Source: Bacteroidota bacterium (lineage in GTDB: Bacteria; Bacteroidota; Ignavibacteria; Ignavibacteriales; Melioribacteraceae). Taken from it: a stretch of DNA of 64,000 nt. A program made the translations under genes and the position numbers. The stretch is from contig JAHISV010000009.1 of the NCBI GenBank assembly GCA_018818065.1, forward strand, positions 62,001 through 126,000. Direction: 5' to 3'. Position 1 is the first letter of the stretch, and the number at the start of each line of letters is the position of its first letter. The notes beneath the pieces were generated by a model. That model was not told the origin of the DNA. It saw nothing but the letters and a program-made list of their open reading frames with translations, and did no database searches. Of this stretch, positions 1-64,000 are shown piece after piece.

Positions 1-524
1 TCTGGGACGAGACTTTTCAGTGTCACGATCAAAAAGTCATCAGCGCCATTTCTCATATTTAGTACTATGTAGCTATAGACGAGAGGGGCAACATACGAAG
101 CTCCACCGAAGAATAACTGAGCCAGAACTGAATTAAACGCAAAATTCTCTTCGCCTCCTGCTACCCTTAGTAAGGGATTTATTGATACTTGCAGCATGGC
201 CATACCGGTACCAATCATGAACAAGGAAACCGTGTAAACAGGAAAGTATGGGAATAAAGCAAAGATGAACGCACCCAGGGAAGCCAGAACAAACGCTGCT
301 ACCATAACAGCTTTTTCTTTATACTTTTCAACTAAAACACCCGCCGGGATTGACATTACACCATAGGCAATGAAAAACGCAAAGGGCAGGAACGCCGCCA
401 TTGTTAATGATAAATCATATCCTTTAATAATTTCAGGACCGAGCGGACCTAAAATATTAGTAAGGAAGGAGATTACAAAAAAGATTAATACCACCAATCC
501 GACAACAAAATAATTTCGTTTCAT
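1..524 (-). CDS. Sugar MFS transporter, FucP/GlcP-like (partial, 5' end present)
   Basis: The N-terminal part of a major facilitator superfamily permease; the gene runs off the left edge. The start is ATG at 524, behind a GAGAGGGAA ribosome site. The translation has several hydrophobic helices, the MFS loop motif PAGVLVEKYKEK and, further on, INPLLRVAGGEENFAFNS, a block typical of the fucose/glucose/galactose:H+ symporter (FHS) family. Import of a hexose or related sugar across the inner membrane is therefore likely, but the substrate cannot be read from the sequence. It lies 114 bp downstream of the SRPBCC gene on the same strand and probably is not part of that regulon. Family assignment is fairly safe; the C-terminal half is not visible. 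Confidence 0.8.
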   Translation of the reverse strand, partial: MKRNYFVVGLVVLIFFVISFLTNILGPLGPEIIKGYDLSLTMAAFLPFAFFIAYGVMSIPAGVLVEKYKEKAVMVAAFVLASLGAFIFALFPYFPVYTVSLFMIGTGMAMLQVSINPLLRVAGGEENFAFNSVLAQLFFGGASYVAPLVYSYIVLNMRNGADDFLIVTLKSLVP

Positions 525-638
525 GATCTTCCCTCTCAGCAATATGATTATCGATACAATTTCGTTTCCCGCGGAGAACAAAAGAGCCGCACTTTCATTT
601 CGAAGATTTGAAAATATAGACTAACAGAAGATATTAAT

Positions 639-1088
639 TTATTGAAACATTTCGGTAAGTATTTTGGATCTGAATCGGAATATGGAATTGATTTTATTTT
701 TAATGAATAACACATTTATTAACAGTCCAAGTAACCCTTGTGGAACTATGTAACTTACTTTATCAACCACTTCTATCCCGCCCTCAACTTCATTAAAAAA
801 GTGTTCGTGATGCCAAAATTTGTAGGGTCCAAATCGCTGCTCATCAACGAAGTATTTTCCTTCAATAACATGGGTGATTTCCGTAACCCACTTTACTTTT
901 ACTAATGGCAGTAGCTTCACTTTATAAGCAATTATTTGTCCTGGATACATCTTATCCAATTTATCGGACAATATTTCAAATGCCATATCCGTGGGTGTTA
1001 TTTTATTCAGATTTTCCGGATTAGAAAAAAACTCCCAACATTCTTCCTTTTCAATAGGAAGGAATTGCCGAAATGTAAGCTCAGTCAT
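639..1088 (-). CDS. SRPBCC-family protein
   Basis: A 149-residue cytosolic protein of the START/polyketide-cyclase-like SRPBCC fold. It begins MTELTFRQFLPIEKEECWEFF and has the typical order of an N-terminal strand, a helix around NPENLNKITP, a curved sheet (ITHVIEGKYFVDEQRFGPYKFWHHEHFF) and a long C-terminal helix. The fold binds hydrophobic ligands; the ligand here is unknown. An in-frame TTG at 1109 would overlap the upstream gene, but ATG at 1088 has AAAAAGGG about 8 nt upstream and is preferred. It is the last gene of the minus-strand run after the MerR regulator, glutathione peroxidase and DUF1295. Small SRPBCC proteins recur in light/singlet-oxygen-induced lipid clusters of other bacteria, so a lipid-linked role is plausible but inferred. 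Confidence 0.75.
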   Translation of the reverse strand: MTELTFRQFLPIEKEECWEFFSNPENLNKITPTDMAFEILSDKLDKMYPGQIIAYKVKLLPLVKVKWVTEITHVIEGKYFVDEQRFGPYKFWHHEHFFNEVEGGIEVVDKVSYIVPQGLLGLLINVLFIKNKINSIFRFRSKILTEMFQ

Positions 1089-1092
1089 ATTA

Positions 1093-1866
1093 CTAACCCT
1101 TTTTGCCAATTATTGGAATAAATGCGGGAGTATTTCTTTTGTAAATTTCCCAGTCTTCTCTGCCCTCATATTTTTTTTCAAGCATTGGTACGCCGGAAAA
1201 TTTTACAAGTGAAAAATTAAGCAGCAATGGACCAATAATTCCATAATACCAGTTTGCGACTCCAATTGAGAAGATAAAGATACCCCACCATAGAAGTGCT
1301 TCACCAAAATAATTCGGATGTCGGGTTAATTTCCATAATCCCTTTGAAATAATCTTTCCCTTATTTGCTGGCTCTCTCTTAAATTGAACCAACTGATAAT
1401 CGCCAACAGTTTCAAAAATAAACCCCGTGAGAAAAATCATTAATCCAAAAAATTGCAGCTGGCCAAAGGAATCATTTTTAGAGGCGAAAACAGTAAGAAT
1501 GGGACTGCTGAAAATAAGCATCAAAATGCCCTGAAAGAGAAACACCTTTACTAAAGCCTGAATCGGGGCACTTCTACCCCATCCTCTTCGCCACTCAGCA
1601 TAGCGAAAATCTTCACCTTTTCCCCTACTCCTCAAGTATATATGGAACGCAAGCCGACTTCCCCAAATGACTAACATTAGCAAAAGCAAAGTATCAACCG
1701 AGTCAACAACCGAATTGGTAATCCAAAGAGAGAGCCCAATTAGGATAAACCCGATTCCCCAGCCAATATCCACAATAGAATTATTTTTAATAATTTGTGC
1801 GATTACATATACAATCAGCATGAATATCAGCACAGTCAGTGATGCATTTATAATAACTTCAAGCAT
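1093..1866 (-). CDS. DUF1295-family integral membrane protein (steroid reductase/ICMT-like)
   Basis: A 257-residue polytopic membrane protein. The C-terminal motif [20 protein letters not shown] followed by [13 protein letters not shown] is diagnostic of the DUF1295/steroid 5-alpha-reductase and isoprenylcysteine methyltransferase-like superfamily. About seven hydrophobic segments are visible. The family includes NAD(P)H-dependent reductases of hydrophobic substrates; the reaction here is unknown. It lies 9 bp downstream of the glutathione peroxidase gene, and its end is 4 bp from the start of the SRPBCC gene, so all are probably one transcript behind the CarH-like regulator. Modification of a lipid or isoprenoid fits the neighbourhood. 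Confidence 0.85.
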
Positions 1867-1875
1867 ATCATTCTC

Positions 1876-2349
1876 TTATAATAATTTTTCAATATATGGT
1901 TTGATTTTTTCCGGCTTAGTGGATGGAGCAAATCTCTCAACAACTTCCCCGTTTCTGTTAAGAAGGAATTTTGTAAAATTCCATTTGATATCTTTTCCAA
2001 TCAAACCTGACTTTTCGCTTTTGAGATATTTATAAAGCTCATGTGCATCATCGCCATTTACATCAATCTTCTCAAACATGGTAAATGATACACCATAATT
2101 CCTTTGACAAAAATTGAGTATTTCATCGGCGTTACCCGGATCCTGATTCTGAAATTGGTTGCAGGGAAAGCCAAGTATCTCAAAGTTCCTGCCCTTGAAT
2201 TCCTTGTGTAAGCTCTCTAGTCCTGTAAACTGCGGGGTAAAACCACACGCACTCGCAGTATTAACTATCAAAAGAACATGATCTTTGTATTGCTTAAAAT
2301 CTATTTCTTTCCCCTCAAGAGTCTTCATCTTAAAATCATAAATGTTCAT
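1876..2349 (-). CDS. Glutathione peroxidase-family thiol peroxidase
   Basis: 157 residues, a normal length for bacterial GPx-like thiol peroxidases that reduce hydrogen peroxide and lipid hydroperoxides. Visible landmarks are peroxidatic Cys35 in NTASACGFT, the FPCNQF block with Gln69 in the following NQD, the WNFTKF segment with catalytic Trp and Asn, and Cys81 in NFCQRNYGV. The latter matches the resolving cysteine of thioredoxin-dependent GPx enzymes, so thioredoxin rather than glutathione is the likely reductant. The gene starts 1 bp after the regulator stop codon, implying co-transcription and translational coupling. Placing a lipid-peroxide-type enzyme directly behind a CarH-like regulator supports a photo-oxidative stress role for this unit (inference). 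Confidence 0.93.
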   Translation of the reverse strand: MNIYDFKMKTLEGKEIDFKQYKDHVLLIVNTASACGFTPQFTGLESLHKEFKGRNFEILGFPCNQFQNQDPGNADEILNFCQRNYGVSFTMFEKIDVNGDDAHELYKYLKSEKSGLIGKDIKWNFTKFLLNRNGEVVERFAPSTKPEKIKPYIEKLL

Positions 2350-2350
2350 T

Positions 2351-3286
2351 CTACACCTCCCCGGCTTTTACTTCTCTTAAATTCAACAATTCCTGTCTGA
2401 ATGATTCGGAATCATTGAGTACAGTCATGTTATTCTCTTCAAATATTTTCCTATAGGATTCAACTGCGCTTCCGGTAACGATAACTGGTATAGCTCCGAC
2501 CAGTTCTCTAAGTTTATTCATTTCCGACCTAATTGAAGGATCATCGTGTGGATAAATGAAATTGAGTAGAACAGCTGAAGCTTCTGTTTCATTAAGAACA
2601 AAAGCTATTTCTTCGGCGGGCAGACTTGCACCCAGATAAATCACCTTCCACCCATCTGATGCCGCGTAAGCAGAACCAATAAGCGCACCAACTTCATGGT
2701 ATTGCCCTTGAGACGTTGTAACAATTAGCTTAGGAGCATTACTATTAATATTATATCCGTCCGAAAGAGTTAATAAGAACTTTCTAATTATTGTACTGGC
2801 AAAATGTTCATGAGAAACGCGAAGAATACCCTCACGCCAGAAAATGCCAACCTTTCCCATTAGGGGTAAAATAAAGCTTTCTATCAGTTTGGGTTGACTT
2901 AATAACAGAGAGGCATCCATTAGAATGTTTTCTAACTTCTTACCGTCAAACTCCTTTATCGCTTCAATGCAGTCAATAAGACTTTGTGGTAACAAATCTA
3001 AGGTTCTACCCTTTACTTCTGATAAATCATTGAATTCCTGTTTATTTCTTATTCTCTGCAATTGTTCTAAGTCAAGGGTTGCAATACTCCCAATCCTATG
3101 ACCATTATCTGTAATTTTCTTCAGAAGAGAGAGCTTTTCAAGATCTTCCTCAGAGTAGAGCCTTCTATTGCCTTTCGTTCTATCTGGTGTTACTACATGA
3201 TATCTTGTTTCCCAGGCACGAATAACCAATTCCGATAAGCCTGAAAGGTTAGATATTGACTTAATTGTATAGGTTTTGTCTGACAT
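2351..3286 (-). CDS. MerR-family regulator with cobalamin-binding domain (CarH/LitR type)
   Basis: 311 residues: MerR winged-helix DNA-binding domain at about 5-75 (RAWETRYHVVTPDRTKGNRRLYS), a helical bundle at about 95-180 and a Rossmann-like B12 domain at about 185-305. The bundle contains W150-x9-E160-H161, the Wx9EH signature that caps adenosylcobalamin in the light sensor CarH. The B12 loop reads Q195-Y-H197-E-V-G, so the lower-axial His is kept while the usual Asp/Glu two residues before it is Gln. CarH proteins repress in the dark and let go when light breaks the Co-C bond; some LitR relatives work without B12. The gene is divergent from the lipid operon and heads its own operon, and 11-bp-phased half-sites lie on both sides of the shared gap, so it probably controls both directions and itself. 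Confidence 0.9.
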   Translation of the reverse strand: MSDKTYTIKSISNLSGLSELVIRAWETRYHVVTPDRTKGNRRLYSEEDLEKLSLLKKITDNGHRIGSIATLDLEQLQRIRNKQEFNDLSEVKGRTLDLLPQSLIDCIEAIKEFDGKKLENILMDASLLLSQPKLIESFILPLMGKVGIFWREGILRVSHEHFASTIIRKFLLTLSDGYNINSNAPKLIVTTSQGQYHEVGALIGSAYAASDGWKVIYLGASLPAEEIAFVLNETEASAVLLNFIYPHDDPSIRSEMNKLRELVGAIPVIVTGSAVESYRKIFEENNMTVLNDSESFRQELLNLREVKAGEV

Positions 3287-3318
3287 TACCGCGTGACCTT
3301 TTTAAATTGTTGATCAAA

Positions 3319-3335
3319 TATACATTTCTTATACA
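3319..3335 (+). promoter_or_regulatory. Candidate CarH-type operator near the regulator start: two TATACA half-sites, 11 bp apart
   Basis: TATACA occurs at 3319-3324 and again at 3330-3335, an exact 11-bp step. Both fit the TnnACA core described for CarH direct-repeat operators. The pair lies 33-49 bp upstream of the regulator ATG, where a repressor would block its promoter, suggesting autoregulation. Position and phasing are read directly; binding is inferred. Confidence 0.5.
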
Positions 3336-3399
3336 AAAATAATGAAATTTTAGTTCATTTTCTTTATTTATTTTACAAAATACCAATGATAATATTTTT

Positions 3400-3416
3400 T
3401 GTATATTTTTTGTAGA
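3400..3416 (-). promoter_or_regulatory. Candidate CarH-type operator for the lipid operon: TCTACA and TATACA, 11 bp apart
   Basis: On the minus strand TCTACA (3416-3411) is followed exactly 11 bp later by TATACA (3405-3400); both match TnnACA. This pair is about 75-90 bp upstream of the desaturase start and opposite in orientation to the pair at 3319-3335. A lone TATACA also lies at 3447-3452, overlapping a small inverted repeat (ATGTC...GACAT, 3452-3468). No clear sigma-70 promoter can be fixed in this very AT-rich stretch. Confidence 0.5.
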
Positions 3417-3489
3417 ACTTTGGAACTCTTTTGCTTAGACAATAGTTATACATGTCATTAAAAGACATAACATCTTTATTGAGAGCGAA

Positions 3490-4227
3490 ATGGTAATATT
3501 AATATTCTTTATAGTACACTGGTTTGGATCTTTATTCTTTCAAACCTTCTTTCTTCACAGATATGCTTCACATAGCATGTTTACTATGAGCAGGTTCTGG
3601 GAAAGGTTCTTTTACGTACTTACTTATTTGTTCCAGGGGTCTTCCTTCCTCAATCCAAGAGCGTATTCAATAATGCATAGAATGCATCATGCTTTTAGTG
3701 ACACCGAAAGAGATCCACATTCACCAAAATACTTTTCAAGTGTTTTTGGGCTTATGATAAACACTAAAAATGTTTACATGGATTTGATTTCAAATAGGAT
3801 TAAACCTGGCGAAAATTTTGCAAAAAACGTAGTAAGCTGGCCAGCCCTTGATAGATTTGCTGATAATTGGACACCAAGAATATTATGGGGAGCCATCTAC
3901 ACCTTGTTTTATGTGGTTTTTGCTACAGAATGGTGGATGTTCGCGCTGCTTCCAATACACTTTTTGATGGGACCCATCCATGGAGCCATAGTCAATTGGT
4001 TTGGACATAAGTACGGATACAGAAATTTTAATGACACTCATGATCATTCTCAGAACACTTTATTTGTAGATTTTTTGACCATGGGCGAGTTATTTCAAAA
4101 CAACCATCACAAATTCCCGAGCAGAGCAAATTTTGCCACACGCTTTTTTGAATTCGATCCGACTTATCCAGTAATCAAATTAATGCACTGGATGGGAATT
4201 ATTAAACTTAAAAACAATGTCAATTAG
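3490..4227 (+). CDS. Membrane fatty-acid desaturase (stearoyl-CoA desaturase-like)
   Basis: 245 residues with the three histidine boxes of membrane di-iron desaturases: H23-RYAS-H28, H63-RM-HH67 and QNNHHKFP at about 203-210, plus DTHDHSQNT near 182. Four hydrophobic segments surround them. Such enzymes use O2 and two electrons to introduce a double bond into acyl chains at the inner membrane. It is short but complete for the bacterial branch. It is the first gene of the plus-strand operon, which goes on with two Cfa-like methyltransferases and an FAD enzyme, so it probably makes the unsaturated (or a diene) chain that later enzymes methylate or oxidise. The start ATG follows GAGAGCGAA. Position of the double bond is unknown. 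Confidence 0.88.
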   Translation: MVILIFFIVHWFGSLFFQTFFLHRYASHSMFTMSRFWERFFYVLTYLFQGSSFLNPRAYSIMHRMHHAFSDTERDPHSPKYFSSVFGLMINTKNVYMDLISNRIKPGENFAKNVVSWPALDRFADNWTPRILWGAIYTLFYVVFATEWWMFALLPIHFLMGPIHGAIVNWFGHKYGYRNFNDTHDHSQNTLFVDFLTMGELFQNNHHKFPSRANFATRFFEFDPTYPVIKLMHWMGIIKLKNNVN

Positions 4228-4235
4228 GAACAAAC

Positions 4236-4580
4236 ATGAAGAATATATTAATAACAATATTTGGTTTCTTATTTATATATATAATTTATACCATCGTGGC
4301 AACCAGCCTTGAGAGCAATCTATTCACTGAGTGGGATTTTCTTGCCTCAATTCCCTGGATGCAGGCTACACTAATAGATTTTTACATTAATACTATTGTA
4401 ATTGCAGTATGGGTAGCATTTAAGGAAAAACACATCACAAAAACTATTGTCTGGTTTATTGCCTTTTGTTTATTAGGAAGCGCGGCAACCACGTTTTATG
4501 TTCTACTCCAATTATTCAAATTGTCAGCGGATGAACCCGTCAGTAATGCATTCTTAACAAGTAGAAAATTAGGGAAATAA
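4236..4580 (+). CDS. Small integral membrane protein, DUF1475-like
   Basis: 114 residues with three hydrophobic segments (about 3-22, 45-65 and 72-95). The block PWMQATLIDFYINTIVIAVW followed by FKEKH and LLGSAATTFYVLLQLFKL resembles the DUF1475 family, which has no assigned function. It is separated by 8 bp from the desaturase stop and by 1 bp from the next start, so it is certainly co-transcribed. A role as a membrane partner or small subunit of the lipid-modifying enzymes is inferred from position only. The family match is from memory of the motif and should be taken as probable, not proven. Confidence 0.65.
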   Translation: MKNILITIFGFLFIYIIYTIVATSLESNLFTEWDFLASIPWMQATLIDFYINTIVIAVWVAFKEKHITKTIVWFIAFCLLGSAATTFYVLLQLFKLSADEPVSNAFLTSRKLGK

Positions 4581-4581
4581 T

Positions 4582-5619
4582 ATGAACACATTAGATAGAG
4601 TATTAGAAAAAAACATGCTGCCCGATTTTTTGATCAGATTCGGCATTCGTAAGCTTCTTAAGGAAAGGATAAATCAGGAATCCAGACTTAGCTCTAACGA
4701 ACATAAAGAGAATTTTATGAACCTCGTTAAATTTCTCAAACAGAGTCCGTTAGCAGTTAATACAACTGAAGCAAACGAGCAGCATTATGAAGTTCCAACA
4801 GAATTTTTTAAGACTGTTCTTGGGCAACGATTAAAATATAGTTGTGGCTATTGGGAAGCTGACACCGACGGTTTAGATTCTGCTGAAGAAAATATGCTTG
4901 CGCTTACCTGTAAACGTGCTAACATAACCGATGGAGAAGAAATACTTGAGCTTGGATGCGGATGGGGATCTCTATCACTTTATATGGCTGAACATTTTCC
5001 TAATTCAAAAATAACAGCAGTTTCAAATTCATCAACTCAAAAAGAATTTATTGATGAAGAAGCAAAACAAAAAGGTTTTACAAACCTTCAAATAATCACT
5101 TCTGATATGAATCAGTTTGATATCAACAAGAAGTTTGACCGCGTTGTTTCCGTTGAGATGTTTGAACATATGCGAAACTATGAGATTCTGTTTCAAAGAA
5201 TATCTAAGTGGCTGAAACCAGAAGGAGAATTGTTTGTGCATATATTTTCCAATCAGAAAAGTGCATACCTTTTTGAAGTAAAAGACGAAACCGATTGGAT
5301 GTCTAAATATTTCTTTACAGGCGGAATTATGCCAAATGACCATCTCCTATTATATTTTTCTAAAAGCTTTGAGCTTAATAATCACTGGGTGGTAAACGGT
5401 GAGCATTACCAAAAAACCGCAAGGGCATGGCTGAATAACATGGATGAGAATAAGAAAGAAGTTTTAAACCTTTTTGAAGAAACTTATGGAAAAGAACACG
5501 CTCTTAAATGGTTTGCTTACTGGCGAATATTTTTCATGTCCTGCGAAGAGTTGTGGGGTTACCAAAAAGGAAACGAGTGGTTTGTTAGTCATTATTTATT
5601 CAAGAGGTTAGGATCATGA
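4582..5619 (+). CDS. SAM-dependent methyltransferase, cyclopropane-fatty-acid synthase-like (first copy)
   Basis: 345 residues. Segment 67-91 (QHYEVPTEFF ... LKYSCGYW) and the SAM-binding motif ELGCGWG at 123-129 place it in the Cfa/mycolic acid methyltransferase superfamily; the overall look is closest to the branch shared with plant coclaurine N-methyltransferase-like proteins. It keeps a Cys in YSCGYW, equivalent to the bicarbonate-site Cys139 of E. coli Cfa, and a His in LFVHIFS, near E. coli His266. It lacks the N-terminal lipid-binding extension seen in the second copy. It probably methylates an unsaturated acyl chain or a ring derived from it. It overlaps the next gene by 4 bp (ATGA). 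Substrate and product are not determined. Confidence 0.82.
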   Translation: MNTLDRVLEKNMLPDFLIRFGIRKLLKERINQESRLSSNEHKENFMNLVKFLKQSPLAVNTTEANEQHYEVPTEFFKTVLGQRLKYSCGYWEADTDGLDSAEENMLALTCKRANITDGEEILELGCGWGSLSLYMAEHFPNSKITAVSNSSTQKEFIDEEAKQKGFTNLQIITSDMNQFDINKKFDRVVSVEMFEHMRNYEILFQRISKWLKPEGELFVHIFSNQKSAYLFEVKDETDWMSKYFFTGGIMPNDHLLLYFSKSFELNNHWVVNGEHYQKTARAWLNNMDENKKEVLNLFEETYGKEHALKWFAYWRIFFMSCEELWGYQKGNEWFVSHYLFKRLGS

Positions 5620-6344
5620 TGATTTATCTTTTTACATTTTTATTTGTGGCATTCTTCAATTCATCGGTAGTTAACAATGCTTCAAGGAATTTCGAAAGTT
5701 TTGCTTTTGATATTGAATCTAGCGAATACCTTTACAAGGAAGTACACAAAGAAGATTTATCTGACAACCGTCTGGTTCGTAGTGTAACAGATTACGTCAG
5801 TAAAGATGGGAAATTACTTGCAAGACGTGTTTTAGATTTTTCGAATGATCTGACAAAACCCGACTTCAAAATTGAGCATTTTGATCTAGATTACTATGAG
5901 GGAGTAAAACTCATTGACGCTAATAGTATAAGAGTATATAAGAAGAATTCAGGTGAAAAGGAAGAAGAAGCAATCTTTCAGCTAGGAGATAATTTTGTTA
6001 TAGATGCCGGACTTAATCATTACTTCCGCAATAATTGGAAGCGATTAATGTCAGGCGAAATGATTGATTTCTATTTCATTGCACCCTCTCAACTCGACTA
6101 TTATACCTTCCGCGTTTATAAAAATGACATTGTGGAAGTCGGCGGGCGAAAAGGTATGGAGCTAATTCTGGAACCTGATAGTTTTTTTCTGAGATTGTTT
6201 TTCAGTTCAATTCATATCACCTATGATCTTGAGACGAAGGAGATTCTTTACTATAAAGGTATCTCAAATGTGTATGACAGTAACTCTGAAATATATGATG
6301 TTAAAATAGATTTTACTTTGGAGGATGGACAATGGAAAGACTAG
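5616..6344 (+). CDS. Exported protein of unknown function in the lipid operon
   Basis: 242 residues beginning with a hydrophobic stretch (MMIYLFTFLFVAFFNSSVV) that looks like a signal peptide, followed by a beta-rich region without cysteines. I do not recognise a named family. The overlap ATGA with the upstream stop and the 13-bp overlap with the downstream FAD gene show tight translational coupling. Aromatic residues are plentiful (YYTFRVY, SFFLRLFFSSIHITY), as in periplasmic lipid-binding sheets, but this is only suggestive. Small exported proteins of unknown function also occur in FAD-oxidase/DUF1365/Cfa clusters of other bacteria. A second Met at residue 2 could be the real start. Confidence 0.7.
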   Translation: MMIYLFTFLFVAFFNSSVVNNASRNFESFAFDIESSEYLYKEVHKEDLSDNRLVRSVTDYVSKDGKLLARRVLDFSNDLTKPDFKIEHFDLDYYEGVKLIDANSIRVYKKNSGEKEEEAIFQLGDNFVIDAGLNHYFRNNWKRLMSGEMIDFYFIAPSQLDYYTFRVYKNDIVEVGGRKGMELILEPDSFFLRLFFSSIHITYDLETKEILYYKGISNVYDSNSEIYDVKIDFTLEDGQWKD

Positions 6345-7609
6345 CAATAATTGGAACAGGTATCGCAGGTATGGGCGCTGCCTATCATCTTAAAGATCAT
6401 TACGACCTGACATTATTCGAAAAAAATAATTATGTGGGCGGGCATACAAACACCATAAAGATTGATGAAGATGGGGCCAATGTATTTGTTGACACTGGAT
6501 TTATGGTTTTTAATAAAATCACTTATCCTAATCTTACCAGACTTTTTGAGGAGCTGAATGTTGAGATAAAAAAAACGGATATGTCGTTTTCCGTTCAACA
6601 TGTTCCCTCCAAACTTGAATACAATGGATCAGGAATTAGTGGTTTATTTAGTCAGCGAAAGAACATTCTTAATCCCTCCTTCATAAAAATGATTATTCAA
6701 ATAAACCGTTTTAACCAGGAGTGCCTGGAAGTACTTGATACAGATAAATTTGCAGGCTATACAATTCAGGAATATATTGATGAGAAGGGTTACGGAAATG
6801 ATTTTCTCATGAAGTACCTTGTCCCTATGAGTTCTGCAGTATGGTCTACGCCTCCAGATAAAATGCTGCACTTCCCTGCTTCTACTCTTGTTCGGTTCTT
6901 TTATAATCATGGATTTTTAGGACTCGATACTCAGCACCAATGGTACACGGTAGTTAATGGCTCACAAGCTTACAGGGAAAAACTGATTGACAGCTTTCGG
7001 GATAAGATTTCTGTCGGCAACGGTGTAAAAACTGTTCGACGGGAAAACGGGAAAATCATTGTTGTTACGGATGATGGCTCGCAACATGAGTTTGACAAGG
7101 TTGTTTTCGCTTCCCACGCTGATGAAACCTTAAACATGCTAAGTGATGCGAATGAATTGGAAAATCGCCTGTTGTCACCTTTTAAATACGAACTTAACAG
7201 GGCAACACTACATACAGACATAACAGTGATGCCAAAACTGAGAAGAGTATGGTCATCGTGGAATTATAGAATAGAAAAGAAAGAGGAAGAGTTAAAATCT
7301 TCCACAATTTATTATATGAATATGCTTCAACAGGTTTCTGAAAAGAGGGATTATTTTGTTTCAATAAATGATCCGGGCAGTATTGACGAAAGAAAGATCA
7401 TTAAAGATATTCTTTATCATCACCCGTTATTTTCCGTTGACACAATTGAAGCCCAGAAGGAACTTTCAAAATTGAATGAGCAGAGTAATAACACATACTT
7501 TTGCGGTAGTTATTTCAAGTACGGGTTTCATGAAGATGCTTATACGAGCGGACTTAATTTAAGTAAACATTTAATAGCGGAGAAGAGCCATGAACTCACG
7601 CTTGTATGA
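6332..7609 (+). CDS. FAD-dependent amine-oxidase/desaturase-type oxidoreductase
   Basis: 425 residues with the dinucleotide-binding motif IGTGIAGMG (GxGxxG at 8-13) followed by LFEKNNYVGGHTNTI, and the C-terminal FAD motif region YFCGSYFKYGFHEDAYTSGL. This is the NAD(P)-binding/amine-oxidase branch related to phytoene desaturase-type enzymes. In plants, domains of this kind are fused to cyclopropane synthase, and in many bacteria the gene sits next to DUF1365 and a Cfa homologue, exactly as here. A redox reaction on a phospholipid-bound acyl chain (reduction, desaturation or oxygenation) is the likely role. The start ATG lies inside the preceding gene behind GGAGG. Exact chemistry is unknown. 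Confidence 0.88.
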   Translation: MERLAIIGTGIAGMGAAYHLKDHYDLTLFEKNNYVGGHTNTIKIDEDGANVFVDTGFMVFNKITYPNLTRLFEELNVEIKKTDMSFSVQHVPSKLEYNGSGISGLFSQRKNILNPSFIKMIIQINRFNQECLEVLDTDKFAGYTIQEYIDEKGYGNDFLMKYLVPMSSAVWSTPPDKMLHFPASTLVRFFYNHGFLGLDTQHQWYTVVNGSQAYREKLIDSFRDKISVGNGVKTVRRENGKIIVVTDDGSQHEFDKVVFASHADETLNMLSDANELENRLLSPFKYELNRATLHTDITVMPKLRRVWSSWNYRIEKKEEELKSSTIYYMNMLQQVSEKRDYFVSINDPGSIDERKIIKDILYHHPLFSVDTIEAQKELSKLNEQSNNTYFCGSYFKYGFHEDAYTSGLNLSKHLIAEKSHELTLV

Positions 7610-8366
7610 ATGTACGGTAATGCATAAACGCAAAGAGAAGATTGAACGAAGTTTCCACTACAGATATTTCATGTTTTATCTTGACCTTGACGAACTTGAT
7701 CAATTGGATAGCGAAATGTTCCTGATGAGCAGAAACAGATTTAATTTATTTGCCTTCAGAGACAGAGACCACTTGACTTATGAGAAACCAGGAGTACAAG
7801 AAAATATTAGAAAGTATTTGACTGAGAAAGGTGTTAATGAGCATGTAAAAAAAATAATGCTATTAACAAATGTAGCAACGCTCGGGTATAATTTTAATCC
7901 TGTCTCCTTCTATTATTGTTTTGATAAGAATGATAATCCTGTCTGCGTTGTGCCTGAAGTCGGAAATACTTTTGGTGAGCTAAAACCTTACTTCATTGGG
8001 AAAAACAACTTTTTGGATAATCGCTTCAAGGATACACAACAAAAAAACTTTTATGTTTCACCATTCATCGAACATGATATTTATTTCAACTTCAATCTTG
8101 GAGTTCCCCAAGAGAACTTGAACATTAAAATCGATGACTACAAAGAAAACAATAGAATATTTATGACTTCTCTTAGTGGTAAGGCAAAAAAATTAAGCGA
8201 TATTGCCTTACTTTGGAATTTCATAAAATTCCCATTTGTAACTCTAAAAGTGATAACAGCAATACATTGGCAGGCATTTTTGCTTTATGTAAAAAAAATA
8301 AAATTTTTAAAGAAAGATGAACACTTAGAACTTCAACAAGGAGCAATAGTAAAATGGAAAAGATAG
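7590..8366 (+). CDS. DUF1365-family protein
   Basis: 258 residues. It opens NSRLYECTVMHKRKEKIERSFHYRYFMFYLDLDEL, the hallmark of DUF1365, and contains LLTNVATLGYNFNPVSFYYC and FYVSPFIEHDIYFNF, also conserved in the family. No transmembrane segment is obvious. The biochemical role is unknown, but the gene almost always lies beside an FAD oxidoreductase and a Cfa-type methyltransferase; here it overlaps the former by 20 bp and the latter by 13 bp. The start is ATG behind GGAGAAGAG. It is likely an accessory or catalytic component of the acyl-chain modification. Confidence 0.9.
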   Translation: MNSRLYECTVMHKRKEKIERSFHYRYFMFYLDLDELDQLDSEMFLMSRNRFNLFAFRDRDHLTYEKPGVQENIRKYLTEKGVNEHVKKIMLLTNVATLGYNFNPVSFYYCFDKNDNPVCVVPEVGNTFGELKPYFIGKNNFLDNRFKDTQQKNFYVSPFIEHDIYFNFNLGVPQENLNIKIDDYKENNRIFMTSLSGKAKKLSDIALLWNFIKFPFVTLKVITAIHWQAFLLYVKKIKFLKKDEHLELQQGAIVKWKR

Positions 8367-9607
8367 GTTATATAGAGGCTGTCAGCATAAAAGAAAAAAA
8401 CTACTCATTTTATAAAACTGTTGTTATATCGATGTTAAAAAAAATGACCAGGGGAAATCTTACATTGGAACTCCCCGATGGTGAGACCCATCTTTTTGGA
8501 ACTGGCAATGAGATTCGTGCAAGAATCAAAATTATTGACAACTCATTTTTCAGAAAATGCTTTTTGTACGGCGATATTGGTTTTGGCGAGTCATATGTAG
8601 ATGGTGATTGGGAAACCGATAGCATTACGGACGTAATTTCCTGGATGATACTTAATATTGAGAGCAATCCAAGTATATCGGGTTCAGAGAAGAAATTTTC
8701 TCCAATCAGTTGGTTAAATTCACTCAATAAAATATTTCACAAATTTAATAATAATTCATTGCTGGGCAGTAAAAGGAATATTTCAGCTCACTATGATCTT
8801 GATAATGAATTCTTCAAACTATGGCTGGACAAAACCATGACTTATTCTTCTGGCATTTTTGAAGGGAAAGATATTTCCCTGGAAGATGCTCAGATTGAAA
8901 AATATGATAGAATATGCAGAGAGTTAAAAATAAATGCAAATGATCATATACTTGAGATCGGCAGTGGATGGGGTGGTTTTTCTATTTATGCTGCCACCAA
9001 CTATGGATGCAAAATCACAACAACAACAATATCAGAAGAACAATATGAGTTTGCTCTTAACAGAATTACTGAGTTAGGGCTCGATGATAAAATTGAAATA
9101 GTTTTAAGAGACTACAGACAGCTTACTGGTCAGTATGATAAAATTGTCTCCATTGAAATGCTTGAGGCAGTTGGTCACAAATACCTGGACACATACTTTG
9201 CCAAAGTTAATGAACTCCTGAAAAGTGATGGATCAGTTGCTTTGCAAGTTATAACTTCGCATGATACAAACTACGATGAGCTGCGTAAAAATGTGGATTG
9301 GATTCAAAAACATATTTTCCCTGGCTCACTTCTCCCTTCTGTTGGTGCCATTAACAAGTCAATTAATAAAACATCAAATATGCATTTACATGATTTGAAA
9401 AATTTTGGACTCGATTACGCAAAGACACTTAAAGTTTGGAGAAATTCTTTCAATGAAAAAATAGAGGATGTTAAGAGGTTGGGTTTTGATGAAGCATTTA
9501 AGCGAAAGTGGAACTACTATCTTAGCTATTGTGAAGCGGCATTTGCCATGAGAAATATTGGGGTTGTACAAGTAATTTATACTAAACCAAATAACAGAAA
9601 GCTATAG
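8354..9607 (+). CDS. Cyclopropane-fatty-acid synthase-family methyltransferase (second copy, altered active site)
   Basis: 417 residues, full-length for the Cfa family, with an N-terminal lipid-binding region, AHYDLDNEFFKLWLD (145-159), SAM motif EIGSGWGG at 201-208 and the EMLEAVGHKYLDTYF block. Compared with E. coli Cfa, the residue at Cys139 is Ser (TYSSGIF, 163-169) and that at His266 appears to be Gln (ALQVIT). Those two residues help bind bicarbonate, the base needed to close the cyclopropane ring, so this enzyme may stop at a methylated chain as UfaM/BfaB-type enzymes do (inference). ATG follows AAGGAG. It is translationally coupled to DUF1365 and separated by 1 bp from the DUF2062 gene. 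Confidence 0.88.
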   Translation: MEKIGYIEAVSIKEKNYSFYKTVVISMLKKMTRGNLTLELPDGETHLFGTGNEIRARIKIIDNSFFRKCFLYGDIGFGESYVDGDWETDSITDVISWMILNIESNPSISGSEKKFSPISWLNSLNKIFHKFNNNSLLGSKRNISAHYDLDNEFFKLWLDKTMTYSSGIFEGKDISLEDAQIEKYDRICRELKINANDHILEIGSGWGGFSIYAATNYGCKITTTTISEEQYEFALNRITELGLDDKIEIVLRDYRQLTGQYDKIVSIEMLEAVGHKYLDTYFAKVNELLKSDGSVALQVITSHDTNYDELRKNVDWIQKHIFPGSLLPSVGAINKSINKTSNMHLHDLKNFGLDYAKTLKVWRNSFNEKIEDVKRLGFDEAFKRKWNYYLSYCEAAFAMRNIGVVQVIYTKPNNRKL

Positions 9608-9608
9608 T

Positions 9609-10106
9609 ATGAAAAAACTCCTGAATAGAATTAAATATTTTTTCAACAATAAATATTTAGCTCCACTTATTAAACTTCTTAAGCAAGGTATAACTCCCAA
9701 AGAAATTGCTTTGGGAGTTGCCGGGGCAATAACTCTTGGCATATTCCCGGTTCTTGGATCAACAACCATACTAACAACTGCATTTGCTCTGGTATTCAGA
9801 TTGAATTTGCCTTTAATTCAACTGATAAATTTTTCTGTTTATCCTTTGCAACTTATATTCTTCATACCATTTATGAAGTTGGGTGAACACATCTTTCGTT
9901 ATGCCACCCTTAATTATAGTTTTGCTGAAATTATTGAAATGCTTTCTAATGATCTTGGCGGGACAATTGAAATGCTTTGGTCCGTTTCTATGCAGGGAAT
10001 AGGTGCATGGTTTGTTACAGCGCCATTCCTAGGTATTTTACTCTTTTTATTACTCAAAAGGGTTTTTACAACAATATCCAATAAAATGAAGAAGGATGTT
10101 ACTTAA
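9609..10106 (+). CDS. DUF2062-family membrane protein
   Basis: 165 residues with three or four membrane segments. LALGV...LGIFPVLGSTTILTTAFALVFRLNLPLIQLINF fits the DUF2062 pattern (glycine-rich turn followed by a helix and RLN). No function is established for the family; it is often found beside lipid or polysaccharide enzymes. It closes the plus-strand lipid operon, 1 bp after the Cfa-like gene. Its last 8 bp overlap the end of the convergent DUF302 gene, both stops lying in one short palindromic stretch. A scaffold or flippase-like role would be speculation. Confidence 0.82.
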   Translation: MKKLLNRIKYFFNNKYLAPLIKLLKQGITPKEIALGVAGAITLGIFPVLGSTTILTTAFALVFRLNLPLIQLINFSVYPLQLIFFIPFMKLGEHIFRYATLNYSFAEIIEMLSNDLGGTIEMLWSVSMQGIGAWFVTAPFLGILLFLLLKRVFTTISNKMKKDVT

Positions 10107-10557
10107 GAACATCCTTTAATAAATCATCTGCTGAGGAACAGGATTTAAGAACTAAATCCTTATCTTCTCCTTCCAACATTTGTCCTATAAGATCCTGGTT
10201 CATTCTGCTTATCATAACTTTCCCTTCCTCAGACTCCCAGACAGAAAATCTTATTGGCATTAAGGGCGTAATAACTCTTAAATTAATTTTACTAAGAACC
10301 TGTCCGGCTAGCTCCGGATTACAAACCTCAATTACAAATACTGGTAATACATGGTACCCGGCTTTTGCAACTGATTTATGTAACTCGTGAACTATAGGTA
10401 CTTTCCATCCGGTTTCAGCAGCCTCTGTTTTTATAATTTCAATTGTTTCTTCAATTGAATATTTGCTTTCAGATTGGACAAAGAAAGAATTAGATTGAGA
10501 TTTTACTGAAAAGCTCAAAATAAAAATTAAACTAAATACCAGGGTTAATTTGTTCAT
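10099..10557 (-). CDS. DUF302-family exported protein
   Basis: 152 residues from ATG at 10557, which starts a clear signal peptide (MNKLTLVFSLIFILSFSVKS) and has GGAG about 8 nt upstream; an earlier in-frame ATG at 10572 is less likely. The mature part has the DUF302 pattern: SIEETIEIIKTEAAETGWKV, then a central VFVIEVCNPELAGQVL and the PLMPIRFSVWE strand. The family folds as a small alpha/beta protein of unknown role; a heme/metal link has been suggested in some contexts. It is convergent with the lipid operon, overlapping its last gene by 8 bp, and has no obvious operon partner. Confidence 0.85.
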   Translation of the reverse strand: MNKLTLVFSLIFILSFSVKSQSNSFFVQSESKYSIEETIEIIKTEAAETGWKVPIVHELHKSVAKAGYHVLPVFVIEVCNPELAGQVLSKINLRVITPLMPIRFSVWESEEGKVMISRMNQDLIGQMLEGEDKDLVLKSCSSADDLLKDVLK

Positions 10558-10680
10558 TGTATGGGTCTCCATTATTTATCTAATATGATGAAGAATAACT
10601 CGTAAAGATTCCATATACTGTATCGGCATTCAATTTATTATTTTTTTTTCGATAATCAAGAAATAATCATTGGAGTTTAT

Positions 10681-11088
10681 ATGTCAACAATAACATGGCG
10701 TGATACCTATTCAGTCGGTATTCAAAAAATTGATGATCAGCATAAAGAACTGATTTCCATAATAAATGAAATTTATGATGCTCACCACCAAGGAACCAGT
10801 CAGACAGTAATAATAGACACACTGGAAAAATTAGTAGATTATACTATTTATCACTTTTCCATGGAAGAAGATCTTTTTGTTCAGTGTAACTATCCAAAGA
10901 AAGATGATCACATGAGTGAACATAAAGAATTTGTTGGAAAAATTGCCGACTTAAAACAAGAAGGGCGAAAAGGAAACTTGCTGCTGAGCCTTAAAACCAT
11001 TGACTTTCTAAAAGACTGGACCATTAATCATATCCTTGGCACCGATATGGAATTTGGCGCTTTTTTAAAAGAGAAAGAGATTGGATAA
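10681..11088 (+). CDS. Bacteriohemerythrin
   Basis: 135 residues of a single hemerythrin domain. The di-iron ligands are all visible: H21 (DDQHKEL), H58 and E62 (HFSMEED), H77 and H81 (HMSEHKEF), H117 and D122 (NHILGTDMEFG). Bacteriohemerythrins bind O2 reversibly and act as oxygen stores, carriers or sensors in the cytoplasm. The gene is monocistronic, with ATG behind a GGAG site, and ends 1 bp before the stop of the convergent transporter gene. It fits a facultatively or microaerobic organism with chemoreceptors for redox signals elsewhere in this window. Confidence 0.96.
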   Translation: MSTITWRDTYSVGIQKIDDQHKELISIINEIYDAHHQGTSQTVIIDTLEKLVDYTIYHFSMEEDLFVQCNYPKKDDHMSEHKEFVGKIADLKQEGRKGNLLLSLKTIDFLKDWTINHILGTDMEFGAFLKEKEIG

Positions 11089-11089
11089 T

Positions 11090-13306
11090 TTATTCGATCT
11101 CCTTATGCTTATATTTATGAGAACGAACAAACAATAAATCTCCGAGATTTTCGAATCCCTGAAAAAGTTTTTCGCCTTCTCGTTTCATCCGGCCCTCATG
11201 AAATCCCATGACTACAAGCCCGGCTTCGGATGAATTTTCATTTACAACATCGTTAAATTTATACTCCCCTGTGGTTTCAATTATTTGTATATCCTTTTCA
11301 CTGATGGGCAGCCTACCGGAAATAACCAGATGCCGGATAGCCTCGTAGTCATTTTGTTTTTCATTTTTTTTGCTAATCTTGAATATCTTAATCTTGCCAT
11401 TCCTCCAATCTGGATGACCGAGTATGATGTAACAAAGTAGAATCATTAAGTTTGAGTTTTCCTTGTCGGTATCACGAAGCCAAATATGCATCTCACCTTC
11501 ATGCTTGATCGAACGTGATGAAGATCCTAAAATACAAACATCAAAATCACCAGCCTCGGTAAGTGGTATATTGTCCATTATTTGTTTCAGGTTTTTGGTA
11601 TCACGTTTGTCATATTCAAACATGATCATATTGTTTTCCATCCCGGAAGGACTTGGTAATTGAGCAACCTGTGCAATTGCAGAAGTATATGAGGGTGATA
11701 TTAAAGTGTCAACATAAATATTTTCTTCCAGTTTTGTTGTCTGATCAACAAGTTTGGATAATACTTTCTTTGCCTTTTCGTTTAACACCCTTGAATAGTA
11801 TCCTTCAATAAGGTGTATGTACGTGCCAAAGCCATATTTATAAGAAATCCAGCTAAGCAGTTTGAAGGCCTTATCCCTCTCAAAAGAATCCTGAGAAATA
11901 CAAACGGCTGAAGGCCTCCAGTTCGAAGACTGATCACGTTTCTTCGCCTTTTGAAGAAATACTTGTGATTTTCTAATCATCTGATAAAGAGAATTTTGAA
12001 AGATGTCTTGTAGTCCGCTGCGATCAGTGTGAATTTTTTCTATTACTAAATAGAGTAATGCCATGGAACAAACTGCAATTATTGTATACAACAAACTAAC
12101 TTGAACCATTATATAGAGGCAAAGTAAAAAACCAATTAATGATACATACCATCGTGATTTAAATGTCGGTCGATATGAGGGATCTGACCCAAAATGATAA
12201 AGAAATGATATGAGACATAGAGATCCATAAGTTACCATAAAAAACATTGAGATAATTTGAGCAACAATGTCTACATCACCTATAATGACAAATACTAACG
12301 CAATAATCCCGGTTACAATTGTCGCATTTAGAGGTTCGTTGGTTTCACCTTTACCGACGGCAAAAGTTTTATTCAATGATTTGATCGGAAGTGCCTCATC
12401 AACACTAAGAGCTTGCAGTGTTCTGGGAGCAACGAGAACTGATCCTAAGGCAGACGAAATTGTTGAGGCCGCCAGACCGAGTGGGACAAGAATAAATCCA
12501 AATAAAGCAATGTCACTCATAATCAGTTGCTTTGAGAGTAATGTTTCTGCAGAGGCAGCCCCTGTAAATTTCAAAATAATAAATATGTAGACAACCATTC
12601 CAACTATAGTTGCTGCCGTAGTTCCTATCGGAATTGATTTACCTGGATTTTTTAGATCACCCGAAAGTCCTACTCCTGCAGTCATTCCAGTAAATGCCGG
12701 AAAAACAATTGCAAAAACAATAAAGAAATTTTCCGTGTTCCTTAATGGTTCATTGAAAATGGAACTTACACCACTAGTTGAATATTCTGTAGACCCAAGG
12801 AAAAAACTTATTAATGATATTGCCAGTATTGCTACAATATAGTAGAGAGCTTTTACACCCAGATTTGCGCCTTTTTTTAAAATCAGAAATAGTAGAGCAA
12901 TTACTGACGGAATACTGATAACTTGTCTTGGCAGGTTAATTTGATAATTTTCACTGACCCAGTTAAAGAGAGGCTCGAAGGCTTCAGTAAAAGCAATAAT
13001 ATAGAAGGCGACGCTTATTGCCTGACTCAGATAGAGTGCAATTCCAATTGTAGAACCTATGTTAAGTCCAAAAGAGCGAGAAATAATGTAATACTCTCCC
13101 CCACCTTCAACCTTTCTGTTTGTAGCCAGTTCAGAAATAGCCAGAGCTGTTGGAATAGTAACAAGATGACCCAGAAGAATGACAAAAAGTACACCCCAAA
13201 AACCAAGTGTTCCAACAGCATATCCAAATCTCAAGAATAGAATAGCACCTAAAATTGTTGAAATGGCTGTAAAAAATACAGGACCTGTACCAAAGCTTTT
13301 CTTCAT
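11090..13306 (-). CDS. APC-superfamily cation-chloride cotransporter/amino-acid permease (SLC12-like)
   Basis: 738 residues: an N-terminal transporter domain of about 12 membrane helices (to about residue 430) beginning TGPVFFTAISTILGAILFLRFGYAVGTLGFWG, and a 300-residue cytosolic tail. The tail motif DVCILGSSSRSIKHEGEMHI ... GKIKIFKI resembles the C-terminal domain of Na-K-Cl cotransporters, and its last part looks like a UspA-type fold. Bacterial members are often annotated simply as amino-acid permeases; whether ions or amino acids are moved cannot be told. The start is ATG behind GGAAAAAAAA-rich leader. Monocistronic by spacing. Confidence 0.85.
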   Translation of the reverse strand: MKKSFGTGPVFFTAISTILGAILFLRFGYAVGTLGFWGVLFVILLGHLVTIPTALAISELATNRKVEGGGEYYIISRSFGLNIGSTIGIALYLSQAISVAFYIIAFTEAFEPLFNWVSENYQINLPRQVISIPSVIALLFLILKKGANLGVKALYYIVAILAISLISFFLGSTEYSTSGVSSIFNEPLRNTENFFIVFAIVFPAFTGMTAGVGLSGDLKNPGKSIPIGTTAATIVGMVVYIFIILKFTGAASAETLLSKQLIMSDIALFGFILVPLGLAASTISSALGSVLVAPRTLQALSVDEALPIKSLNKTFAVGKGETNEPLNATIVTGIIALVFVIIGDVDIVAQIISMFFMVTYGSLCLISFLYHFGSDPSYRPTFKSRWYVSLIGFLLCLYIMVQVSLLYTIIAVCSMALLYLVIEKIHTDRSGLQDIFQNSLYQMIRKSQVFLQKAKKRDQSSNWRPSAVCISQDSFERDKAFKLLSWISYKYGFGTYIHLIEGYYSRVLNEKAKKVLSKLVDQTTKLEENIYVDTLISPSYTSAIAQVAQLPSPSGMENNMIMFEYDKRDTKNLKQIMDNIPLTEAGDFDVCILGSSSRSIKHEGEMHIWLRDTDKENSNLMILLCYIILGHPDWRNGKIKIFKISKKNEKQNDYEAIRHLVISGRLPISEKDIQIIETTGEYKFNDVVNENSSEAGLVVMGFHEGRMKREGEKLFQGFENLGDLLFVRSHKYKHKEIE

Positions 13307-13455
13307 AATTTTTTTTCCATTAAAGCTATAAAATCATGAACTAACGATTACAAAATAATACTCGATTAAGTTTGATACAAACAGCATTTTTGTGTATTTA
13401 TATATGGATGTGCAAAGATTGAATACAAAAACCAAAGAAAAGTTTGATGAAATTG

Positions 13456-14274
13456 TTAGATATTGATTTCCATTTTGTCTCTGGCAAATTCAACATCATC
13501 AAACAGATCTTTGCTAAGTTTTTCCTGTTTTCTAATAAATTTATCATCGTGATCAGGGTCGTGATGTGTGATGATAAGTTTTTTAACCTTTGCCAGTTTT
13601 GCGACCTCAATAGCCTGCTGCCAGCTACTATGCCCCCAACCTTCACGATCAATCATCTCCTCTTTCGTGTACATACCTTCATGAATAAGAAGGTCAGCGC
13701 CATCCGCTAATTCCAAAACTCTCTCATCATATGAATTCCCATGTTCAACATCGGTACAGAATACAAATGATTTGCCATTAGCTTCTATTCTGTAGCTAAG
13801 AGCTCCACCTGGATGATTGTGCTCAGCAGTTGTAATATTAATACTATCAACAGAAAAATTATCACTATCCTCATAGAGAAAATTTAATTGCGCTCCCATT
13901 TTTTCCAAGGGTATTGGGAAATACTCTTTGCGCATCTGAGTTTTAAAAATGTTTTTCACATTTTTAAATTTTGCTTCACGGCTAATTGTTGTAATAGTAA
14001 ATTCTCTACTATTATCGTATGCAGGTAGGAAAAACGGGAAACCTTGTATATGATCCCAATGAAAATGTGAAAATCCGAGGAAGACATTTGGGCAATCAGT
14101 TTTTTTACACTTAGCTAATTCCTTCCCCAAATTTCTGATTCCTGTTCCTGCATCAAGGATAAAAATACAGTCTCTAACCCTAACGAAAATACATGTAGTA
14201 TTTCCACCGTATTGGCGATACTCAGACTCACAAACTGGTATAGAACCCCTTGTCCCATAAAGTATGATCTGCAT
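13456..14274 (-). CDS. Metallo-beta-lactamase-fold hydrolase
   Basis: 272 residues, cytosolic. It has the metal-binding motif SHFHWDH at 69-75 (H70, H72, D74, H75), an Asp in DAGTGIRNLG, AEHNHPGGALSYR, FCTDVEHG and a terminal HHDPDHDD, i.e. a complete di-metal site. The opening MQIILYGTRGSIPVCESEYRQYGGNT identifies a subfamily seen alone or joined to response regulators and related in layout to ribonuclease Z/cyclic-nucleotide phosphodiesterase-like enzymes. The substrate is unknown. ATG at 14274 follows GGAGAATAT. It is transcribed away from the CheB leader region. Confidence 0.9.
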   Translation of the reverse strand: MQIILYGTRGSIPVCESEYRQYGGNTTCIFVRVRDCIFILDAGTGIRNLGKELAKCKKTDCPNVFLGFSHFHWDHIQGFPFFLPAYDNSREFTITTISREAKFKNVKNIFKTQMRKEYFPIPLEKMGAQLNFLYEDSDNFSVDSINITTAEHNHPGGALSYRIEANGKSFVFCTDVEHGNSYDERVLELADGADLLIHEGMYTKEEMIDREGWGHSSWQQAIEVAKLAKVKKLIITHHDPDHDDKFIRKQEKLSKDLFDDVEFARDKMEINI

Positions 14275-14432
14275 ATATTCTCCAAAAAATAAGCATTATC
14301 CAGAGCTAGTGAATTGGAATATTATCATTGAATTAACTGTATATTATAGTAACTTTTTCAAATAAAAACCAATTCCAAAAGATAATTTTTGATTCCTGTG
14401 ACGCCACTCAAACTACCAGCATAAAATTTAAT

Positions 14433-14461
14433 TTGACATAATTGCTATTTTTTACTATCTA
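14433..14461 (+). promoter_or_regulatory. Candidate sigma-70-type promoter for the leader RNA
   Basis: TTGACA at 14433-14438 and TATCTA at 14456-14461, spaced 17 bp. Transcription would start near 14468, just before the structured leader, and run toward the CheB gene. The -35 box is a perfect consensus match, which stands out in this AT-rich genome. Promoter activity is inferred. Confidence 0.5.
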
Positions 14462-14467
14462 TCCACT

Positions 14468-14646
14468 AGATGTGGAGCCTATAATTGCTAAATGGGTTTG
14501 CAATAAAAAAGCACCGAAAAAAACAGCTTGAAGGCGAAACGTCCGGGAGGATTAATTAACCTCTCTTCTTTGGAAGAGCCCGTTGTAAAGCGGGGGAAGG
14601 AGCTTAACCCCTCATTTCAATATTTTTGAGACGAGGGGTTTTTTTA
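14468..14646 (+). ncRNA. Unassigned structured leader RNA or small RNA with intrinsic terminator
   Basis: The 420-bp gap between the divergent hydrolase and CheB genes holds a GC-richer, hairpin-dense segment. Visible helices: ATTGC/GCAAT (14484-14505 region), GGCG-AAA-CGTC (14533-14543), GAGG/CCTC (14547-14563), CTCTTC-TTTG-GAAGAG (14563-14578), CCCG/CGGG (14579-14594) and the terminator stem at 14606-14640. GGGG at 14592-14595 could alternatively pair with CCCC at 14608-14611, which would break the terminator, as in an attenuator or riboswitch. It sits 48 bp upstream of the CheB start. I cannot match it to c-di-GMP, cobalamin, TPP or other riboswitch classes I know. It may instead be a free-standing small RNA. 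Confidence 0.5.
14606..14646 (+). terminator. Intrinsic terminator between leader RNA and CheB gene
   Basis: Stem AACCCCTC (14606-14613) with GAGGGGTT (14633-14640), a 19-nt loop and a run of seven T. It is followed after 48 bp by the CheB start, so read-through or conditional termination would be needed if both share a promoter. Confidence 0.8.
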
Positions 14647-14694
14647 TCATATGTAATTATCACGGATTTTTCAACATAAAATCAGATTTGATTT

Positions 14695-15675
14695 ATGAAT
14701 ATACTAGTTGTCGATGACAATTCACCATTCCGAATTTTCCTTCGAAAAATTTTAATGAAAGAAAATTATACGGTTTTCCTCGCTGAAAATGGCATAAAAG
14801 CATTGGAGATTCTGAACAGTGAGAACATTGACGCCGTTCTTACAGATTGGATGATGCCGCATATGGATGGAATGGAATTAGTAAAAACTATAAGGGAAAA
14901 ATTCGATAAACCACCGGCAATCTTAGTAATAACTGCACTGGCTTTAAAAGAAGCTTTTGATAAAGCACTTGCTGCCGGGGCTGACGAGTATCTTCCAAAA
15001 CCTGTTTCTAAGGAAGCTGTTCTAAGCACTTTGAAAAATGTTCTCGAGCGAAGAGGACAAGACTTAGCACAGAGAGAAATAGAATCTCAACCGCCTCCTA
15101 GAGTCTTACCCGGATTTTATGGAGTAGGAATTGCCGCCAGTACCGGGGGGCCAATGACTTTAACAAGTTTTCTTAACGAATTAGAACCAACAGAACAATT
15201 GAGTTTTTTCATCGTCCTCCATGGCCCTGATTGGATGTTAAGATCATTCGTTGACAGGATGAGAGAGAATTGTAAGTTACCAGTTAAACTAGGCAGAGAA
15301 GGACTGGATATCAAACCAGGGCAGGTTTATATTTCGCCTGGTGAATCACACATGATAATAAATCCGCTTAAAATGCAAATTGCACTTTCTGACACCCCTC
15401 CTGAAAATTATGTAAAACCATCAGCCGACCCCCTCTTCAGAAGTATTGCCGCAACTTTCGGTAAGAAAAGTATTGGTGTTGTAATAACCGGTATGGGACA
15501 TGACGGCACCCTCGGCTCAGGGTATATAAGAACTGCCGGCGGCTTAGTAATTGCACAAAATCCCGCCACTGCGGTTATAGCATCAATGCCAAAATCTGTC
15601 ATCGACCTCAAAATTGCTCACAAAGTAGTAAATATTAACGAAATTCAAAAAATCATCCTGCAACACATTAATTAA
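14695..15675 (+). CDS. cheB: CheB: receiver domain fused to protein-glutamate methylesterase
   Basis: 326 residues. Receiver domain 1-120 with D7/D8, phospho-acceptor D51 (LTDWMMP), T80 and K102. A short linker (PPP at 133-135) leads to the CheB catalytic domain, with the triad Ser149 (ASTGG), His176 (LHGPDW) and Asp270 (GMGHDGT). It removes methyl groups from (or deamidates) chemoreceptors during adaptation when the receiver is phosphorylated. The next gene is a chemoreceptor, a likely substrate; no CheR, CheA or CheW is in the window. There is only a weak ribosome site. The structured leader upstream suggests RNA-level control. The linker lacks an obvious CheR-docking tail. Confidence 0.93.
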   Translation: MNILVVDDNSPFRIFLRKILMKENYTVFLAENGIKALEILNSENIDAVLTDWMMPHMDGMELVKTIREKFDKPPAILVITALALKEAFDKALAAGADEYLPKPVSKEAVLSTLKNVLERRGQDLAQREIESQPPPRVLPGFYGVGIAASTGGPMTLTSFLNELEPTEQLSFFIVLHGPDWMLRSFVDRMRENCKLPVKLGREGLDIKPGQVYISPGESHMIINPLKMQIALSDTPPENYVKPSADPLFRSIAATFGKKSIGVVITGMGHDGTLGSGYIRTAGGLVIAQNPATAVIASMPKSVIDLKIAHKVVNINEIQKIILQHIN

Positions 15676-15837
15676 ATATTATATTATTTTTATTTTATTT
15701 GATCATATATTCTATATCATACAAGTGCAAAAAATATCCCCTACTTATTGTCTAAACTTCAACCATTAATATCCGATAATTAATTACAGCAATTCATGAT
15801 TAATTAGAAAAAACTTTAACTTAAAGTAGAGGCTGAA

Positions 15838-17937
15838 ATGAAGGGGAAATTAACTAAAGTAATTGGGCTAAAAGTAGTAACCGCCTTGACAATAATTCTT
15901 GGAACGCTCGGAAGCATTTTAATCTACGAACAAGAATCAATAGCGCTGGAAAATTCTGCGAATACCCTACAGGAATTAAGCAAAATACTGAAGAGTAACA
16001 TATCATTCATTATGTCTGAAGGCTTGACAGATATAAAACCACTAACAGACAATGTGCAATCGGAACACTTAGTTGATCTAAGAGTAATACCAACAAATTC
16101 GATTGAAGAAGGAAGTGAATCGAATCTTGATAAAATAGAAAAAGAAACTCTTCAAAATAAATCAAACAACTATTTTGAAGAAGATTGGCAAGGTAAAAGA
16201 GTTTTCAGGGCGCTTAGCACAATCAATGCAAGTGAAAATTGTATTGAATGTCATGATGTAGAAATCGGCAGTCCCCTTGCAGTAATGAGTTTAAGATACA
16301 ATATGAGTGATACTCATGAGAACTTAGCTAATATGAGATTGCTTGGGATTCTAATTCTATTCTTAGCGGTGGGAATGACTTTTTACATCATTATGACCCT
16401 CTTGAAGAAAACAGTAACCTCGAGACTGGATAAAATTAATTCAATTGCTGAAAAAATAACAAGGGGTGAACTTGAACATAGAATCGATGCTGATGGTGAT
16501 GATGAGATAACAGATCTCTCTAAGTCATTAAACATTATGATAGAAACTATGTCTGTTCAGTTGAGTTACCTTGACAAAATACCTACTCCGGTTATGATAA
16601 TAGACAAAGAATACAACGTGAAATACCTTAACGAAACCGGAATAAAAATAACCGGACGTGCAAAAACAGAATGTTATTCCAGTAAATGTAGTGATCTGTT
16701 TAAAACAGACCATTGTGGGACCGATGAATGTCGTTTACATCAGGCTATGGCGTATGATGAAATTCGATCTGGTGAGACAATCGCGAATATCAATGGTGGT
16801 CTACCAATAATGTATTCCGGAGCTCCTATTAAGGACGGAAAAGGTAATATTTCCGGCGCTCTTGAATTTGTTGCTGACTTATCTCAAGTAAAAGAAATTG
16901 AAAAGTATCTCGCACGTTCAACTTCAAGACTTATAAAAGAAATGGACAAATTTTCAAATGGTGATTTAAGTGTTTCAATAATACCTGAAAGATCTGATGA
17001 TGATATTGGAAAACTGTATTCCAGCTTTAATGAGGCAGTTGCAAAGATAAGAGAACTTATAAAAGAAACAATTGTGGCTGTACACCATACTGTTCACGAA
17101 AGTACCGAAATAGCTTCTTCCACGGAACAAATGGCAGTCGGGGCTAATGAACAAAGTAATCAAACAAATGAGATTGCAACTGCTATTGAACAAATGACTG
17201 CCACGATATTAGAAACAACACGAAATGCAAATGAAGCTTCAATTACTTCGAATAACACTTCAGCAATAGCAGTAACTGGCGGAAATGTTGTAAAAGAAAC
17301 GGTAAACGGAATGCAAGTAATTGTTGAGGTTATTGGTAATGCAAAAACAATGATTAACGGACTAGGGAAAAGCAGTCAAAAAATTGGTGAGATAATTCAG
17401 GTAATAAATGACATTGCTGATCAGACAAACCTACTTGCTCTTAATGCCGCTATTGAGGCAGCCAGAGCGGGAGAACAAGGACGCGGATTTGCAGTAGTTG
17501 CAGATGAAGTTCGTAAACTGGCGGAACGTACTTCAAAAGCAACTTACGAGATTTCTGACATGATTAAGCAGATACAAACCGATACCGACTCAGCAGTTAC
17601 AATAATTGAGGATGGCAATGTTGCAGCCGAGAAGGGTATGCAATTAGCCAAGCAAGCAGGTGAATCATTAAATAACATTATCTCAGAAACAGGAAAAGTC
17701 GTCTCAGCCATTCAAAATGTAGCAACGGCAAGCGAAGAACAATCAACCGCAGCAGAACAAATTAGTAAGAGTGTAATGACAGTAAGCAGTGTTACGACTC
17801 AATATGCCGAAGGGATAAGTCAAGTTGCACATGCCACAGAAACATTAAATGGTCTTGCACACAACATTCTTAAAATTTGTGGAAATTTTCATCTTGGTGA
17901 AGAAAGAAAAGAACTTGTAAATTACAGCAGAAACTAA
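15838..17937 (+). CDS. Methyl-accepting chemotaxis protein with periplasmic heme-c sensor and Cys-rich PAS domain
   Basis: 699 residues. TM1 at about 8-30, a periplasmic domain containing C135-I-E-C138-H139 (a CxxCH heme-c motif, in a DUF3365/Tll0287-like context), TM2 at about 166-190, HAMP to about 240, then a PAS domain with several cysteines ([19 protein letters not shown]), a second HAMP-like stretch ([13 protein letters not shown]) and the coiled-coil signalling domain with the conserved tip ([20 protein letters not shown]). Heme-c sensors of this layout respond to redox state or a gas; the PAS cysteines may bind a cofactor. It follows CheB by 162 bp with its own AGAGG ribosome site and ends with a strong terminator. 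Confidence 0.93.
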
Positions 17938-17950
17938 CGAAAATAATAAA

Positions 17951-17982
17951 AGATCGATCCAAAACTGGATCGATCTTTTTTA
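17951..17982 (+). terminator. Intrinsic terminator after the heme-c chemoreceptor
   Basis: A 10-bp perfect stem AGATCGATCC (17951-17960) with GGATCGATCT (17967-17976), 6-nt loop, then a T run. It starts 13 bp after the chemoreceptor stop codon. Confidence 0.9.
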
Positions 17983-18049
17983 TACATGTTATATGCAAAT
18001 ATAAGTTATTATCTTTTAAGACTATGCCCCTTGCAAGATTACTACAACT

Positions 18050-18241
18050 TTAGCGGACAGAAGGAAACTCACCAGTGATTTTTTTAAATGCTTCTCTAAA
18101 CATGTTGATATTCTCCGCTGAATCAGGTTCCAAGCTTGCCTTTGTTGATGGAACTTTTGTCATTTTTGCAAGTTCCATTTTACCTTGAATACCGCTCTTT
18201 TCAGCCATACACTTATATATTTGTAATAGTTTTTCAGCCAT
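18050..18241 (-). CDS. Small hypothetical protein (63 residues) coupled to the V4R gene
   Basis: Begins MAEKLLQIYKCMAEKSGIQG with ATG at 18241 and GGAGA 8-10 nt upstream; it starts 1 bp after the stop of the V4R-domain gene, so the two are translationally coupled. It is rich in charged and helical residues, with one Cys and no membrane segment. I do not recognise a family. A small partner protein of the V4R sensor is the simplest reading. An earlier in-frame ATG at 18265 would overlap the upstream gene and lacks a ribosome site. Confidence 0.65.
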   Translation of the reverse strand: MAEKLLQIYKCMAEKSGIQGKMELAKMTKVPSTKASLEPDSAENINMFREAFKKITGEFPSVR

Positions 18242-18242
18242 T

Positions 18243-18848
18243 TTATTTTCTCCAAAATTTTTCATAAGCTTTTATATAAACATCTGCCTCAGATCCCCAC
18301 TTTTCAGGTGGTTGAATTTTCCACTCGCAATGATCATCGCCTTTACCAACACAAACAGGCTCAATCGCAATAAGAGGTGATCCCCAAAAAGCAGTGCACC
18401 AACCGGAAGCATATCCCATAAGTGTCCAGCAAACTGGATCTTCAGAATGATCATAGAAAGACAAGTGCTGTTCAGCTTCGTACGAATTTGACCAAACTCC
18501 AGTAAAGAAAAATTCTCTCGTTACCGGATCAACTTTGACCTCCTTAGGCTGAGCATGTACAATTCCCTCCCAGGTGTGGATCACTGGGCCAGAGGCGAGG
18601 AGATCCATTTCACTATCAAACTCATAGTTGGTTTTCATTTGAAGAAAATCTGAGTATCCATTTTGATACCCAAACTTTAAAAAAAGATCTCTCGCTTTTT
18701 CAACTCCTTCGGTTTCAATTAACATTTGCCGAAGAAGTCCAATTGAATTAGCATCAAAAATTACTAGACGGGAATCTTTAAAAGAGGTAATACCCTGATC
18801 TATATCGAAATTCATATCTTTCGATAAATCAAAATCGGTAGCCTTCAT
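18243..18848 (-). CDS. XylR_N/V4R-domain ligand-sensing protein
   Basis: 201 residues. The first half resembles the XylR N-terminal domain (SRLVIFDANSIGLLRQMLIE ... ARDLFLKFGYQNG). The second half is a 4-vinyl-reductase (V4R) domain with the conserved GYASGWCTAFWG and CVGKGDDHCEWKI, including the cysteines and His that bind a metal in that fold. In XylR/DmpR this module binds aromatic effectors, but there it is joined to an AAA+ activator; here it stands alone. It may act through the 63-residue partner or other proteins. The ligand is unknown. The gene is next to chemotaxis genes on the opposite strand. Confidence 0.88.
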   Translation of the reverse strand: MKATDFDLSKDMNFDIDQGITSFKDSRLVIFDANSIGLLRQMLIETEGVEKARDLFLKFGYQNGYSDFLQMKTNYEFDSEMDLLASGPVIHTWEGIVHAQPKEVKVDPVTREFFFTGVWSNSYEAEQHLSFYDHSEDPVCWTLMGYASGWCTAFWGSPLIAIEPVCVGKGDDHCEWKIQPPEKWGSEADVYIKAYEKFWRK

Positions 18849-19154
18849 TCTAACCTCATAATTAATTTAGTAAATATCGTATTGCAAAGATTGAGTCTTG
18901 GAGAATTAAATTAGGATAAGAAGTATTTCATCAACGATTGTAAAAAGCAAAACGTTCCAAAACCTATTGTAGTTAACCGACATTATAAACGAAGTGTGAG
19001 AATACTTATTTCAAAAAATTAAATACACAAATTACCAGGTGGAAATTAAGTTTTATCAAACTAGTTAAGTGTTGTGTAATTAAAAAAGGAAGGATTTCTT
19101 AAATTGATTATGTCTCGCAATTAGCAAATTTCTAATTTTCCGCAGGCTAACAAT
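18849..19154. other. Intergenic stretch without a recognisable gene
   Basis: 306 bp of AT-rich sequence between the V4R and STAS genes, both on the minus strand. I find no open frame of note, no strong hairpin and no repeat; it presumably holds the V4R promoter. Confidence 0.6.
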
Positions 19155-19508
19155 TTATTCAAAGCTTTTTACAGCTGTATTAAGATCTTCAAATACACGA
19201 AAAACTTTATTCATACGGGTTGCCTCAAACATAGACCATACAACAGTGTCTTCGCAATGACCACACGCTACTAGTCTGAGGTCCCCGCCGCCAGTTGCAA
19301 CTCTTTTTAAATTGACAACAAGAGACCCTAAAAAAGTAGAATCAAGGAATTGAACACTCGACAAATCAACAATAATTTTCTTGTTGCCATTTTTAATTAT
19401 ATCAGCAACTAAGTTTTTAAACTCTTCGGCAAACTCTAAAGTTGCCCTTGATACTTCCACTCCGATAATTCTAACATCGCCTTGTTCTATCAAATTAAAA
19501 TTTTTCAT
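19155..19508 (-). CDS. STAS-domain anti-sigma factor antagonist
   Basis: 117 residues of one STAS domain. KIIVDLSSVQFLDSTFLGSLV contains the conserved Ser (LDST) that is phosphorylated by a partner anti-sigma kinase in SpoIIAA-like proteins. Such proteins work by partner switching in stress or signalling circuits. No kinase or phosphatase partner lies nearby, so the circuit must be encoded elsewhere. The TGGGGDLRLVACG turn and the final helix are normal for the family. Single gene by spacing. Confidence 0.93.
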   Translation of the reverse strand: MKNFNLIEQGDVRIIGVEVSRATLEFAEEFKNLVADIIKNGNKKIIVDLSSVQFLDSTFLGSLVVNLKRVATGGGDLRLVACGHCEDTVVWSMFEATRMNKVFRVFEDLNTAVKSFE

Positions 19509-19610
19509 AAGCCATAATATTTATTAGCGTTATACAATTAATGCAACATAATGTTAAATAAAATAATTCAGATTTTCTATAGCTACTTTTCAAATAGTAT
19601 ATTTTAATAT

Positions 19611-20828
19611 TTAAGGAACAGTTGCCATAAACAGAGTCGCTGAACTCAAAGACAAACATAGTAAATTCTTATTGATAGCCGGAATCATAAAAGATTCACC
19701 TTTGTGAAATTGATATTTATTCCCATCAAAATCAATTTCCAATTCTATTTCTCCTTCAATAATAATAAAGACACAAATTCTATTGTTGACAGGATAATTA
19801 ATTCTATCATCAGCCTGTAATGAGAATCGTATTAATTCAAATTCTTTTGCATCGGTAATATATCTATGTACAGAACTGTTGGAGGGAATAACAGTCGGCT
19901 GGTCGTTGGAATATCTTAATATATTTAATAACGTCTTAACATCCTTAAATTTTGGTGTCAACCCGGCTCTTACAACGTTGTCGGAGTTAGCCATACATTC
20001 TACAATATTTCCCTGCAGATAAGCATGAGGTATTCCGGCGTCGGTATAAAACCCCTCTCCCTCATCAACACTTACGAAATTAAAAAATAGAAAAGCCAGT
20101 AGCCCTACATCATCTAAAAATTGTTTTTTGTTTTTAAGAAAAAGCTCTTCATCAATTGACAAATGCTGCCTGGCAGTTAAACTTTCTTCTATTAATTTCA
20201 ATACTTCCGAAATTTTTCCGCTTTTCTCAATTTGCAGGAGTTCTGACATAAAATTTTTAACAAGTCTTTCCTTATCAACATCTTCCGATTGGAACATCTC
20301 GGAAAGTGTTTTTGGTAAAAAATAATCACTCAGGAATGTGAATGATTCAAACACCTTTTTTATTTCACTGACCGGCTTAATGCCAACCAGAGCATAAAGT
20401 CTATCCAATGCAACTGCAATTTCCGGTTTATGGTTTTCATCAGGATAATTTTCCGGTGACTCTTTGTGCAGCTGTCTTGCTTGTTCTTTATTTGGATGAG
20501 TTTGTATTGATAAGGCTTTTCTGGCTGACAATACCTTTAGTAAAAATGGAAGTTTGTTATTAAACATTTCAGCAACCTTGTAACCCAATATTTCCTCAGG
20601 GAATTCATCAATGAGGAAATTAAGATCAATTAATCTGCCATTATACTCAAATAATGACGGAGATTTTTGATGAGCGCCAATCCACAACTCGGCGTAAGGT
20701 TTATCTTTCTCTGGCATAATCCCTAACAAATCAGTAATAAACGCCTCTTCGTTGATCGTCCCCCATTCATAGTGCTGAATCGTATTATAAAGTTTTATTG
20801 GTTTTGTTAATAGTTCTTTCATTTTCAT
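19611..20828 (-). CDS. manA: Mannose-6-phosphate isomerase, class I
   Basis: 405 residues, the usual length for type I phosphomannose isomerases that interconvert mannose-6-phosphate and fructose-6-phosphate. Zinc-site and substrate motifs are clear: SIQTHPNKEQARQLH near 107, NHKPEIAVAL near 130 and AGIPHAYLQGNIVECMANSDNVVR near 265-290. A cupin-like C-terminal region ends the protein. It sits divergently from the phosphofructokinase gene (218 bp apart), linking the two to fructose-6-phosphate metabolism or to GDP-mannose supply for surface sugars. Two closely spaced ATGs (20828, 20822) are possible starts. Confidence 0.93.
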   Translation of the reverse strand: MKMKELLTKPIKLYNTIQHYEWGTINEEAFITDLLGIMPEKDKPYAELWIGAHQKSPSLFEYNGRLIDLNFLIDEFPEEILGYKVAEMFNNKLPFLLKVLSARKALSIQTHPNKEQARQLHKESPENYPDENHKPEIAVALDRLYALVGIKPVSEIKKVFESFTFLSDYFLPKTLSEMFQSEDVDKERLVKNFMSELLQIEKSGKISEVLKLIEESLTARQHLSIDEELFLKNKKQFLDDVGLLAFLFFNFVSVDEGEGFYTDAGIPHAYLQGNIVECMANSDNVVRAGLTPKFKDVKTLLNILRYSNDQPTVIPSNSSVHRYITDAKEFELIRFSLQADDRINYPVNNRICVFIIIEGEIELEIDFDGNKYQFHKGESFMIPAINKNLLCLSLSSATLFMATVP

Positions 20829-21046
20829 CCATCAATTTTACTACTATTGTAAAAATACAAAATTTTAGATGTAATGAAGCATTCATACAAAAGAACTTTG
20901 TGATGAAAAAAATATTTCATTTAAAACATTATGAAGTATTGATTTTTATGATTTTCTAACTATTATTGTTACTCACTTTAGAATTTCATTTTTTCACCTT
21001 GGGAGAATATAAAATCAGGGAAAAGAAATAACATGGAGGATTTGTT

Positions 21047-22249
21047 GTGGCAAATATTATTAAAACCAAAGGCATAATTGGAATACTAACTGGTGGTGGT
21101 GATGTACCTGGATTGAATCCTGCGATTAGAGCAGTTACTATAAGAGCCATTCGAGAAGGCTATAAGGTAATTGGTCTTAGAAGAGGCTGGGCAGGTTTGA
21201 TTGATTTAGTTAGAGATCCCAAAGCAGATAATTCAAACAATTATCTTCACTTAACAGAAGAACTGGTTAATAAAGTTGGAAGAACTGGTGGTACATTTCT
21301 GCATACTTCTAGAACGAGAGCTAGTCATGTTCCTAAAGATGCTGTACCTGAACACCTTAAATCCACCTACAATGAGGAAATAAATGATCTTACACCCGAA
21401 GTACTAAAAAACCTCGAATATCTGGGTATTGATTTTCTTATTCCGATTGGAGGCGATGACACACTAAGTTATAGTGTACGGATGCATCATGAGGGAGTTA
21501 AGACAATTGCGATCCCTAAGACCATGGATAATGACGTTCCCGGAACCGATTACTGTATTGGCTTTAGTACATGCATCACACGTACCATTGAACTTACGCA
21601 CAGCCTCAGAACTTCAGCAGGATCACACGAAAGGATACTGGTTATTGAAGCCTTTGGTCGCTACGCTGGTTATACGGCTTTACTCCCTGCAATGGCTGGT
21701 GCCGCCAATCGTTGTGTAATTCCTGAATATAAATTTCATATAGAACATTTAACAGAACTGCTTGTTGCCGACCGGTTTACAAATCCAAGTCATTATTCGG
21801 TAGTGCTTATTTCTGAGGGTGCTATGTTCGAGGGTGGTGAGATGGTTTTCAAAGATAATGAAACAGATATGTTTGGACATAAAAAACTTGGTGGAATTGG
21901 GGATATAATTGCAACTGGCATTAAAGATTTATCACCTAAATTTAATAAAGGTGTGAAGGTGAATACAATAAGTCAGAAGCTGGGTTATTTAGTACGCTGC
22001 GGAGATCCTGATGCAATTGACTCAATCGTACCGATGGCTTATGGAAATCTTGCTTTAGATTTAATTCTTGACGGAAAAAGTGGTCGATTGGTTGTATTGA
22101 AAAACGGCAGATATAGCAACGAACCTCTGGATATCGTAACCAGCTATAAGAAGCTTGTAGATGTCGATAAACATTATAACACAGAAAGACTGAGACCAAA
22201 TTACAAGAGCTTCGAAAACAAGCCCTTATTTATTATGGCCAGCGACTAA
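21047..22249 (+). CDS. 6-phosphofructokinase, residue pattern of the PPi-dependent type
   Basis: 400 residues starting at GTG, with GGAGGA 6 nt upstream. The substrate loops are GGGDVPGLNPAIR, IGGDDT (135-139) and PKTMDNDVPGTD (157-168). In E. coli PfkA the two diagnostic positions are Gly104 and Gly124; here they are Asp138 and Lys158, the combination known from pyrophosphate-dependent enzymes. It would phosphorylate fructose-6-phosphate using PPi and so could also run toward gluconeogenesis. Length suits this subgroup. Phospho-donor preference is inferred from two residues and knowledge of the family. A terminator follows 11 bp after the stop. Confidence 0.9.
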   Translation: MANIIKTKGIIGILTGGGDVPGLNPAIRAVTIRAIREGYKVIGLRRGWAGLIDLVRDPKADNSNNYLHLTEELVNKVGRTGGTFLHTSRTRASHVPKDAVPEHLKSTYNEEINDLTPEVLKNLEYLGIDFLIPIGGDDTLSYSVRMHHEGVKTIAIPKTMDNDVPGTDYCIGFSTCITRTIELTHSLRTSAGSHERILVIEAFGRYAGYTALLPAMAGAANRCVIPEYKFHIEHLTELLVADRFTNPSHYSVVLISEGAMFEGGEMVFKDNETDMFGHKKLGGIGDIIATGIKDLSPKFNKGVKVNTISQKLGYLVRCGDPDAIDSIVPMAYGNLALDLILDGKSGRLVVLKNGRYSNEPLDIVTSYKKLVDVDKHYNTERLRPNYKSFENKPLFIMASD

Positions 22250-22260
22250 AAATTAATTAT

Positions 22261-22300
22261 TGGGAAGTTACCATCATTGTGCTAACTTCCCATATCTTTT
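22261..22300 (+). terminator. Intrinsic terminator after the phosphofructokinase gene
   Basis: A 10-bp stem TGGGAAGTTA (22261-22270) with TAACTTCCCA (22283-22292) and 12-nt loop, followed by TATCTTTTTCT. Confidence 0.8.
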
Positions 22301-22419
22301 TCTGAAGCTTCTTTTCATATGATATCAAAGATGAAGAGACTTCCAGATATTGATCATTATACTTATCTGAAATTTCTTCCACCTCAACAATGTTAAATTA
22401 TATTATCACAAAAACTATT

Positions 22420-22453
22420 GATAGACCGGCTTATTTCATAGATAATAAGCCGG
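22420..22453 (-). terminator. Hairpin terminator after the RND pump gene
   Basis: Stem ACCGGCTTATT (22425-22435) with AATAAGCCGGT (22443-22453). On the minus strand it begins 11 bp after the pump stop codon and is followed by CTATCAATAGTTTTT, so it likely ends the efflux operon. Confidence 0.65.
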
Positions 22454-22463
22454 TAAACATTAA

Positions 22464-25400
22464 TTACATTTCAATTCCAACTTTTCTCTTTTCAAACCAA
22501 CCGTATACAGATGGAATAATCAAAAGCGTCAGAAGAGTAGAGGTTATCAAGCCACCAACTACAACTATCGCCAATGGTTTCTGAACTTCTGACCCGGCAC
22601 CGGTTGCGTACAGCATTGGTATTAAACTAAATATGGCAATCAAAGCCGTCATCAATACCGGACGTAATCTATTAAGACTTCCCTGCTTTATTGCTTCAGG
22701 TAATTCCATTCCTTCCTCGCGCAACTGTGAAATACGGGATACCAGGACTACTCCGTTTAATACCGCAACGCCAAACAAAACAATAAATCCAACTGAGGCA
22801 GGAACTGATAAATATAAACCTGAAATGTACAGAGAGAATATCCCGCCGATTAAAGCAAAAGGCAGATTTGAAATTACCAGCAATGCCAGGCGAATTGATT
22901 TGAAAGTCACAAATAATAGGAGCAGAATTAATCCGATTGCTACCGGACCAATTATCATTAGTTTGTTCATTGCCCTTTGTTGATTTTCAAACTGGCCACC
23001 CCAAGTTAAATAATATCCTGCAGGTAGTTTAACATTTTCCTTAATCTTACTTTTTGCTTCATCAACAAAACCGCCGATATCTCTTCCGCTTATATTCATC
23101 TCAATTCCGATTCTTCTAATACCGTCTTGCCGGCTAATTTGAACCGGCCCTTCAATCATCTTTATTTCGGCTAATTGAACCAGTGGAATATTTGCGCCCG
23201 AATTTGTAGGAACAAATATATTCTCAATCGCTTCCATAGAATTTCGTTTTTCTTCCGGCAGCCGAACAATAATATCAAAATTCCGGTTTTCTTCATACAA
23301 TTTAGAAGCGGATTTCCCCGCAACAGCAATTTCAATAACACTCTGAACATCGCTGATATTCAACCCGTAACGGGCAATTTTATTTCTATCAATCTCAACT
23401 GTCAAATATGGCTGTCCGGATACTTTTTCTTTCATCAAATCAGTTCCCCCTTCAATGGAAGAAAGAATTTTTGCTATCTCATCCGATTTACTTTTCAAAA
23501 TTTCAATATGGTCGCCGAACAGTTTAAGAATCAATTGTGCTTTTGTTCCGGCAACAAGTTCATCAATTCTGCATTGTATGGGCTGACTGAAACCGAAAGC
23601 AATTCCGGGTATCTGTTCCAAAGATTCACGCATTTCATTTGTTAATTCTTCTCTGGTAATATCGCGTGTCCACTCACTCATTGGTTTTAATATTCCAACA
23701 TACCCGGTTTGATCTACACCACGTGTATCAAGAGCTACTCCCGTTTGCCCAACTCTACCAACGACAGTTCCTAATTCAGGAAACTCCTTCATTTTTTTCG
23801 CGATAAGTTCGTTTACTTCCAGGGCTTTGCTCAATGATACACCCGGTAATAAAGCCACGTCGGCATCAAAGGCGCCCTCATTCATGGTTGGGATAAACTC
23901 CGTTCCTAGCTTTGTGAATAAGAACAACGAGAAGATTAAGAATGCACCCGCAATACTCAGCATTAGTGTTTTTCTCTTCATCACAAATTCTAAGGTCGGT
24001 ATGTATATTTTATTTGCGTACTTCATAATTATACTTTCTTTTTCCGGCTGAGCTTTCAAAAACATTGAACAGAGTACCGGTATAACAAATATTGAAAGAA
24101 ACATTGAAGATAGTAAAGCAATGGCAACAGTTTTAGCAAGTGGGGCAAACATCTTTCCTTCAATTCCTTCCAAAGAAAGGATAGGGATAAACGTAATAGC
24201 AATTATCAGCTCTCCGTAAATACTTGGTTTTCGAACTTCGAGCACAGCTTTAAGAACAGTCATAATTTTAGAGTGCTCTTTTCCTTCTTTACTTAAATGC
24301 CTCTGTACATTCTCCACCTGAATTATAGTGGCATCTATTATCATTCCTATCGAGATCGCGAGTCCGCCTAACGACATAAGGTTTGCACCTAAGCCAACAA
24401 CCTTCATAACAAAAAATGTTACAAAAAGAGATAGAGGTAAAGCAATCAACACTACAAAACTGCCTCTAAAACTTCTTAGTAATAAATACAGAACAATTAG
24501 AACCAGAATTGCTCCCTGAATTAAAGCTTCGTTCACCGTATTTACACTTGTATTAACAATATCACTTCTGTCATAATACGGGACCATCTTAATCCCATCC
24601 GGAAGGATATTATTTTCGTTAATCTCTTTAACTTTTTCTACAACAGATTCAACAACATCACGGCTATTTTCACCGCGCAGCATCATCACAATACCGCCAA
24701 CCGTTTCATCCTCTCCGTCTTTTATGGCTGCCCCCATTCGTACTGCTTGTCCTATTTTTACCTGGGCTACATCTCTTATGCAGGTAGGCGTCCCTTTGTA
24801 TGATTGCAGAACAATGTTTTCTATATCGCTGATATCTTTTATTAATCCAACTCCGCGCACAATATACTGATCGGAATTTTTCTCAAGAATATTGCCACCT
24901 ACGTTCTGATTATTATTTTCAATCGCCGTATAGACATTTTCAACAGCTAAACCATACTTAAGTAGTTTTTGAGGCGAAACAATTACGTGGTATTGTTTAA
25001 AGTAACCGCCGAAAGAATTTATTTCGTTTACACCCGGAACACTTTTTAGCAGCGGTGTAATCATCCACTCTTGTATTGTTCGTAAATTAGTCAGGTATAA
25101 TATTTTTTGAAGCGAATCCGCAGGCATATTTCCTTCGAGGGTATACTGGTATATCTCTCCCATCGCTGTTGCAATCGGACCCATGGCCACCTCAACGCCC
25201 TTAGGTACGCTTTCCTTTGCTTCTCCGAGACGCTCAAAAACCAACTGTCTGGCAAAATAGAGATCCACATCATCTTTGAATATTATCGTTACAATTGAAA
25301 GTCCGAACTTTGTAACAGAACGCATCTGCTCAACATCAGGCAATCCGCGCATAGCCATCTCAATAGGGTAAGTTACATTTCTTTCGATCTCCAAAGCTGA

Positions 25401-25568
25401 TAGGCCATCAGCATGGCTAACCACTTCTACCTGAATATTTGTTACATCCGGAAATGCGTCAATCGGTAGTGTTAAGTAGGAATACGAACCGATTGCAACA
25501 ATCAGCAGCGAAAGAAATATGATCATTCCCCTCTGCTTTAAAGTAAAGGATATTATTTTTTCTAACAT
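22464..25568 (-). CDS. Heavy-metal RND efflux pump, CusA/CzcA family
   Basis: 1034 residues, normal for an HME-RND inner-membrane pump with 12 helices and two large periplasmic loops. Landmarks are IDAFPDVTNIQVEV near 36, LGGLAISIGMIIDATIIQVEN at 400-420 and the C-terminal NRLRPVLMTALIA. In helix 4 D412 and E419 are kept, but the first Asp of the CzcA triad (D402 there) is Ser406 here; CusA also lacks that Asp, so monovalent Cu/Ag rather than Zn/Co/Cd is favoured, with modest confidence. The start overlaps the stop of the membrane fusion gene (TGATG). It is the last gene of a four-gene efflux operon. Confidence 0.93.
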   Translation of the reverse strand: MLEKIISFTLKQRGMIIFLSLLIVAIGSYSYLTLPIDAFPDVTNIQVEVVSHADGLSALEIERNVTYPIEMAMRGLPDVEQMRSVTKFGLSIVTIIFKDDVDLYFARQLVFERLGEAKESVPKGVEVAMGPIATAMGEIYQYTLEGNMPADSLQKILYLTNLRTIQEWMITPLLKSVPGVNEINSFGGYFKQYHVIVSPQKLLKYGLAVENVYTAIENNNQNVGGNILEKNSDQYIVRGVGLIKDISDIENIVLQSYKGTPTCIRDVAQVKIGQAVRMGAAIKDGEDETVGGIVMMLRGENSRDVVESVVEKVKEINENNILPDGIKMVPYYDRSDIVNTSVNTVNEALIQGAILVLIVLYLLLRSFRGSFVVLIALPLSLFVTFFVMKVVGLGANLMSLGGLAISIGMIIDATIIQVENVQRHLSKEGKEHSKIMTVLKAVLEVRKPSIYGELIIAITFIPILSLEGIEGKMFAPLAKTVAIALLSSMFLSIFVIPVLCSMFLKAQPEKESIIMKYANKIYIPTLEFVMKRKTLMLSIAGAFLIFSLFLFTKLGTEFIPTMNEGAFDADVALLPGVSLSKALEVNELIAKKMKEFPELGTVVGRVGQTGVALDTRGVDQTGYVGILKPMSEWTRDITREELTNEMRESLEQIPGIAFGFSQPIQCRIDELVAGTKAQLILKLFGDHIEILKSKSDEIAKILSSIEGGTDLMKEKVSGQPYLTVEIDRNKIARYGLNISDVQSVIEIAVAGKSASKLYEENRNFDIIVRLPEEKRNSMEAIENIFVPTNSGANIPLVQLAEIKMIEGPVQISRQDGIRRIGIEMNISGRDIGGFVDEAKSKIKENVKLPAGYYLTWGGQFENQQRAMNKLMIIGPVAIGLILLLLFVTFKSIRLALLVISNLPFALIGGIFSLYISGLYLSVPASVGFIVLFGVAVLNGVVLVSRISQLREEGMELPEAIKQGSLNRLRPVLMTALIAIFSLIPMLYATGAGSEVQKPLAIVVVGGLITSTLLTLLIIPSVYGWFEKRKVGIEM

Positions 25569-26761
25569 CAGTGTTCATCCCCCTCTATTTCATCTTTTTT
25601 CATTTCGCTCTTTAAATAGAACACTCCTTTCGAAACAACTTTTTCTCCTTCAAATAATCCTTCTTTTATTTCAATACGGCTATCAACTTTAGTTCCGGTA
25701 ATTACTATCCTCTTTTCAAAAGTCTGATCGCTTTCTGGTGTGGTCGCGTCGCTTATCTGAACGAACACATATTCCTGCCCGGCTTCTCTTACTAAAGCCT
25801 CATTAGGAATAAGAATAGCTTCTGAATATTCGCCAATTGGGATTTTCAATTCACCGAACATATTAGGTTTCAGTTTACTATTAGAGTTTTTAAACTCCCC
25901 TCTCACTGTAATAGCTCTTGTCTGCTCATCAATGGTTTGCCCTATAGATATTACTCTCCCCTCGAATTTCTCATTCTGATAAGTGACTGAGGTAAATACG
26001 GCGCTTGTTTTTTGATTTATCTTCGCCAAATCTTTTTCGTATACTTGACCGTCAACCCAAACAGAATTAGTATTAATCACCTTAAAAGCATTTGTTGTCG
26101 CATCTACTAATTGCCCGATCACTACATTTCTTTCAACAACAATTCCGTTTATTGGCGCTTTAATCGGCAAAGCGCCGAATGTATAGTCCTCGTCGCTCTT
26201 TGCATCCATTACTTCTACATCAGCAAGATCAATAGATTGTATTTTTTTTTCTTCCGCCTTAAATTCAGCATAAGCTTTTTTGTATTCGGCTTCAGCTGTA
26301 TAATACATTTCTTTCGATCCGATATTTTGTTCCAGAAGTAATTTATGACGTTCAAAATCTGCTTTACAATAATCATAATGTGCTTTCGATTTTAGGTAAT
26401 CGGCTTTTATTTCTCCTATCTCCAATCCTTCCACATACATTAATATTTGCCCGACTTTAACATAATCACCGACTTTAACCAACACCTCATGCACCCTTCC
26501 CTGAACAAGTGAACCAACCTGTGCTTCATTGTCTTGATTCGTAATTACTTTTGCAGGAATTACCAGATAACCGGTAAACGGTTGCAACGATACCGTCTCC
26601 GTCTCCAATTTTATTTGTTTCACAGATTCAATATTAAGCTTAACAAATTCTGCATGTTCATCATGATGTTCTTCCATTATCGCTTCATCCTTATCGCCAC
26701 AGCCTATAAGAGCAAAAGCCAATACATTTAAGGCAACTAATAATTTGATACTTGCTTTCAT
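25568..26761 (-). CDS. Periplasmic membrane fusion protein of the metal efflux system (CusB/CzcB-like)
   Basis: 397 residues. A lipoprotein-like leader (LNVLAFALIGCGDK, likely lipid-modified Cys) is followed by a His/acid-rich stretch (EEHHDEHAEF) that may bind metal. Next come the barrel-sandwich lipoyl halves (GSLVQGRVHEVLVKVGDYVK and LPIKAPINGIVVERNVVIGQ) with an alpha-hairpin between them, then beta-barrel and membrane-proximal domains. It links the inner-membrane pump to the outer-membrane channel. The start follows directly after the TolC stop (TAGATG) and its own stop overlaps the pump start, so translation of all three is coupled. Confidence 0.93.
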   Translation of the reverse strand: MKASIKLLVALNVLAFALIGCGDKDEAIMEEHHDEHAEFVKLNIESVKQIKLETETVSLQPFTGYLVIPAKVITNQDNEAQVGSLVQGRVHEVLVKVGDYVKVGQILMYVEGLEIGEIKADYLKSKAHYDYCKADFERHKLLLEQNIGSKEMYYTAEAEYKKAYAEFKAEEKKIQSIDLADVEVMDAKSDEDYTFGALPIKAPINGIVVERNVVIGQLVDATTNAFKVINTNSVWVDGQVYEKDLAKINQKTSAVFTSVTYQNEKFEGRVISIGQTIDEQTRAITVRGEFKNSNSKLKPNMFGELKIPIGEYSEAILIPNEALVREAGQEYVFVQISDATTPESDQTFEKRIVITGTKVDSRIEIKEGLFEGEKVVSKGVFYLKSEMKKDEIEGDEH

Positions 26762-28030
26762 CTATTTCTCCCCTTCTGAATTGTCAATAATATTTTGTCC
26801 GGTTATCTCCTCAATCAGAAATGCCGATTGATAATAGTCATATAAGGCGCTGATGTAACTATTTTGCGAGTTGATCAGCATCTGTTTAGCCTGCAAAAAT
26901 TCGAGAAAGGTCAATTCCCCGGCATCATAACTTTTTATAGCCGTTCTGTAAATTTCTTCAGCCTGCGGAAGAATTTCATTATTGTAAAGACGCACCTGAG
27001 TCAGACTGTTTTCATATTCTGTAAAAGCATTTTTTAATTTCAGAAAAATTACATTCTTTGTTAATTGCAGTTCTGATTCAAATATTGATCCATTGGCGCT
27101 CGCCTCTTGAATTTTCCCTCTTTGATCGAGCATAAACCATAAAGGTACTGAAATACCAAAAGAGGCTCCGTAGAATCCGTTATTTCCTCCAATAGTTTGC
27201 CTGAAATATGAGACATTAAAATTTGGTAAAAGTGAAGACCAGGCAAGAGTTTTATCTACTGAGGCAATATCACAATTTAATTCAGCAATTTTTATTTCCG
27301 GATTACTTGCTTCCAGTGATTTACTCATTTTGTCAAAATTAATTTCATAATCAACGAAAGTCAGAGAGTCCGCCAAATCGAAGTTTGAGTAATTATTTTG
27401 ATTCCCAAAACCAAGCGCAAAATTAAACTCCGCAAGTGCGGTTTTAAACCCGTTTTGAGCAACTTCAAGGCTGTTCCGTGCTTCAATAAATTGAACTCTT
27501 GCCGTTAGTTTTTCAAGATTCGTCCCTTCACCAACATTTTGTCTTATCTCAGCTTTCTTAAAAAAATCTTCTGATATTTTTAGGTTTTCTTCAGTTGAAT
27601 TTATTTGATACTTTTTAGCTAAGATTTTATAATAACTTGTCTTTACTTGGGTGGCAACGCACCTCTCCGCCATATTCAGCTTTTGTATTGCAATCTCCTC
27701 TTCGGCGGTGAATTTGCTCCCTTTCAAAAAGTAATTAGTTAAAAACTCAAAAGATTGACTTACCTCTATCGTTTTTTCTCCAAAGCTGCTAAAGCCACTA
27801 TTGACAGGCACATATTCATAATTGACACTTACTTCTGGTTGAGGCAAGGATATTCCATTCCAAAATCGTCCTTTGGAAGCTGAAATATTTTCCCTTGCAC
27901 TTTTTACTTCCGGGTTATTCTTCAGTCCAATTTTAACGGCATCAAGCAAACTAAGCTTTTTAATTTCAGTCTGTCCGTAAACACAATTCGACAAAAATGC
28001 CGCTACGAACAAAACAAAATATTTATTCAT
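26762..28030 (-). CDS. TolC-family outer-membrane channel of the metal efflux system (CusC/CzcC-like)
   Basis: 422 residues with a signal peptide (MNKYFVLFVAAFLSNCVYG) and the two repeated TolC halves: DAVKIGLKNNPEVKSARENI near 30 and the second half near 230-420 ending with QAKQMLINSQNSYISALYDYYQSAFLIEEITG. It forms the outer-membrane exit duct of the tripartite pump. It is immediately upstream of and coupled to the fusion-protein gene. No His-rich insert is present in this component. Confidence 0.92.
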   Translation of the reverse strand: MNKYFVLFVAAFLSNCVYGQTEIKKLSLLDAVKIGLKNNPEVKSARENISASKGRFWNGISLPQPEVSVNYEYVPVNSGFSSFGEKTIEVSQSFEFLTNYFLKGSKFTAEEEIAIQKLNMAERCVATQVKTSYYKILAKKYQINSTEENLKISEDFFKKAEIRQNVGEGTNLEKLTARVQFIEARNSLEVAQNGFKTALAEFNFALGFGNQNNYSNFDLADSLTFVDYEINFDKMSKSLEASNPEIKIAELNCDIASVDKTLAWSSLLPNFNVSYFRQTIGGNNGFYGASFGISVPLWFMLDQRGKIQEASANGSIFESELQLTKNVIFLKLKNAFTEYENSLTQVRLYNNEILPQAEEIYRTAIKSYDAGELTFLEFLQAKQMLINSQNSYISALYDYYQSAFLIEEITGQNIIDNSEGEK

Positions 28031-28292
28031 ACTTTCTCCAATTAATTTTTTGATTTAATACATCCAACTCTCATCACTTACTTCTACTCAATGCCTTCAA
28101 CACTTTCTAAGTACATTCCTAAATCAACTTACCGGCATTCTTATTCACGATCTATGTCCTAATGGTTCTTATGCCTGAATAGACATAATCATTTTTAGTA
28201 TATTTTTAATCCTTAAATCAATACAAAATCTATTGCAATGGATGTTAAAGCAATAAAATTTCGTACTATTCTCGAAGTTATAGTTTAGTTTA

Positions 28293-28703
28293 TTATGCCA
28301 GAGGGGGTGCTCTGTCGGGGGTTAGGTTATATATATAATAGTTGGGTAATGTAACTTCAACGGGAATGGAGATTGGTTGTGATTTTTCGATTACTAAATA
28401 ATCACTTGATCCAATATCTTTAATAAATAAGTTACTTTTATAAGTGCTTATGGATTTTATTTCCAGATATCGATTATCAGAGAACTCTATTCCACAACAA
28501 CAAGTATGATTACTACCATTCGAAGATGGAATAATAATTTCATTGTGTCCCTGAAAACCATAACTGCAATTAATTGTCTTAATAACATCTGAGTGATGAG
28601 ATTCAAGATGATGAGTGTGATGAGAGAGTTCGCCCGAAATGAAAAATACTTGTAGAAGTATCAGGACAACGGCACTTATTTTTTTTATCGATCTACTTTG
28701 CAC
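28293..28703 (-). CDS. Small exported His/Cys-rich protein, likely metal binding, leading the efflux operon
   Basis: 136 residues from a GTG start. A signal peptide (ISAVVLILLQVFFISGELS) is followed by HHTHHLESHH (28-37), Cys46 and HTCCCG (66-71), then a beta-rich part ending NLTPDRAPPLA. The short C-terminal R-A/G-P-P tail is common in small exported proteins next to Cus/Czc pumps in Bacteroidota, though I know no assigned function. Six His and four Cys within 45 residues point to binding of Cu, Ag, Zn or similar in the periplasm. The 262-bp gap to the TolC gene shows no terminator, so co-transcription is likely. The role could be metal delivery or sensing. Confidence 0.75.
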   Translation of the reverse strand: MQSRSIKKISAVVLILLQVFFISGELSHHTHHLESHHSDVIKTINCSYGFQGHNEIIIPSSNGSNHTCCCGIEFSDNRYLEIKSISTYKSNLFIKDIGSSDYLVIEKSQPISIPVEVTLPNYYIYNLTPDRAPPLA

Positions 28704-28872
28704 TTTTCTCAGGATTGGTTTTCATTTACAAGCAAATTTAATACGATTGATATTAATATAAAAGACCTTTCTGTACTTTTTATCCAAAATTGTTATTCTT
28801 TTGTAGAAACTTTTGATGAATTGTATCTCGCTGCAAGATTAGCTAATTTATCAACTCATTAAAGGGGATATT

Positions 28873-29952
28873 ATGCGAAATGTGGCATTAATCGAGCTGT
28901 CTGAAAGTCATGGTGAGTGCCTTTATTCCCAAGCGTTATTTTTAGAAAATAGTGTAAAAGAGATTCATCTTATATGCCATGAAAAGCTTGCTGATCAAAC
29001 AAGCTTTAAGGTTAATAACTACCACAGAAATCTTATATCTTACCAGAACAAATTTTTGAGCCGATTTCAGACCCATCTGGGAATCAGAAAATATTTAAAG
29101 TCGAACAAGATAGATACGATCATATTTAATACAACTACTGGACGAATAATTCAGGAGTTACTTCTATTCATTCCAAAAAATATTAAGTGTTATGGCTCCA
29201 TCCATGATGGCAGAAAACTTGTTAAAAGTACAACACAGAAATCGATTAGTAAAAGAATGAGCGGCTACTACGTGTTAAACGATTATGTTAAAGATTATCT
29301 TATAGAAAAAAAAGCCAGCTCCCCACCTATTAGTGTCTATTACCCAATATTTTTCCCTCAAATGGAATTAGAAAGTATAAGCAAATCTGAGAATAATTTT
29401 TGGATTGTTATTCCAGGTGTTTTGGAGCAGAAGAGAAGAAATTACTATTCAATTATTGACAACCTGGTGCATTCACCATTACCACATAATATTAAATTTA
29501 TTTTGCTCGGATCCAGTAAACACTTTAACGGCGATGGAATTGAATTTGAGAAAAGGATTGTTAAACATAATTTGCAGAAAAATTTTATCTACTTCGATTC
29601 ATTTATCTCCAACAAAGAATACTTTGCCTATATAAAGAACGCTGATTTGATTATGCCTGCCATTGAACCCGGCAATGAGTTTTATAATACTTACAAGTAT
29701 TCACAAATAACCGGTTCATACAACCTTTCTTTCGGATTCGGAATCCCCTTACTCTATCATGAAGATCTTTCGCTTATTTCTGACTTACGTGATTTTGGTA
29801 TTAGCTATAACACCAATAACTTTTCTGAGATAATTAAAGATCTTGTTGCGGAGAGAAAAATACTACAAAATATTAGGGATAAAATTATTTCACATCCAAA
29901 ATTCAGTTTACAATTTCAGAGAGAGAATTATCTGAAGCATTTGAGTCTTTAA
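28873..29952 (+). CDS. Glycosyltransferase, GT-B/group 1-like
   Basis: 359 residues, no signal peptide or membrane span. The C-terminal half has the GT-B look: WIVIPGVLEQKRRNYYSII, ILLGSS, FIYFDSFISNKEYFAYIKNADLIMPAIEPG, FGFGIPLLYHEDLSLIS. The N-terminal domain contains GSIHDGRKLV. It probably builds surface polysaccharide or glycolipid; donor and acceptor are unknown. Its last 50 bp overlap the end of the convergent heptosyltransferase-like gene. Start ATG follows AAAGGGG. Confidence 0.75.
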   Translation: MRNVALIELSESHGECLYSQALFLENSVKEIHLICHEKLADQTSFKVNNYHRNLISYQNKFLSRFQTHLGIRKYLKSNKIDTIIFNTTTGRIIQELLLFIPKNIKCYGSIHDGRKLVKSTTQKSISKRMSGYYVLNDYVKDYLIEKKASSPPISVYYPIFFPQMELESISKSENNFWIVIPGVLEQKRRNYYSIIDNLVHSPLPHNIKFILLGSSKHFNGDGIEFEKRIVKHNLQKNFIYFDSFISNKEYFAYIKNADLIMPAIEPGNEFYNTYKYSQITGSYNLSFGFGIPLLYHEDLSLISDLRDFGISYNTNNFSEIIKDLVAERKILQNIRDKIISHPKFSLQFQRENYLKHLSL

Positions 29953-31009
29953 TTTTTCTGTAGAAAATTTTCAATTTTTCTTGAACAGTTTCAAAATTCA
30001 GTTCGGAAAAATCAGGAGCTTCAATCGTTACAGTCTCACAAGTTGTATTGTACGGCGTCCAGATTAAATCGTTAGTCTGGTACCTTGCATAGATAGCAAA
30101 TGTCGGAACATTATAGGCAGAGGCAAGATGAACCGCTGAAGTATCAGGAGTGAATAAGAAATCGAGCTTTGAGATTAATGCCGCAAACTCATCAAAACTG
30201 GGCGAACAAAATACTGCGTATTTACTATTACTTATCTCCTCAGCTTTGGATAAATCTTTGAGCGCTGAAATTATGACGACAGGAGTTTTATCTTTTTCAA
30301 AATATCCAAGCAGTGACTTAAATCTTTTTACTCCCCAGAACCTTGCATCACTTCCAGCAGAAATATTTATTCCAACAAGGAAGGCAGGGTTATCAAAATT
30401 ATCAGAAATAAAATTATTTACTATTTCTTCAGAAATTTCTGAATAATTATAATCAACTTTCATCTTTTCCAAATCCGAATCCAAACCCATAAGAGATGAA
30501 AGCTGTAGAATTCTGTCAACAACATGAGATTTACTTGGGTCAAGTTTGGGAGCCGTGTGAGAATATATTTTTTCGTTTCCCTTTTCCAATCCCACTTTGA
30601 TGGGCACCTTAGATAGCCCGATAATCAGAGAGACTGTTGTAGAGATCCCGTCATGTAGATCGACAATAACATCATAGTCTTTTGAGATCTCCCTTGTTAG
30701 TTTTATCGAAGCTACAATTCCTTTGCTGTATCTTATCGTCTTATTCACATAAGGGTTGGTATCAAAAACGAAATGGTTTTTGGCTCCTGCTAAAACTCCC
30801 ACATAACAGTTAGTTTTTCTTTTTACCAACCCGATTAATGGAGTAGAAACAAGAGCATCCCCGATTCTATTTAGATTAATGAAAAGAACTCTTGATTCAG
30901 AATTAATTGTAACTTTGCCCGTGGATTTTTCAGCTTTAATTAGGTAGAGAAAAATACCGGTTATAAGTTTTCTAAGTTTTATTTCAATTTCTTTCATCAA
31001 ATGGTTCAT
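29903..31009 (-). CDS. Glycosyltransferase family 9 (ADP-heptose:LPS heptosyltransferase-like)
   Basis: 368 residues. Typical GT9 features are VLFINLNRIGDALVSTPLIGLVKR, a central KVGLEKGNEK, GINISAGSDARFWGVKRF and the C-terminal FLFTPDTSAVHLASAYNVPTFAIYA. These enzymes add heptose or a related sugar to lipopolysaccharide core in the cytoplasm. It converges with and overlaps the GT-B gene by 50 bp, so the two C-termini are encoded on opposite strands of the same DNA. ATG at 31009 or 30997 could serve as start. Confidence 0.9.
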   Translation of the reverse strand: MNHLMKEIEIKLRKLITGIFLYLIKAEKSTGKVTINSESRVLFINLNRIGDALVSTPLIGLVKRKTNCYVGVLAGAKNHFVFDTNPYVNKTIRYSKGIVASIKLTREISKDYDVIVDLHDGISTTVSLIIGLSKVPIKVGLEKGNEKIYSHTAPKLDPSKSHVVDRILQLSSLMGLDSDLEKMKVDYNYSEISEEIVNNFISDNFDNPAFLVGINISAGSDARFWGVKRFKSLLGYFEKDKTPVVIISALKDLSKAEEISNSKYAVFCSPSFDEFAALISKLDFLFTPDTSAVHLASAYNVPTFAIYARYQTNDLIWTPYNTTCETVTIEAPDFSELNFETVQEKLKIFYRKIKDSNASDNSLSEIVN

Positions 31010-31217
31010 CAGTTTTTATTTAGCAACTTTAATAAATGTATGCCATAAATATTTCACGGTGTTAATTATAGTGAAAAGCAAAAGTAATGTCACTATTCCA
31101 TCTGTTAATGAAGATGATTTTATTCCTGCGGATTATGTTTTGAAGCAAAATAACCCGAACAGTAATTCATTTAAATAGTCCAGCACTTCAAACCAGCCAA
31201 ATAGTATTATTAATTCT

Positions 31218-31254
31218 TTTTAAAATAAAAAGGTCCCCAAAATTGGGGACCTTT
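31218..31254 (-). terminator. Intrinsic terminator after the secreted cadherin-repeat gene
   Basis: A 10-bp perfect stem AAAGGTCCCC (31229-31238) with GGGGACCTTT (31245-31254), 6-nt loop, then TTTATTTTA on the minus strand. It lies 53 bp after the stop codon. Confidence 0.85.
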
Positions 31255-31306
31255 GAATACTTATTTTGAATCCTGAATTCGATCTTCTGAATTCTGTTTA
31301 ATGCTA

Positions 31307-34300
31307 TTACTTCATTAAGATCATTTTCTTAAGTTCTGTAAAGCTACCAGCTTGTATTCTGTAGAAATAAATTCCACTATTAACATTTGAGACATCCCAT
31401 ACAACTTCGTGGTAACCTGCACTCATTTCTCCACTTGCCAATTGTGCTATTTCCTGACCTATAAGGTTGTAAACAGCTATGTGAACATTAGCAGAGTTTG
31501 GTAATGCAAACCTGATTTTTGTACTAGGATTAAACGGATTTGGATAGTTTTGCATCAACGCGAATTCTGTTGGTGTGCCACTTAAATCACTTACTCCTGT
31601 AACTACAGTTGTAACAGTAGCTGAAGCCGTGTTACTGTAAGCTGATTCAGGAACTGTTGCATCAACAGCTCTAACTCTATAGCTGTAAGTTCCATCTGCT
31701 AAACCATTATCAGAATAAGAAGTTGCGCTAGCATTTGTTGTAGCTAATACTGTCCAGGTCGTTCCATTAGTAGATCTTTCAACCTTATATCCATCTTCTA
31801 CAGATGAATTGTCAGTCCATGTTAGAACTACCTTAGCTGTTCCAGCAACTGCAGAAAGACCAGTAGGAGTTTTAAGTGGAGAAACTGGAGGAGGTGTTCC
31901 ACTACTTGGAGGAATTGCTGTTGAGCCGGTTGCGTCGAATGCTGTTACAGCATACTCATAGGCAACGCCTTCTTCAGCAGTTAGGTCAGTATAAGTAGAT
32001 GCATTTCCAGCTAGTGTACCAATCAATTCATAAGTTTCTGTTCCACTTGTTTTGTAAAGTGTTCCAGGGTTCCTTTGAGCTGTTACAACCTGTCTCCAAA
32101 CCTGATTACCAGTAGCACCTGTACCAACTGTCCAGGTAAGAACTGTATTACCAAAGGCATCTAATGATCTGGTAAGACCAGTAGGAGGAGTTAATGTACC
32201 TGTAGCTGCAGTAATACTAATACCTATTGATTGAGTGTTACTAGCAAGCGCTCCATCATTAACCTGGAACACAATTGTTCTGGAAAGTGATGCATCTGCT
32301 CCAGCAGCTCCTGTAGAGAAACCAACACCACGAAGGGCAGCCTGGTATGCCGCAACTGTTCCACTACCAGTAATTGTTAAAACGCCTGTACTAACACTAA
32401 AAGTAGATGTAAGTGGCGCTGTAAGGTTTGATACAAATAAACCATCATTTGGAGATAACGGATCTGTAGTTGCTACAAAACCCTCTGAAATTGTTACTGT
32501 TGCACTTGCCAATAAAGTATTGTTACCATCTGTTACAGTTAGAGCGCTGGTTAAGTTAACAGGACTCGCTCCAAGTGTATATGCAACCGGACCGGCTTCA
32601 ATATCTGCAAGAACCGGAGCAACGTTAACACCCGTGATTGTAATGTTGAATGTTTCAACATCAGTTATATACTGACCATCTGTAACAGTAAATGTAAATG
32701 AGTCTGTTGTTGTTTCACTACCATCATGCTTATAACTTAACAAACGGTTTGCAATAACATTCTGTTGGAATGAACTAACACTCTGTCCACCAATCAACAG
32801 TTGACCATGAGATGGACCAGTAATACTATAAGTAAGCGATCCATCACCAATAGTTACTGGAGAATCAGGATCATGGGCATTAAGATCCGCATCAGCGAGA
32901 ATTCTTGTTCCTCCCTTTGCAACTTCAATTGGTCCATGAGCCGTAACAAAAGGAGCGTTTTCTCTATCAACAACATCGATAGCTCTTATATAATCACCAC
33001 CTCCATTAGTTTTGAATAAACTATTTGCAGGATTTGAATCATCTACCACAAAAACAACACCACGTAATCCTTCAGTAGGTGTTTGAGATGAATTTTTATA
33101 TTTAACTGATCTTAATGCCGCTTGGTATTGCTCATTAGTAGCCGTACCAGTTAAAACCAGCTCTCCAGCACCAGAATTAAAAGTGCCGGTTATACCATTT
33201 ATAGCAGTATACACAAGTTCATCTTCAGCCGGCACATAAATGTATGTTGCAGGTGTATTAGTTTTATTAAGAGCTCCTTGTTGACCTCCTGCAAAGTACA
33301 CTGTAGCACCTACTAGATTAGGATCATCGTTGTAAACACCCAAAGTAGAAGTAATGGCAACCGCTCCTGAATTATCATTATAAGTTAAGATATTAGTTGT
33401 TTCGTCTTCAACATCATCAACATATGCTTGATCATAAACATTAACAAGATTAATTGTTGCTGTAAGAGGGCTACTTTCAATTTGAGTCTTAGATAATCTA
33501 CCAACAGGAGCTGAAGTTTCATCATTAACAGTAAAACTAACTGTTCTTGTCAGTTTTGCCGGGTCAAAATACTCACTTGTGCTACTATATTGAACCCGAG
33601 TAAGATTCCATTCGTATAACGACTTAGAAGCAGTTCCTTCAAGAACCAATACTCCGCCGGAATTAGATGCAATAGTTATTGGATTTCCATCACTCACCTT
33701 GCCTAATGATGAAGGGTTATTCGAATCAGGGTCATATGTCCATGATAGTACATCATTGGGATCATAGTTGCCTGTGATTGAGATAGTCGCTCCCTCAATA
33801 TCGCCATCATCCACATCAGTAATGGTAATGCCAGTGATAATATTTGCAGCAGTACCATTTTCAATGTAAGTTAAACTACCAGTCAAGCCGGAAAGTACTG
33901 GTCCTTCATTTACGTTTGTAATAGTAATTGTAAATGTTTCTTCGTAAGTAAGAGATCCGAGGTTTGTTTTGGCTAAACTTCCACCACTGATAGGGTCAGT
34001 TACTTTTACTCTAATATCGAGAGAAGCACCATGGTACTCTAAGTTCAGTAGGGAATCGGTTTTAAGAACACCATTCTCTATCTTAAATAATCTCTTTCCA
34101 TCAGGATTAGCTTCAGTCTTAAATAAAGAGCTTGATGATATTGATACCAATTCCATTGTATGTACAATGTTTGCTCCCGTTTGTGTTTCACCTGCATCAG
34201 GGTCAGTAACGGTAAATGTACCAACCGTTGTTCCTATGGCAACATCTTCTGCAACAGTTAATGGTGTTAAAGAAATGTCAGTTGCTGCTTCAGGAGTAAC

Positions 34301-36331
34301 ATCAGTCAAATTTATCGTTAATGACTGATCAAATGTTAAGCTTCCTGCACCATTATCCGTAGTTTTGACCAGAATTTTTAATTCATTATCATCTTCATAG
34401 TCAAAATCGGCTGGATTCTTAGTATAAAGTTTATCACCAGTAATGTAAAACCTACCATTATCAGCGTAATCAGCAGCAGCGCCATCTGTTGATAATTGGT
34501 ACGTCCATGTATCAGCGGCATCTTGATCTTCTGTTGTTAATGTTCCAACTTCAACATCAAAAGTACTGTTTTCTGGAATACTATCTGAGAAAGAATCATC
34601 TATTTTTACAGCCGTTGGGCGATCGTTTTGATCAATAATATCAATTGTTAAAGCCGCATATGTAAATGCTCCGTCCTGATCTGTAACTTTAACTCTGATG
34701 TTGTATAAAGGATCAGCTTCAAAATTTGAGCGGCCGTTTAGTTTTACAACACCCGTTGCTTCTACAACAGTTACACTGTCATTATCAGCACCACCTGTGC
34801 CCGCTTCAAGCAAGAAAGTGTGAGAACCACCGGCATCTGCATCAGTTGCTACTAAAGTACCAACAATATCATTTGGGTCGTTATTCTCATTAATGTCGTT
34901 GTCACTTGATTGCCATGTAATACCTGTTGGGGCTTCATTAACATTTGTAATGTCAATAGTGAATGCCGCATATGTTAATTCCCCTTCTCCGTTATTTGAA
35001 CTAATATAGATATTCAAGGGGTTAAAAGGCATTGTTTCAAAATCTTTTCCCGAATTGAGCTTGAGCGTATCACCAGTAATAGTAAAAGAACCATTATCGC
35101 GGTCATTAGTAGTGTTACCTGTAGCTAATGCGTATGTTAAGCTACCGTAACCGCCTGTAGTGGTAAATGTACCAACCGCATAATTATTAGCAGTATTCTC
35201 AGGTACGCTGTTATTACTTAAACTAATACCTGTTGGATTTAGGTTGTTAATGTTTATAGTAAATGATTCTTCATATGTAAGGCTACCATTATCAGTAACA
35301 CGAATACGAACACTGCGAGTAGTTGCAGCTTCATAATCCAGACTTGCAGTAGCTTGTAAAGTAGTTCCAGAGATATTAAACAAACCATTGTCTGTATCTC
35401 CAGCACCAGCAACTAAAGCATACCCGCTAATACCGGAGCTATAAGTACCAGCAGCGTCAGTAGCACTCAAAGTACCAACAGTAGCATTTGCACCCGCATT
35501 TTCGTTAATACTAGAGGGAGTTAATGCTATGTCAGTTGGTGCAGAGTTACTAGGTGTTGGATCCACCCAGCTAGAAATGTTAATAGTAAAGTCCTGATTA
35601 TAAGTAAGACTAGGAGAACCAGAATCGGTAGCCCTAATACTTATAGTGTGAGGCCCAGAGCTTAATGACCCTGTTGTTTCAATTAGGAGGTTACTACCGG
35701 ATCTGAATTGGAAAGATGAAGCCTCGCCTCCTGCATTAATAGAATATGTAAAAGTATCAGCAGTAGTCTTTTTACCAGCACCGGTATTATCAGGGTCGGT
35801 ACTACCAGTAATAGTAAAGGCCAATGTGCCAGAAGAAAGATGATCATCGAGCCCAGTAGCAGCTGTATATGCAATATTAGTAGGTGCTTCATTTTTATCA
35901 GTAATTGTAATAGACATTGCTTGATCAAAAGAAGCTGCAGCAGAACTTGTTGCCCTAACTGTAATATTATACGTATGATCTGCGTACTTTTCATAATCCA
36001 GGGGATTTTTTAGAAAGAGAACAGCACCAGTAAAATAGAAATCGCCAGCGTCTACACCTCCAATAATTTGGTATAAATATGTAAGTGCGGGATTACCTTC
36101 AAAGTCTGGATCAGAGGCCTGAACAGTACCAATTGGCTGGTCAATAGCAAGATCTTCTGCTACTACAGGATTAGCTCCATTAGGTAACCAGGCAACACCA
36201 GTTGGATTCTGGATTTTAAAGGTAGGACCTGTTTGAGCCTGACTTAACGTCAGAGCCCCACTGAAGGCAACCAGTGCCAACAGAAAAAATATGCGGTTTA
36301 AAAACCCGCTTTGTAGAATTTTCTTAAGCAT
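31307..36331 (-). CDS. Giant secreted cadherin-repeat protein with type IX secretion sorting domain
   Basis: 1674 residues. A signal peptide (about 1-32) is followed by about seven cadherin-like repeats of roughly 100 residues (about 45-800), each ending in variants of FTITITNVNEAPT and carrying DxD/DPD calcium-type turns. Next is a region of related Ig-like or cadherin-like repeats (about 800-1420) rich in LTYxxNGTA and ALRxVxY motifs, then fibronectin type III modules (about 1430-1570). The C-terminal sorting domain (1590-1674) has QNYPNPFNPSTKIRF and ends SFTELKKMILMK. The protein should cross the outer membrane by the T9SS and act at the cell surface in adhesion or matrix formation. ATG follows AAAAGGGAGC. 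Base composition is less AT-rich than its neighbours, as expected for Gly/Thr-rich repeats. Confidence 0.93.
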   Translation of the reverse strand: MLKKILQSGFLNRIFFLLALVAFSGALTLSQAQTGPTFKIQNPTGVAWLPNGANPVVAEDLAIDQPIGTVQASDPDFEGNPALTYLYQIIGGVDAGDFYFTGAVLFLKNPLDYEKYADHTYNITVRATSSAAASFDQAMSITITDKNEAPTNIAYTAATGLDDHLSSGTLAFTITGSTDPDNTGAGKKTTADTFTYSINAGGEASSFQFRSGSNLLIETTGSLSSGPHTISIRATDSGSPSLTYNQDFTINISSWVDPTPSNSAPTDIALTPSSINENAGANATVGTLSATDAAGTYSSGISGYALVAGAGDTDNGLFNISGTTLQATASLDYEAATTRSVRIRVTDNGSLTYEESFTININNLNPTGISLSNNSVPENTANNYAVGTFTTTGGYGSLTYALATGNTTNDRDNGSFTITGDTLKLNSGKDFETMPFNPLNIYISSNNGEGELTYAAFTIDITNVNEAPTGITWQSSDNDINENNDPNDIVGTLVATDADAGGSHTFLLEAGTGGADNDSVTVVEATGVVKLNGRSNFEADPLYNIRVKVTDQDGAFTYAALTIDIIDQNDRPTAVKIDDSFSDSIPENSTFDVEVGTLTTEDQDAADTWTYQLSTDGAAADYADNGRFYITGDKLYTKNPADFDYEDDNELKILVKTTDNGAGSLTFDQSLTINLTDVTPEAATDISLTPLTVAEDVAIGTTVGTFTVTDPDAGETQTGANIVHTMELVSISSSSLFKTEANPDGKRLFKIENGVLKTDSLLNLEYHGASLDIRVKVTDPISGGSLAKTNLGSLTYEETFTITITNVNEGPVLSGLTGSLTYIENGTAANIITGITITDVDDGDIEGATISITGNYDPNDVLSWTYDPDSNNPSSLGKVSDGNPITIASNSGGVLVLEGTASKSLYEWNLTRVQYSSTSEYFDPAKLTRTVSFTVNDETSAPVGRLSKTQIESSPLTATINLVNVYDQAYVDDVEDETTNILTYNDNSGAVAITSTLGVYNDDPNLVGATVYFAGGQQGALNKTNTPATYIYVPAEDELVYTAINGITGTFNSGAGELVLTGTATNEQYQAALRSVKYKNSSQTPTEGLRGVVFVVDDSNPANSLFKTNGGGDYIRAIDVVDRENAPFVTAHGPIEVAKGGTRILADADLNAHDPDSPVTIGDGSLTYSITGPSHGQLLIGGQSVSSFQQNVIANRLLSYKHDGSETTTDSFTFTVTDGQYITDVETFNITITGVNVAPVLADIEAGPVAYTLGASPVNLTSALTVTDGNNTLLASATVTISEGFVATTDPLSPNDGLFVSNLTAPLTSTFSVSTGVLTITGSGTVAAYQAALRGVGFSTGAAGADASLSRTIVFQVNDGALASNTQSIGISITAATGTLTPPTGLTRSLDAFGNTVLTWTVGTGATGNQVWRQVVTAQRNPGTLYKTSGTETYELIGTLAGNASTYTDLTAEEGVAYEYAVTAFDATGSTAIPPSSGTPPPVSPLKTPTGLSAVAGTAKVVLTWTDNSSVEDGYKVERSTNGTTWTVLATTNASATSYSDNGLADGTYSYRVRAVDATVPESAYSNTASATVTTVVTGVSDLSGTPTEFALMQNYPNPFNPSTKIRFALPNSANVHIAVYNLIGQEIAQLASGEMSAGYHEVVWDVSNVNSGIYFYRIQAGSFTELKKMILMK

Positions 36332-36406
36332 TTTCTGCTCCCTTTTGTTGATTAATTAAAAAGTTATTTTTTGTGTTCATTTTTAGTACTTTCTTTTGTT
36401 TGTAAA

Positions 36407-37114
36407 CTATTTTGTAATAAGAAGTATATTTTCATATTCTTTTAAAACTTCCGGCTGTAAAAACTGAACCGAACCTCCGTTAGTTAAGAACAATTCAACT
36501 ATCACATCAGTGATATCATCAAATACATTTGTAAGGGAAACATGAGTGGAGATAACAGCTTCCTCATCAATTTCTTCAATGCTGCCACGCACGTGATAGT
36601 TTTCACTTAACAGGAGTAATTCCCCTTCCCCTTTTTTAATTTTTTTCCAGACTTCGGTAATTCCAGAAACAGAGTTATTCTCTTTCATTAGAGTTAGTAA
36701 TTGATCGGGGGGAAGCTCTTTGCCCTTTACTAATTCTGCTTTCACTACATTCCAGGCTACTACACCTAATTCGGTAGATTGTTTAGTAGAATAGTCAAAT
36801 TCGCATTGTCCTAATATTTCGTAATTTGATTGCGAGGAAATTTGGAACACTTCCAGAAGCTCAGAATCTCCCGCTAAAACAACTTTAAGGGGATCATCTT
36901 TATAAAATTTGTAAAATTCACTGTCTGCTTTTTTGAAGAAATCTTCAAGACCATTTTCTTTTTTGAAAAGATTGCTAAAGGTTGATGTATTTTGAGAGAA
37001 GTTAAAAGGGAATGTCATGTTTTTAATTTCAATAAGTGTATTTCTAAAAGCCTCAAACAATCTCCAGGATTCTTTGTTTAATAAGAGTACATAATAATGA
37101 GTGCTTAGGTGCAT
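36407..37114 (-). CDS. baeRF-like protein (bacterial release-factor eRF1-fold family)
   Basis: 235 residues, cytosolic. The opening THYYVLLLNKESWRLFEAF, central KVVLAGDSELLEVFQI, then LGVVAWNVV, GEGELLLLSENYHVRG and terminal IVELFLTNGGSVQFL fit the strand order of bacterial/archaeal eRF1-like (baeRF) proteins, thought to act in ribosome rescue or stress hibernation. Typical baeRF proteins are somewhat longer, so this may be a short branch. The start is ATG behind GGAAGAAG. It lies 75 bp upstream of the giant surface-protein gene on the same strand, but a joint role is not evident. Assignment is moderate. Confidence 0.5.
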   Translation of the reverse strand: MHLSTHYYVLLLNKESWRLFEAFRNTLIEIKNMTFPFNFSQNTSTFSNLFKKENGLEDFFKKADSEFYKFYKDDPLKVVLAGDSELLEVFQISSQSNYEILGQCEFDYSTKQSTELGVVAWNVVKAELVKGKELPPDQLLTLMKENNSVSGITEVWKKIKKGEGELLLLSENYHVRGSIEEIDEEAVISTHVSLTNVFDDITDVIVELFLTNGGSVQFLQPEVLKEYENILLITK

Positions 37115-37442
37115 TTAGACTTCTTCCATTTTTATGTACCCTAAATAACACATTTGCTCCTATTATAAAATAGACATAAGGTTGATTTTCGGACTAGCTC
37201 TCTTATTTGTTTAATTGGATAGTGCGTCCTAATTATATTGATTCAAAGTGCAAATGGGACGTGATGACTTATTTAGTTGCCATTTCGAGTGTTTATGGAG
37301 TATTTGTCTTGTTCTGTTTAGAGGGGATCTAGTCCTATGGTGTAGTCCTTCGGTTATTTCCAGATAAAATGGGACAAATAACTCTCACATTATAATCAAA
37401 ATAATTTCGGAGCTAATAATAATTATTGTTATTTTTTTTGAG
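37115..37442. other. Intergenic stretch without a recognisable gene
   Basis: 328 bp between the response regulator stop and the baeRF-like start. It is AT-rich with several short inverted segments but no convincing terminator stem, RNA fold or open frame. It presumably contains the baeRF-like gene promoter. Confidence 0.6.
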
Positions 37443-38078
37443 TTATTCTTTTGTGTAGTTAAGAATTTGAAAGCGGGAATTGAGTCCGAGTTTACTCAAA
37501 ATATTATGAACATGACTTTTTACAGTATGTGTGGATAAATTCAATTGAAGTGCTATTTCTTTATTTGCATAACCTTCGGCAATTAAACTTACGATCTTTT
37601 TCTCCTGAGTTGTTAAGAGAGATTCCTCAATACTTGAGGTTCCTTCACCACGATTAGCAAATATTTGAGTAAAAAGCGAATCAAATAACTCATTTGGGAG
37701 AACCTTTTCACCAGAGGCTACTTTTCTGACTGCCTGACTAAAATCATCAATAGAAGCGTCGGATAGTAATAACCCAACTCCACCGGTTTGTATAAAATTA
37801 AATGCATCTGTATAATCTGGTGTAACATCATGTGCAATTACTTTAAGATTTGGCGACTTGGCTATTAAAGATTTCATTATTTCGAAACAATTTTGATCTT
37901 TCAACGCCATGTCTAATAATAGAACGTCCGGGGAGTTACCATTAGAGTTAAATGATTCAAAGATGCTACTGGTTGAAGCAGTAATAACTTCAATATCAGG
38001 TTCCAATGATAGTATTTTGGAAATACTTTCTCTTAACAACCTGTTGTCTTCAACAAGCATAACTTTAATTTTTTCCAT
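37443..38078 (-). CDS. NarL/LuxR-type response regulator
   Basis: 211 residues from ATG at 38078 (MEKIKVMLVEDNRLL); a longer in-frame start at 38126 is unlikely because it adds residues not seen in receivers. Receiver domain 1-120 with E10/D11 and phospho-acceptor D56 (VLLLDMALK), then a LuxR helix-turn-helix at about 150-205 (LTTQEKKIVSLIAEGYANKEIALQLNLSTHTVKSHV without gaps in the motif). No histidine kinase is adjacent; the orphan kinases at 41938 and 56186 are possible partners. The targets are unknown. Confidence 0.92.
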   Translation of the reverse strand: MEKIKVMLVEDNRLLRESISKILSLEPDIEVITASTSSIFESFNSNGNSPDVLLLDMALKDQNCFEIMKSLIAKSPNLKVIAHDVTPDYTDAFNFIQTGGVGLLLSDASIDDFSQAVRKVASGEKVLPNELFDSLFTQIFANRGEGTSSIEESLLTTQEKKIVSLIAEGYANKEIALQLNLSTHTVKSHVHNILSKLGLNSRFQILNYTKE

Positions 38079-38258
38079 AAGGGGTTCTTCTTGCTTTTCG
38101 AATACCATATAGTTTAATAATAACAAGCGAAACAGTTAAAAATAAATGGACATTTAGATGTTATATCTCGTTCAATAGCTCAACAACTAATCCAGCTTAA
38201 TAAGTTTCACATGAAGTTAAAATTAGGATCTTTCTTTCGATTATAGATAAAGGGGAAT

Positions 38259-38501
38259 CTATCTTCTACTTTGTACAAAACAATGAACATGATCAGTTGA
38301 ATTGAGCGGAATTATCAGGATAAAATTTCTTACTGATTGCAGTATAGGCAAAAACACAAGACCACCAATTTTATTCCCAGGATGAAGTGTTGTGCCCATA
38401 AAAACCTCATTCTGATAAAATTCTTTAATCTCCAATAATTCATTCTTTTCAACTGCCAAATTTATACTGTTTGAAATCAAATTGCCCGCCCAATTATATC
38501 A
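38259..38501 (-). pseudogene. Possible gene remnant (C-terminal fragment)
   Basis: An open stretch encodes YNWAGNLISNSINLAVEKNE ... TTLHPGNKIGGLVFLPI and RNFILIIPL, which reads like the end of a longer exported or lipoprotein domain (pattern LxPGxxxxGxxxFP). Upstream it is cut by an in-frame TGA at 38499-38501. Before the stop the same frame continues with a hydrophobic segment (HVFCCLLFV) and SNDSDDEDI, so a nonsense mutation or decay is possible. The only starts within the fragment are weak (TTG at 38480). No family is recognised, and it could be chance. Confidence 0.3.
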
Positions 38502-38609
38502 AATATCTTCATCATCAGAATCGTTGCTTACAAATAGTAAACAACAGAAAACATGCCGAATAAGCAATTTGGGTCGGGTTGCAGATGCAGATCTACAGCC
38601 TGTTTGAAA

Positions 38610-39596
38610 CTATGCTCCTTCCAGGAAGCTAAACATTACGGGTAATAATTCATTAATGGTATTTTCATCACCATTTACGAATACAATATTTAGTTGTTCA
38701 TTCTCAACAATCAAATCAGCAACTTTTATATTATCATAAAGTATGTCGCCAATGTCGCCACTCTCAGCCATAAAATTATCAATAACCAGGGTAAGAGAAT
38801 TCCTTTTAATAGTAATTTTTGTAATTGGTAATGCGGAGTCCTCCATACTAGTCATACTTGCAGATAATAATTCACTGCCTTCTATAGTTGTTATTGTGGA
38901 GCTGCCGCCACTCAAACCAAAAGTAAGAGAGATTAACGTATCAGTAAGAGAAGCATCAAAAACCATTGTCCCCAATCCGCCAACTACAACTCCACCATCT
39001 GCAGATACAGTAGTAATAACCGGGTCATTTACCATTGAGAGAAGATCACTTCCAACTATTGACAAATTTGCCCATACAGTTCTTACATCATCAACAAAAA
39101 TCTCAACACTGGCATCCACCAGAGTATTTGTTACTGTAAAATCAAACACCCTTATTTTAGCCTTCTTTGAACTGCCGTCAGTTTGATCTAGAAAATCGTA
39201 CTCGATAATTAGCTCATTTGCCGGTTCATCGGAATGAACCCATACTTCGTTCTCATAAACAAATGTTCCGGTAATCTGGCTAAATATAAGGAGAAACAGG
39301 AAGGGATTATCATCCTCTGAAATAACCAGTTTGTTGATAATCTCAACTTTCAAAAGTCGATTTGCCAATCCTGAATTCATAAGATTTGGAGTACCAAGAA
39401 TTCCTGTAAGGTCAGGCATAGTTTCCAGCATTGAGAACATTGGAGTTGACATCATAATACCAAATGTCTGGTCAATTTCGGCTAATGCCTGCTTTGTATT
39501 CTCAATGTTCTCCTCACTGGCTGGTTCTGTTGATTCTGAACATGCACTAAATAGACAAGCAATAATCATAACAGAAATAAAAATGAGCTTTTTCAT
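38610..39596 (-). CDS. Lipoprotein of unknown function
   Basis: 328 residues with a lipoprotein signal peptide (MKKLIFISVMIIACLFSAC, lipidated Cys19) followed by an acidic SESTEPASEEN linker. The rest is rich in Thr, Leu and Val with strands such as VVVGGLGTMVFDASLTDT, suggesting a beta-sandwich or barrel. I do not recognise a named family. ATG follows AGAGGAT. Its neighbours are other stress or unknown genes on the same strand with separate spacing, so it is probably transcribed alone. Location is the periplasmic side of a membrane. Confidence 0.8.
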   Translation of the reverse strand: MKKLIFISVMIIACLFSACSESTEPASEENIENTKQALAEIDQTFGIMMSTPMFSMLETMPDLTGILGTPNLMNSGLANRLLKVEIINKLVISEDDNPFLFLLIFSQITGTFVYENEVWVHSDEPANELIIEYDFLDQTDGSSKKAKIRVFDFTVTNTLVDASVEIFVDDVRTVWANLSIVGSDLLSMVNDPVITTVSADGGVVVGGLGTMVFDASLTDTLISLTFGLSGGSSTITTIEGSELLSASMTSMEDSALPITKITIKRNSLTLVIDNFMAESGDIGDILYDNIKVADLIVENEQLNIVFVNGDENTINELLPVMFSFLEGA

Positions 39597-39738
39597 GGTA
39601 TCCTCTTAGTTGTTCTTTTAACAGACAAAATAAATATAATAATGGGTTACACCATAATGCAAGGTTTGCTTTCTTAATAATATTTGTGGTTTTGATGGAG
39701 GATAAGCAAGCCCCACCAATTAGATGAGGCTTAAAGAA

Positions 39739-40320
39739 CTACTTAACCCGTTTATAGTGCATTTCCATGCTCTTTATTTCTTCATCACCCATCACCATAT
39801 ACATATCCATTTGAGAATGGTCTTCATCATGATGGGTAATTACCATTTTATATTCTAAGTCACTTCCTGTCATAGGATCTGTCATGGTACCCCAACAGAC
39901 TATACCACCAGCTTCCTCATCCCATTCCCCCTCGGCGTAAGCAACACCTGTACCAAAATTGTCCATCCACAAACTAATATATTTTTTCTTAACGTTATCA
40001 TAAGCATCAATTCCAACACCTTCCATTGGCATACCCATGGTAATTGCGCCAGAGTGAGTTTGTAAGAGATACCTGCCGCCCAGTATCATTTCGTTTACAC
40101 TCTTCCCTTCCGAGAATTCCGGTTCACCCATGGGATCCATCCACATTTTGGTTTCAACTTTCCATTCCCCGACCATTTTTGCCAGCATAGCATGTTCAGC
40201 ACCCGGTTGCATATAACTCATCCAGGCTTCTTCTTCGGGCGACATATCCTGACCGCCTTCCTGAGTATACAGACAAAATGAAAAAGCCAAAATTAAAACC
40301 AATAAAAGTCCACCCTTCAT
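39739..40320 (-). CDS. DUF1579-family exported protein
   Basis: 193 residues with a signal peptide (MKGGLLLVLILAFSFCLYT) and the DUF1579 pattern: MLAKMVGEWKVETKMWMDP, GGRYLLQTHSG, MPMEGVGIDAYDNVKKKYIS and a terminal beta hairpin. It is unusually rich in Met (MDMYMVMGDEEIKSMEMHY, with methionines spread through). The role of the family is unknown. ATG lies behind AAGGAGAATGAT, a strong ribosome site. Single gene. Confidence 0.88.
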   Translation of the reverse strand: MKGGLLLVLILAFSFCLYTQEGGQDMSPEEEAWMSYMQPGAEHAMLAKMVGEWKVETKMWMDPMGEPEFSEGKSVNEMILGGRYLLQTHSGAITMGMPMEGVGIDAYDNVKKKYISLWMDNFGTGVAYAEGEWDEEAGGIVCWGTMTDPMTGSDLEYKMVITHHDEDHSQMDMYMVMGDEEIKSMEMHYKRVK

Positions 40321-40457
40321 ATCATTCTCCTTTATAATAAATTGTTGCTGGTAAACAAAGATTTGTAAAAGATTAGTTCATTATTGAAGCTCATCTGTCT
40401 GCTGAATGATTTAGAATTCTGACTATTTTTACAAGAAATATTAATATTGCAAATGGT

Positions 40458-41291
40458 TTATTTGGATAGTCCAGACAATATTTTGGCATACATAAAACGA
40501 TAAAATTCATTCAATTCATGGAAGGGGTCATGTGAGTCGGCAATGTTTTTATAAGTTAACACAGCACGTCTGTTTCCGGTTTTTCTCCAGTATGCATTCC
40601 TGAATGATTTTCTGCTAATCAAATTCTCAGGAAATGGATTGGCAGTAACGAAAAAATATGGTTCATGAAGGTTATCATCGCCTAATGAAAAACCGAAATC
40701 TACAGTTTCTCTTCTTTCGTTATTATCCTCTCCTTGGTGAATTAGTACCCGATCGGTAATTATAGAAATAATCTGATCAAAATAATGAGGACGAAATTGT
40801 ACAGAAGATGTTATTTCACTTAACTCACTTCTAAACTTTTTGAGTGAATATACTGAAAAGTGTAAGACCTTAAGTACATCTTCCATAATATCTTGTTCAA
40901 AGAAGTATTCTGTCTCATCATTAAAAGTATTCATCTTAACCTGAACACTAAACCCAAGATCATTAAGAAGGTTTCGTGTCTTCGAATAAAACTCTTCTTC
41001 AGATTTTAGGTTGAAGGGTATTTGTCTCTCTTCTTCTCCAATGCGGATCCAGAGACTTTGAAGTATAAAATCGAGTTCCATCTCAAAGTAGATTAACTCA
41101 TCATTATGAAAGTATGGAATTGATTGAGTGGTTAAACCTCTGTGTGATACCTTAAGGGTATTTTCTTTTCTGATCTCGTTGTAGTGAATAAACTGGCTGG
41201 AAAAAGCTGTGACCACTCTTGCACAATTTTGAAGTGGTTTTATTTTTTCGAATAAATCAATCTCTTCAAATTTTGGAAGTACGAAACCCAT
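40458..41291 (-). CDS. DUF5996-family protein
   Basis: 277 residues, cytosolic. VSHRGLTTQSIPYFHNDELI followed by FEMELDFILQSLWIRIGEEE and FYSKTRNLLNDLGFSVQVKM matches the DUF5996 pattern (RGLTT..IPY, then a strand of the form FxFDFxxHxL). The C-terminal part (FVTANPFPENLISRKSF, AYWRKTGNRRAVLTY) is also like the family end, where a PEP..AFY block is usual. The function is unknown. Weak ribosome site; single gene by spacing. Confidence 0.65.
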   Translation of the reverse strand: MGFVLPKFEEIDLFEKIKPLQNCARVVTAFSSQFIHYNEIRKENTLKVSHRGLTTQSIPYFHNDELIYFEMELDFILQSLWIRIGEEERQIPFNLKSEEEFYSKTRNLLNDLGFSVQVKMNTFNDETEYFFEQDIMEDVLKVLHFSVYSLKKFRSELSEITSSVQFRPHYFDQIISIITDRVLIHQGEDNNERRETVDFGFSLGDDNLHEPYFFVTANPFPENLISRKSFRNAYWRKTGNRRAVLTYKNIADSHDPFHELNEFYRFMYAKILSGLSK

Positions 41292-41522
41292 ACGGATTCT
41301 CTGTTATGTTTCTATACTGAGATTAAAAATTAAGTTTCCCCACCACACATTGAACATAGGGATTTTATTAACAAAAAACACTCCCCTTTTTCTATGTCAG
41401 CAATATTGAAAACCTCTCCTATCAGATTAATGAGAAACTTTTTAAAATCAGACATAAAAAAAGGAAGATGCAATCATCCTCCCTTTTTACTTTTACCTTT
41501 ATACTTTTTACTTTCTTTTAAG

Positions 41523-41594
41523 TACCCCCGATAGGAATCGAACCTATGCACCTGGTACCGGAAACCAGTGCTCTATCCACTGAGCTACGGGGGC
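41523..41594 (-). tRNA. tRNA-Arg (anticodon CCG)
   Basis: Read on the minus strand: acceptor GCCCCCG/CGGGGGT, D arm with AGCTCAGTGGATAGAGC, anticodon stem CTGGT/ACCAG with loop TTCCGGT (anticodon CCG), and T arm ATAGG-TTCGATT-CCTAT. The CCA end is not encoded. The 5' flank is followed by decayed copies of the tRNA 5' end. Confidence 0.95.
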
Positions 41595-41937
41595 ATTCTA
41601 AGATATTAGAATCTAGACATTAGAACCAAGACAAAGAGCTTTTCTATCCACCTTGCCCGGCGTATCCGCTTCAGCCTTAGACAGATAAACTTGTCGGAGA
41701 AGACGGGTGCCTGCCCGGCTTAGCTTCTTTTGCAAAGACGGGAGCTACGGGGGCAATTTAGATTATTAGAACTTAGATTCTAGAATTAGACAAAGAACAA
41801 TATGTTTTATCCACTGCCAGTTCGCCGCAGTTCTTTTAAGTAGGCAAGCTACTGAGCAAATATCTTCAATCAAGTGCAACAAATGTCTTAAAATGATAGG
41901 TATAAAGCAAGTAAGCATTTCTGAGGGCAGAATCTTT
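41595..41937. repeat. Degenerate tandem copies of tRNA-Arg 5' part and flank, with an inserted GC-rich segment
   Basis: Next to tRNA-Arg the block TATCCACTGAGCTACGGGGG plus an AT-rich flank (TAGATATTAGAATCTAGA..AGACAAAGA) recurs. The second copy is split: TCTATCCACC at 41642-41652, then about 85 bp of GC-richer DNA with TGCCCGGC at both ends (41654-41661 and 41712-41719), then GGAGCTACGGGGGCA (41741-41755) and again the flank (41756-41790). A third, weaker start is TTTATCCACTGCC near 41809, followed by TTCTTTTAAGTA as in the tRNA 3' flank. No complete second tRNA can be folded. No gene lies here. Confidence 0.6.
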
Positions 41938-44900
41938 TTAACTTGTTGAAAGCTTCGGCAGGCTAAATTCAAATGTACTCCCTTCTCCTTCTTCACTCTT
42001 AGCCCAAATCTTTCCGCCACTTTTTTCCACAAATTCTTTGCATAATATAAGCCCCAGACCACTCCCCTTTTCGCGGTTAGTACCCGGTCTTGTTTTCATT
42101 TTATCAATTTTAAAAAGATCCGTAATTTCTTCATCACTTAAGCCAATACCCTTATCAATAATTGAGAAAATAACAGCATCTTCTTTTTCACTAACTTTAA
42201 TTTTTACAGGATCACCCATAAAGCTGAACTTAATTGCGTTCGTTAACAAATTTGAAATTACTGAAGTAAGAATGTTTTTATCGGCTGAAACAATTAAATT
42301 GTCGGGGATAAAACTTTGCAGCTCAATTCCCTTTTTATGAGAAATATGAGTGTGCAATCGGATAATGCTGGTGACAAATTCCTTAATCTCAAACTCTTCC
42401 GGTACAATCTCCATTATTCCTTGTTGTGTCTTTGACCATTGAAGTAAATTTTCTAATAACTCGTAGGTGCTTTTTGAGGAAACGGCTATATCTCGTATAA
42501 GAATTTCCCTGTCCTTTTCATTTAGTTGATCCCCCTCATTCAATAGCAGGTCACTACTTCCAATCAGGGATGAAAAGGGATTTTTGAGGTCATGCGAAAT
42601 AATGGAAAAGAATTTATCCTTTGTAGCATTAATTTCTCTTAGTTCCATTGTCCGTTCATTTACAACAGCCTCAAGAACTTCAGCACGTTTCCTTAACCTT
42701 TTTGTTCTTAATTTATGCATGACCAAAACAGATAGAAGTATAAGAAATGCTAAACTCAGTCTGAAAATAATAGTCCCCCAAAATGGAGGGTAGACATCAA
42801 TAAACATTCTTGCCGGAACATTGCTCCATACCGAGTGCGAGTTACTTCCACGCACCATAAAAAGATACTCGCCGGGCGCCAGCTTATTATATGATACCCG
42901 ATTTATATTCCCGATATGAATCCAATCTTCATCAATACCTTCCATTTTATACTCATACATATTTAATTCTGGAGCACCAAAATGTAACGAAGCATATTCA
43001 ATGGTTAAAGTAGATTGATCATAATTAAGAAAAAGCGAATCCGGCTCTATAGAAATGAAATTATTACCAGTCAGTTTGCCATTTAATCCTTGTGCGTTCA
43101 GATCATCATTTGTATGAATCAGGACCTCAGAGATAATTACCCTGGGTTGAAAATCCTCCATCGTGATATCATCGGGATTGAAGTATGTAACACCGCCAAT
43201 TCCTGCGAAATATAATGTCCCATTTTCGTCGATAATTGTTCCAGGATTGAATTCATTTTCAGGCAACCCATCCTGGATTTTAAAAATTTTAAATGTCTTA
43301 TCACTTCTGTTATAAAAGGTTAACCCGTTATTTGTACCCAACCAAATATTGCTGCTCTGGTCTTCCCGTATACTCACAACAAGATTATCTGATAAACCGT
43401 CTTTTACGGTTAAGTGAACAAGGGAATCATTCTTACTGTCAAAAATATAAACACCATGTTCTGTCCCCATCCAAAGAAGTTTTTTTGAGTCGTGTAGCAA
43501 ATAATAAATGCCCGGAAATTCTTCCTTTTCTTTTGGTTTTTGAAAATATCTTATGAACTTATCAGCGGAGATGTCATACTTACACAATCCCTTCATGGTT
43601 CCAATCCAGAGCTCACCATTATAATATTCAAGACTGATGATGTCATCCGAAAGTAATGAATTCGCATCACTGCTTGAAAAATAGTTTGTAAAGTCACCTG
43701 ATTTTATATTGTATTTAGAAAGTCCGGAAAAAGTACCCACCCAAATATTACCAATATCATCTGCTTCTAACGAAATAACTATATCACTGGAGAGACTGTT
43801 TTTATTTGTTGAATCACTTTCAAATCTTATAAAACCATTACTATTTCTAATTTTCTTAGCTAACCCGTAATTTGTACCAAACCATATGTCTCCATATATA
43901 TCCTCAGTTATATCAGCAATGTAGTTATCATTTATTGAAGAGTTATCCTTGTTGTTATACTTGAATTGTGAATATTTCCCTGTTTTAAGATCCAACTTAT
44001 TTATTCCGGCATTCGAAGTTCCAAACCAGATGATATCCCCTTTTTTATGAAGAGCAAAAATATTATTAGTCGAAAGAGAATTCTTGGATTTAGAATCAAC
44101 GCGGTAACTCCTAAAGTCTTTACGCATTGTTTCAATTTTATTCAATCCCGTTTCCCTTGTTCCAATCCACACTATCCCTGTTTCGTCCACTTCGGCACTA
44201 AGCAATTCGTTTTGAGTAAGCCCAAAAGCATCGTCGACATTAAACTCATATATTTTTATATCCTCAGTATCAGTATCCATAAGTGCCAATCCATTTCTCG
44301 TGGTTGGCATCCAAAGTCTGTTCTTGCTATCAAGTTGCAGGTCATTAATCCAGATAGCCTTTACAGGATCACTATTGTACATGTAATGATAAATTTTACC
44401 AGTAAGACGATTTAACTTATTTAGTCCGTTTGTTGTAGCTATCCACATCAAGTCACCTGATTCACAAAAGGCAGCTATTTCTCTATAAGTCAGGTGATTT
44501 TGTAATAAATTATTAGCAGAATAATATTTTTCCAATTTTCTGTCAGCATTTAAAACATATGCCCCGGCGCCCGTTCCTACCCATAGATTATTCCCGCTGT
44601 CAATGTACAGAACCCAAACTTTGGATGAGTTATCATTGATTAAACTATCGGGTAGGAAATCATATTTGCTATAAGCACCCCTCTCCAGATCTAATTTGTA
44701 AAGACCAAACCCGGGGTGAGCTGCCCATAAAAAATTGTTGCTATTATCATAGACCAGTCCCAAAACATTATTTACATTGTAGTCTTTTCTATAACTTGAA
44801 TCTGGTTGATAAAGCCTAAATTCTTCTGTTTTCCTGTTTAAAGAAGCGATTCCGATATCTGTTGACACCCAAATATTATTAGCTGAGTCTACAGCTATCT

Positions 44901-45258
44901 GGTAAACATACGTAGAAGGAATACTTGTTTTGTCATTCAGTTTGGTTTGAAAAATTTTGAATTCTCTTCCATCATATTTGTTTAATCCGTAATCAGTCGC
45001 AATCCATAAAAGACCGGATTTATCCTGCTGAATATCATTTATAGTATTTTGCGAAAGCCCATTGGCTGTGGAAAATGATTTTACGTGCAAATTGCCAGGT
45101 AATTTACCTTGTGAGTAAACCACTAAATTCAGGCAAATTATTATGTATAAAATGGATCTGATGATAACCTCAAAATCAGTGTATTTAGCAGTACCGATAT
45201 AATAACGTAACTTTCTAAATAATAATTTCAGAAAGGGATAATACTTTCTGTAAGACAA
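41938..45258 (-). CDS. Histidine kinase with periplasmic beta-propeller and Y_Y_Y sensor
   Basis: 1106 residues. After a signal/membrane segment (IIRSILYIIICLNLVVYS, about 33-50) come two seven-bladed Reg_prop propellers, recognisable from repeats like GLSQNTINDIQQDKSGLLWI and GNIWVGTFSGLSKYN, then a Y_Y_Y domain (EYKMEGIDEDWIHIG ... GEYLFMVRGSN), a TM helix (about 805-825), HisKA with phospho-His889 (FSIISHDLKNPF) and a complete HATPase (NAIKFS, DKGIGL, GSGLGL). It ends there, without the receiver and AraC output of hybrid one-protein systems, so a separate response regulator must exist. Such sensors usually detect sugars or oligosaccharides. Some N-terminal residues may belong to the leader rather than the protein. 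Confidence 0.9.
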   Translation of the reverse strand: MSYRKYYPFLKLLFRKLRYYIGTAKYTDFEVIIRSILYIIICLNLVVYSQGKLPGNLHVKSFSTANGLSQNTINDIQQDKSGLLWIATDYGLNKYDGREFKIFQTKLNDKTSIPSTYVYQIAVDSANNIWVSTDIGIASLNRKTEEFRLYQPDSSYRKDYNVNNVLGLVYDNSNNFLWAAHPGFGLYKLDLERGAYSKYDFLPDSLINDNSSKVWVLYIDSGNNLWVGTGAGAYVLNADRKLEKYYSANNLLQNHLTYREIAAFCESGDLMWIATTNGLNKLNRLTGKIYHYMYNSDPVKAIWINDLQLDSKNRLWMPTTRNGLALMDTDTEDIKIYEFNVDDAFGLTQNELLSAEVDETGIVWIGTRETGLNKIETMRKDFRSYRVDSKSKNSLSTNNIFALHKKGDIIWFGTSNAGINKLDLKTGKYSQFKYNNKDNSSINDNYIADITEDIYGDIWFGTNYGLAKKIRNSNGFIRFESDSTNKNSLSSDIVISLEADDIGNIWVGTFSGLSKYNIKSGDFTNYFSSSDANSLLSDDIISLEYYNGELWIGTMKGLCKYDISADKFIRYFQKPKEKEEFPGIYYLLHDSKKLLWMGTEHGVYIFDSKNDSLVHLTVKDGLSDNLVVSIREDQSSNIWLGTNNGLTFYNRSDKTFKIFKIQDGLPENEFNPGTIIDENGTLYFAGIGGVTYFNPDDITMEDFQPRVIISEVLIHTNDDLNAQGLNGKLTGNNFISIEPDSLFLNYDQSTLTIEYASLHFGAPELNMYEYKMEGIDEDWIHIGNINRVSYNKLAPGEYLFMVRGSNSHSVWSNVPARMFIDVYPPFWGTIIFRLSLAFLILLSVLVMHKLRTKRLRKRAEVLEAVVNERTMELREINATKDKFFSIISHDLKNPFSSLIGSSDLLLNEGDQLNEKDREILIRDIAVSSKSTYELLENLLQWSKTQQGIMEIVPEEFEIKEFVTSIIRLHTHISHKKGIELQSFIPDNLIVSADKNILTSVISNLLTNAIKFSFMGDPVKIKVSEKEDAVIFSIIDKGIGLSDEEITDLFKIDKMKTRPGTNREKGSGLGLILCKEFVEKSGGKIWAKSEEGEGSTFEFSLPKLSTS

Positions 45259-45472
45259 TATGTCTGTTTAATTACTCAGACATCAATCGTTCATATTGCA
45301 TTTATAGAAAATTAATGCCTGATGAAATTATCTTCTCATATAATAGTCGAAAATGAACCATTATTATTGAGTAGGCTACACATAAATAATTATAAGAATG
45401 CTAGTTGTTTTTATTAAATGCCGATCAGGTGAATATTCAGGAAAGGAGATTCAATGAAAATATGATTATGTT

Positions 45473-46507
45473 TTGATACTTAATTTAATAGATCAATTGA
45501 AAATAAAACACGTTAACATACCGATATTTATTCCGGAATTGGCTTGCCCGCATCAATGCATTTTTTGTAATCAAAAAAAAATCTCGGGGGCAGTCTCAAG
45601 CCCCAGTCCGGTTGAAGTAGTTAAGACCATTGAGGAACACTTAGCTACTATTAATCCTAATAACAGTAATGTTGAAATAGCTTTCTTTGGTGGAAATTTT
45701 ACCGGACTTAAAAAAGAAGAACAGATTGAATATTTAATAATAGCTCATAAGTATATTCAGGAAGGAGTAGTCGACTCTGTCAGACTCTCAACCCGACCCG
45801 ATTATATTAGTAACGACATATTGCGTTTGCTTTCACAATACAAAGTTAAAACAATTGAACTTGGCGCACAGTCTATGCATGATGAGGTTTTACAAAGATC
45901 AGGCCGCGGACATACAGTGGAACAAACTATTGTCGCCTCTAAAATGATAAAAGACTGGGGATTCGATTTGGGTTTACAAATGATGATAGGCTTGCCTGGG
46001 GATACCATGGAAAAGTCTATTACTACTGCCGAACAAATAATTACTCTGGGAGCAACGAACACAAGAATTTATCCAACATTGGTTATTAAGGATACCAAAT
46101 TAGAGGAGTTGCATTCAGAGCAGAAATTTAGTCCCCTAACACTTGATGAATCCGTCAGGTGGACAAGCGAAGTTTACAAGATATTTGAGAGTGGTGGGGT
46201 TAAAATTCTTCGCGTTGGTCTGCACCCTAGCGAAGGGTTGCTGCATGGCGGCGAATTGATTGCCGGACCCTTTCATCAATCATACCGGGAGCTTGTGCTA
46301 ACAGAACTTTGGCATGAAGAATTAAAACATCTGGCGCAAAACAATACTTCTGAAAGGATATGCATATTCGTAAATCCCTACCAACTGAACTATGCTGTTG
46401 GGTACCATGGAAAAAACAGGGATATGTTACTGAATAAATTTAGGTCTGTTAAATTTATCCCTGATGCTAAACTTATAAAAAGAGAATTCAATGTTAGCTA
46501 TAGTTGA
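45473..46507 (+). CDS. Radical SAM protein related to the ELP3/COG1243 group
   Basis: 344 residues with the [4Fe-4S]/SAM motif C25-PHQ-C29-IF-C32, then FFGGNFTGLKKEEQ, RLSTRPDYI, TIELGAQSMHDEVLQRSGRG and MIGLPGDTMEKS, all typical of the ELP3/HemN-like radical SAM branch. It lacks the acetyltransferase domain of true Elp3. The reaction is unknown. The reading frame opens with TTG at 45473. The best ribosome site (GGAAAGGAG, 45440-45448) instead serves ATG at 45454, which reads only three codons before TGA; short upstream frames at 45462 and 45468 also stop near 45476. The start is therefore uncertain. It overlaps the next gene by 17 bp. Confidence 0.88.
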   Translation: MILNLIDQLKIKHVNIPIFIPELACPHQCIFCNQKKISGAVSSPSPVEVVKTIEEHLATINPNNSNVEIAFFGGNFTGLKKEEQIEYLIIAHKYIQEGVVDSVRLSTRPDYISNDILRLLSQYKVKTIELGAQSMHDEVLQRSGRGHTVEQTIVASKMIKDWGFDLGLQMMIGLPGDTMEKSITTAEQIITLGATNTRIYPTLVIKDTKLEELHSEQKFSPLTLDESVRWTSEVYKIFESGGVKILRVGLHPSEGLLHGGELIAGPFHQSYRELVLTELWHEELKHLAQNNTSERICIFVNPYQLNYAVGYHGKNRDMLLNKFRSVKFIPDAKLIKREFNVSYS

Positions 46508-47183
46508 TAATCGAATTCCAAATGAAGCTAAAATTAAGCTCTCAGCATATGCTGATATTATTGAACTTGAAACCGAAGGAGTGACATTTGATTACCTTTC
46601 CGGTCATCCTGATGTTTTCTTCTGTAGAATTAATAACACTCTGGTATATTCCCCTAACACGCCAAGATTAATTCTTGAACAGTTGAAAGAGTTTGGTATT
46701 ACACTTCTGGAAGGTATCTTGCCTGTTGAGAATAGGTATCCCGGCTGTGCTCGTTATAACGCCGTCGTTACTGAAGATACATTAATACACAATTCCAAAG
46801 TAACAGATAAAGTAATTCTGGATTCCTGCAAAGACTTTAGTTTTTTTAATGTAAAACAGGGACTTACACGCTGCAGCCTTCTGGCAATATCATCAGAGCA
46901 TTTCATTACCTCCGATGCGGGTATTCATAAAACTTTGGTAGCCAGTGGAAAAGTTACCTTATTAATTTCTGATAAGGATATAATACTAAACGGTTTACCG
47001 AATGGTTTATTCGGCGGGACTTGCGGATTGATGGATGGGAAACTCTTCCTGATTGGAAGTCTAAGACACTATTCCGACTCTGAGAAATTGAAACCGTATC
47101 TTGATAAACTGAATGTAGAAATTATTGAATTATATGATGGGCCATTGTTCGATGGAGGGAGTATTCTATTTTTACCCTTTTAG
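46491..47183 (+). CDS. DUF6873-family protein (GME fold)
   Basis: 230 residues. LAIVDNRIPNEAKIKLSAY, VYSPNTPRLILEQLKEFGI, YPGCARYNAVVTEDTLIHN and the final YDGPLFDGGSILFLPF match the DUF6873 family, placed in the guanidine-modifying-enzyme superfold. No function is known. The start codon lies inside the radical SAM gene, so the two are translationally coupled, which suggests a shared pathway, perhaps modification of a small molecule or RNA. A conserved Cys in DSCKDFSFF and the final Gly-Gly-Ser fit GME-like active sites, but this is not certain. Confidence 0.65.
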   Translation: MLAIVDNRIPNEAKIKLSAYADIIELETEGVTFDYLSGHPDVFFCRINNTLVYSPNTPRLILEQLKEFGITLLEGILPVENRYPGCARYNAVVTEDTLIHNSKVTDKVILDSCKDFSFFNVKQGLTRCSLLAISSEHFITSDAGIHKTLVASGKVTLLISDKDIILNGLPNGLFGGTCGLMDGKLFLIGSLRHYSDSEKLKPYLDKLNVEIIELYDGPLFDGGSILFLPF

Positions 47184-47201
47184 CTGTCTTTAAAATAAAT
47201 T

Positions 47202-47225
47202 GGACTCACCGTTAAAGATGAGTCC
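47202..47225. terminator. Weak bidirectional hairpin between convergent genes
   Basis: Stem GGACTCA (47202-47208) with TGAGTCC (47219-47225), 10-nt loop. It lies between the stops of the DUF6873 gene (plus) and the S9 peptidase (minus); a T-rich tract follows on the minus side only. Confidence 0.5.
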
Positions 47226-47257
47226 GACAACCATTATTATTTCGTTTTACTTTTTAA

Positions 47258-49996
47258 TTATTTCCCCTTATAAGGAACACCTTTCTCAATCCAGTCAGGA
47301 GCCGGCGCTCCCTTTAGGTGATAGTCCATATACTCTTTCATCTTGATGGTATAATCAAGTCTGTTTGGATATTTTTTCAAATGATGAGGTTCCCCCTCAT
47401 ACTGTAAAAATATGCAGTCTTTACCAAGTCTGCGCATAGCCAGATAAAGCTCTATACTTTGTTCCCATGGAACTGCTCCATCAATATCACCATGTTGAAT
47501 TAGAAGAGGAGTATGAATTTTTTCGGCAAAGAAAATTGGAGAGTTCTCTATATATCTTTCGGGATATTCAAATAAACTCCCTCCAATTCTGCTTTGAGAT
47601 TTTTCATATTGGAATTGTCTGGCCAAACCGGATTCCAGTCTGATTCCACTGTAAGCGCTCGTCATGTTTGATACCGGCGCTCCGGCAATTGCGCATTTAA
47701 AAATATTCGTCTGTGTAATTATAAACGCTGTCTGGTATCCGCCCCATGAATGACCATGAATACCGATTGCCTTTGGATCGGCGATTCCCAATTCTATTAA
47801 TTTCTGTACACCGGGTACGAGGGATTTGGTTGCGGAATAACCGGGGCGTCCGATTTCAAATCTTATATCCGGATAAAACACAACATAATCATCCCCAAGA
47901 AAAACCGGAATTTTAGGACGATGATTTATTACAATTTCAGGGAAGCTATACATTTCAGGTGTCATGAATCTATAGAAGTATATAAATACCGGGTATTTTT
48001 TCGCGGGGTCGAAGTTATCAGGTTTTATGACTAATCCCTGTATCGGGACTCCATCAATATTTAGCCATTCTATCAATTCCGGCGTTCCCCATTTAAATTC
48101 TTCGAATTGTTTTCCCAGATCTGTTAATTTTTTCGGATCAGAAAATGAAGCTTCCGCCATCCACAAATCCGGATATTCTCTAAAGCTTTCACGGGTAAAA
48201 AGATATTTATTTCCGTATTTCGATCTATCACGGAAAGAATACTGCTTCTCACCGTCCAATATTTTATTTATTCCTTTACTACTTACAGGAGCAGAATAGA
48301 TGGCGGTGTACTTTTCCAAATCACTATATGCGGTTAATAAAAGTGTTTCATTTTTTTTAAAGAATTCCTTTTCTTTATCAAGATTTACAATCCTCAGCAT
48401 AAGTCCATTCTTTCTGCCCAATCCTGCTGTGTGATTTTCTCCTTTTCCTGTCTCGGTATTAAATTTCCAGATATCAAACTTGTCATAAATAAATAAATTA
48501 TTATCATTCTCTGTCCATCCTCCAATTCCATAACTCCCGGCTTCAATCGGGTAGTCATGATCTTCATCAGAAAATTGAACCGGCAGGTTTTTAGTGAGGT
48601 TTATTGTTTTAGTGCTGGAAATGTTATACAAATACCAATGATCGTTTTTATAATAAACTAAGTATCTACCCTGGGGTGATAAATATCCGTTCTCTCTAAC
48701 CTTTTCCGCTGTCTTGGTTTTTTCACCCGTATTTATGTTTATTATATAATTATCATAATACATATCATCCCATGTAGCTGACCATAAATATGGGAGCTCA
48801 CTGGTAGCCGCGACAAAATTTTTGTTGTTAGAATACTTTATGTGAGGGACATCAGTATCTGCAAGCCGGACTAACTTTTTATCATTAACATGATATACTG
48901 CTGCGTATGTCTGATCTTTAACCTCTTTCCAGTCAAAAACTTCATTCGTTTTTATTTTAGGATCCTGCCAATGCCAAACGTTTAATTCTTTTTTTGCGAG
49001 GATATTATCAAAATCATAAATATCTTTTTCCGAAGTATCCTTTTCTGCAATAACTTCTTTTTGTTTATAACCGAAGAAGAGCTTATCTCCTTCCTTCGTC
49101 CATTGCAATTTATTCTTCGCAGGTATCATCCAGCCTTCAGCAGCCTTTTCTGAAGAGGCTGCTAATAATGGTTTTTTATCCCAAATAAATAATTCTGCTT
49201 CACCGGCTTTGCCTTCCTCATCAAAAATGGATTTCAAATAGGCGAGCTTCCCATCTTTTTGCCAGGTAAGATTTGTGAAATTTCCGTTTTTAGCAGAATC
49301 AATATTTACTTCAGTGTTATTCCTTAAATCGAATAACTTAAGAGAATTCTGTTCTCCGGATGTATCCGCGATAAATAACGCCAAGTAGTTCGATAGCGAG
49401 TCAAAAGCGAATGAAGAAACCCATTCGATTTTAAACTGATCATTGTTTTTTAAATTTACCAGACTCAGATTGGAGCCAAAATTCCCATTTTTTGATTTTG
49501 TTTTCTTCCCATCAGAAGTATCCACCTCAGCATAGAAATGAGCCGCAAGCCAATTCGAGTTTTCGGAAAACGAGTATTCCTTAACCTTGAGAAGAGTATC
49601 AACTATGCCCGTACTTAAATTCAGGTACAATAAATCATTTTTAAGTTTCGCATCTTCTTTAGCGGCTTCCCTTTTAATAAACTCAGGGATAAGAGCTGTT
49701 GATGCCCATTTTTCATCATGAGAAATTGCTGGTTTACTGCCTCGCTCAAAAATATATTCAACGTCACCATCCGCTGATTTTATAACAGCTTCGCCGTCAC
49801 CTCTATCCGGATTGGATTCATACGTTATCCAGTTTCCCTTAAAGGAAATAGTTGGATTCTTTATCTGATGGAATTTCATAATATCAGTAAAAGTAACAGG
49901 CTTTTTCTGAGCAGAGATAATAGAGAATGAGATGAGCAATAGTATTGTCGGGTAAATAAATCTTGAAGTATATTTTTTCACAGTGCTTCCCTTCAA
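47258..49996 (-). CDS. S9-family serine peptidase (prolyl oligopeptidase type), exported
   Basis: 912 residues: a signal peptide (YPTILLLISFSIISA), a long N-terminal propeller region (to about 640) and a C-terminal alpha/beta-hydrolase domain. The triad is Ser750 in GHSWGGYQ, Asp839 in GDIDGAVPW and His871/872 in EGEPHHLKK. Such peptidases cut small peptides after proline or alanine in the periplasm. It sits 87 bp downstream of a three-gene glycosidase operon on the same strand and may share its transcript. ATG follows GGGAAGC. Confidence 0.93.
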   Translation of the reverse strand: MKGSTVKKYTSRFIYPTILLLISFSIISAQKKPVTFTDIMKFHQIKNPTISFKGNWITYESNPDRGDGEAVIKSADGDVEYIFERGSKPAISHDEKWASTALIPEFIKREAAKEDAKLKNDLLYLNLSTGIVDTLLKVKEYSFSENSNWLAAHFYAEVDTSDGKKTKSKNGNFGSNLSLVNLKNNDQFKIEWVSSFAFDSLSNYLALFIADTSGEQNSLKLFDLRNNTEVNIDSAKNGNFTNLTWQKDGKLAYLKSIFDEEGKAGEAELFIWDKKPLLAASSEKAAEGWMIPAKNKLQWTKEGDKLFFGYKQKEVIAEKDTSEKDIYDFDNILAKKELNVWHWQDPKIKTNEVFDWKEVKDQTYAAVYHVNDKKLVRLADTDVPHIKYSNNKNFVAATSELPYLWSATWDDMYYDNYIININTGEKTKTAEKVRENGYLSPQGRYLVYYKNDHWYLYNISSTKTINLTKNLPVQFSDEDHDYPIEAGSYGIGGWTENDNNLFIYDKFDIWKFNTETGKGENHTAGLGRKNGLMLRIVNLDKEKEFFKKNETLLLTAYSDLEKYTAIYSAPVSSKGINKILDGEKQYSFRDRSKYGNKYLFTRESFREYPDLWMAEASFSDPKKLTDLGKQFEEFKWGTPELIEWLNIDGVPIQGLVIKPDNFDPAKKYPVFIYFYRFMTPEMYSFPEIVINHRPKIPVFLGDDYVVFYPDIRFEIGRPGYSATKSLVPGVQKLIELGIADPKAIGIHGHSWGGYQTAFIITQTNIFKCAIAGAPVSNMTSAYSGIRLESGLARQFQYEKSQSRIGGSLFEYPERYIENSPIFFAEKIHTPLLIQHGDIDGAVPWEQSIELYLAMRRLGKDCIFLQYEGEPHHLKKYPNRLDYTIKMKEYMDYHLKGAPAPDWIEKGVPYKGK

Positions 49997-50082
49997 TTAA
50001 AAGGATATTAAAAATTATTTATTAATGATATATATATCCTGCCGAATCATTTTGAGAAGATCGATCCATTGGCAATCTAGTT

Positions 50083-52170
50083 TTAATCTTCAGTAATCAT
50101 TATTGACTGTCCGCCACCCGGAGCTAAGCGTAATTCTAAAACTGTATCGGATGAAACCTTAACCGATTCAATTTCACAAACTTCAGGATTAATTTCATAG
50201 TGGCTATCTGCAGCATCTTTATAAATAACAGCTGTATATGATTTCTCCTTATCAAGGAAATCAAGAGAGAGTTCAAGCACTCTTTCATTCTCATCGGTAA
50301 TACTGCCAACAAACCAATCATTACCTCTTCTTCTTGAGATAGTCACATAGTCACCAATTGCTGCGTTATTAATAATAGTTTCATCCCAGTCAGTCGGAAC
50401 ATCACGGATAAATTGAAAAGCCGGGTGATCATAATTCTCAACAAGATCAGCCGCCATTTGAAGCGGACTATAGAGGACAACCATTAATGCCAACTGATTA
50501 GCAATTGTAGAATGAACACTAAAACCCTCTTTCGAATCAATAGAGATGTCAAAGATTCCGGGAGTGTAATCCATTGGTCCGCCAAGCATTCTTGTAAATG
50601 GCAGAATAGTTGTATGTTCCGGCAAATTGCCCGCACTCCATGCATTCCATTCCATTCCCTTGGCTCCCTCACGCGTCATCATGTTTGGATATGTCCTGCG
50701 CAATCCTGTATCTTTTATTGGCTCATGTGCATCAATCATAATATGATACTTGAGGGCTACTTCAAGAACTTTCTGGTAGTGCCTTACCATATACTGCCCG
50801 TGATGGCGCTCCCCAACCGGTCTGATAGCTCCTGCATAGCCGGTCTTAACAGCCCGTATACCAATGGAATTGTAGAATTTAAAAACATCTTCAACGCGCG
50901 AGTCGTAGTTTTCAACGTCCCCACCTGTTTCATTATGCCCTACAATCTCAACCCCTTTTTCTTTGGCATAATTGATTAATCCATGCAAATCATAGTCCTC
51001 ATAGGGCGTTACAAAATCAAAGAAGCCAGTTGTATCCGCACCCCAGTATTCCCATCCGGTATTCCATCCTTCAGCGAGTACACCTTTTATATTATTCTCA
51101 GCGGCAAAGTCAATGTATCGTTTAGCGTTCTCAGTCGTTGCGCCATGAGGCAAACCATCCTTGCCTGACCATGACCCTTCAATATATGTTCTTGCCCATG
51201 AACTCTTATCAATATGCATCTCCCACCAGATCCCAATATATTTTATTGGTTCTATCCAGGAGAAATCTCCCTCAACAACAGGTTCATTAAGATTAAGAAT
51301 TAAAGTTGATGTCAGCAAGTCAGCCGCCCTATCGGCTATTTGGATTGTCCTCCATGGTGTTTTAAATGGAGTGACGGCTTTAACTTTTGTCCCATCAGCC
51401 CATGGAACAAGGTCAGTCTCAAAATTATATTTATCCTTAACTACGAGTGTCATGTCAGCATAGTCAGTAAGATCAGCTTCATGTATACTGAAATATATTC
51501 CCTCTTCACTTTCTAAAGTGATGGGTGTATTAACGCTTTTGGGGTTAGAAACAAACCTGTCCCCGCGTGGTGAATACTCGGTTTTGCTAATATCAATTTC
51601 AGAAATTTTTGTCGTCTGGTAAGTATATTCATAACTATCATGATCCCCCGGAATCCACCAGCATTTATGATCACCAGTAAAATTAAACTCTGTTAGTTCA
51701 TCCATTATTTTGAAATTATTTAATTCTTCCTGTTCGGGGAATTCATACCGGAATCCGATGCCATCATCAAATGCCCTGAATATCACATTCAGTTTCCTAT
51801 TTGATTCGGCTTGAGTTAGCCCAATAACTATCTCGTTAAATTCATTTTGAATACTATTCCTCTCCCCCCACAGTGGTCCCCAATCTTCACTAAATGATCT
51901 TTTATTGGTTTCCGATATGACAAAGTTGTTTGCAAAATTAAACCCATCATCGATAACAAAACCTAATCTGGATTGCTGTATTACCATGTGATCTACATAG
52001 TGAATCTCGTAGGTTGGTTGACCTGTGTTAGTCAGTTGGAAGGAGACAATGATTTTCCCATTAGGCGATTTTACTTCAGAAGGGAAATTTTCTCCAAATA
52101 TCGTTAAGCTGGTTAATTGAATCAGTACTATAAAACTGAAACTTGCCCAAAAAATATTTCGATTTTTCAT
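50083..52170 (-). CDS. GH97 glycosidase, inverting (SusB-like) residue set
   Basis: 695 residues from ATG at 52170, which starts a signal peptide (MKNRNIFWASFSFIVLIQLT) with GGAAG upstream; the frame extends further 5' but without support. GH97 blocks are clear: GPLWGERNSIQNEFNE near 140, then AHEPIKDTGLRRTYPNMMTR with Glu483 and MLGGPMDYTPGIFD. Where retaining GH97 enzymes have a nucleophilic Asp, this one has Gly (AVKTGYAG), and Glu483 is at the position of the SusB base, so an inverting alpha-glucosidase is predicted. It is the last of three glycosidase genes. Enzyme location is the periplasm. Confidence 0.93.
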   Translation of the reverse strand: MKNRNIFWASFSFIVLIQLTSLTIFGENFPSEVKSPNGKIIVSFQLTNTGQPTYEIHYVDHMVIQQSRLGFVIDDGFNFANNFVISETNKRSFSEDWGPLWGERNSIQNEFNEIVIGLTQAESNRKLNVIFRAFDDGIGFRYEFPEQEELNNFKIMDELTEFNFTGDHKCWWIPGDHDSYEYTYQTTKISEIDISKTEYSPRGDRFVSNPKSVNTPITLESEEGIYFSIHEADLTDYADMTLVVKDKYNFETDLVPWADGTKVKAVTPFKTPWRTIQIADRAADLLTSTLILNLNEPVVEGDFSWIEPIKYIGIWWEMHIDKSSWARTYIEGSWSGKDGLPHGATTENAKRYIDFAAENNIKGVLAEGWNTGWEYWGADTTGFFDFVTPYEDYDLHGLINYAKEKGVEIVGHNETGGDVENYDSRVEDVFKFYNSIGIRAVKTGYAGAIRPVGERHHGQYMVRHYQKVLEVALKYHIMIDAHEPIKDTGLRRTYPNMMTREGAKGMEWNAWSAGNLPEHTTILPFTRMLGGPMDYTPGIFDISIDSKEGFSVHSTIANQLALMVVLYSPLQMAADLVENYDHPAFQFIRDVPTDWDETIINNAAIGDYVTISRRRGNDWFVGSITDENERVLELSLDFLDKEKSYTAVIYKDAADSHYEINPEVCEIESVKVSSDTVLELRLAPGGGQSIMITED

Positions 52171-52186
52171 GAATACACTTCCATTG

Positions 52187-54022
52187 TTATCGTTTTTTAA
52201 TTTTAATAATACCGGCAACCGGCACCTTAATCTCTTCCAGTCCTTTATTAAGTCTGTCTGAATAGGAAAGCTGCAGATCACCAAGACAGTTATAAACATT
52301 GATGGAAACATTTCCCAAATCTTTAGCGATGTTAAGGACTACTGAGCCCGTCATCTTTCCATTTAGAATATTTATTTCAGAATAGAATTCGTCTAAATTT
52401 ATGACTCTATCCGAATAAAGTCCGAAAATGATTTTACCTTCACTTTGCGCCGAGAGGAGAGGATACCCAAGTGAAGCACCATAAGGAATAAATTGGCTCG
52501 ATAGAAGTACCTCGCGGTTATCCAACCAATACTTTGTAAGAAATTCCACCATTTTATAGTGGTCAGCCGATAATTCACTTATCTTTACTGACAACTGTGG
52601 TACACTAAACATAACATTAAGCATTTGTAACGCTGCTGATTCAACAGGTTCATCTTTATTCCACATCAGCATATCAGAGTGCACAGCCGTATTGCCTGAA
52701 GTCAATTTCAAATCTGTGGTTCTTATTCTATTGAAAATATAGGAATCAGGACAATCGCCTGCACGGAACATGTTACCATATTTACGCATCAATGGGCCAA
52801 TGTATGATTGCCTGAACTCAATAAGAATATCGGGGTTCAATTTGTGAAGACTGCTCGTAATGTCGGTGAGTAAACGATCAACTGCCTCATTAACAGAGGC
52901 ATAATCTCTGCCATTATCAATAGTTAACTCAGTATCATCATAAGCGATAAATTCATCAACGAAGTCGAGTTTGAATCCATCGAGATTCCACTCTTTTACG
53001 GCATTCTCATAGGTTGATATTAGAAACTCCCTGACATCAGGATAACGAGGATCAAGAGTATAGCTTCCACCCCATTCACCTCCCCAGTAAGTGAGATACT
53101 TTCCCTCAAACTTTTTAAAATTTTCAGCTTTATCCCCAATGTATGGAACCGAATACCAGAGCATGAACTTCATTCCAATATCATGAACCTTCTGAACAAA
53201 TTCTTTCATATTTGGTATTCTTTCCGGTTTCCAATCTCCCGTAAAGGAATAACCTCGGTTGCTGTCAAGGGTTTGCCAGCCATCGTCAATAATTATAGTT
53301 TCGTAACCAAGTCTTTTTGCCAGACGGCATTGTTCCAACAAATCTTCAACAACAAGATTTTGATGAAATGAATACCATGAGGAATACATGGGAAGTTTTG
53401 CCTGTTCCGGGACTGCAACGGGTTTACAATCAGGGAATTCCTCCCACCAGTCTGATACATCCTGAAGACATTCACTGAAATGAATTTCTCTTGTATCTAA
53501 TCGAATGTAAGTAGTATAACTTTTCAGTGGAGACGTTTTCTCTCTAAAGAGTTTGATTTCACAAGCAAATGTAGCATCCTCTTCCCTTAAACCTGCGGAT
53601 AAGGTAATTGTATTAAGGGCATCAGAACAGGCAAAGGTAAGTTGGTTTTCATCATCATAACTTACAAGAGACATCACCGGCGCGTTATTTGTTGTTCTCG
53701 AAGTTATTTTTGCGTTACTACTCCAATTTGGATAAAGAAATTTTTGATAAGACGAATTACTTTTCCAGAGAGTACTGATGTTTATCACAGGTACATCCCA
53801 GGTAATCGTTATAGCTCCGGGGACTGCCTCCCTATCTGAAATTAGCTCAAACTTGTATGTTAGAATTCCATTTACATCCGAAATCAAATTGAGATTTGCC
53901 ATGAATGGTTCAACAGCACCTTCAATCTTAAGCTCAGGTTTTAAATGCATCACAGAACTCTGAGCAATATTGTTTGACAGAAAAGACAAAAGGATTATTA
54001 TTGTAGAAAATATCTTTCTCAT
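52187..54022 (-). CDS. GH36-type alpha-galactosidase (clan GH-D), exported
   Basis: 611 residues with a signal peptide (MRKIFSTIIILLSFLSNNIA). After an N-terminal beta-sandwich, the barrel has ETIIIDDGWQTLDSNRG, FMLWYSVPYIG, nucleophile Asp353 (GFKLDFVDEF) and acid/base Asp423 (MFRAGDCPDS), the retaining clan GH-D pair. It should release terminal alpha-galactosyl (or similar) residues in the periplasm. Its start overlaps the stop of the upstream GH97 gene by 4 bp and the downstream GH97 begins 17 bp after its stop, so the three act as one operon. Confidence 0.9.
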   Translation of the reverse strand: MRKIFSTIIILLSFLSNNIAQSSVMHLKPELKIEGAVEPFMANLNLISDVNGILTYKFELISDREAVPGAITITWDVPVINISTLWKSNSSYQKFLYPNWSSNAKITSRTTNNAPVMSLVSYDDENQLTFACSDALNTITLSAGLREEDATFACEIKLFREKTSPLKSYTTYIRLDTREIHFSECLQDVSDWWEEFPDCKPVAVPEQAKLPMYSSWYSFHQNLVVEDLLEQCRLAKRLGYETIIIDDGWQTLDSNRGYSFTGDWKPERIPNMKEFVQKVHDIGMKFMLWYSVPYIGDKAENFKKFEGKYLTYWGGEWGGSYTLDPRYPDVREFLISTYENAVKEWNLDGFKLDFVDEFIAYDDTELTIDNGRDYASVNEAVDRLLTDITSSLHKLNPDILIEFRQSYIGPLMRKYGNMFRAGDCPDSYIFNRIRTTDLKLTSGNTAVHSDMLMWNKDEPVESAALQMLNVMFSVPQLSVKISELSADHYKMVEFLTKYWLDNREVLLSSQFIPYGASLGYPLLSAQSEGKIIFGLYSDRVINLDEFYSEINILNGKMTGSVVLNIAKDLGNVSINVYNCLGDLQLSYSDRLNKGLEEIKVPVAGIIKIKKR

Positions 54023-55971
54023 TTTGCTTCCTTCTTTTTAATTATCGCTGCCCAACCGCCACCTTCAGCCATATTAATTTTAATGGTGTCATCATTTTTA
54101 ATATTCATTGATTGCTTCTTGTAATCTTCTGCATTCCGGTCGGAATTAATACCATCCTGAAAACTCAACATTTCATGATTACCATCTGGCAGAAACTCAA
54201 CCTTAACCTCAATAGATCTTTTACTCCAATTGGTCATCGCCCCCAGGTACCAAACATTATCCTTCTCCCTTGCAATAAGAATATACTCACCAATTTTTGC
54301 ATCTAAAACAATTGTTCTATCCCAAACTGTTGGTACTAAAGATATGAAGTCAGTACACTCCTGATTTTTTCTGTAATTCGTAGGTGAATCTGCGAGCATC
54401 TGTAGAGGGCTTTCATAAACAACATACATAGCCAATTGATGGCATCTTGTTCCCATGCTCATTGGTTTTTTAAATACAAAGTTGAAATTGTCCTTTGCAG
54501 CATTTATCATGGCACCGGGAGTGAAATCCATAGGACCTGTCACCATTCTTGTAAACGGCAGCATCAGTTCATGATCCGGAGACATCTCACTCTTCCATTT
54601 GTAATTCTCCAGCCCTTTAACTCCCTCTCGTGTTATAACATTTGGATAGGTTCTGGACAAACCACGCGGCGTGTAAGCACCATGAAAATTAACAAGTAAT
54701 TTTCTTTTAGCGCATTCCCGGGCAACTTTATAATAGTAATTAACCATCCATTGATCATCACGCTGCATAAAATCAACTTTAATTCCCTTAATCCCCCACT
54801 TATGAAACTGGTCGAGAGTTTCATATAATTGGTCATCAAATGTTTTCCAGATTACCCATAAAATAATACCAACATTTTTAGATTTGCCATACTTAACCAG
54901 TTCCGGAATATTAATATCAGGATTCACATCAAGAAGGTTGCCAAGTTTGTACCATCCCTCATCGAGTATTATATATTCAATCGAGTTTTCGGAAGCGAAA
55001 TCAATATAATTTTTATATGTATCAGTATTCAGTCCCGCCTTATAGTCCACTCCGGAAATGTTATTATAATTCCACCAATCCCAGGCAACTTTGCCCGGTT
55101 TTATCCATGAAGTCTCTTCAATTCTGTTTGGGGCAGCAAGTTTAAAGATCAACTCAGATTCAACCAATTCTTTATCTTCACGCGCAATAACAAATGCCCT
55201 CCATGGTAAAGATCTTGTACCCTTGGTTTTTGCGATATAATTTTCACGGCTGAGAACAATTGGATCTCTGTCCCTTTTTAATCCCTCTTCCTTAACAACT
55301 TTTGCATGCAATCCCCTTAATGAGGATGAACCGGTACCGGAATAATAGAGTGCAGGATAGTCTTCCAGATCAGCCTCAGCAAGTAATATTTTACATGAAT
55401 CAGAATGAACAACAAGCGCAGGCAGGCTGCAAAATTGACTGTCCGATAAATCACTCAGAATACGCTTTTCAAAAATCCGCTCCTGATGCGAAATAAAACT
55501 TTTTTCCTCAGGAAAATAAATAGTTGAATTCTTAGTAAAATTTATCTCTACCCTTTCATCCTCAACTATAATTTCTCCATCCAACATTGATTCTATTCTG
55601 TAAGCAAATCCATCATTATATAATCTAAATCGAGCAATATAGTGTTTGGTAGAAAGTATTAATTCGTTGTAATGATTTCTTATTTCAGAATTCTTCCTCG
55701 GGACAACCGGATGTAGTATTTCATCAACTGTAGTCTTCTCAAAGTTATAATCTGTTAACTCCTCTGAAAGTCCTGCTTTTTCCCCTATTTTAAGATCGAG
55801 ATGAGAATTACTAATGACTTCATTATTGTCGACAAACAGAGAGAATGCTACGTGATCATTTACTATAATTTTGAGAAAAATTGATCCATCTGGGGAGTTT
55901 AGATCCTGTGTTGAAGCATAAGTTGAGATTTGTAGTAAAAACAAAATAAATACTGAAATGAATTTGAACAA
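54019..55971 (-). CDS. GH97 glycosidase, retaining (alpha-galactosidase-like) residue set
   Basis: About 650 residues from TTG at 55971, chosen because GAGGGA lies 3 nt upstream and the product then begins with a normal signal peptide (FKFISVFILFLLQISTYA). A TTG 81 bp earlier gives a longer, less likely leader. GH97 features are WWNYNNISGVDYKAGLNTD, nucleophile Asp400 in KGIKVDFMQRDDQ, and NFHGAYTPRGLSRTYPN, where Gly replaces the Glu of inverting members. This is the set known from retaining GH97 alpha-galactosidases. It heads the glycosidase operon and is coupled to the GH36 gene by ATGA. Confidence 0.9.
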   Translation of the reverse strand: MFKFISVFILFLLQISTYASTQDLNSPDGSIFLKIIVNDHVAFSLFVDNNEVISNSHLDLKIGEKAGLSEELTDYNFEKTTVDEILHPVVPRKNSEIRNHYNELILSTKHYIARFRLYNDGFAYRIESMLDGEIIVEDERVEINFTKNSTIYFPEEKSFISHQERIFEKRILSDLSDSQFCSLPALVVHSDSCKILLAEADLEDYPALYYSGTGSSSLRGLHAKVVKEEGLKRDRDPIVLSRENYIAKTKGTRSLPWRAFVIAREDKELVESELIFKLAAPNRIEETSWIKPGKVAWDWWNYNNISGVDYKAGLNTDTYKNYIDFASENSIEYIILDEGWYKLGNLLDVNPDINIPELVKYGKSKNVGIILWVIWKTFDDQLYETLDQFHKWGIKGIKVDFMQRDDQWMVNYYYKVARECAKRKLLVNFHGAYTPRGLSRTYPNVITREGVKGLENYKWKSEMSPDHELMLPFTRMVTGPMDFTPGAMINAAKDNFNFVFKKPMSMGTRCHQLAMYVVYESPLQMLADSPTNYRKNQECTDFISLVPTVWDRTIVLDAKIGEYILIAREKDNVWYLGAMTNWSKRSIEVKVEFLPDGNHEMLSFQDGINSDRNAEDYKKQSMNIKNDDTIKINMAEGGGWAAIIKKKEAK

Positions 55972-56185
55972 ATGTCCCTCCGTCAAAAAAAGAAATCCCA
56001 CTATCAATCTAAAAAGATATTTCAAATAAAAAAAATCTTCCTTTATTAGCAAATTCCGGGGATAAAAATCCCAAAAACTAATTGTATTTACCTATGTTAA
56101 AAAATCTAAAAGTTAAGATGACACTTAATGTTGAACTTTTTGCTTTAAAAAAAAATTATTACTGTAGAATCAAATTAGATGAGAA

Positions 56186-59100
56186 ATGTCAAACAATTAC
56201 GAAAGTAAAAGCAAGGCAGAACTAATTAGCGAAATTACTTCTCTTAAAAGAAGTTTGACACGAAAAAGGAATGAACTGCAAAGGGAAAAATCATTAAAAA
56301 GTCCAGGAATCAGTAATTGTGTGGATGATCTTTTTGATCAATCTCCACTGGCAACATTCATTATATCAGCTAATGGTAATATCGAATATACCAATCCGCA
56401 ATTCACAACGCTCTTTGGCTACACATCTGAAGATGTACCGGACGCTAAAACATGGTTTAAACTGGCGTACCCCGATAGTAAATATCGAACAAAACTATTA
56501 AATGCCTGGAGGAAAGATGTTGAGGAGGCTGGACAAAATCCTATTCCTTCCAGAACTTTTAAAGTACGAGCCAAGGATAATACCGTTAAACAGATAAAGT
56601 TCAATGTTATCTTTGACGAATCCGGACAACAAGTAGTTTTTATGGAAGATATTACAAAACTCTCTGGTTATGAATCTTTATTAAAAGAGAGTGATAAAAA
56701 AATGAGGGAAATTTTTAATAATACAGATGATTCCATCTACCTATGGAGTTTTGAAAATAATAAAGCTGGTAACTGCCTTGAAGTAAATGAGAAAGCTTGT
56801 AAGCTTCTTGAATATTCTAAGAAAGAATTCTCTCAATTAACTCCCTTCGATATACTGGCTAAAAAATATCATAAAAATTTAACGGAATTTTTATCCACTT
56901 TGTCAAAAAAACGGAAAGGATTTCTTGAGGGAGAACATGTTTCCAAATCCGGGAAAAGAATTCCCGTTGAAATAAGTGTGAGAACATTCAGACAAAATGG
57001 AAGGAAGGTCTTGCTTTCCATATCCCGCGATGTGAGTGAAAGGAAAAAGATTCAATCTAAAATTCTTGAAAGTGAACGTAAATTCAGAACACTTATTGAT
57101 GAGTCCCCTTTTTCTATTGAAATTTACGACGACAAGGGTATGATGGTTCACACCAACCATTCCTGGGAAGAATTGTGGTTACGTGATAAGGAAGCCTACA
57201 TAAATAAATACAATATTCTGAAAGATCCTATATCAAAAAAATTGGGACTGCTGCCCAGATTAAAAGAGGCATATAGCGGAATAAAAGGAATTGTTGATCT
57301 GACTATGGTTGACTTACCCGATCTGTTGCCCGTTAAAAAAGTGCTTCGTACAAATTTCTATCCAATATTTAACGATGATGAAAAAGTAAGCCATGTGGTT
57401 GTTGTTAATGAGGATTTTACTGATCTGGCTAATACCGAGAATGAGTTAATGTCCAGCGAGGAAAAATTCCGAAGCATAGTTGAAAATTCGCTCTCCGGAA
57501 TAATGATTATTGATAATAAGTTCAAAATAACCTATGCCAACAAACAGCTATCCCAAATAACTAAATATTCACTTGACGAATTATCAGGTATGGATTTTAG
57601 GATATTGCTCGATAGGGAATATAAACAACTTGTCTCGGATCGATATCAAGAAAGGCAGAGAGGTAAAAACATTCCGAATCAATACGAATTACAAATAGTT
57701 CGTAAAGACGGGGCTCTCCGATGGTTAGAATTGACTTCAACGATAATTAAAACCCGTGATGGAATTCCCTCTACTATTGCTCAGGTTATCGATATAACAG
57801 ATACAAAAAATTCAATGGCGGCAATTTCTGCCAGTGAAGAACGCTTTCGTATGATTATGGAACAATCACCAGTATCAATGCAAATATTCAATGTGGATGG
57901 TTCGCTGCTAAGAGTAAATAAAGCATGGTATGATTTATGGGATATGAAAGAGAGTGAAGCAATTATTGAGGGTTACGATCTGCTTAATGACAAGCAGGCA
58001 GCTTCTAATGGACTTAAGGACGCTTTTCTGAAGGCCTGCAACGGACATTCAATTGATATACCCGAAATGCATTATATACCTGCAAATAGTAATCTGCCAG
58101 GCAGGGAACGACTCCTTCATTGCAAGATTTACCCGCTTAAGGATGAACGCAAAAAAGTTAAATTCGTGGTGATGATAAACGAGGATATTACTGACAGAAA
58201 GAAGACTGAAGTAGCACTGATTGCCAGCGAAGAAAAGTACAGAAGCCTTTACGAAAATGCCAATGTTGGAATTTTCAGTTCAACACTCGATTGTGAATTT
58301 TTACTGGCAAATCCAGCTATGGTTAAGATGCTTGGTTTCGATTCTTTCGAGGACTTAAAAATGTTCAATAACGAGTTGAAATGTTTTATTGACGAAGAAC
58401 ATATGAAACTCATAAGAAAAACCCTGCTTGCAAAGGGCGAAATACATGGTATGGAAACAAAATTAAAAATGAAAAGCGGGAAAAAAATAGTTGTTTTACT
58501 GAACGCTAAGGCAATTAATAATAAAAGAAGGCAGATTGAATATTTCGAGGGGATTGTTGAAGATATTTCCGAAAGAATAGAAGCTGAGAAGGCTATAATT
58601 GCTGCAAAAGAAGAAGCTGAAAAATCAGACAGGCTTAAATCTGAGTTCCTCGCTCAGGTCTCACACGAGATACGAACACCGGTTAATACTATTTTAAGTT
58701 TCTCGGGACTTATTTCCGAGGAACTGGACGACATTATGCCGGAAGATCTGCGCCCCAGTTTTGGAATAATGAGCAATGCCGGCAGAAGAATAATACGTAC
58801 AATTGACCTGATACTAAATATGTCTGAAGTTCAGACGGGGACTTATGAACCGCTTATGAAAGAGATTCATCTCTTCGATGATGTTCTTTACGATCTATAT
58901 CTTGAGTACTTATCAGCTGCAAAAGAGAAAGAATTATCACTGATAATACATAATCATGTTAATTCCTCTCTTGTTATCGGCGATGAATATACAGTCTCTC
59001 AAATATTTAACAACCTTATCAATAATGCTATTAAGTATACCCACAGGGGTAGAGTTGAGATTAATCTTGGTAGAGATTCTGAAAAACAATTATTCATTGA

Positions 59101-59347
59101 AATTAGTGATACGGGTATTGGAATTGCAAAAAACTATATGCCCAATATTTTTGAACCGTTCTCGCAGGAAGACCAGGGCTATACAAGAAGGTTTGAAGGT
59201 AACGGACTTGGGCTTGCCCTGGTAAAAAAATATTGCGAACTGAACCATGCACAAATTTTTGTTGAAAGCGTCAAAGGAAAAGGAAGTACTTTTAGAATCG
59301 TATTTGAAAAAATTGAAATTTTACGCAAGAAGTTGCAGCAGGAGTAG
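56186..59347 (+). CDS. Multi-PAS sensor histidine kinase
   Basis: 1053 residues, cytosolic with no membrane span. A short coiled-coil start (to about 40) is followed by about six PAS/PAC domains (for example DQSPLATFIISANGNIEYTN near 52, IVENSLSGIMIIDNKFKITY near 430 and NANVGIFSSTLDCEFLLANP near 690). Then come a HisKA domain with phospho-His827 (LAQVSHEIRTPVN) and a complete HATPase (NNLINNAIKYTH, DTGIGIA, GNGLGLALVKKYC). No receiver domain or dedicated regulator is attached. Input may be redox, light or ligand through the PAS set; no cofactor residue is obvious. It is divergent from the glycosidase operon and ends at a terminator. Confidence 0.93.
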   Translation: MSNNYESKSKAELISEITSLKRSLTRKRNELQREKSLKSPGISNCVDDLFDQSPLATFIISANGNIEYTNPQFTTLFGYTSEDVPDAKTWFKLAYPDSKYRTKLLNAWRKDVEEAGQNPIPSRTFKVRAKDNTVKQIKFNVIFDESGQQVVFMEDITKLSGYESLLKESDKKMREIFNNTDDSIYLWSFENNKAGNCLEVNEKACKLLEYSKKEFSQLTPFDILAKKYHKNLTEFLSTLSKKRKGFLEGEHVSKSGKRIPVEISVRTFRQNGRKVLLSISRDVSERKKIQSKILESERKFRTLIDESPFSIEIYDDKGMMVHTNHSWEELWLRDKEAYINKYNILKDPISKKLGLLPRLKEAYSGIKGIVDLTMVDLPDLLPVKKVLRTNFYPIFNDDEKVSHVVVVNEDFTDLANTENELMSSEEKFRSIVENSLSGIMIIDNKFKITYANKQLSQITKYSLDELSGMDFRILLDREYKQLVSDRYQERQRGKNIPNQYELQIVRKDGALRWLELTSTIIKTRDGIPSTIAQVIDITDTKNSMAAISASEERFRMIMEQSPVSMQIFNVDGSLLRVNKAWYDLWDMKESEAIIEGYDLLNDKQAASNGLKDAFLKACNGHSIDIPEMHYIPANSNLPGRERLLHCKIYPLKDERKKVKFVVMINEDITDRKKTEVALIASEEKYRSLYENANVGIFSSTLDCEFLLANPAMVKMLGFDSFEDLKMFNNELKCFIDEEHMKLIRKTLLAKGEIHGMETKLKMKSGKKIVVLLNAKAINNKRRQIEYFEGIVEDISERIEAEKAIIAAKEEAEKSDRLKSEFLAQVSHEIRTPVNTILSFSGLISEELDDIMPEDLRPSFGIMSNAGRRIIRTIDLILNMSEVQTGTYEPLMKEIHLFDDVLYDLYLEYLSAAKEKELSLIIHNHVNSSLVIGDEYTVSQIFNNLINNAIKYTHRGRVEINLGRDSEKQLFIEISDTGIGIAKNYMPNIFEPFSQEDQGYTRRFEGNGLGLALVKKYCELNHAQIFVESVKGKGSTFRIVFEKIEILRKKLQQE

Positions 59348-59420
59348 GTCTTTGATAGCATAACAAAACCAGCTTTGCTTACATTTAACTATTTTTTTTC
59401 ATTTCTTTAAAACAAAAAAA

Positions 59421-59445
59421 CCTTTCCAAATCTGGAAAGGTTTTT
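59421..59445 (+). terminator. Intrinsic terminator after the PAS kinase
   Basis: Stem CCTTTCCA (59421-59428) with TGGAAAGG (59433-59440) and a 4-nt loop, extended by A/T pairs and followed by five T. It also faces the 3' end of tRNA-Val on the other strand, where the A run becomes a T run, so it may work both ways. Confidence 0.85.
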
Positions 59446-59450
59446 CTTTG

Positions 59451-59525
59451 TGGGAGCTATAGGACTCGAACCTATGACCCTCGCCTTGTAAGGGCGATGC
59501 TCTGAACCAACTGAGCTAAGCTCCC
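59451..59525 (-). tRNA. tRNA-Val (anticodon TAC)
   Basis: Minus strand: acceptor GGGAGCT/AGCTCCC, D arm AGCTCAGTTGGTTCAGAGC, anticodon stem TCGCC/GGCGA with loop CTTACAA (anticodon TAC), T arm with GGTTCGAGTCC. CCA is not encoded. Confidence 0.95.
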
Positions 59526-59670
59526 GTTTTACCTGCGTCATAATGTAAAAAATAACGAGCCTAATTATATAGCTTTTAGAAAAATTTTGCAAGAGAAAAT
59601 TTGCAAAATCTATTATAATTCTCACTTAAAACAATACTAAAGAGGTAATAAAGTATTCAGTTCTTAGTAA

Positions 59671-59702
59671 TCATCATACCCTGCTTAGGCAGGGTATGAT
59701 GA
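59671..59702 (-). terminator. Perfect 14-bp hairpin after the [FeFe]-hydrogenase/chemoreceptor gene
   Basis: TCATCATACCCTGC (59671-59684) pairs perfectly with GCAGGGTATGATGA (59689-59702) around a TTAG loop. It lies 5 bp beyond the chemoreceptor stop on the minus strand. There is no strong T run, so it may work as an RNA-stabilising or Rho-assisted element rather than a classic terminator. Confidence 0.6.
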
Positions 59703-59707
59703 AAGAA

Positions 59708-62020
59708 TTAATTATTATAAGTAGCCAGCTGATTTTCCTTCACCTCATCAATCTTAAATTCAGAGACAAGTGACCTCAGTTTGTAGGTAAGATCATTCAA
59801 TGTTTCTGCGGAACCCGAGAGTTGAGTAATACCGGCAGAGGATTCTCTGGTAATATTCACTATTGTCTCGATACTCGTGTTTATCTGATCAGCTCTTTGA
59901 GATTGAGATTCGCTATTATTTGCTACTTTACTAACAGCCTCAACTACTTTCGAAGAACCAGACAATATTTCTTCGAGTGATTTACCGGCCAATATTGACT
60001 CATCTTTACCTTTTGAAACTTCCTCTGTTCCCGATTCAATTGATTTAACAGCAGTATGAGTCTCATCAATTATCGATTTAATCATACTAGATATCTCACT
60101 GGTAGCTTTTGATGTTCGCTCGGCAAGTTTTCTTACCTCGTCAGCTACTACAGCAAATCCTCTTCCCTGCTCGCCAGCGCGTGCTGCTTCAATTGCGGCA
60201 TTTAAGGCTAAAAGATTTGTCTGGTCAGCAATATCATCAATCACCTGAATTATCTCGCCAATTTTATCAGTACTTCCGCCCAGTCGCTCAATTATAGCAG
60301 CAGCTTCTGATACAACTCTGTCAATTTTTATCATTCCTTCGATTGTATTGTTTACAATCTTACTTCCTTCTACGGCAGATTGTCCAGCTTTACCAGCTAC
60401 ATCAGCTGCCAAACTTGCCGAGGCATGTGTATCAAGAATTGTTGAAGTCACCTGCTCTATAAAAGCTGAAACTTCCTGCGACTTAGTATTTTGCTCCAGA
60501 TTTCCCTCTGCCATTTGTCTTGATGTACTAACTATCTCATTGGAGGTATCTTCTGTTCTTAATACAACCTCATTCAACTCTCCAACTAAATTGCGAAAAT
60601 GTCCAACTGCCTCGTTAAATTCCTTAAACAAACCAGCTACGTCACTATCTCCCTCGTCATAAAATCTAACTGTAAGATCGCCTTTGGCAAACTGGTGTAT
60701 CATTGACATATTTGAGAGAATAAATTCCTGGATATTTTCAAGATAATGGTGGCAATTTTCTTTTTTGTTGAGACCATTATGGATGGCAATTGCCATTTTT
60801 TCGCAACTATCGTACCCACAAGCGGCACAATCTTTATAATCTTTTTCTTCACGTTTATTTAATGCCTTGTAAATCGCATCAAAGTCAATCTTGCTCGGAA
60901 TTTTTATTTCTGATAAATATTTTTGAGAATGATCAACATATTTTCTGTCATAAAGTCCTTTTTCCCATCTGCTATCAACTAACTTTCTAATTTTTTTAAG
61001 ATCAGTTTTTTTACTGTATTTAGTCTTATATTTTTCCTGCATTTGTAGATTTCGTTTTTCAACATGATGTTCAATCTCATCCATTGACTTACTTCTGTCT
61101 GTACCTGTTCCACCATTGCATCCAGCTTCACAATTCAGACAATCGATCAGCAAAGGATTGAATCCTTTTTGAATACTTTCTGGTAATTCGTTCAGATAAT
61201 GGTAGATAACCTCTGGTCCTTCAATTTTTCTGGTTAGGTTTTCAATTCCCGGGTGTTCTCTCTCTGCAGTCCGTAATAATCCACCGGGTGTTGAAAATAA
61301 TACCGCTCTTTCTGCTGATGGATTATCGTAATCAACTTCTGCAAAACGATTTAAATTTATTTTCTCTTTCTCAATATATTCTTTAATCTTTTTCATTGTA
61401 ACGTTATAGTCACCCATTCCAACTTCTTCAAATTCACGCTTCTTGGCGATACAAGGTGAGATAATAACAGTTTTGTGTGAAGAATATTCTTTATAATATT
61501 TCTTCACCATTTTAATAGTGTGCATCATTGGGCTATCAGCAGGCGCCAGATATTTAATTAATTCTGGTTTATAAATTTCAACGTAGCTTACAATTGCAGG
61601 GCACGGCTGTGCTATAATGCATTTGGGACCATTTTCCTTTACATGCTCAAGATAAGATTTAACGGTGAGTTCCGCACCAAAACTAACATCAAAGTTGGCC
61701 TTTACCCCCAGTGATTTTAACCACCCGTTAAATTTCAAATACATATTCGGGAAATTAGAAGATACAGCAGGGGCAACAACTGAGACCATTTTAACACCCT
61801 TACGCAGGTCATTCAACCATAATTCAAAATCATCAACTCCGGTTCGTGCGCCATGTGTGCAGGCATCAATACATTGTCCGCAGCCAATGCACAGTTCAGA
61901 ATTTAACTCAACATAATCTCCATTAGCATTATTGCAATATTTTACCGGACAGACAGAGATGCATTGATGACAATTAATGCATTTAGATTCATCTACATTT
62001 ACAACTTGAGATAGATTCAT
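59708..62020 (-). CDS. Soluble chemoreceptor with sensory [FeFe]-hydrogenase-like input domain
   Basis: 770 residues, no membrane segment. Two 4Fe-4S ferredoxin motifs (C14/17/20/24 and C44/47/50/54), then an Fe-only hydrogenase large-subunit domain with the four H-cluster Cys positions: C140 (AQPCPAIV), C190 (SPCIAKK), C297 and C301 (NCEAGCNGG). In catalytic enzymes the first motif is TSCCP; here it is AQPCP, so the proton-relay Cys is missing. A four-Cys FeS domain follows (C398, C401, C406, C423), then HAMP-like and the methyl-accepting signalling domain with the canonical tip ([20 protein letters not shown]). This is the chemotaxis-linked sensory group of [FeFe] hydrogenases, presumed to report H2 or redox state to CheA. 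ATG is followed by no signal peptide. Confidence 0.93.
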
Positions 62021-62568
62021 AATATTTACCAGTTTAGTTCAAAAGTATTTTACGATATAGCATTTCTTGTTCTTTACTTGCTAGCTCCACTTATAATGAA
62101 GAGTTGGCTTATATATAGTTTCCTTACTGAATGAAGGAAAATCAACACACAGACTAATTTTTTCTATAAACGAAAATATATTGGTTTTAAAACTGGATTT
62201 TGAGTTGTTAAGCAAGCGTGAGAATGCAATTTTACACTTTAAATGTTGCAAGAGGTAAATAATATGTAAGATATGTCCGAACATTATTTTTTTTATCTAC
62301 TATAATTTTTCTATAAAAACACTTTGTTATCCAGACTATCGAAAAAATGTAGTATTAGTTTATGCCCTAAAGTAATAAAAGTGGATTTTTGAGAATTGTT
62401 GATAATCCTTAAAACTGGATAAAAGGAAAAATTCAAGGAAATTGTGGGCAAAAATCAAACAAAGGAAGGATCAAATATATTATTTGAAGATAAAGGAAAT
62501 ATTAAAACTAATATTCTAAGAGAAAGAATAATACAACTAATTTATAGAATCACCAAAAAACTCTTTTG
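62021..62568. other. Long AT-rich intergenic region
   Basis: 548 bp between the hydrogenase-type chemoreceptor and tRNA-Gly. I find no credible gene; a 67-codon frame on the minus strand (62081-62284) has no ribosome site or recognisable motif. Four 9-mers resemble DnaA boxes (TTATCTACT 62293, TTATCCAGA 62327, and on the other strand TTATCAACA 62405 and TTATCCAGT 62422), but none is a perfect TTATCCACA and no replication gene is near. The chemoreceptor promoter must be here. Confidence 0.5.
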
Positions 62569-62641
62569 AGCGGGTAACGGGACTCGAACCCGTGACCCTC
62601 AGCTTGGGAAGCTGATGCTCTACCAACTGAGCTACACCCGC
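62569..62641 (-). tRNA. tRNA-Gly (anticodon CCC)
   Basis: Minus strand: acceptor GCGGGTG/TACCCGC with discriminator T, D arm AGCTCAGTTGGTAGAGC, anticodon stem TCAGC/GCTGA with loop TTCCCAA (anticodon CCC), T arm ACGGG-TTCGAGT-CCCGT. CCA is not encoded. It stands 89 bp from the divergent peptidase start. Confidence 0.95.
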
Positions 62642-62729
62642 AAACAAGTATGAAAAATTACTAAACTGTTAGACCTATTTCAATTATTTTTTTTTATTTT
62701 AATGCTCACTATTCAAATAAATAGAATAT

Positions 62730-63413
62730 ATGGCAAAGAAGAAGCAAAGCAATAGAATTCCGGATAAATATAAAGAACTCTCAATCCTTTTAACGATTGT
62801 TTTGTTTAGTATTCTTTTGTGGGATACGTTTCTAATTTACCCCATCAAACTGTTTGTAGTCATCTGGCATGAAATAGCCCATGGTTTTGCCGCTATTTTT
62901 ACGGGTGGCAGAATTCATGAGATATCAATTTCGTTTCAACTTGGAGGACTATGCACAACAGAAGATGGGATCCCCTTCCTGGTGGCTTCCAGCGGCTACC
63001 TGGGCAGTTTAATCATTGGGTATGGCATATTCATTACCTCTTTCGATCCTAAAGCCGGTAAGTGGCTCCTAACTACTTTAGCGGTTATTATGATACTATT
63101 TGCTGCAAATTTTGTAAGCAGCCCCGCAGGCGGAATAATGATGATATTATTCTCGGCTTTGCTTTTCCTATCACCCAGATATATTCCTAAAGTTTACAAT
63201 GCTTATTTGTGGAGAACCCTTGGTCTGATAAGTTGTCTTTATGTTGTAATTGATATAAAACAGGATATTTTTTCAGATATTTTCATAAGGAATGACGCTC
63301 ATATTATTGCAGAAATAACAGGTGTTTCAGCCGGGTTCTGGGGATTTTTATGGTTGTTAATCTCACTTCTGGTAGTAGCACGATTAATATGGTACACATT
63401 CAATAAAAAATAA
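62730..63413 (+). CDS. M50-like integral membrane metallopeptidase
   Basis: 227 residues with about five or six membrane helices. WHEIAH at 46-51 gives an HExxH zinc motif inside a hydrophobic segment, as in M50 (M50B-like) site-2-type proteases, followed by GFAAIFTGGRIHEISISFQ and a Gly-rich ASSGYLGSLIIGYG. A second Asp/Asn ligand motif of site-2 proteases is not plain, so it may belong to the M50B-like family whose activity is unproven. The stop abuts the convergent MFS gene (1 bp). No signal to a sigma/anti-sigma pair in the window. Confidence 0.82.
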   Translation: MAKKKQSNRIPDKYKELSILLTIVLFSILLWDTFLIYPIKLFVVIWHEIAHGFAAIFTGGRIHEISISFQLGGLCTTEDGIPFLVASSGYLGSLIIGYGIFITSFDPKAGKWLLTTLAVIMILFAANFVSSPAGGIMMILFSALLFLSPRYIPKVYNAYLWRTLGLISCLYVVIDIKQDIFSDIFIRNDAHIIAEITGVSAGFWGFLWLLISLLVVARLIWYTFNKK

Positions 63414-64000
63414 TCAGTTTTCTTCAGCTAATTCCGGTTCCTGTACAAAGTGAAGAATAACGAGTCCAACAATAAAGAAGATACAAATAGTTAGTATTGC
63501 CAGTCTCTGGCTATCGAAAGCATAACTCACTAATCCGAAAACAAGTGGCCCAAGTATCGCACTGCTCTTTCCAAAGAAGGAATAGAACCCAAAGAATTCA
63601 GTTTTCTTTTCGGGTGGGGTTAGTTTTGACATTAAACTCCGGCTTGTGGATTGAGTTGCTCCCATTACACTTCCCACAATCAACCCGACCAGATAGAAGC
63701 AAATTTTAATCATTGATTCAGGAGTAGTATCAAACCACGTGGCAAGTGTTTTGGTAATATATGTATCAGTGGAACTTGTTTGATACGCGAAAACGATAGT
63801 TATAATCCAAACAACAAGTGAAATTGAAATTGATTTCTTCTGCCCGATGGAATCAGAAAGCAAACCAAAAGATACCGAGCCGATAACTGCGGTTGTTTGG
63901 ACAATAATGAAAAAATAGATAAGATCTTCCATGCTGAAGTTAAGAGTAGTACTTGCATAATTACCTGAGAAATATATTACAGTGTTAACACCTTCAATGT
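63414..64000 (-). CDS. MFS transporter, UMF1-like (partial, C-terminal part)
   Basis: The C-terminal half of a permease whose 5' end is outside the window; the frame is open to the right edge. Hydrophobic helices surround GLLSDSIGQKKSI and GATQSTSRSLMSKLTPPEKK, followed by EFFGFYSFFGKSSAILGP. The latter two are typical of the UMF1 (Atg22-like) group of MFS transporters. The substrate is unknown. The gene converges on the M50-like peptidase gene, with adjacent stops. Confidence 0.85.
   Translation of the reverse strand, partial: IEGVNTVIYFSGNYASTTLNFSMEDLIYFFIIVQTTAVIGSVSFGLLSDSIGQKKSISISLVVWIITIVFAYQTSSTDTYITKTLATWFDTTPESMIKICFYLVGLIVGSVMGATQSTSRSLMSKLTPPEKKTEFFGFYSFFGKSSAILGPLVFGLVSYAFDSQRLAILTICIFFIVGLVILHFVQEPELAEEN

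Follow-up and report, generated by a model that had tools for sequence, protein, structure and literature searches.

The closest described relatives of the receptor considered here belong to the sensory [FeFe]-hydrogenases. HydDB lists among these a group C2, named in 2016, as 'Chemotactic (putative)' (PMC5037454); the original prediction for this locus had pointed to a chemotaxis-linked group in hydrogenase surveys. Survey assignments to C2 are not always reliable, and one study dropped its C2 calls at validation (PMC9431212). TamHydS, the group D enzyme of Thermoanaerobacter mathranii, is a slow enzyme that reacts with H2, with Ser at M353, Leu at M497 and C299 lost (PMC11803613, PMC8163306). 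The proton path of group D uses E252 and E289 (PMC10407848), and the C-terminal cluster of TamHydS is not reduced by H2, the proposed signal being a change in secondary structure (PMC13104023). Pro at the relay position has been reported for roughly 10% of the sensory sequences (PMC10055695).

Our literature search, with subscription journals mostly outside its scope, returned published papers that name taxis toward H2, but none that connects hydrogen taxis with a hydrogenase and none that reports experiments on a fusion of hydrogenase and chemoreceptor. To our knowledge, no receptor has been assigned to H2 taxis. The receptor described here is a further member of a known putative kind (probably C2); new are the completeness of its genomic setting, the residues specific to its clade and the mixed outputs within one module clade.

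Architecture and surroundings of the receptor gene

The window, i.e., the whole stretch of 64,000 nucleotides that was analyzed, encodes on its reverse strand (59708..62020, ATG start) a protein of 770 aa in which a hydrogenase-type sensor and a chemoreceptor (MCP) signaling domain are fused in the same reading frame, which provides the coupling to a methyl-accepting chemotaxis protein expected of HydDB C2. All features of this protein given below lie on the same strand. The N-terminal part comprises two [4Fe-4S] ferredoxin (Fer4) motifs detected with Pfam (aa 14-54, 61859..61981; Cys 14, 17, 20, 24, 44, 47, 50 and 54) and an [FeFe]-hydrogenase H-domain (Fe_hyd_lg_C, PF02906; aa 77-304, 61109..61792; 117.9 bits, cut-off 22.1). 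These are followed by a C-terminal FeS domain of the form Cx2Cx4Cx16C (PF04060; aa 397-423, 60752..60832), which scores just below the cut-off (21.8 versus 23 bits) and has all four Cys. The signaling domain (MCPsignal, PF00015; aa 539-723, 59852..60406) scores 159.4 bits against a cut-off of 34.6, and its CheA/CheW-contact tip of 11 residues is found at aa 607-617 (60170..60202).

In the alignment, the four Cys ligands of the H-cluster are distributed over three motifs, namely L1, AQPCP (aa 137-141, 61598..61612; C140, equivalent to C300), L2, SPCIAKK (aa 188-194, 61439..61459; C190, equivalent to C355) and L3, DCLNCEAGC (aa 293-301, 61118..61144; C297 and C301, equivalent to C499 and C503), and K193 occupies the position of K358, so that the residues for binding an H-cluster are complete. 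The residues characteristic of catalytic group A enzymes are absent, with Pro139 at the position of the proton-relay C299, Ser188 at M353 and Leu295 at M497, and the score with the group A model of NCBIfam is far below the cut-off (108.6 versus 405.95). An extra, clade-specific Cys294 is present in L3. The Cx2Cx4Cx16C domain, the altered C299, M353 and M497 and the fused signaling domain are the hallmarks of group C (sensory) hydrogenases.

A Kyte-Doolittle scan of the 770 aa detected no membrane helix, the maximal mean over 19 residues being 0.92 compared to 2.16-3.28 in the other receptors of the genome; together with the complete signaling hairpin and the intact tip, this is the make-up of a cytosolic MCP. 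A cytosolic chemoreceptor built on a sensory [FeFe]-hydrogenase module is the best-supported reading, in agreement with the original prediction, which had also correctly identified the four H-cluster Cys, the two ferredoxin clusters with an additional FeS domain, the missing relay Cys in AQPCP and an MCP tip joined to the module with no membrane anchor. The HAMP domain that it placed between them, a usual but not essential part of such receptors, was overstated: there is only a weak HAMP-like stretch (PF00672; aa 440-473, 60602..60703; 20.6 bits, E 5.5e-4, cut-off 25). The alignment to solved chemoreceptors begins at aa 440-442, which falls within their HAMP region.

The AlphaFold model of the full-length protein (mean pLDDT 69, with residues 1-59 below 50) contains a long helical hairpin at aa 460-754 that turns at about aa 615-619. 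The hydrogenase part of the model matches CbA5H, TmHydABC and CpI in Foldseek (E 1e-11 to 1e-9). Given the moderate quality of the full-length model, it was not used for placing Cys294 relative to the cluster.

The receptor gene lies between genes for tRNA-Val (59450-59525) and tRNA-Gly (62568-62641), all three on one strand. A genomic island bounded by the tRNA genes is rejected: the two tRNAs differ, the G+C content is unremarkable, and a search for direct repeats at the flanks yielded nothing beyond the similarity of the tRNAs. An operon is likewise rejected: the neighbors are tRNA genes, and the flanking protein-coding genes lie on the other strand, so that the receptor gene stands alone. 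Directly 3′ of its stop codon is a 14-bp inverted repeat without mismatches whose arms enclose a 4-nt loop (59671..59702, reverse strand), a possible transcript end, where a terminator scan found no U-tail terminator.

The module clade and its outputs

The nearest named relatives come from Melioribacteraceae and Ignavibacteriales, and the organism accordingly is probably one of the Ignavibacteria. Relatives of the module were sought over one genome per species and, separately, in 391 genomes of the class. Close relatives are present in five phyla, Ignavibacteriota, Bacteroidota, Spirochaetota, Bacillota (Syntrophomonadaceae) and Cloacimonadota, and in 13 of the 391 class genomes. Maximum-likelihood analysis unites the 23 usable modules in a single clade (support 100/99) that is distinct from group A and from two further sets of modules, the C1-like ones fused to kinases and the C3-like ones fused to PAS domains. 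The tree took in no TmHydS, TamHydS or HydDB reference sequences, and the placement of the clade relative to other groups is less sure than its unity because a long branch separates it from them.

The four H-cluster Cys and K358, the equivalents of A230-P231 and S323-P324, as well as Pro at C299, Ser at M353 and Leu at M497 are invariant in all 23 members. The second ferredoxin-type cluster (Cys 44-54) is retained throughout, whereas the first (Cys 14-24) is found in 22 of the 23, the remaining one being truncated at the N-terminus; Cys 398, 401 and 406 of the C-terminal FeS domain are present in 23/23 and Cys 423 in 22/23. Leu248 and Asp293, again in every member, occupy the positions of E252 and E289, which were matched via the published motif and not through an alignment with TamHydS itself. 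The path of group D (TamHydS-type) that is characterized by E252 and E289 is thus absent, so that protons would have to take another way, for which Cys294, located beside Leu295 and present in 22/23 members, is a candidate only by virtue of its conservation.

The outputs of the clade are diverse. In 18 cases the module is joined to a chemoreceptor, in two to a SpoIIE phosphatase (L114:2680-7979 and L108:502-2658) and in one to a hybrid kinase (L111:1412-12468), and two modules stand alone (L049 and L056). In the hybrid kinase (1348 aa), the module is joined to PAS, HisKA, HATPase, two receivers and Hpt, and the same locus contains a gene for a HydE-like radical SAM protein as well as a HydG match (G129:C107:40203-41549). 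The SpoIIE-fused module of L114 adjoins genes for SiaC and DUF6272, an arrangement that suggests an H2- or redox-gated SiaA-like switch. One stand-alone module (L049:2600-8190) is preceded by a Cache-HAMP-GAF protein, and CheR and CheB are encoded after it, possibly a split version of the system; the other (L056:5001-7803) adjoins a gene for a nucleotide cyclase that bears a heme-NO-associated domain.

The presence of one conserved sensor module on differing outputs argues for sensing as the job of the module and makes the clade a natural system for testing signal transfer from an H-cluster. More speculatively, the clade could represent a distinct H2-sensing cassette, marked by the Pro, the Ser and the Asp-Cys-Leu before C499, that employs a proton or thiol route via Cys294 different from those of groups A and D and has been joined to chemoreceptors, a hybrid kinase and, beside SiaC, a SpoIIE phosphatase; we consider this generalization doubtful.

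Maturases and chemotaxis proteins

The genome of the receptor has 3.95 Mb and is 86.6% complete. The original prediction noted that the window contains neither another hydrogenase nor hydE, hydF or hydG, that maturation would have to be supplied elsewhere or the H-cluster might be altered, and that the genome should be searched for hydEFG and CheA/CheW. This search located the three maturases and CheA. The other Fe_hyd_lg_C proteins are encoded on contig C9, HydG (538.8 bits, cut-off 312.2) and HydE (317.5 bits, cut-off 254.6) by adjacent genes on contig C13, and HydF (541.3 bits, cut-off 325.6) on contig C15, the three maturases all exceeding the curated cut-offs; the possibility that the organism lacks them is rejected. 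Contig C9 carries two hydrogenases of group A, both of which pass the NADH-linked A6 model, and, as a separate protein, a fusion of hydrogenase and histidine kinase (L006:2590-4620). In the second group A hydrogenase (L005:16718-18631), L1 reads TSCSP, with Ser at the C300 ligand position, a substitution shared by 4 of the 8 aligned group A sequences.

CheA, CheB and CheR are encoded beside FliF and FliG on contig C5, and there are two further CheA proteins. The receptor gene is a concrete and complete candidate for an H2-taxis receptor, since a single genome provides the sensor, its maturases, the chemotaxis kinase and the genes of the flagellum. In an unusual chemotaxis adaptor (L020:7910-9865), CheW is joined to a receiver and to an NMT1-like substrate-binding domain.

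Among the membrane receptors of the genome, the four closest are 45-48% identical to the signaling domain, and their alignments contain no more than two gap columns. The domain is longer than that of Escherichia coli Tsr (class 36H) by two 14-residue steps and can be aligned gap-free with a Pseudomonas aromatic-acid receptor, which would fit class 40H. Given this similarity and length, the protein should be able to join the same arrays as the membrane receptors. At some sites, the usual glutamate pairs of the sister receptors (SSEEMA) are changed to TSRQMA, and adaptation by methylation may accordingly be reduced.

In the class, HydG is found in 12 of the 13 carriers of the clade module compared to 82 of the 391 genomes (21%; Fisher p 4e-8, a value that is too optimistic given that the genomes are related); the carriers encode other hydrogenases as well. 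The single carrier without HydG (G092) also has no HydF, yet encodes three other [FeFe]-hydrogenases. Across the clade, with G092 and G395 counted once on account of identical matches at identical places, HydG is present in 18 of the 23 distinct genomes; of the remaining five, four have neither HydG nor HydF, and in one only HydG is missing. Because all five carry other [FeFe]-hydrogenase genes, the absence of HydG is likely to reflect assembly gaps, and those of the five that were traced by name are MAGs. CheA is present in 22 of the 23, the genome without it (G384) being a SpoIIE-fused case. In one locus (L110), hydG comes after the receptor gene, and in another (L115), CheW and a membrane receptor are encoded upstream of it.

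Proposed mode of action and relationship to known systems

The type of sensor, the maturases of the same genome and the signaling genes together indicate that the receptor probably steers the cell by H2 or by the redox state of the cell. More specifically, we consider it fairly probable that the protein is a soluble chemoreceptor in which a matured H-cluster of low turnover senses H2, or H2 and redox state, and which feeds CheA. The residues altered near the H-cluster are also altered in TamHydS, which retains a slow reaction with H2, and this speaks for the scheme. Its domains and ligands, the maturases, CheA, CheB and CheR and the flagellar genes are directly seen in the sequence; the ligand, the sign of the response and all dynamic steps we infer. 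HydE, HydF and HydG would install the di-iron site on the [4Fe-4S] cluster to which C140, C190, C297 and C301 are the ligands; H2 would then bind and reduce the H-cluster, and electrons would be shared with the ferredoxin-type clusters, so that the module would report H2 versus the redox poise of the cell without fast turnover. The change of state would shift the C-terminal FeS domain and the HAMP-like helices, the long helical hairpin would alter CheA activity in arrays common to the membrane receptors, and CheY would steer the flagellum. Counted against this scheme are the weak HAMP, the HydG-less genomes of the clade, the TSRQMA substitution and the C-terminal cluster of TamHydS, whose failure to be reduced by H2 makes the signal route uncertain; a change in secondary structure may move the receptor helices instead, by analogy with TamHydS.

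The same FeS clusters, conserved in nearly all clade members, could belong to a receptor for redox or energy taxis whose clusters equilibrate with ferredoxin and for which H2 would be no more than one input among several, all the more so since the separate hydrogenase-histidine kinase could already report H2. However, the four ligands and K358 in 23/23 members and HydG in nearly all carriers of the class would be costly if FeS redox sufficed, and we regard this explanation as rather unlikely. It is highly improbable that the module has no di-iron site and plays an Fe-S or structural role as in Nar1-type proteins: the Pro at the relay position and the four genomes devoid of both HydG and HydF point in this direction, but the ligands and K358 are invariant, the association with the maturases is strong, and the gaps in HydG are probably those of the assemblies. 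About as improbable is a sensor not of H2 but of CO, O2 or NO that would bind these gases at an open iron site. TamHydS reacts fast with O2 and the H-clusters of other enzymes bind CO, whereas CO binding is weak in the characterized sensory enzymes (PMC8163306), and the receptor displays no sequence feature indicative of these gases.

The H2 receptor feeding CheA that we favor shares with HydDB C2 the sensory-type hydrogenase domain proposed to act via methyl-accepting chemotaxis proteins (PMC5037454), and C2 is likely to be the appropriate group name. However, its clade also includes kinase- and phosphatase-fused members, so that the type of output does not follow the phylogeny of the module. 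The hydrogenase-histidine kinase of the same genome, which is C1-like, has the same Fer4-H-FeS order but is encoded beside a group A hydrogenase and differs in a module that is about 29-32% identical, in Gly at M353, in the HisKA-HATPase output and in one residue fewer between the two Cys of L3. TmHydS of Thermotoga maritima (group C) is similar in its sensory module, C-terminal FeS domain and fused signaling domain but has a PAS output, Gly at M353, Ser at M497 and Ala at C299 (PMC10055695). TamHydS resembles the receptor in the two Fer4 motifs, the H-domain, Cx2Cx4Cx16C, Ser at M353, Leu at M497 and the lack of the relay Cys, whereas the receptor has Pro rather than Ala at C299, Leu at the proton-transfer position E252 and Asp at E289 (PMC11803613, PMC10407848), and possesses in addition Cys294 and a fused output domain.
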